From: a virus
Virus record (IMG/VR): IMGVR_UViG_3300025655_000311
Span: 1 to 22,906 of that record
Length of the DNA: 22,906 nt
Direction: 5' to 3' (one strand)
Of the stretch, positions 1 through 22,906 are shown piece by piece (the first letter of the stretch is position 1; each line of letters starts with the position of its first letter). The position numbers and the translations under genes are program-made. Below the pieces are notes generated by a model. That model was not told the DNA's origin and ran no database searches. It saw only the letters and a program-made list of their open reading frames with translations.

Positions 1-1
1 A

Positions 2-889
2 ATCGAATCACCAGTTGAAAGCATTAGACAGATTCAATCTGTTTTAGAATACGTTATTAAAAATGATAAGCCTTTACTTATTATTGCAGATATGGAACCA
101 GCAGTAGCTGCTACATTAGCAATGAACAAAACAAAAGGTAACATAAAAGTAAATGTAATCAACGCTCCAACGTTTGGTATTAATAAAAGAGAAATATTAG
201 ATGATCTTTCTTTACTTACTGGAGCAACTGTTATAAATGAAGACTTAGGTGATGATATGGATTTAATTCAGCCAGAGTTTTTAGGATCATGCGTTAAATC
301 TGTTACATCGGAAAAAGAAACAATTATTCAAGTAGCAGATCCAGTTGATGAAGTTTTAGAACTAATAGACGCTATAAAAGCTGAATTATCAGAAACAAAA
401 ATACCTGGTATAATTATTAGATTAGAAAAAAGACTAGCTAGATTATCAGCTAAAATTGCTGTAGTAAAGGTTGGTGCTAATTCTGATATAGAATTAAAAG
501 AAAAAACAGATCGAGTAGAAGATGCAATTTGTGCTACTAAAGCTGCGATTAAAGAGGGTATTGTTCCAGGAGGTGGAATTGCTCTGTTAAATGCTTCTCA
601 AAATATAAAAGCTAAGTCAATAGGTGAACAAGTGCTACTAGATGCTATTCTAGCGCCTTTTAAGACCATTTTAGATAATGCTGGTATATTGGAGTATGAT
701 TTGCCTAAAACTAAAGGTAAAGGTCTTAATGTGGTTACAGGTAATATGGTAAATATGATTAAGTCAGGTATTATAGATCCTTTATTAGTTACAAAAAGTG
801 CACTTCGTAACGCAGCTTCTGTAGCTACAACTATACTATCAACAGATTGTGTAATCAATAATTTAAGAATTGATGAAGGCAATAGGTAA
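2..889 (+). CDS. groEL: Phage chaperonin GroEL (Cpn60), 5'-truncated by window edge
   Basis: This is the large chaperonin subunit, which folds proteins in an ATP-driven double-ring cage closed by GroES. The reading frame is already open at base 2, so the true start lies upstream; the ATG at 92 is internal. What remains is roughly the second half: the apical domain (PLLIIADMEP, INAPTFGINKRE, LTGATVI), the intermediate domain and the second equatorial segment. RVEDAICATK carries the Asp that aligns with the catalytic D398 of E. coli GroEL. VPGGGIAL is the nucleotide-contact Gly motif, and GIIDP and TKSALRNAASVA are equatorial signatures. The usual Gly-Met-rich C-terminal tail is absent; the protein stops soon after STDCVINNL. 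The final 17 bases overlap groES. The gene order, groEL before groES, is the reverse of the usual bacterial groES-groEL operon, which with the phage genes around it argues for a viral gene. The family call is very secure. Confidence 0.95.
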   Translation: MESPVESIRQIQSVLEYVIKNDKPLLIIADMEPAVAATLAMNKTKGNIKVNVINAPTFGINKREILDDLSLLTGATVINEDLGDDMDLIQPEFLGSCVKSVTSEKETIIQVADPVDEVLELIDAIKAELSETKIPGIIIRLEKRLARLSAKIAVVKVGANSDIELKEKTDRVEDAICATKAAIKEGIVPGGGIALLNASQNIKAKSIGEQVLLDAILAPFKTILDNAGILEYDLPKTKGKGLNVVTGNMVNMIKSGIIDPLLVTKSALRNAASVATTILSTDCVINNLRIDEGNR

Positions 890-1133
890 TAATATAATCA
901 TTATACCTGAAAAAATTGCAGGTGATGAAACTAAAGGCGGTTTGCTTTTAGTTAAAAAAGATAGAGAAGATATACGATATACTAAAGCTACTATAGCTAA
1001 TGTTAGTGAAGATATAAAAGTAGTTAATATTGGTGACCAAATATACTACGATAGACACGCTGGTCACGTAATAGAAATTGATAAAGAACTTTATACAATT
1101 ATTAAAGTTCAAGATATAGTAGTTGTTTTGTGA
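873..1133 (+). CDS. groES: Phage co-chaperonin GroES-like (Cpn10), 86 aa
   Basis: This is the small lid of the chaperonin cage, a heptameric beta-barrel that caps GroEL through a mobile loop. I chose the ATG at 873; an in-frame TTG at 870 is possible but less likely. The N-terminal strand (AIGNNIIIIPEK, residues 3-14) matches the family pattern. The mobile loop is around residues 16-33, with the hydrophobic tripeptide LLL after GG at 22-26 (IVL in E. coli GroES). The strand around NIGDQIYYD (52-60) matches the VGD-ivxF element, and the chain ends in a KVQDIVVVL strand. At 86 aa it is slightly shorter than bacterial GroES (about 95 aa). It overlaps the end of groEL by 17 bases, and its TGA overlaps the GTG of the next gene, so the three genes are probably one transcript with coupled translation. 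Confidence 0.88.
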   Translation: MKAIGNNIIIIPEKIAGDETKGGLLLVKKDREDIRYTKATIANVSEDIKVVNIGDQIYYDRHAGHVIEIDKELYTIIKVQDIVVVL

Positions 1134-1573
1134 GAAAATTAACAGCTAGTGACATTAGAGAGTTAAACCTATTTAAACACTACAGAGTAGTTAGAAAATG
1201 GGCTTGTAGAAATAACGATCTTAATGACGCTGAATTAGAGTTGCTTATATACTTTGATTGCATGGGATTATTTACAAAACAAGATTTTAAAATCGGTACA
1301 TACGCTTACAGTTGGGATAATAGACGCTGGAACAAGTTAGTAAAAGAAGGTTGGGTAGTAGTTTATAGAAATTACAATAGAACAACGCAACGATACAACA
1401 TATATAAAGTTTCATTAAAGTGTAAACAACTAATAGCAAGAATGTATCGTATTATGCTTGGAGACGAAGATATTCCTACAAGTTCAAGAAATAAAATAAT
1501 GTTAGGTAAGACTTATATGGATAAGGTTATGATAACAGCAATTAAAAATGTAAACAACGATAAAAATAGATAA
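1130..1573 (+). CDS. Conserved phage protein with a MarR-like winged-helix pattern
   Basis: A 147-aa basic protein that starts at a GTG overlapping the groES stop (GTGA). No ATG lies near, and the next Met is about 44 residues in. The middle reads like a MarR-type winged helix: a helix with LNDAELELLIYFDCMGLF, a second helix containing SWDNRRWNKLVKEGW as possible recognition helix, then a wing (VVVYRNYNRTTQRYNIY) and a basic helix KCKQLIARMYRIMLG. The pattern resembles the usual MarR order 'RL..EGWI.R......Y.L....K..L'. That suggests DNA binding, perhaps as a transcription factor or packaging accessory. It is unlikely to be the small terminase, because a better candidate sits directly before terL. 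Function is inferred from motif shape only. Confidence 0.72.
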   Translation: MRKLTASDIRELNLFKHYRVVRKWACRNNDLNDAELELLIYFDCMGLFTKQDFKIGTYAYSWDNRRWNKLVKEGWVVVYRNYNRTTQRYNIYKVSLKCKQLIARMYRIMLGDEDIPTSSRNKIMLGKTYMDKVMITAIKNVNNDKNR

Positions 1574-1574
1574 T

Positions 1575-2459
1575 ATGAATTCAAAATCACCTTTTCAAAA
1601 AGCATCACCACTAAAGGTATATAAATACGCATCAAGTGGATCTTATACTAATCCAGCTACGGTGATTCAACCAATAGTTGGTGCTGAAATTGGTCAAGCT
1701 ATAACAAAAGTTGGTTCAGACCTAGCGGTTAAAGCTATAAAAGCAAAAAAAGGTAAAGACAAATCAACAGAAGAGCATAAAAGGGAATTTGACAAACTAG
1801 GTAAGGATGCTGAAAGAGATTTTAAAGAATTTAAAGAAATTGGATTTGGTTTACAACCAAGTTCTTATTCTATCTCAAACCAAAGTGGACCAAGTGAAGA
1901 AAAAGAAAACGATACAAGCTTTTTAAGAGGTCCAATGATGACAGGAGACCCTATGTTAACTTCTGGAAGTGAAATAGATCCTTATGCCAATCTAAATCCT
2001 CAAGCGTTTACAGACGTTCAACAACAAGAACAAGCGCAAAACTCACAAATTCCATTGCCTAGTCCTAGAACAATGGATTTGTCTGCTATGCAAGATCCTT
2101 ATTCTGGACCTGGATCTAAATTTGATCCATCTGCTAGAATGAAAGCTGAATCTATTTATGGATCTGCGCTTCAACGTCAGGGTTTAATGAATTTAGGGTC
2201 TCCAGCTAACTTAGGTGGTAAAAAGTACAATGTAGAAGATTTAATAGATGAATCAGATTTTGACAAGCTAAAGACTGGTCATAACGTTCAGAATATAAGC
2301 AAAATACAAGAAGACGAAAAAGGTCAATTTATGACAACTCTGGGAGACGATGAAACTTTTATGGGAAGTTCTAGCAAAATAATAGATTACCCAAGACCTG
2401 GAGCTATAAGAGATACCATTAGACCAAAAAGAGGCAAATCTTTTAAAAAAAGATATTAA
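1575..2459 (+). CDS. Hypothetical low-complexity phage protein with N-terminal SPF element
   Basis: I do not recognise a domain in this 294-aa protein. It starts one base after the previous stop. The N-terminus contains two short elements, KSPFQ and ASPLK. A region around residues 33-55 (IVGAEIGQAITKVGSDLAVKAIKAKK) is amphipathic to weakly hydrophobic, and is followed by a charged helix rich in K, E and D. Residues from about 95 to 190 are rich in Ser, Pro, Gln, Asn and Gly and are probably disordered. The C-terminus is strongly basic (RPKRGKSFKKRY). The composition and position resemble small virion or capsid-cargo proteins I associate with marine phages, but that role is a guess. The gene itself is well supported by tight packing and A/T-biased codon use like its neighbours. 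Confidence 0.75.
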   Translation: MNSKSPFQKASPLKVYKYASSGSYTNPATVIQPIVGAEIGQAITKVGSDLAVKAIKAKKGKDKSTEEHKREFDKLGKDAERDFKEFKEIGFGLQPSSYSISNQSGPSEEKENDTSFLRGPMMTGDPMLTSGSEIDPYANLNPQAFTDVQQQEQAQNSQIPLPSPRTMDLSAMQDPYSGPGSKFDPSARMKAESIYGSALQRQGLMNLGSPANLGGKKYNVEDLIDESDFDKLKTGHNVQNISKIQEDEKGQFMTTLGDDETFMGSSSKIIDYPRPGAIRDTIRPKRGKSFKKRY

Positions 2460-2474
2460 AACAAAACAATAAAT

Positions 2475-2681
2475 ATGGACAAAAGAAAACAAATCATAAG
2501 CAAACCTAAGTTAGAAGGTCAAGTTGGTGAAAACGCTGTTTGGGATGGACCTTTAAGTAAAAAAGGTTTTCCAATGGGTAACGGAAGTAGCTCTGGCATA
2601 ACTGGTTTAGAAGTATCTAAAAACGAACCTTTTTACAAAGCTGGACCAATTACTATGAAGGCAAAGGGAAAAGGATTTTAA
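2475..2681 (+). CDS. Hypothetical small phage protein (68 aa)
   Basis: A 68-aa basic, Gly- and Lys-rich protein of unknown function. It begins at the ATG at 2475 after the leader acaaaacaataaat, an A-rich non-Shine-Dalgarno context like that of its neighbours. It holds GPLSKKGFPMGNGSS, NEPFYKAGP and a basic C-terminus KAKGKGF. No catalytic motif or membrane segment is visible. The stop lies one base before the next start. It belongs to the run of miniproteins between groES and the holin and was probably expressed with them. The short Pro-Phe and Gly-Pro elements recall those in neighbouring proteins. Confidence 0.65.
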   Translation: MDKRKQIISKPKLEGQVGENAVWDGPLSKKGFPMGNGSSSGITGLEVSKNEPFYKAGPITMKAKGKGF

Positions 2682-2682
2682 T

Positions 2683-2838
2683 ATGAGTTTTTCTGATATT
2701 AAACTATTATCACTTAATGGCGTGGCTTTAGCTATAAGCATGTCGCATGTAGAAGTAGGATTAAAGGTTTTGCTATTGCTCGTAAGTATCGGTTATACAA
2801 TATCTAAGTGGGTAAAACTTAAAGAAAAGAAGCAATAA
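2683..2838 (+). CDS. Small membrane protein (51 aa), possible holin or antiholin partner
   Basis: A 51-aa protein read from the ATG one base after the previous stop. It begins MSFSDIKLLSLNGVALAISM and ends with a basic tail (SKWVKLKEKKQ). There are two hydrophobic stretches: a short one at residues 8-20, and a clear membrane segment at about 25-40 (VGLKVLLLLVSIGYTI). The arrangement, a hydrophobic core followed by W and a lysine-rich end, fits a cytoplasmic-tailed membrane protein. I recall similar 'LLLLVSIGYTI.KW' miniproteins in marine Bacteroidota phages, without a known function. With a holin about 1.6 kb downstream it could act in lysis as a pinholin or antiholin. That is inference. Confidence 0.7.
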   Translation: MSFSDIKLLSLNGVALAISMSHVEVGLKVLLLLVSIGYTISKWVKLKEKKQ

Positions 2839-2845
2839 TTAGATT

Positions 2846-3124
2846 ATGGCGTATATACAAAACGGTTCTCCTTTTTTAAAAGTAAGAAAAACTACTAAAG
2901 GAAAAGGTAGAAACTTTAGAACAGCAGAAGAAGGCGCTGGTATGACAGAGACTGGTGTTAAAAAATACAGAAAAGAAAATCCAGGTAGTAAACTGCAAAC
3001 AGCCGTAACTGGAGATGTTAAACCAGGAAGCAAAGATGCTAAGCGTCGTAAATCTTTCTGTGCTAGATCAAAAGGCTGGACAGGAGAAAGAGGTAAGGCC
3101 GCTAGAAAAAGATGGAAATGCTAA
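2846..3124 (+). CDS. DUF6321-type phage protein (92 aa)
   Basis: A 92-aa, strongly basic protein. It starts MAYIQNGSPFLKVRKT, then has the pattern AGMTETGVKKYRKENPGSKLQTAVTG followed by KPGSKDAKRRKSFCAR and ends with AARKRWKC. This order (GMT..G..KYR..NPGSKL..AVT, then a RRKSFCAR motif and a final WKC or WNC) matches the family I know as DUF6321, common in marine phages and of unknown function. The two conserved cysteines (in KSFCAR and at the C-terminus) could bind metal or form a disulfide. The basic charge would suit nucleic-acid binding, perhaps as an internal head protein. The N-terminal NGSPF element resembles that of the gene at 1575. Confidence 0.8.
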   Translation: MAYIQNGSPFLKVRKTTKGKGRNFRTAEEGAGMTETGVKKYRKENPGSKLQTAVTGDVKPGSKDAKRRKSFCARSKGWTGERGKAARKRWKC

Positions 3125-3145
3125 ACAAACATAAATATTAAAATA

Positions 3146-3352
3146 ATGGAAAAAGGACACTACGGACAATATACAGGAAATGCAAGATGTTGCAAAGGAT
3201 CAGGCAGATCTTACGACGTTAAAGAAGCTTATAACAAAGATTTAAGTAGTAAAGCTAGAATGCATTACTTAGAAAACGAAATTGCAGATAGTAAATCAGC
3301 GGCTAAAATGTATGGATCTCCAGCTAAAAAAGCCGGTTGTTCTAAATATTAA
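3146..3352 (+). CDS. Hypothetical Cys-containing miniprotein (68 aa)
   Basis: A 68-aa protein of unknown function in the small-gene run. It has a vicinal pair of cysteines near the N-terminus (NARCCKGSGRSYDVKEAY) and one more near the end (KKAGCSKY). The middle (LSSKARMHYLENEIADSKSAAKMY) is probably helical. The C-terminal region carries MYGSPAKK, a further copy of the short GSP element seen in neighbouring proteins. The start codon follows an A/T-rich leader (taaatattaaaata) without a Shine-Dalgarno sequence. The open frame ends three bases before the next gene. Confidence 0.65.
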   Translation: MEKGHYGQYTGNARCCKGSGRSYDVKEAYNKDLSSKARMHYLENEIADSKSAAKMYGSPAKKAGCSKY

Positions 3353-3355
3353 TAA

Positions 3356-3511
3356 ATGGAATCAAAAGGTTTAGGCGATACTGTAGAAAAATTTACAGAA
3401 GCGACCGGTATAAAAACCATTGTTGACAAAGTGTCGCAAGGATTAAATGTTCCTTGTGGTTGTCAACAGAGAAAAGAAAAGTTAAACGAGTTATTTCCAT
3501 ATAATAAATAA
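3356..3511 (+). CDS. GLGDT-type phage miniprotein with CxC motif (51 aa)
   Basis: A 51-aa protein starting three bases after the previous stop. It reads KGLGDTVEKFTEATGIKT, then VDKV and a Cys motif VPCGCQQRKEKLNELFPYNK. I recall this pattern (GLGD-T-ek-t-atGIk-vV, DCGC..RKe.lN..FPY) from many Bacteroidota phages and some prophages as a conserved short protein without known function. It is often found near lysis or structural genes. The N-terminal half is an amphipathic helix. The CGC pair with the basic RKEK could bind a metal, but only two cysteines are present. The gene is too short for many gene callers but its family pattern makes it convincing. Confidence 0.78.
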   Translation: MESKGLGDTVEKFTEATGIKTIVDKVSQGLNVPCGCQQRKEKLNELFPYNK

Positions 3512-3513
3512 TT

Positions 3514-3831
3514 ATGGCTTTTAAAATGAAAGGTGCTCCTTACTTCGATACCAATACTCCAATATACAATATTGATATGGAGGATGGCGTCCTTGGTAAA
3601 GCTAATAATAACGGTACTATAGTTTTAAACAATAAACTTACAGATCCAAAGCAAATACAAGATGTTATAGAGCATGAAATGGTTCACATAGATCAAATTA
3701 AAAGAGGTGATCTAAATTATGATAATAAAAATGTATATTGGAAAGGTAAAACAATTCCAAGGTCTAGTATAAAAGAAGGCTCAGCTGCTTTAGCCTGGGA
3801 AAAAGAAGCATACAATAAAACAAAAAAATAG
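3514..3831 (+). CDS. Mini zinc-metallopeptidase-like protein (HEMVH motif)
   Basis: A 105-aa protein that starts MAFKMKGAPYFDTN, followed by a conserved-looking DMEDGVLGKANNNGTIVLNN. A helix DVIEHEMVHIDQIKRGD carries the zinc-peptidase motif HExxH at residues 54-58. A possible third ligand is Glu in AWEKEAY (about 96-99). All of this fits a compressed gluzincin-like fold at the lower end of metallopeptidase size. I recall close relatives in marine phages but no experimental function. It could be a virion-borne peptidase acting on the prohead or the cell wall, or an inactive binding protein. No signal peptide is visible. It starts two bases after the previous gene and lies in the same run as the holin. 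No other lytic enzyme appears in the window. Confidence 0.75.
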   Translation: MAFKMKGAPYFDTNTPIYNIDMEDGVLGKANNNGTIVLNNKLTDPKQIQDVIEHEMVHIDQIKRGDLNYDNKNVYWKGKTIPRSSIKEGSAALAWEKEAYNKTKK

Positions 3832-3835
3832 TATT

Positions 3836-4105
3836 ATGAATTCATTTATGAGTAAACATTCTGCTGCGGCAAGAGAAAGAAAAGCATTATTAGGCAATAT
3901 GCCAGTTGATGATAAGGCTAGTGCCTTTAATTACAACGATCCTGGAGACAAGAAAAAAAGTAAATTAAAAGGCTACACTGAAGAAGAAAAAGAAGCTATT
4001 AAGCAAAGAGTGTATAATAGAAGCAAAAGAGGAGAAAAAGCAAGTGTTTACACACAATCAGAACTAGCTAGAGATGTTAGATCAGGAAAGGTAAAAAAAC
4101 AATAA
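3836..4105 (+). CDS. Small basic phage protein, 'KASA' family, first copy
   Basis: An 89-aa hydrophilic protein of unknown function. Its N-terminus (MSKH, then LLGNMPVDDKASAFNYN at about residues 18-34) aligns without gaps with LLSDIFIDNKASALNHN in the protein at 4226, so the two are paralogues. The C-terminal halves differ. Here it is YTEEEKEAIKQRVYNRSKRGEKASVYTQSELARDVRSGK, a charged helical stretch. Three bases after its stop comes a damaged copy of the holin start. This copies the layout of the second unit, in which the paralogue is joined to the intact holin. The role is unknown; close linkage to a holin in both copies suggests a lysis or release connection. Confidence 0.7.
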   Translation: MNSFMSKHSAAARERKALLGNMPVDDKASAFNYNDPGDKKKSKLKGYTEEEKEAIKQRVYNRSKRGEKASVYTQSELARDVRSGKVKKQ

Positions 4106-4108
4106 AAA

Positions 4109-4160
4109 ATGTGGAAAACACTACTAAACCTTTTTAAAGAAGGTGATGGTAAAAAATCTG
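4109..4160 (+). repeat. 52-bp direct repeat, copy A (holin start)
   Basis: This is the upstream copy of an imperfect direct repeat; the partner is 4480-4531, with 48 of 52 identical bases. The differences are at repeat positions 11, 18, 32 and 44. Homology ends within a few bases after the shared aaaatctg. Confidence 0.85.
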
Positions 4161-4186
4161 GGAGAACAATCAATCGAGAGATATGA
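4109..4186 (+). pseudogene. Truncated duplicate of the holin gene start
   Basis: The first 52 bases (4109-4160) match the start of the intact holin gene (4480-4531) at 48 of 52 positions by my count. The homology then ends abruptly, and the frame stops at a TGA after 25 codons (MWKTLLNLFKEGDGKKS...). None of the membrane segments remain. After the breakpoint the sequence is unrelated. It contains a short overlapping frame, 4146-4211, reading MVKNLGEQSIERYDPSEPRS, which may be the tail of some other lost gene. This is best read as the remnant of a tandem duplication of a two-gene unit. Alternatively the 25-aa peptide is expressed as an N-terminal holin decoy, but nothing in the sequence shows this. 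Confidence 0.7.
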
Positions 4187-4225
4187 TCCTAGCGAGCCTA
4201 GAAGTAATTAAATAAAAACAATATT

Positions 4226-4480
4226 ATGAGTTGGATGACTAAGCACACTAAAAACCTTTTAAGTGATATTTTTATAGATAATAAAGCAAGCGCTTTAAAT
4301 CATAACTCTTTTCCAGTGCACAAACACCCACATTCAGCTATTGATCCAGACGCTCCAGGTGTTCCAGGTACTCCAGGTTATGAGCCAAAGGTGAAAAGAA
4401 GTGAATTAGACGCCGAAGGTAAAAAAATATTTGACGCAAACAAAAAGAAGCGGCAAAAAGATAAAAAGTCAAAGTTGTAA
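4226..4480 (+). CDS. Small phage protein, 'KASA' family, second copy
   Basis: An 84-aa hydrophilic protein, paralogous to the gene at 3836 over the N-terminal MTKH ... DNKASALNHN stretch. It then has a His/Pro/Gly-rich section (VHKHPHSAIDPDAPGVPGTPGYEPKVKR) and a charged C-terminus (SELDAEGKKIFDANKKKRQK). The segment PDAPG-PGTPGYEP looks extended and non-globular. Its stop codon shares a base with the holin start (TAATG), so translation of the two is probably coupled. The function is unknown. The tight link to the holin suggests a role in lysis or in particle release. Confidence 0.72.
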   Translation: MSWMTKHTKNLLSDIFIDNKASALNHNSFPVHKHPHSAIDPDAPGVPGTPGYEPKVKRSELDAEGKKIFDANKKKRQKDKKSKL

Positions 4481-4531
4481 TGTGGAAAATACTACTCAAC
4501 CTTTTTAAAGGAGGTGATGGTAGAAAATCTG
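4480..4531 (+). repeat. 52-bp direct repeat, copy B (holin start)
   Basis: This is the downstream copy of the repeat whose partner is 4109-4160. It forms the first 17 codons of the intact holin gene. Confidence 0.85.
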
Positions 4532-4860
4532 TAGCTGGTAATTTAGCTTGGGATATTCGAGAAGCCATCAAAGGCAAAGAACTAGATCCTGAAAAACTAA
4601 TAGAGTTACAAACTAAGATAAATATGGTTGAAGCTTCGCATCGGACACTGTTCGTTGCAGGCTGGAGACCTTTTATAGGTTGGATCTGTGGCGTTGCGTT
4701 AGCTTATAATTTTGTTATACGTGATTTATTTATATGGGTAACAAAAACAACAGATGCTCCGCCTCCATTACAAATGGAACATTTAATGACAGTGCTACTA
4801 GGAATGCTCGGGCTTGGTGGCTTAAGAACATACGAGAAAATAAAAGATAAAGTAAAATAA
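4480..4860 (+). CDS. Three-segment holin of the GTA-holin type
   Basis: A 126-aa protein that should sit in the inner membrane and permit release at the end of infection. It starts at ATG in a TAATG overlap with the previous gene. An N-terminal amphipathic part (MWKILLNLFKGGDGRK, then a helix up to about residue 45) precedes SHRTLFVAGWRPFIGWICGVALAYNFVI, then FIWVTK. A last hydrophobic segment holds HLMTVLLGMLGLGGLRTYEK. The pattern 'S.R..FVAGWRPFIGW' followed by 'MTVLLGMLGLGGLRTYEK' is the signature of the three-membrane-segment holin family first described for gene transfer agent release (GTA_holin_3TM). The family is common in tailed phages. The start of the gene is duplicated at 4109. No endolysin adjoins it. 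Confidence 0.88.
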   Translation: MWKILLNLFKGGDGRKSVAGNLAWDIREAIKGKELDPEKLIELQTKINMVEASHRTLFVAGWRPFIGWICGVALAYNFVIRDLFIWVTKTTDAPPPLQMEHLMTVLLGMLGLGGLRTYEKIKDKVK

Positions 4861-4885
4861 TTAATAATCAATTAAATTTAATCAA

Positions 4886-5152
4886 ATGAGTAAAGTAAAA
4901 AAAATGGACACAGACGCAGTTAAAAAAATTACCGACGAACAATTAAAAACGGTTAAAAAACACCAACAAGACTTAAACAAGTCTTTAACTAATATCGGTT
5001 TTATAGAAACACAAAAGCATTCACTGCTTCACGAGTATGCTGGTCTGGTAGAAGATATTGAATCTTACAAAAAAGAACTAGAAGAGCAATACGGGGCTAT
5101 CAACATTAATATTGAAGATGGTACGTATACTGATATTGAAAAAGAGAAATAG
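4886..5152 (+). CDS. Conserved coiled-coil phage protein (88 aa)
   Basis: An 88-aa, highly charged protein that is mostly helix. Residues 10-70 show heptad-like spacing (ITDEQLKTVKKHQQDLNKSLTNIGFIETQKHSLLHEYAGLVEDIESYKKELEEQYG), so a coiled-coil hairpin is likely. It ends in ININIEDGTYTDIEK, a short strand pair that I recall as a conserved ending in marine flavophage proteins of unknown function. The start follows an AT-only palindrome and an A-rich leader. Its stop overlaps the next GTG by one base (TAGTG). Confidence 0.75.
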   Translation: MSKVKKMDTDAVKKITDEQLKTVKKHQQDLNKSLTNIGFIETQKHSLLHEYAGLVEDIESYKKELEEQYGAININIEDGTYTDIEKEK

Positions 5153-5379
5153 TGAGTAAAGTCATTAGAAAAATCAGCATAGGTTCTGATTATAAAAATG
5201 ACGCTATGCATTATGCTGTATCTCAGCAAGTATATGGAGGACATACTATTTCAGCTATTATCTTTGAAGAGTCTGAACAATCGTATAACATATACATAAA
5301 AAAAGACAATGAAGTTTTGCCTTGGAAAAAGTTTAATAGAAACATGGCAATATCAGTTGAATACGATTTAGAGTATTAA
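5152..5379 (+). CDS. Conserved hypothetical phage protein (75 aa)
   Basis: A 75-aa protein starting at a GTG that overlaps the previous stop; no ATG lies close to the start. It reads IRKISIGSDYKNDAMHYAVSQ near the N-terminus, then strands GGHTISAIIFEESEQSYNIYIKKDNEVLPWKKFNRNMAISVEYDLEY. The predominantly beta pattern and the 'KISIG.DYK..MHY..GQ' opening resemble a family I recall from Bacteroidota phages without a known function. Its stop overlaps the next ATG (TAATG), so three genes from 4886 to 5984 are translationally linked. A role in morphogenesis is possible from the position before the terminase but is unsupported. Confidence 0.75.
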   Translation: MSKVIRKISIGSDYKNDAMHYAVSQQVYGGHTISAIIFEESEQSYNIYIKKDNEVLPWKKFNRNMAISVEYDLEY

Positions 5380-5984
5380 TGAATAGTGTTTACGAGTTTA
5401 TAATTAAACCTGTAGGAAATAGATATAGCAATGAATTAACTGTTGGTGATAAAAAGCTAATAGTTAATTCTAGCATATCTAATCATAAATTTGTCAATAG
5501 AGAAGCAGAAATAGTTGCTTTGCCTTTAGCTTTTAAAACAAAATTAAAAGTAGGTGACAGAGTAATTGTTCATCACAACTTATTTAGAAGATACTATAAC
5601 ATGAAAGGAAAGTCTGTTAATAGTACTAAATATTTTAAAGATGATTTATACTTTGCTTCTTTAAATCAAATATATATGAAAAAAACAAAAGACTCATGGG
5701 AAACTTTAAACGAGTATTGTTTTATAAAGCCTATAGTCAATAAGAGTTCATCTAGTTTAAAAAAACTAAAACAATGTGTTGGTATAGTAAAATACGGAAA
5801 CAGCACGTTAGAAGCTCTTAAAATACATAAAGAAGATTTAGTTGTTTTTAAGAAAAATAGAGAGTTTGAATTCTTAATAAATAATGAAGTTGTTTATTGT
5901 ATGGAATCAAATGATATTTTATTAAAAGATGAACGTAAAGGAAACGAAACTGAATATAATCCAAGCTGGGCAAAAAGCAGTTGA
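5379..5984 (+). CDS. Putative tandem double GroES-like protein (201 aa)
   Basis: The protein reads as two GroES-type barrels in a row. The first (about residues 4-101) begins YEFIIKPVGNRY, has REAEIVALPL as the GEV-ag strand, KVGDRVIVHH (57-66) as the VGD-ivF strand, and ends DDLYFASLNQIYMKK. The second (about 113-183) repeats the order: YCFIKPIV, VGIVKYG (134-140), HKEDLVVF (150-157), then EFLINNEVVYCMESNDILLK, very like the GroES ending 'D-eeylim-e-DILA'. No obvious hydrophobic mobile-loop tripeptide is visible. The tail NETEYNPSWAKSS looks conserved in relatives I recall from marine phages. It may be a co-chaperonin, a chaperonin-ring adaptor, or a virion protein using the same fold. The pattern match is suggestive, not proof. 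The last 56 bases overlap the small terminase gene in another frame. Confidence 0.72.
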   Translation: MNSVYEFIIKPVGNRYSNELTVGDKKLIVNSSISNHKFVNREAEIVALPLAFKTKLKVGDRVIVHHNLFRRYYNMKGKSVNSTKYFKDDLYFASLNQIYMKKTKDSWETLNEYCFIKPIVNKSSSSLKKLKQCVGIVKYGNSTLEALKIHKEDLVVFKKNREFEFLINNEVVYCMESNDILLKDERKGNETEYNPSWAKSS

Positions 5985-6207
5985 GGAATTAATAAAGGTA
6001 GCAAAAGAAAAGATCGTTGACTCAGAAGATGATATTTCAGCTGACAGACTTAAAAACGCTGCCGCTACTAAAAAGCTAGCTATATTTGATGCTTTTGAAA
6101 TACTTAGTAGAATAGAAGCTGAAGAAGCTGCTTTAAATGGAACTACAGTTGAAGAAGCTGTAGTTAAAAAATCTTTTGCTGGCTTTGCAGAAGGAAGATC
6201 TAAGTAA
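5929..6207 (+). CDS. terS: Putative terminase small subunit (TerS)
   Basis: A 92-aa protein, probably the small terminase, which recognises phage DNA and regulates the large subunit. It is helical: NIIQAGQKAVEELIKVAKEKIV, then DDISADRLKNAAATKKLAIFDAFEILSRIEAEEAAL, then a short C-terminal part KKSFAGFAEGRSK. The 'SADRLKNAAATKKLAIFDAFEIL' helix pair is one I recall directly upstream of terL in marine Bacteroidota phages. The immediate link to terL (TAATG overlap at 6205-6209) supports the call. The first 56 bases overlap the previous gene in a different frame. There is no clear classical helix-turn-helix, so the DNA-binding mode is not evident. Confidence 0.75.
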   Translation: MNVKETKLNIIQAGQKAVEELIKVAKEKIVDSEDDISADRLKNAAATKKLAIFDAFEILSRIEAEEAALNGTTVEEAVVKKSFAGFAEGRSK

Positions 6208-8426
6208 TGTATAAACAAAATTTATATAGCGTAGTTGAAGACCATATAAAGCCAAAAGTTTTAAATAGACTTAATAGGCTTAAAAAATGGGAGTATGGTT
6301 ATAATAAAGACTACGATATAGTAGTTATAAGTAAAACTGGTCAAATAGGTGAAATCTATGAGATACAGAATTTAAAAATAGCATTACCATTAGCAGAAAA
6401 AGTATACAAAAGATCTAACAAAGAAAAAGATCAATACTGGGAACAATTTAAATATCCTGTTGAACTTAAAAAAATTCAAAGTGTATTTGATTGGAATGAT
6501 TATCCAGATGAGTTTAAAGAAAAATGGTATGAGTATATTAACGAAGAGTTTATTAAACGTGAAGAAGGTTTTTGGTATTACAACAAAGGCGTTCCTACTT
6601 ATATTACTGGTACTCATTACATGTACTTGCAGTGGACTAAAATTGACGTTGGCAAACCAGACTTTAGAGAATCAAATAGATTATTCTATATATTCTGGGA
6701 AGCTTGCAAAGCAGATTCAAGATGCTACGGATTGTGCTACCTTAAGAACAGACGTTCGGGTTTCTCTTTTATGGCTTCGTCAGAAACGGTTAACCAAGCA
6801 ACAATATCAAGAGACGCTAGATTTGGTATATTATCTAAATCAGGAGCTGATGCGAAGAAAATGTTTACCGATAAAGTTGTACCCATATCAATCAACTATC
6901 CGTTCTTTTTCAAGCCAATACAGGATGGGATGGAACGTCCAAAAACAGAATTATCATATAAAGTACCGTCGAAAAGACTTACAAGAAACTCGATTAAGGA
7001 AACCAGTGAGGAACTCCAGGACGGTCTCGACACCACGATCGACTGGAAGAACACAGGCGACAACTCGTATGACGGAGAGAAACTTAAGCTCCTCGTCCAC
7101 GATGAATCGGGTAAGTGGGAAAGACCAGATAATATATTAAACAACTGGAGGGTAACTAAAACAACATTACGACTAGGTAGAAGAATAGTAGGTAAATGTT
7201 TAATGGGATCAACATCTAATGCTTTAGAAAAAGGTGGAGGGAATTTTAAAAAGCTATACGAATCATCGGACGTTACGCAAAGAAACCGAAATGGACAGAC
7301 TAGCTCAGGACTATATAGTTTGTTCATACCTATGGAATGGAACTACGAAGGATACATTGATACTTATGGCTTACCTGTCTTCGACACTCCAAAAAAACCT
7401 ATAAAAGGTATTGATGGTGAATATATTGATATAGGTGTTATATCTCATTGGGAAAACGAAGTAGATGGTTTAAAAGACGATCAAGACGGTTTAAACGAAT
7501 ACTATAGACAGTTTCCAAGAACAGAAAAACACGCTTTTAGAGATGAAGCTAAAGAATCTTTATTTAATTTAACTAAAATATACGAACAAGTTGATTATAA
7601 TGAAGATTTACGAAATACTAATGTGGTTACACAGGGTAATTTTCAATGGGAAGGTGGAATTAAAGATACTAGGGTATTGTTTATTCCAAACAAAAATGGC
7701 AGATTTTTAGTCAGTTGGGTGCCTTCAGCTAATTTACAAAATAGATATTATTTAAAAAATGGTTCTAAATATCCTGGCAATGAGCACTGTGGTGCTTTTG
7801 GATGTGATAGTTATGATATATCCGGTACTGTAGATGGTAGAGGTTCTAAAGGAGCTTTACACGGTTTAACTAAGTTTTCAATGGAAGACGTACCGCCTAA
7901 TTTATTTTTTTTAGAATATATATCAAGACCACAAACAGCTGAAATATTTTTTGAAGACGTTTTAATGGCATTAGTTTTTTATGGCATGCCTATATTAGCT
8001 GAAAATAACAAACCTAGATTATTATATTATTTAAAAAGAAGAGGTTACAGGGGTTATTCAATGAATAGACCAGATAAGGTTTTACATAAATTATCTGTAA
8101 CAGAAAGAGAAATAGGTGGAATACCTAACTCAAGCGAAGATATAAAGCAAGCTCACGCGGCTGCTATTGAAGATTATATAGAAAATTATGTTGGTTTACA
8201 AGAAGATGGAACTTATGGAAATGTATATTTTCAAAGAACACTAGAAGATTGGGCTAAATTTAATATAAATAATAGAACAAAACACGATGCATCTATTAGC
8301 TCTGGTTTAGCTATGATGGCATGTAACAAAAATAGATATACACCTGTGGCAAAAAGAACAGTTTCTAAAGTGTCTTTAGGTTTTAGAAAATACAACAACT
8401 CAGGAGCAAATTCAAAAATAATATAA
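6207..8426 (+). CDS. terL: Terminase large subunit (TerL)
   Basis: This is the packaging motor: an N-terminal ATPase that pumps DNA through the portal and a C-terminal RNase H-like nuclease that cuts it. At 739 aa it is long for TerL but within the range of large podovirus and crAss-like terminases. A variant Walker A lies at residues 179-187 (LKNRRSGFS). Walker B, LLVHDE, is at 295-300 with the catalytic Glu at 300. The nuclease domain starts around AFGCDSYD (first acidic Asp at about 534) and includes NNKPRLLYYLKRRGY and, near the end, KHDASISSGLAMMA, whose Asp is a good candidate for the last metal ligand. Codons 261-304 show unusually high GC at the third position (see the entry at 6987). 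Translation is coupled to TerS by a TAATG overlap. Confidence 0.93.
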   Translation: MYKQNLYSVVEDHIKPKVLNRLNRLKKWEYGYNKDYDIVVISKTGQIGEIYEIQNLKIALPLAEKVYKRSNKEKDQYWEQFKYPVELKKIQSVFDWNDYPDEFKEKWYEYINEEFIKREEGFWYYNKGVPTYITGTHYMYLQWTKIDVGKPDFRESNRLFYIFWEACKADSRCYGLCYLKNRRSGFSFMASSETVNQATISRDARFGILSKSGADAKKMFTDKVVPISINYPFFFKPIQDGMERPKTELSYKVPSKRLTRNSIKETSEELQDGLDTTIDWKNTGDNSYDGEKLKLLVHDESGKWERPDNILNNWRVTKTTLRLGRRIVGKCLMGSTSNALEKGGGNFKKLYESSDVTQRNRNGQTSSGLYSLFIPMEWNYEGYIDTYGLPVFDTPKKPIKGIDGEYIDIGVISHWENEVDGLKDDQDGLNEYYRQFPRTEKHAFRDEAKESLFNLTKIYEQVDYNEDLRNTNVVTQGNFQWEGGIKDTRVLFIPNKNGRFLVSWVPSANLQNRYYLKNGSKYPGNEHCGAFGCDSYDISGTVDGRGSKGALHGLTKFSMEDVPPNLFFLEYISRPQTAEIFFEDVLMALVFYGMPILAENNKPRLLYYLKRRGYRGYSMNRPDKVLHKLSVTEREIGGIPNSSEDIKQAHAAAIEDYIENYVGLQEDGTYGNVYFQRTLEDWAKFNINNRTKHDASISSGLAMMACNKNRYTPVAKRTVSKVSLGFRKYNNSGANSKII
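6987..7118 (+). other. GC3-rich codon island inside terL (Walker B region)
   Basis: Of 44 consecutive codons, 31 end in G or C (for example ctc, gac, acc, atc, aag, gtc, cac), while codons on either side end mostly in A or T. Overall GC of 7021-7080 is 33 of 60. The protein remains an intact terminase through this stretch, which includes the Walker B motif. This could be a recombined patch from a GC-richer relative, an assembly chimera, or a nucleotide-level constraint. Confidence 0.7.
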
Positions 8427-8430
8427 ATAA

Positions 8431-10839
8431 ATGGTCTATACTAGTAATAACAGCATCTTTCCAGATCAGGTTGTACCTGAAGAAGAAAAGAAATCATTTG
8501 AGTATGGTTTAAAGGTGGGTAATGCTATAGAACAAGAATGGTTTAGAAATAATAGTGGCCAAAATAGGTTTTCTTATAATTTTCAAAACTTTAATAGACT
8601 ACGATTGTACGCTAGAGGTGAGCAGCCTATACAAAAATATAAAGATGAGTTATCTAATAATGGTGATTTATCTTATCTTAATTTAGACTGGAAACCAGTA
8701 CCTGTTTTATCTAAATTTGTAGATATAGTAGTAAATGGTATGACTGAAAAAGGTTATGAAATAAAATCTTTTGCATCAGATCCTTTTGCTTTAAAACAAA
8801 GAACTGATTATGCTTCTAATGCCTTGCGAGACATACAAAATAAAGCGGCAATAGATAAATTAACAGCCGCAACAGGTCAAAACTTTTACGCGTCAACAGA
8901 TCCGGATAATATTCCTAGAGATAAGAATGAACTAGATGTAATGCTACAACTGGATTATAAACTTAGTGTAGAAATTGCAGAAGAAGAACTTATTGAAAAT
9001 GTTTTAAACGCAAACAAATTTGAAGAAGTTAAAAAAAGATTAGCTTATGATCTAACGGTTTTAGGTATTGCGGCTAGTAAAACAAGTTTTAATTTATCTG
9101 AAGGAATAACAATTGATTATGTTGATCCTGCTAATTTAGTTTACTCCGCAACTGATGATCCTAATTTTGAAGACATTTATTATATTGGAGAAATAAAAAG
9201 TTTAACGCTGGCTGAAATAAAAAGATTGTTTCCAAATTTAACAGACACTGAACTAGATCAAATACAAAAATATCCTGGCCGTCAAAATTATGCTAGAAGT
9301 GATTGGCAAGTTCAAAGCGATCCAGAACAACATCAAGTTTTATTTTTTGAATATAAAACATATCAAGATCAAGTATTTAAAATAAAACAAACAGAACAAG
9401 GTTTAGAAAAAACATTAGAAAAACCAGATACATTTAATCCACCTCCTAGTGACAACTTTGAAAGAGTGTCAAGATCTATAGAAGTATTATATACCGGAGC
9501 AAAAGTTTTGGGTATGGGAGATACAATGTTAGAGTGGAAACTCGCTGAAAACATGACAAGACCCTATGGTGATACTACTAAAGTTAATATGAACTATTGT
9601 ATATCTGCACCAAGAATGTATCAAGGTAGAATAGAATCTTTAGTTAGTAGAACAACTGGTTTTGCTGATATGATTCAAATAACACATCTTAAGCTACAGC
9701 AAGTATTAGCCAGAATGGTGCCAGATGGTGTTTATGTTGATGTAGATGGTTTAGCTGAAGTTGATTTAGGTAATGGAACTAATTACAATCCAGCTGAAGC
9801 TTTAAATATGTATTTTCAAACAGGTACTATTGTAGGTAGATCTTTAACTCAAGATGGTGAGCTAAATAGAGGTAAAGTGCCAATTCAAGAACTTCAAAGT
9901 TCTTCTGGTATATCTAAAATCCAAGCTATGATTCAAACATATCAGTATTACTTACAAATGATACGTGATGTTACTGGATTAAACGAAGCAAGAGATGGAA
10001 GCACTCCAGATAAAAACGCTTTAGTTGGTTTGCAAAAACTAGCTGCCGCTAATTCTAACACGGCTACTAGACATATACTTCAGTCTTTAATGTACATTAC
10101 AATAAGAACATGTGAAAATATAAGTTTAAGAGCTGCTGATGTACTTCAGTTTCCTTTGACCAAAGCTTCTTTATTAAATAGTATAAATTCATTTAATGTA
10201 GCTACGTTAAACGAAATAGATGATTTACAATTGCATGATTTTGGTATATTTTTAGAGTTGGAACCAGATGAAGAAGATAAAGCTCAATTAGAAAAAAGTA
10301 TACAAATAGCGCTTCAATCTGGAGGTATAAAATTATCTGATGCAATAGATATTAGAGAAGTTAAAAATATTAAGTTAGCTAATTCACTACTTAAGTTTAG
10401 ACAAAAACAAAATGCAGAGGCAGAACAAGCTGCTCAAATGGCTAATATTCAAGCACAGGCACAGGCTAATGCTGAATCAGCTGAAAAAGCCGCCGCTGCT
10501 GAAGTTCAAAAACAACAAGCACTTGCTCAAACCACGGTTCAAATAGAGCAAGCTAAATCTCAGTTTGAAATACAAAGACTAGAGCAAGAAGCTTTAATTA
10601 AAAAACAATTAATGGCTGAAGAGTTTTCGTATCAAATTAAATTAGCTCAATTACAAGTTGATGCTCAAAAACAAAAAGAAAAGGAAATTGAAGATCGCAA
10701 AGACAAAAGAGTTAGAATACAAGGAACTCAACAAAGCGAGTTAATAAATCAAAGACAAAATGATCTATTGCCTAAAAACTTTGAATCATCTAATGATAAC
10801 TTAGATGGTTTTGGTTTAGAGCAATTTACCCCAAGATAA
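8431..10839 (+). CDS. Portal protein
   Basis: An 802-aa protein directly after TerL and before scaffold and capsid genes, in the position and size of a portal, the dodecameric ring through which DNA enters and leaves the capsid. The N-terminal part (FNRLRLYARGEQPIQKYKDEL, then LNLDWKPVPVLSKFVDIVVNGM) has the look of a portal clip/wing segment. KLSVEIAEEELIENVLNANKFEEVKKRLAYDLTVLGIAASK and VDPANLVYS follow. IRDVTGLNEARDGSTPDKNALVGLQKLAAANSNTATRHI fits the portal stem/crown helix region. From about residue 650 to 770 the chain is a long Ala/Gln/Glu/Lys-rich helix, likely the barrel or a coiled coil. P22-like portals also have a long C-terminal helical barrel. The start at 8431 follows the leader ataaataa. 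Confidence 0.88.
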   Translation: MVYTSNNSIFPDQVVPEEEKKSFEYGLKVGNAIEQEWFRNNSGQNRFSYNFQNFNRLRLYARGEQPIQKYKDELSNNGDLSYLNLDWKPVPVLSKFVDIVVNGMTEKGYEIKSFASDPFALKQRTDYASNALRDIQNKAAIDKLTAATGQNFYASTDPDNIPRDKNELDVMLQLDYKLSVEIAEEELIENVLNANKFEEVKKRLAYDLTVLGIAASKTSFNLSEGITIDYVDPANLVYSATDDPNFEDIYYIGEIKSLTLAEIKRLFPNLTDTELDQIQKYPGRQNYARSDWQVQSDPEQHQVLFFEYKTYQDQVFKIKQTEQGLEKTLEKPDTFNPPPSDNFERVSRSIEVLYTGAKVLGMGDTMLEWKLAENMTRPYGDTTKVNMNYCISAPRMYQGRIESLVSRTTGFADMIQITHLKLQQVLARMVPDGVYVDVDGLAEVDLGNGTNYNPAEALNMYFQTGTIVGRSLTQDGELNRGKVPIQELQSSSGISKIQAMIQTYQYYLQMIRDVTGLNEARDGSTPDKNALVGLQKLAAANSNTATRHILQSLMYITIRTCENISLRAADVLQFPLTKASLLNSINSFNVATLNEIDDLQLHDFGIFLELEPDEEDKAQLEKSIQIALQSGGIKLSDAIDIREVKNIKLANSLLKFRQKQNAEAEQAAQMANIQAQAQANAESAEKAAAAEVQKQQALAQTTVQIEQAKSQFEIQRLEQEALIKKQLMAEEFSYQIKLAQLQVDAQKQKEKEIEDRKDKRVRIQGTQQSELINQRQNDLLPKNFESSNDNLDGFGLEQFTPR

Positions 10840-10868
10840 GGAATTATTAATTTTTATTATATTATATT
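10840..10868 (+). promoter_or_regulatory. AT-only leader before the scaffold gene
   Basis: This 29-base gap is almost pure A/T after ggaatt. It contains ttttattatattat shortly before the start codon, the same 14 bases that directly precede the start of the gene at 13593. It may be a translation-enhancing leader. No promoter consensus is clear. Confidence 0.3.
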
Positions 10869-12077
10869 ATGTCAGAAAAAGTAAAACAAGAAGGAGAGTT
10901 TAAACTAAAAAAGAAAACTCCAACAATTAAAGGTCAAGGAAATGTTATTCCTGAAATTACTAAAGTAGATTTAAGTAAACCATCTAAAACAGAAGAAGAT
11001 GCCGTTCAAGTCGGAGAAACAAAAGAAGTGGCTAATGATAAACAAGCCGGAGATTTACAAAAAGTGGAAAAAGAAGTACGGGAGCAGCCCAGTGTCGATG
11101 CTAAAATCGATCTGTCGGAGGTAAATGAATCCCCATTAGAATTAATAGAAGATGAAAACAGTGAGCCTGAAGAGGTCAGAATGGTTGGAGGCACTGAAAT
11201 TACCGACTCCACACCGGAACAAAAAGAAGTATTACCGCAAGCAGAAACACAAGTCTTACCAGAAAACGTAGATAAGCTAATTAGCTTTATGCAAGAAACT
11301 GGTGGAACCATTGAAGATTATGCTAGGTTAAATGCTGATTACAGCAACGTAAGCGGTGAAGCATTATTAAAAGAATATTATAAGCAAGCTAAACCTCATC
11401 TTGATTCAGAAGAAATTCAATTTATAATTGAAGATTCTTTTAGTTATGATGAAGAGTTGGACGAGGAAAGAGAAGTTCGTAAGAAAAAACTCGCCTATAA
11501 AGAAGAAGTTGCAAAAGCTAAAAGCTATTTGGACTCGCTCAAAGATAAATACTACGCAGAGATCAAGTTGAGACCTGGTGTAAATCAAGAGCAACAAAAA
11601 GCTATGGACTTTTTCAACCGATATAACGAAGAGCAAGCAGCAAGTAGAGCTAATCACGAAAAGTTTCTAAACCAAACTAAAGAAATTCTTAACGACGACT
11701 TCAAAGGTTTTGATTTTAAAGTTGGAGAGAGTAAATTTAGATACGGTATTAAAGATCCTTCGAAGGTTGCTGAAACCCAAGGCGATATTTCTAATTTTAT
11801 CAAGACGTTCTTGAATGACAAAGGAGAAATAGTAGATGCTAAAGGTTATCATAAAGCTTTATATGCAGCGCGAAACGCTGATACTATAGCAAATCATTTT
11901 TATGAGCAAGGTAAAACCGATGCTATTAAAGATCAAATTGCTAAATCTAAAAATATAAGTACAGAACCTAGAAAAACTCAAGATGGTAGTGTATTTGTTA
12001 ATGGATTTAAAGTAAAAGCAATAAGCGGGCAAGATTCTTCAAAACTTAGAATTAAAACAAGAAAATTTAACAATTAA
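10869..12077 (+). CDS. Putative capsid scaffold / assembly protein
   Basis: A 402-aa, very charged protein between portal and major capsid protein, where tailed phages place the scaffold. Residues 1-130 are acidic, low in hydrophobics and probably disordered. A short folded part follows (NVDKLISFMQETGGTIEDYARLNADY). Residues 175-260 are largely helical and charged (DSFSYDEELDEEREVRKKKLAYKEEVAKAKSYLDSLKDKYY), as in scaffold coiled coils. The C-terminus is basic (SSKLRIKTRKFNN), a feature shared with scaffold proteins that grip the capsid shell. IKDPSKVAETQGDISNFIKTFL and RNADTIANHFYEQGKTDAIKDQI look like domain ends conserved in relatives I recall. There is no visible prohead protease next door. 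Confidence is good for role, weaker for mechanism. Confidence 0.8.
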   Translation: MSEKVKQEGEFKLKKKTPTIKGQGNVIPEITKVDLSKPSKTEEDAVQVGETKEVANDKQAGDLQKVEKEVREQPSVDAKIDLSEVNESPLELIEDENSEPEEVRMVGGTEITDSTPEQKEVLPQAETQVLPENVDKLISFMQETGGTIEDYARLNADYSNVSGEALLKEYYKQAKPHLDSEEIQFIIEDSFSYDEELDEEREVRKKKLAYKEEVAKAKSYLDSLKDKYYAEIKLRPGVNQEQQKAMDFFNRYNEEQAASRANHEKFLNQTKEILNDDFKGFDFKVGESKFRYGIKDPSKVAETQGDISNFIKTFLNDKGEIVDAKGYHKALYAARNADTIANHFYEQGKTDAIKDQIAKSKNISTEPRKTQDGSVFVNGFKVKAISGQDSSKLRIKTRKFNN

Positions 12078-12090
12078 AAATTAAACTATT

Positions 12091-13515
12091 ATGGGAACAT
12101 TAACCCCTACGTTTGGCTCGATTATACCATCGCAGTCACAACAATTACTACAAACGAACTATTTACAGTTCAATAATGGCACATCTGACTTTGCTCAGCA
12201 GTATTTACCTGAGATCTACGAACAAGAGGTAGAGCGTTATGGAAACAGAACTTTATCTGGATTCTTACGTATGGTTGGAGCTGAAATGCCAATGACTTCG
12301 GATCAAGTTATTTGGTCAGAGCAAAACAGATTACACGTTGCTTATAACGGATGTACCAATGATGATGCTAACAATATTGGAATTCCAGTTGGAGCTGGTG
12401 TTGTAAACGTTATTTCTCCCGGCCAAACTATCGTTCTTATGGATGGTGATGGCGTTGAATTAAAAGCTGTAGTTACATCTTCAAACCCAACAACTGGTGT
12501 TTTAGTTGTAGCTCCTTACACCGCTGCTAATACAGCTGCACTTGCCGCTACTGGAATCAAGATTTTTGTATACGGTTCTGAATTTAACAAAGGATCTCAA
12601 ACTACTAACTGGGATGGATCTGCTGGAGCAATAACAGGAACTACAAACATTAGTATTGACCCTACATTTACTCAGTTTAGTAATTCACCAATTATTATTC
12701 GTAGCAACTATACTATAAATGGCTCTGACATGTCTCAGATCGGATGGGTTGAAGTTGCAACTGAAGACGGAACTTCTGGATATTTGTGGTATTTAAAAGC
12801 TGAATCTGAAACTCGTTTACGTTTTGAAGACTACTTAGAAATGAGTGTAGTTGAAGGAGAACTTGCTGCTGCAGGATCTGGAGCTTTAGCTGGAGGATTT
12901 AAAGGTACGCAAGGTTTATTTGCTGCTATCGAAGCTAGAGGTAACGTTGAAACAGCATTTAGTGGAGCTAACTTAACTGACTTTGATAACATCTTAAAGA
13001 ATTTAGATACTCAAGGAGCAATTGAAGAGAACATGCTTTTCTTAGATCGTACGACTTCATTAGAAATTGACGACATGTTAGCTGATGTATCTGCTGGAGC
13101 TCAAGGAGGTACTGCTTATGGATTATTTGAAAACTCTGAAGAAATGGCATTAAACCTAGGTTTTAGCGGTTTCCGTAGAGGATCTTATGATTTCTATAAG
13201 ACTGACTGGAAATATCTAAATGATGCGTCTACTCGTGGAGCAACAACTGGAATATCTTCTATTGAAGGAGTATTAGTACCGGCTGGAACTTCTACAGTTT
13301 ACGATCAAATTTTAGGAACTAATATTCGTCGTCCATTCTTACACGTACGTTATAGAGCTTCTCAAACTGAAGATCGTCGTATGAAGTCTTGGTTGACTGG
13401 ATCTGCTGGTGGTGCTTTCACTTCTAGTTTAGATGCAATGGATATTAACTTCTTATCTGAAAGATGTTTGGTAGTGCAAGCTGCTAACAACTTTGTATTG
13501 TTCAAAGGAGCATAA
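12091..13515 (+). CDS. Major capsid protein
   Basis: A 474-aa protein at the position of the major head protein, after portal and scaffold. Its composition is typical of a HK97-fold capsid subunit: rich in Gly, Ala, Ser and Thr, with a long strand-rich middle. An N-terminal part (NGTSDFAQQYLPEIYEQEVERYGNRTLSGFLRMV) precedes DQVIWSEQNRLHV. Residues about 95-180 (GQTIVLMDGDGVELKAVV ... GIKIFVYGSEFNKGSQ) look like a beta insertion. WYLKAESETRLRFEDYLEMSVVEGELA could be the long spine helix region, and ALDAMDINFLSERCLVVQAANNFVLF-type text closes it. Codon use differs from its neighbours: 13 of 19 arginine codons are CGT and the rest AGA, a sign of selection for high expression. A strong terminator follows. 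Confidence 0.88.
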   Translation: MGTLTPTFGSIIPSQSQQLLQTNYLQFNNGTSDFAQQYLPEIYEQEVERYGNRTLSGFLRMVGAEMPMTSDQVIWSEQNRLHVAYNGCTNDDANNIGIPVGAGVVNVISPGQTIVLMDGDGVELKAVVTSSNPTTGVLVVAPYTAANTAALAATGIKIFVYGSEFNKGSQTTNWDGSAGAITGTTNISIDPTFTQFSNSPIIIRSNYTINGSDMSQIGWVEVATEDGTSGYLWYLKAESETRLRFEDYLEMSVVEGELAAAGSGALAGGFKGTQGLFAAIEARGNVETAFSGANLTDFDNILKNLDTQGAIEENMLFLDRTTSLEIDDMLADVSAGAQGGTAYGLFENSEEMALNLGFSGFRRGSYDFYKTDWKYLNDASTRGATTGISSIEGVLVPAGTSTVYDQILGTNIRRPFLHVRYRASQTEDRRMKSWLTGSAGGAFTSSLDAMDINFLSERCLVVQAANNFVLFKGA

Positions 13516-13522
13516 ACAATTG

Positions 13523-13547
13523 GTAGATTTACCCTCGTTGAATCTAC
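13523..13547 (+). promoter_or_regulatory. Alternative hairpin overlapping the post-capsid terminator
   Basis: GTAGATT at 13523-13529 is exactly complementary to AATCTAC at 13541-13547, separated by 11 bases. The 3' arm takes bases from the loop and 3' arm of the terminator at 13530-13554, so both structures cannot form together. This is the geometry of an antiterminator or attenuator, but it could also be chance. Confidence 0.4.
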
Positions 13548-13560
13548 GGGGGTATTTCTT
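13530..13560 (+). terminator. Intrinsic terminator after the major capsid gene
   Basis: TACCCTCGT (13530-13538) pairs with ACGGGGGTA (13546-13554) through nine base pairs, one a G-T wobble. The loop is TGAATCT. The T-rich run tttctt follows. It lies 14 bases after the capsid stop. Confidence 0.8.
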
Positions 13561-13567
13561 ACCTTTA
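13538..13567 (+). promoter_or_regulatory. Possible Bacteroidota-type promoter before the 254-aa gene
   Basis: TTG at 13538-13540 and TACCTTTA at 13560-13567 are 19 bases apart. This is close to the Bacteroidota -33/-7 pattern (TTG, then TAnnTTTG), with the last base off consensus. It sits within and just after the terminator, 26 bases before the gene start. An independent start is expected here if the terminator works. The match is weak. Confidence 0.25.
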
Positions 13568-13592
13568 TTAAACTATTAAATTTTATTATATT

Positions 13593-14357
13593 ATGGCTAA
13601 AAAAGAATTAATTAAAGATACATCTTGGGAAGTAAAAGACAGAACGTATTTACTAACTGGGATCAATAAACCGTTAACGTTAAAAATTCCATCAAGACAC
13701 AACGCAAGACACGCTTTGCTGTACTATGATGAAAGTAATAATACACAACGTGAAATAAGATATGCGACTAATCAAAATTCACCATTTAAAGACGAGCAAA
13801 ATGGAGAAGCAACATTAGGGCATATTGTTTTTAAAGAAGGAAGCTTGTTTGTTCCAAAGAAAAATCAAGTTCTTCAAAAAATATTATCGTTATATCATCC
13901 ATTAAAAGGAATTATATACTACGAATTAGATGTGGTAGAAGAGGCTAAAGATGAACTTTTAGATTTAGAATTAGAAATTGAAGCATTAAACTTAGCTCAA
14001 AACCTTGACGTAGATCAAGCTGAAGCTATAATGAGAGTTGAGATTGGATCTAAGGTGTCTGAGATGAGTTCTAAGGAACTTAAAAGAGATTTATTGTTAT
14101 TCGCTAAACAAAATCCTAAACTCTTTATTACACTGGCTAATGATGATAACGTACAATTAAGAAATTTTGCTATTAGAGCTGCTGAAGCTAGAATAATTAA
14201 ATTAGCTGACGATCAAAGAACATTTATGTGGGCTTCTAATGGTAGAAAACTAATGACGGTTCCTTTTGATGAAAACCCATACTCAGCTATGGCTTCATTC
14301 TTCAAAACGGACGAAGGAATACAAGTATTCCAGTCTATAGAGAAAAAACTCTCTTAA
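13593..14357 (+). CDS. Conserved phage structural-region protein (254 aa)
   Basis: A 254-aa, charged protein with no domain I can name. It begins MAKKELIKDTSWEVKDRTYLL, has a beta-rich first half (PLTLKIPSRHNARHALLYYDE, YATNQNSPF, GHIVFKEGSLFVPKKN), then helices (LQKILSLYHPLKGIIYYELD; DELLDLELEIEALNLAQNLDVDQAEAIMRVEIGSKVSEMSSKELKRDLLLFAKQNP). The end holds DDQRTFMWASNGRKLMTVPFDENPYSAMASFFKTDEG. I recall close relatives placed after the major capsid gene in marine flavophages, always uncharacterised. It is separated by intrinsic terminators on both sides, so it may be transcribed by itself. A capsid decoration, head-completion or regulatory role is possible. Its start follows ttttattatattATG. 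Confidence 0.78.
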   Translation: MAKKELIKDTSWEVKDRTYLLTGINKPLTLKIPSRHNARHALLYYDESNNTQREIRYATNQNSPFKDEQNGEATLGHIVFKEGSLFVPKKNQVLQKILSLYHPLKGIIYYELDVVEEAKDELLDLELEIEALNLAQNLDVDQAEAIMRVEIGSKVSEMSSKELKRDLLLFAKQNPKLFITLANDDNVQLRNFAIRAAEARIIKLADDQRTFMWASNGRKLMTVPFDENPYSAMASFFKTDEGIQVFQSIEKKLS

Positions 14358-14370
14358 CATGTAATATTAT

Positions 14371-14400
14371 AAAGGGAGGTGTAATGCCTCCTTTTATTTT
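14371..14400 (+). terminator. Intrinsic terminator after the 254-aa gene
   Basis: AAAGGGAGG (14371-14379) pairs with CCTCCTTTT (14387-14395) through nine pairs including one G-T wobble. The loop is TGTAATG. The tail ttttatttt completes a classical Rho-independent terminator, 13 bases after the stop codon. The GGGAGG here is part of the stem and lies about 35 bases from the next start, so it is not its ribosome binding site. Confidence 0.85.
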
Positions 14401-14414
14401 AATAAAAATAACAA

Positions 14415-15167
14415 ATGGCTATAAATGTAAATACAGTATATCAAACTGTCTTAATGATACTTAACAAAGAACAGCGTGGTTATATGACGCCAACTGAGTT
14501 TAACAAAATATCTACACAAGTTCAGTTAGAAATATTTGAAAAGTATTTTGATGATCTAAATCAGCAACTACGTGTTCCTCAAGCGGATACAGATTACGCT
14601 GATAGACAAGAAAATATAGATGAAAAAATAGCTATTTTCAAAACATTTGGTGACGCTACTTATGTCACTCAAAACGCAAACCTTTCTTATTTTACTTTAC
14701 CATCTACTGATAGCTATGGAGACGCCGTTTCTTTTTATAGAATGGGTAATGTTATGTATGATAACGAAAAAATAGTACAAAGATTAGATCGACATGAATT
14801 CTCTTACGTTAATAGATCTAAATTAACTAAACCAACCACTTTAAATCCTGTGTATCTTTACGAGAATCAAAAACTTTTTGTAAAGCCAACAAGTATAACT
14901 AGTAATATACAAGTTGATTATGTTAGAAAACCTAAAGACGTTATATGGGGATTTACAACAGGTAATTTAGGTCAATATATTTGGGATGAAAATCCATACA
15001 CGGGTATTGGTTCTACTGGATCTGTTAATTTTGAATTACATGAATCGGAACAATCTGAAGTAATACTTAAAATATTAATATACGCTGGTATAGTTATAAG
15101 AGATCCTCAAATAGTACAAGCAGCTGCAGCTCAAGTTCAAGCTGATGAAATAAATAAAAAAAGTTAA
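14415..15167 (+). CDS. Putative head-tail connector / neck protein (250 aa)
   Basis: A 250-aa protein that follows the capsid block and opens the neck/tail block. It starts AINVNTVYQTVLMILNKEQRGYMTPTEFNKISTQVQLEIFEKYFDDLNQQLR, a helical region that I recall as the conserved start of a structural protein in marine Bacteroidota phages. A beta-rich middle follows (NLSYFTLPSTDSYGDAVSFYRMGNVMYDNEKIVQRLDRHEFSYV, then LNPVYLYENQKLFVKPTSITSNIQVDYVRKPKDVIWGF). The end is helical and Ala/Gln-rich (VIRDPQIVQAAAAQVQADEINKKS). Position, size and mixed fold fit a ring protein of the neck, comparable to the connector proteins of P22-like and crAss-like podoviruses. The assignment rests on context. Confidence 0.75.
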   Translation: MAINVNTVYQTVLMILNKEQRGYMTPTEFNKISTQVQLEIFEKYFDDLNQQLRVPQADTDYADRQENIDEKIAIFKTFGDATYVTQNANLSYFTLPSTDSYGDAVSFYRMGNVMYDNEKIVQRLDRHEFSYVNRSKLTKPTTLNPVYLYENQKLFVKPTSITSNIQVDYVRKPKDVIWGFTTGNLGQYIWDENPYTGIGSTGSVNFELHESEQSEVILKILIYAGIVIRDPQIVQAAAAQVQADEINKKS

Positions 15168-15173
15168 AAACAA

Positions 15174-16397
15174 ATGGCTAAACCTAATAACGGCTTAATA
15201 ACCGAAACCAATGCTCAATACTACGCTGGTTCTCAGACATTTGTCGCTAATGGCGTTAATAATTCTTTTACAACAACTTTTAATACAGACTTAGTTTTTG
15301 GTAATTATAGTCCAAGTGGATCTGGATATAACTTAAATAACTTTAAACTTTACGCTAGTTCAACCGGAAGTCCAAATACTTTTCAAGAGTTTGTAAACGA
15401 ATATACCGTTTCAAATAACGTTATAACTATAACCGAAGTACCTAATCAAGATACTTGGTTTGTTGTTCAGTTGTTAAATGAATATGGTGGAGATTATGGA
15501 GATAGAAAGGCTTTAGGCAGAACGGTTGAAGAAAACTATGGAGGATATTCTTATACTACATTAGAAGATGTTATAACTAATTTCATGGTTGGTTACGTTG
15601 GTCCTGGCAAACTTATTCCAAGTGCTAAAACAACTGATGTAATGTTTTTTGCTAAAAGAGGACTTCAAGAGTTTAGTTATGATACATTAAGAAGTATAAG
15701 AAAGCAAGAGCTTACTATTCCTTCTAATTTAAGTATACCTTTACCACAAGATTATGTTAACTATGTGAACGTTTCTTGGATAGATAGCCAAGGTATTAAA
15801 CACATTATATATCCAACTACTTTAACTTCAAACCCTTATTCTACGCCAACACAAGATAGTAAAGGTGTTGCTTTGCAAGATAGTGATTTTGAAAACATAG
15901 AAGGAACATCTATCGTAGAAGAAAGATGGAAAAACAATGACTATAAAGATTTAAAGAATGCTGAAAGTAATTTAACTGGATTACTTCTTTCTGATGGATT
16001 AGGATATATTGGAATGTATGGTGATAATTATTTTGGTCAAAGATATGGTTTACAACCAGAAACAGCTCAAATAAACGGATGGTTTACTATAAACGATAGA
16101 GATGGTAAAATGTCTTTTTCAAGTGATTTGGCTGACAAAGTAATTATATTAGAATATATTACAGATGGTTTAGCTTATGATAGTGATATGAAAATACCTA
16201 AGTTAGCTGAAGAAGCTTTGTATGCTCATATAAGTCATGCTATTATAGCTTCAAGAATAAATCAACCAGAATATGTAGTACAACGTTTAAGACGAGAAAG
16301 AAGTGCTAAATTAAGAAATGCAAAAATTAGATTATCAAATATAAAACTAAATGAGTTTGTTCAAATAGCAAGAGGTAAATCTAAGTTTATTAAATAG
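15174..16397 (+). CDS. Putative neck/tail ring protein (407 aa)
   Basis: A 407-aa structural protein between the connector-like gene and the giant tail gene. The N-terminal 100 or so residues look like a beta domain (AQYYAGSQTFVANGVNNSFTTTFNTDLVFG). The middle starts with RTVEENYGGYSYTTLEDVITNFMVGYVGPGKLI, then DVMFFAKRGLQEFSYDTLRSIRKQELTIPSNLSIPLPQDYVNYVNVSWID. The last pattern (a helix with rGlqefsyd followed by lPqDYVnyv-vswiD) matches ring or tail-tube-adaptor proteins that I know from crAss-like and flavophage genomes. The C-terminus is helical and basic (EYVVQRLRRERSAKLRNAKIRLSNIKLNEFVQIARGKSKFIK). It starts six bases after the previous stop, at an ATG behind an A-run, and is probably cotranscribed with the next genes. 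Confidence 0.78.
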   Translation: MAKPNNGLITETNAQYYAGSQTFVANGVNNSFTTTFNTDLVFGNYSPSGSGYNLNNFKLYASSTGSPNTFQEFVNEYTVSNNVITITEVPNQDTWFVVQLLNEYGGDYGDRKALGRTVEENYGGYSYTTLEDVITNFMVGYVGPGKLIPSAKTTDVMFFAKRGLQEFSYDTLRSIRKQELTIPSNLSIPLPQDYVNYVNVSWIDSQGIKHIIYPTTLTSNPYSTPTQDSKGVALQDSDFENIEGTSIVEERWKNNDYKDLKNAESNLTGLLLSDGLGYIGMYGDNYFGQRYGLQPETAQINGWFTINDRDGKMSFSSDLADKVIILEYITDGLAYDSDMKIPKLAEEALYAHISHAIIASRINQPEYVVQRLRRERSAKLRNAKIRLSNIKLNEFVQIARGKSKFIK

Positions 16398-16405
16398 TAA
16401 ATTAA

Positions 16406-19400
16406 ATGGCAGAAGTTAAAAATGCTTTCATTAAGTCTAAAATGAATAAAGACCTGGATGACAGATTGTTACCTCCAGGTGAATATCGTGATGGACAAAA
16501 TATACAAGTTAGCAAATCAGAAGGCGAAGACGTTGGTGCTTTAGAAAACGCTGTTGGTAATTTACCAGCTGTTAATTCTACAGATGAAAACGTAGATTTT
16601 AGTGTTTTAGCTGGTTTAACCTCTGGAACTTTAAAGTCTATAGGTGTATATGCTGATACAAACTCTTCAACTATATATGTGTTTTTAACTGATTACACTG
16701 AAGAATCTATAAACAACATAACCTATTCTCCTACAGCTAATAACTATATTTATTCTTATAATACACTTACTTTAAAAACTAGCAAATTAGTTGAAGGATC
16801 TTTTTTAAATTTCTCAACAACTAATCCGATATATGGTATAAATGTTTTAGAAAATTTATTATTTTGGACTGATAATAGAAATCAACCTAGAAAAATAAAT
16901 TTAGATTTAGCTAATGATGGTCTTTATTATACTTCAGAAGATTTAATATCTGTAGCAAAATATAATCCTTATCAAACTATAAATTTATATTATAATGCTC
17001 CAGAACTAAACGGAGCTCCAGCTAGCTCTTATCAAGACGTAACATCGGAATTTCTTCCAGACGGAACAACTGCAAATCCTTTTTACAATCCCAACTGGCC
17101 TGGAGACAAAGATTATTTAGAAGACAAGTTTGTTACTTTTAGTTATAGGTTTAAATTCACAGATGGAGAATATTCTATAATGGCTCCATTTACTCAAGAA
17201 GCGTTTATTCCAAAACAAGATGGTTATTTTTTAGGTAATACAGATGAAGATTCTGATGAACTAGCTACATATAGAAATACCGTTGTATCTTTTATGGAAA
17301 ATAAAGTTAATAACATAAAACTTTTTATTCCACTACCTTATCAAGCTAACTTATTAAACAGTAAACTTGGTGTTGAAGCTATAGATATTCTTTACAAAGA
17401 ATCTGATTCTTTATCGGTTAAAGTTTTAGATACCGTTCCTAATTCTATTTTTTCATTTACAGATGATAAACAAACGCCAAATAATAGTTTACAGTATAAC
17501 TACGATTACCAATCAAGAAAACCATATAAAACACTTCCAGAAAGTGAAATAATAAGAGTATATGATAAAGTACCTGTTAGGGCTTTTGGTCAAGAGGTAA
17601 TAAGTAATAGAATAGTATATAGTAATTTTCAAGATAAACATACTCCACCAGAAACGATGGACTATGACGTTGCTGTAACCGCTAAAGATGAATTTAATTT
17701 AAATGGAAACAAAGCAACTTGGACTACTAGCTCTGTAGAATATCCAATGCATAGTGTAAAGCAAAACCGTAATTATCAAATTGGTTTTGTTTTATCTGAC
17801 AGGTATGGTAGACAATCAACAACAATACTTTCTTCAGTAAATTCAGAAACAAAAATAGATGAAAATATTACGTTTGGTGGATCTACTTTCTTTCATCCGT
17901 ATACTGCTAATCCAGGTCCTGGAAACAACTCTGTGAACAGTTGGGCTGGAGACTCTTTAAAAGTTTTAGTAAACCAAGGTATACCTTCTGATACGCCAAA
18001 TTTAAGCACTGGTTGGCCTGGCTTATATAATGGAGACGTAAATAGTCAAGATTACAATCCATTAGGTTGGTATTCTTATAAAATAGTTGTAAAGCAAACA
18101 GAGCAAGAATATTATAATGTATATTTGCCCGGTATATTAAACGGTTATCCAGATGTGGCGTCAAACGCAGTTCAACCTGATCCATTAAACACTATAGCTT
18201 ATATAACTTTAATAGGTGACAATATAAATAAAGTTCCTAGAAATTTAACAGAAGTAGGTCCAGAACAAAGACAATACGGTAGTTCAATACAGTTGTATGG
18301 TAGAGTAACACCTAATTACGTTTTAAACGCTTTACCCACTTTTACACAACCTTATTATTCTGGAACAGAATCGATGACTGTTGTTACAATAGCAGAACAA
18401 GACTTTATGTTTGCAGATTCAAAAACAGATGGTCCTTTTGGATCAGTGTATCAAACTGCATCAGATCCTTATTTAGCTAGAATATCTCAAGGAAATAATC
18501 TTACTCCAATTGGTTCTTCTCAAGTAAACAACCTTAATGCCGATTATAATATTCTTTTAGGCGTATTTGAAACAGAGCCAACAGTTTCTTTATTAGATAT
18601 ATTTTGGGAAACTTCATCAACTGGTCTTATTTCAGATTTTAATACATCGGCTGGTTTATCTGGTAATTCTGACGGTTGGTACAACTTTGAATTTAACCAA
18701 ACAGAAGCGACTATAAAAAGTCAAAGTGCTACCACTGATGCGTTCTCTCCTAAAACTTCTGGTGGTTTTAACGGCATAGTAATGCCTACTAGTCAAGTAA
18801 CTTTAGTTAGCGTTATAGACGGAGCTGGGGAAAACATAACTGCAAATTGGAGTTTGTTAAAAATAGAAACAGCTGGACAGGCTGATTCTTATAATTTGGT
18901 TGTAGAAAAACCAATGTATTTTAGTCCAGACGCATTAAAAAATACATTTACGTTTAATTTTAGAGTTAAAGATTTAACTACTGGCAATATATTTAACATG
19001 CCAATTACTAATAATAGACTAACAAATGTAGATCCAACAATAAATTATATTGAAGATCAAGTATTTCAAGGTGATAGAAACTTAAATCAAGGTTTATTTA
19101 CTCTTTCTGGTGTAAACGGATGTGTACAGCCTAATAGTACTAATACACCAACTAACGCTGGATTAACTTATCAAAAGATTAGCCAATTTCCAGAAAACCC
19201 TCCGCTTCAATTTTTATCAAACGCTGTTGTTTATGAGCCAACTGGAGATGCCAGTGGAAAATATACAGCTACTTTTCAAGTAACTGACTCCGGCGGTGGA
19301 ACCGCCCAAACAAGTGTTAATTTACTTTTTGGAGAAGAGCAAATGAATGAAGAATTTGGTGCAGCTAAAAACAGACCTTTTTTAAAGGGACTTGAATCAG

Positions 19401-20791
19401 GCGGAATATATTGGGCTTCGAATTATCAAACATGTATAAGTGAAGGTCCTATTCCAAATGCTGTAAACAATACAAATCTTGGAAGAGTAGCTTATAATAC
19501 AGAAAATCTAAACTTATCATTAAACCCAAACGCTTTAATAACAGCAAATATTGAAAGCAAAGAAGTTGACAATCTATACACTAGAGAAGGTGGTAGAGCA
19601 AATGAAATAGGTCCTGATGGCGAGCGTGAGAAATATCTTTGGAAAAATACAAACGTTAGACCAGAATATTTTACTGGTGAATCTTTAAAAAGTGATGTTA
19701 GTTTAACTTCTGGAACTGCTTATATTAAAGTTGATTTTAGTTTTAAGTCTTGGCCTAATTTAGATGCTAATCCAGCTCCTCAATATGCTGGTCCTGAAAC
19801 AACTATGAATCCTACTATTGGAGAGCAATACGGAATAGGTTGGGTTGCTTACTTACAATATAAACCTCAAGGTCAAAATAGTCAATGGCAGACAGCTGTA
19901 GACGTAGAAGGAAAAGATATTAGGTTTGGAGGTACTCAAGCTAATGGCATAAATAATAATAATTTTTCTACATCTGGCGCACTAACAAATAGCACTGAAG
20001 CTACTGGTTATCAACCTCCTGTAGCATCACATCCTTTGCCAAATAATACGAGTGTTTCTGTTAATGACATAGCTCAAGCAACGGTAGCGTATCCAAGTGA
20101 TGGAAGACCAAATACGTCTGTTTTGTCAAAGGTATTTGTTTTTGGTAAAGATCAAAAATATGAACAAACTCCAGATAAGTTTGGAGAATACAGACTTTTA
20201 ATTAAATTTCCCCAATCATTAGCGGGCGGATTAAGAGATAGTGCTAATACAAATATAATTGTTCCTTGGCCAACAACACTGCAAGACGATTTAGATTATC
20301 AATTTTTTGCAGTAGCAGGAAGAGAGTTTGTTCAGAATAATGTTAGAGTAAATTTATCGTTTGGTGATTTTTATTATGCTAATAGTGACAATAGCTTTTC
20401 GTACTTTGTTTCTGCAAGTGGTAAGCCAGATAGTTCGTCTGCCGCTATAGACACGCCGTTTAAAGAAGTTTTTGCTAGAGAATGGTCTCATAAATATATA
20501 ACTGAACTATATGAAGATGCTGCTTTAACTATACCTTGGGTTCCTAATTTAACTAATGGTAACTGGTTTAGTTATTCTGGAACTGCGGATAATGACGGAC
20601 AAGGCGAAGTTCCTTTTAATGTAGCTAATGGTTCTGAAAATTCTTTTATTAATGGTATTAATTCAGGATTTACATCTATTGGAAATTCAACACTTATTTC
20701 AAACAGAAGATGGGTTGCTCAATTTGATGAAAACGGTAAAAAACTAAAAGGAACTGCTATACCTTCAACAGGTAATGTAGGTAATTTATAA
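16406..20791 (+). CDS. Giant gp10-like tail/stabilization protein, N-terminal part (1461 aa)
   Basis: The largest gene in the window. Residues 10-52 carry the signature KSKMNKDLDDRLLPPGEYRDGQNIQVSKSEGEDVGALENAVGN, typical of P22 gp10-like tail accessory and crAss-like 'stabilization' proteins. Around 388-480 is the second family block: VPVRAFGQEVISNRIVYSNFQDKHTPP and HSVKQNRNYQIGFVLSDRYGRQS. At about 597-634 it reads IAYITLIGDNINKVPRNLTEVGPEQRQYGSSIQLYGRV, and at about 730 LLDIFWETSSTGLISD. From about 790 to 975 the sequence resembles Ig- or cadherin-like beta domains (VTDSGGGTAQTSVNLLFG). The rest is Asn/Gly/Thr-rich beta sequence without a family I know. The second half of the usual gp10 architecture is missing here and appears as the next gene. 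Confidence 0.83.
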   Translation: MAEVKNAFIKSKMNKDLDDRLLPPGEYRDGQNIQVSKSEGEDVGALENAVGNLPAVNSTDENVDFSVLAGLTSGTLKSIGVYADTNSSTIYVFLTDYTEESINNITYSPTANNYIYSYNTLTLKTSKLVEGSFLNFSTTNPIYGINVLENLLFWTDNRNQPRKINLDLANDGLYYTSEDLISVAKYNPYQTINLYYNAPELNGAPASSYQDVTSEFLPDGTTANPFYNPNWPGDKDYLEDKFVTFSYRFKFTDGEYSIMAPFTQEAFIPKQDGYFLGNTDEDSDELATYRNTVVSFMENKVNNIKLFIPLPYQANLLNSKLGVEAIDILYKESDSLSVKVLDTVPNSIFSFTDDKQTPNNSLQYNYDYQSRKPYKTLPESEIIRVYDKVPVRAFGQEVISNRIVYSNFQDKHTPPETMDYDVAVTAKDEFNLNGNKATWTTSSVEYPMHSVKQNRNYQIGFVLSDRYGRQSTTILSSVNSETKIDENITFGGSTFFHPYTANPGPGNNSVNSWAGDSLKVLVNQGIPSDTPNLSTGWPGLYNGDVNSQDYNPLGWYSYKIVVKQTEQEYYNVYLPGILNGYPDVASNAVQPDPLNTIAYITLIGDNINKVPRNLTEVGPEQRQYGSSIQLYGRVTPNYVLNALPTFTQPYYSGTESMTVVTIAEQDFMFADSKTDGPFGSVYQTASDPYLARISQGNNLTPIGSSQVNNLNADYNILLGVFETEPTVSLLDIFWETSSTGLISDFNTSAGLSGNSDGWYNFEFNQTEATIKSQSATTDAFSPKTSGGFNGIVMPTSQVTLVSVIDGAGENITANWSLLKIETAGQADSYNLVVEKPMYFSPDALKNTFTFNFRVKDLTTGNIFNMPITNNRLTNVDPTINYIEDQVFQGDRNLNQGLFTLSGVNGCVQPNSTNTPTNAGLTYQKISQFPENPPLQFLSNAVVYEPTGDASGKYTATFQVTDSGGGTAQTSVNLLFGEEQMNEEFGAAKNRPFLKGLESGGIYWASNYQTCISEGPIPNAVNNTNLGRVAYNTENLNLSLNPNALITANIESKEVDNLYTREGGRANEIGPDGEREKYLWKNTNVRPEYFTGESLKSDVSLTSGTAYIKVDFSFKSWPNLDANPAPQYAGPETTMNPTIGEQYGIGWVAYLQYKPQGQNSQWQTAVDVEGKDIRFGGTQANGINNNNFSTSGALTNSTEATGYQPPVASHPLPNNTSVSVNDIAQATVAYPSDGRPNTSVLSKVFVFGKDQKYEQTPDKFGEYRLLIKFPQSLAGGLRDSANTNIIVPWPTTLQDDLDYQFFAVAGREFVQNNVRVNLSFGDFYYANSDNSFSYFVSASGKPDSSSAAIDTPFKEVFAREWSHKYITELYEDAALTIPWVPNLTNGNWFSYSGTADNDGQGEVPFNVANGSENSFINGINSGFTSIGNSTLISNRRWVAQFDENGKKLKGTAIPSTGNVGNL

Positions 20792-20805
20792 GTGATAATA
20801 TTAAT

Positions 20806-22272
20806 ATGGGAGTAATTGAAGTTAAATATTTCAACAGTTTTATACTGAGAAAAACATTAAACTCATCCGGCGAACTTACGTGGAATGGATCTAGAGGTGA
20901 TGGAACATATCCTCAAATACCAAACTATGAAAGTGTACCAGCAGAAACGAGAGATAAAAACTGGTTTGTTGAAGAATCTAGAATTAGAGGTGGATATAAC
21001 AATACTTCTATAGAGTTCGGTGTTAAAGCTTATTTAGTTGAAAACGAGCCAAATGCACAACGTAGATTAAATTCTATGATATATTCTGGTATATTTAACT
21101 CAAGAACTGGTGTTAATGATACTAATGTTTTTTCTGTTGGAGAAGACATTACAAAAAGTGTAAACCCAGCAAACGGCTCAATACAAAGAATATACGCTGA
21201 AAATACAAACTTAACTATATTTCAAGAATCTAAAATAAGTAGAGCACTTATAGATAAAGATGCTATATACTCAGCTGAAGGCGGTGGAACAGTAACTTCA
21301 TCTAATTTAGTTATTGGAGCTATTCAGCCTTATGCAGGTAATTTTGGTATAAGTAAAAACCCAGAAAGCTTTGCTGTTTATGGTTATAGAAAATACTTTA
21401 CAGACAAAGACAGAAATGCCGTTTTAAGGCTTTCTAACGATGGTTTAACTGAAATATCTAATTATGGTATGTCAGACTTTTTTAGAGATCAGTTAAGCGC
21501 GTTAAATCAAACAAATCCTATTAAAGCTGGTAAAGCAGTAGGTGGTTGGGATATACACAATAAGCAATATACTTTATCTTTACAACCAGCATCTGGAGGT
21601 TATTCAACGGTTTCTTTTGATGATGATATAAAAGGATTCCCAAGCTTTTTTAGTTACAAACCGGATCAATCTATTAGCTTAAAAAACAAATATTACACTA
21701 TGAAAGATGGTGTTTTATATGTACACTATGGTTCAAATGCAAAAAGAGCTAATTTTTATGGACAACAGTATTCATCTAAAGTAACATTCTTGTTGAATCC
21801 CAAAGTTAGCATGTCTAAAGTATTTAAGACTGTTAACTACGAAGGTGGAAACGGATGGCAAGTTGATAGTTTTAAATCCGATATTACAGGAATAAATAGT
21901 ATTGGAACTCCTGAAAGAATAGAAACAAATCCAGCTACAGATAATGCAGCTTGGCAAAACGGAACAAGAGATTCTTCTACAGTTGTATATAGTTATAATC
22001 AAGGATCTTATGATAATTACGGGAATGAATATCCAGCAAGGTTGATTCCACCTATAAACCACGCTGGATTTACCCGTAAAGAAAATAAATATATGGCAAA
22101 CCTTATAAACAATAGTCCTGCAGCAGCTGGTGAAGTTGTTTGGGGAGCTTCAATGACTGGTATAAAAGGTCATTACGCAACGGTAACTATGTCTACTGAC
22201 AATGTAACTGATGTAGGCGGTATGAAAGAATTATTTGCGGTCTCTTCTGATTATATAGAGTCGTCATATTAA
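20806..22272 (+). CDS. gp10-like tail/stabilization protein, C-terminal part (488 aa)
   Basis: A 488-aa tail protein beginning 14 bases after the giant gene. Residues about 95-235 hold the C-terminal signature of the same gp10-like family: YSGIFNSRTGVNDTNVFSV, then VNPANGSIQRIYAENTNLTIFQESKISRAL, EGGGTVTSSNLVIGAIQPYAGNFGISKNPESFAVYGYRKYFTDKDRNAVLRLSNDGLTEISNYGMSDFFRDQL. In the relatives I recall, this block lies in one protein with the MNKDLD...GEYRD block. Later parts (GWDIHNKQYTLSL, FPSFFSYKPDQSISLKNKYYTMKDGVLYVHYG) fit a beta-propeller-like repeat. It should assemble with the 1461-aa protein in the tail hub. The start was chosen at 20806 because the preceding frame is closed by stop codons and an A/T leader precedes it. 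Confidence 0.82.
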   Translation: MGVIEVKYFNSFILRKTLNSSGELTWNGSRGDGTYPQIPNYESVPAETRDKNWFVEESRIRGGYNNTSIEFGVKAYLVENEPNAQRRLNSMIYSGIFNSRTGVNDTNVFSVGEDITKSVNPANGSIQRIYAENTNLTIFQESKISRALIDKDAIYSAEGGGTVTSSNLVIGAIQPYAGNFGISKNPESFAVYGYRKYFTDKDRNAVLRLSNDGLTEISNYGMSDFFRDQLSALNQTNPIKAGKAVGGWDIHNKQYTLSLQPASGGYSTVSFDDDIKGFPSFFSYKPDQSISLKNKYYTMKDGVLYVHYGSNAKRANFYGQQYSSKVTFLLNPKVSMSKVFKTVNYEGGNGWQVDSFKSDITGINSIGTPERIETNPATDNAAWQNGTRDSSTVVYSYNQGSYDNYGNEYPARLIPPINHAGFTRKENKYMANLINNSPAAAGEVVWGASMTGIKGHYATVTMSTDNVTDVGGMKELFAVSSDYIESSY

Positions 22273-22282
22273 ATTAAATTAA

Positions 22283-22738
22283 ATGGAATTAACTAATAAA
22301 AAAAAAGCGGAAATAGCTAATAAGCTTAACTTTAGACAAAATTTATCTAAAATAGAAGACGCAATATGCAAACATCCATCTTCTATAACTGGAGACGATT
22401 TTGAAGCAAAGAATCCTACAAAAAGTACATTTGTTGGTGGGTGTTACATAAGAGAAATATTCATGCCTGCCGATCAAATAATAACAACTAAAATACACAA
22501 AAAAGATCATCCTTTTTTCGTGTTAAGTGGTAAAATAATAGTTATTTCTGAAAAAGGTAAACAAGAGATAACAGGTCCTTATCATGGAATAACTAGAGCT
22601 GGTACAAAAAGATTAATTAGCGTTATTGAAGATTGCGTTTTTATAACAGTTCATGCTACAAATAAATTAACGATAGAAGAGGTAACTAAAGAAGTAATAG
22701 CAGAGGATTTTGATGATCCGTTGGTTGCTTTAAAATAA
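22283..22738 (+). CDS. Small cupin-like phage protein (151 aa)
   Basis: A 151-aa protein. The N-terminal third is helical and basic (NKKKAEIANKLNFRQNLSKIEDAICKHP). The rest has a jelly-roll pattern: GGCYIREIFMPADQIITTKIHKKDHPFFVLSGKIIVISEKGKQEITGPYHGITRAGTKRLISVIEDCVFITVHATNK. This matches the two cupin motifs in spacing: IHKKDHPFFVLSGKIIV for motif 1, with His 73 and His 77 as likely metal ligands, and EDCVFITVHA for motif 2. A Cys/Asp-rich acid C-terminus follows. I recall such cupins beside tail genes in marine phages, without function. It could be a virion-associated sugar- or metal-binding protein. Start is ATG after attaaattaaattaa. Confidence 0.78.
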   Translation: MELTNKKKAEIANKLNFRQNLSKIEDAICKHPSSITGDDFEAKNPTKSTFVGGCYIREIFMPADQIITTKIHKKDHPFFVLSGKIIVISEKGKQEITGPYHGITRAGTKRLISVIEDCVFITVHATNKLTIEEVTKEVIAEDFDDPLVALK

Positions 22739-22754
22739 AACAATAAAGTTTGTT

Positions 22755-22906
22755 ATGATACAAGAATTAATACACTTAGCTGAACCTGTAGTTCAAGAGG
22801 CGTCTTTTGGCGTGGTTGCTATAGTTTCCGGAGCTGTTGCTGTAGCTGGAAGTGCTATAGGAGCTATTTCAGCCGGTAAAGCAGAAAAACGTGCTCGATC
22901 AAATAA
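22755..22906 (+). CDS. N-terminal part of a membrane-active or internal virion protein (cut by window end)
   Basis: This frame opens at the ATG at 22755 and is still open at the last base, so only about 50 residues are seen. It reads MIQELIHLAEPVVQEASFG, then a hydrophobic Gly/Ala segment (VVAIVSGAVAVAGSAIGAIS), then a basic stretch (AGKAEKRARSN). The small-residue spacing (GxxxG/A-like) suits a membrane helix, as in internal virion proteins that enter the cell membrane during DNA ejection. The position after tail genes supports that. Without the remainder the call is tentative. Confidence 0.55.
   Translation, partial: MIQELIHLAEPVVQEASFGVVAIVSGAVAVAGSAIGAISAGKAEKRARSN

Follow-up and report, generated by a model that had tools for sequence, protein, structure and literature searches.

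The virus record analysed here, a stretch of 22,906 nt (22.9 kb) referred to as the window, opens inside a groEL gene, the 5′ end of which lies off the window, and this gene runs into an overlapping groES. The locus raises the question of whether the phage carries a chaperonin system of its own, and if so with which co-chaperonins and for which client proteins. The window covers part of the genome of an uncultured tailed phage that has relatives among the flavobacterial phages. Its GroEL-GroES pair is of a sort common in marine phages; the part of interest is a second, tandem co-chaperonin, the gene for which (5379–5984) is absent from an earlier note on this DNA. On balance, and with fair but limited confidence, the phage is taken to supply a group I chaperonin of its own together with co-chaperonins of two kinds, the function that we infer for the tandem protein being that of a probable second lid.

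The groEL frame (2–889, + strand) is open at its 5′ end, encodes approximately residues 224–518 of about 518, and ends with a TAA stop codon at 887–889. It matches Cpn60_TCP1 in Pfam (E 1.8e-26) and phrog_5725, 'chaperonin groEL' (9.3e-63), and it has complete homologues. The small groES (873–1133, + strand; Cpn10, E 1e-9) encodes 86 aa from the ATG at 873, directly preceded by an in-frame TTG at 870, and stops at 1131–1133. The order groEL then groES and the 17-base overlap described in the earlier note are thus confirmed, the shared segment (873–889) being exactly 17 nt long. An overlap of this length is present in 94 out of 111 related loci, the remainder having 4, 20, or 1 nt, and purifying selection acts on each of the two genes (dN/dS 0.05–0.16 for groEL and 0.13–0.22 for groES); the overlap is therefore not due to chance. 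It makes co-expression and translational coupling of the two genes likely.

Since the window carries only the 3′ part of groEL, the full-length Cpn60 assignment is made through its homologues. The earlier note had asked for upstream extension, and the frame proves unbroken there: in a contig with 99.9 % identity to the window over 10.9 kb (L002) it is free of stop codons to about residue 44, and a further contig (L003) has a complete GroEL of 518 aa, which is 97–98 % identical at the protein level to that of the window. Most related contigs with the whole gene encode a GroEL of 513–520 aa. The L003 protein and other homologues can be aligned with E. coli GroEL, and with chaperonins in the PDB, over 518 positions, with the equatorial, intermediate, and apical segments all present. 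One viral record (G003) has, besides an intact GroEL, a fragmented second one towards the opposite end; this may reflect the assembly or be a copy in decay.

Alignment to E. coli GroEL places the RVEDA motif (512–526, + strand), with the equivalent of D398 for ATP hydrolysis, and the GGG motif (569–577, + strand; G414–G416 in E. coli) within the window, and the protein ends in NNLRIDEGNR. The two motifs and the lack of a Gly-Met tail are as first observed. Equivalents of K51, D52, D87, TTT, D398, GGG, and D495, which serve ATP binding or hydrolysis, are kept in 12 GroEL homologues. In the small GroES, the Cpn10 domain has a GG-hydrophobic mobile loop, TKGGLLL (930–950, + strand), in which G22, G23, and L24 are invariant in 39 sequences. 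Together, the retained ATPase residues and this loop make a GroES-capped folding cycle likely, and the presence of a GroES-type co-chaperonin encoded by the overlapping groES is in keeping with a GroEL of group I. The apical groove of GroEL has changed at several positions (Y199 to M, L, or I; Y203 to H in most cases; L234Q; V263A; and V264M). Two segments in or close to the region where the rings touch, around E. coli residues 428–435 and 463–470, are shortened; this alone is insufficient to establish a single ring for the marine GroEL, and none is claimed.

Adjoining groES is a gene for a 147-aa protein (1130–1573, + strand; phrog_17028, function unknown), which follows groES in nearly all relatives, frequently with a 4-nt overlap. 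It is predicted to have a MarR-like winged helix (model pLDDT 84; Foldseek match to MarR, 5e-4), and from this fold and its synteny it may regulate the chaperonin genes.

That these genes are a fragment of a bacterial groESL operon, or were recently captured from a host, rather than belonging to a long-standing phage system, was given next to no weight. Such capture does happen, as the GroELs of Bacteroides phage SJC03 and Vibrio phage phiKT1024 group with relatives of their hosts, and the tree is therefore able to reveal it. The GroEL lineage of the window, together with that of contig L166, instead forms one clade (SH-aLRT 99) outside the sampled bacterial GroELs, in a quick tree of 55 bacterial and seven other phage GroELs in which long branches leave the deeper placement unsure; grouping of the lineage with Bacteroidota was rejected (AU p 0.003). 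Phage terminase, portal, and capsid genes lie downstream, the gene cluster is shared by many viral contigs, and groEL comes first, where a bacterial groESL operon has groES first, bacterial flanks, and a position nested in a bacterial clade. The pair is accordingly not the bacterial groESL that the earlier note had named as the finding that would overturn its reading, and flanks, synteny, and tree together rule out a bacterial or recent host origin. Contig L166 itself (8.3 kb; DQLC01000067.1) is from an alphaproteobacterial MAG; it is a phage contig with the identical order of groEL, groES, and the 147-aa gene, and it has therefore probably been binned wrongly, unless it marks a cell under infection.

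The second co-chaperonin-like gene (5379–5984, + strand; dN/dS 0.11–0.19) encodes 201 aa, nearly the whole length of which matches phrog_13932, 'co-chaperonin GroES' (6.3e-20). Cpn10 is the most frequent Pfam match in its family (25 out of 42 members, best 1.8e-4). Two tandem Cpn10 domains are indicated, the second by profile and the first by predicted structure only. Domain 2 (5700–5930, + strand) is homologous to bacterial Cpn10 (hhalign probability 95.8, E 3e-9), and the canonical mobile-loop motif is missing from it, a G-hydrophobic tripeptide being found there in 0 out of 130 sequences. Domain 1 (5379–5693, + strand) gave no hhalign signal against either Cpn10 or domain 2, and is predicted to be Cpn10-like from the model and fold search. 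At its mobile-loop position is the tripeptide LIV (5457–5465, + strand), which is hydrophobic in 128 out of 130 sequences, and in distant relatives the loop is GroES-like (TESGLEL in phi18:3, IGGIEF in MW202828, and NGLIL in elemo).

The AlphaFold model of the tandem protein (pLDDT 80.6, pTM 0.78) had two matches below 1e-3 in the PDB by Foldseek, chains R and Q of 7ekq, which are the Cpn20 co-chaperonin subunit and Chaperonin 23 (Cpn23), followed by single-domain GroES. The agreement with Cpn20/Cpn23 is moderate (TM 0.50–0.57; 0.55–0.57 with rmsd 6.8 for Cpn20). When the tandem family was compared with the PDB by sequence, Cpn10 was not among the hits; it was recovered by the fold search alone. 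The profiles of the small and tandem co-chaperonins match each other weakly. As Cpn20 has a GG-hydrophobic mobile loop in both domains and domain 2 lacks the motif here, the protein is named Cpn20-like rather than Cpn20. In the one bacterial genome searched for tandem homologues, the sole find was a frame of ordinary size with a match to domain 2.

Between the tandem gene and the terminase gene is a frame of 92 aa (5929–6207), which from its position could be a small terminase subunit. It overlaps the tandem gene by 56 nt, and this overlap may account in part for the conserved NPSWA tail in which the tandem protein ends. Further observations in the window are a 105-aa protein with HEMVH (3514–3831), which has weak metallopeptidase matches (M76 and SprT-like; E about 0.001–0.004), and a 151-aa protein (22283–22738), which is cupin-like by eye, with no Pfam match at E 0.01.

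The large terminase subunit (6207–8426, + strand; phrog_6681, 8.6e-170) anchors the packaging cassette, and the tandem gene is just upstream of it in all 151 same-strand pairs counted, with a gap of 200–299 nt in 138. In 67 of the 68 tandem loci having at least 8 kb of upstream sequence, groEL and groES are present as well. Among cultured or complete relatives, which are not independent of one another, GroEL and both co-chaperonins are encoded by phi38:1, elemo, MW202828, and Panino; phi18:3 has the small and tandem forms with no detectable GroEL. The two forms therefore co-occur in five such genomes, and in Gundel neither they nor GroEL are detectable. The list of phi18:3 virion proteins annotated from MS/MS does not contain the tandem protein, which is weak evidence that an assembly factor fits better than a part of the virion.

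From these data, a two-lid folding system can be proposed. GroEL and the small GroES would form the folding chamber of the phage, and the tandem protein would probably dock on GroEL through the loop of domain 1 while heads are assembled, either as an alternative lid or as part of a mixed one. This second lid may serve the phage GroEL or that of the host; as no phage GroEL is detectable in phi18:3, where the two co-chaperonins are both present, the tandem protein need not act on a phage GroEL. The earlier note had tentatively matched the chaperonin to the large capsid and tail proteins encoded downstream, a match that is not supported. A GroEL-type cage holds roughly 60 kDa, and the largest downstream products, of 739–1461 aa, are therefore too large for it. 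Among the proteins so named, only the likely major capsid protein would fit (474 aa; 12091–13515, + strand; phrog_13704, virion structural protein, 3.1e-97), its capsid role being a probable one, and by analogy with T4 gp23 and gp31 this protein would be the natural client.

Against the two-lid proposal are the lack of detectable Cpn10 sequence similarity in domain 1, the moderate match to Cpn20, and the loss of the loop motif from domain 2. Alternatively, the tandem protein would be a head or packaging factor, one that reuses a GroES-like barrel and has no GroEL partner left, beside an ordinary phage GroEL-GroES pair; the missing motif of domain 2 and a domain 1 that is unrecognisable by profile would fit this. 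The location of the gene, directly before the terminase in the packaging cassette and away from groEL, also suits such a factor. This explanation is thought rather unlikely, as the domain 1 tripeptide has been kept in all but two of the 130 sequences and is GroES-like in distant relatives, the protein co-occurs with the small GroES, and it does not appear in the MS/MS-annotated virion of phi18:3. It is quite improbable that both co-chaperonins serve mainly the host GroEL, as does T4 gp31, with the phage GroEL acting alone or separately. Such an arrangement would suit phi18:3, and the chaperonins of phages EL, OBP, and AR9 are reported to work without a co-chaperonin, but in the lineage of the window the overlapping groEL and groES have stayed together, and the divergence of the apical groove (Y199 to M/L/I, L234Q, and V264M) points to a dedicated partner. 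The two-lid system is therefore preferred. Its most specific form is doubtful: a system like that of chloroplasts would have arisen by convergence in phages of Bacteroidota, with GroES and the tandem protein in mixed lids on phage or host GroEL, for example one small and three tandem subunits to give seven domains, and tuned to head assembly.

Tandem co-chaperonins are not known outside plastids and apicoplasts, and the phage protein beside the terminase would be the first known of this architecture elsewhere. It would provide a simple viral system in which to ask why a seven-fold chaperonin takes two-domain lids, and whether the choice of lid specifies clients such as capsid proteins.

Comparison with known systems shows that the pair itself has precedents. 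Related GroELs were found by tblastn in 212 phage records, with an identity of less than 60 % in all. Flavobacterium elemo phages (NC_055854) and phage MW202828 likewise have groEL first, an overlapping groES, and a tandem-type Cpn10 homologue upstream of the terminase, although their GroELs are 35–39 % identical to the lineage of the window and their chaperonin genes are placed elsewhere relative to the packaging genes. In Maribacter phage Panino, PANI_CDS0109 (38129–38395), annotated as hypothetical and located downstream of groEL, has a profile match to Cpn10. The self-contained folding machine of the earlier note therefore stands in so far as GroEL and GroES are phage-encoded, intact, and under selection, but the groEL-first arrangement is not new. 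At least one GroEL or GroES analogue is present in most of the Southern Ocean viruses in one set (PMC8407431). For virioplankton, group I chaperonins have been described in which GroEL phylogeny is linked to subunit gene order, as that work is summarized by later authors (Marine et al., 2017, as reported in PMC9611531; also cited in PMC7185714). Taken with the pairs in elemo, MW202828, and Panino, this literature shows that the pair in the window adds to a marine viral group already on record.

The reverse order, with groES first, is found in Cellulophaga phages phi38:1 and Calle and in Flavobacterium phage immuto. Cellulophaga phages phi38:1 and Calle (Pervagoviridae) and phi18:3 (Pachyviridae) resemble the window in having a small GroES and a tandem-type Cpn10, the latter either immediately before the terminase or separated from it by one gene; phi38:1 differs in that groES precedes groEL with one gene between them, and phi18:3 in that GroEL is not detectable. 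A 'chaperonin cpn10' is listed among the core proteins of the Pervagoviridae (Bartlau et al.; PMC8776804), so the gene itself was already known as cpn10, and no description of its tandem architecture was found in the literature searched.

Other phage chaperonins are less similar. Those of EL, OBP, and AR9 are also phage-encoded GroEL homologues, but are reported to act as single or separating rings, whereas the lineage of the window encodes GroES alongside. In Vibrio phages phiKT1024 and Va1, groEL lies between the genes for the tail sheath and the tail tube, and the annotation shows no groES close by. T4 gp31 and RB49 CocO are phage GroES analogues that serve capsid folding (PMC9598537); unlike the tandem protein they are single-domain and are paired with host GroEL, and gp31 is a weak structural match to the tandem model, at rank 39. 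The closest likeness is to chloroplast Cpn20/Cpn23, the best structural matches, whose tandem pair of Cpn10 domains is also predicted for the phage protein. In Cpn20, each half can be recognised as Cpn10 by sequence, whereas in the phage protein domain 1 is divergent and domain 2 is the half that retains Cpn10 sequence, without the mobile-loop motif.
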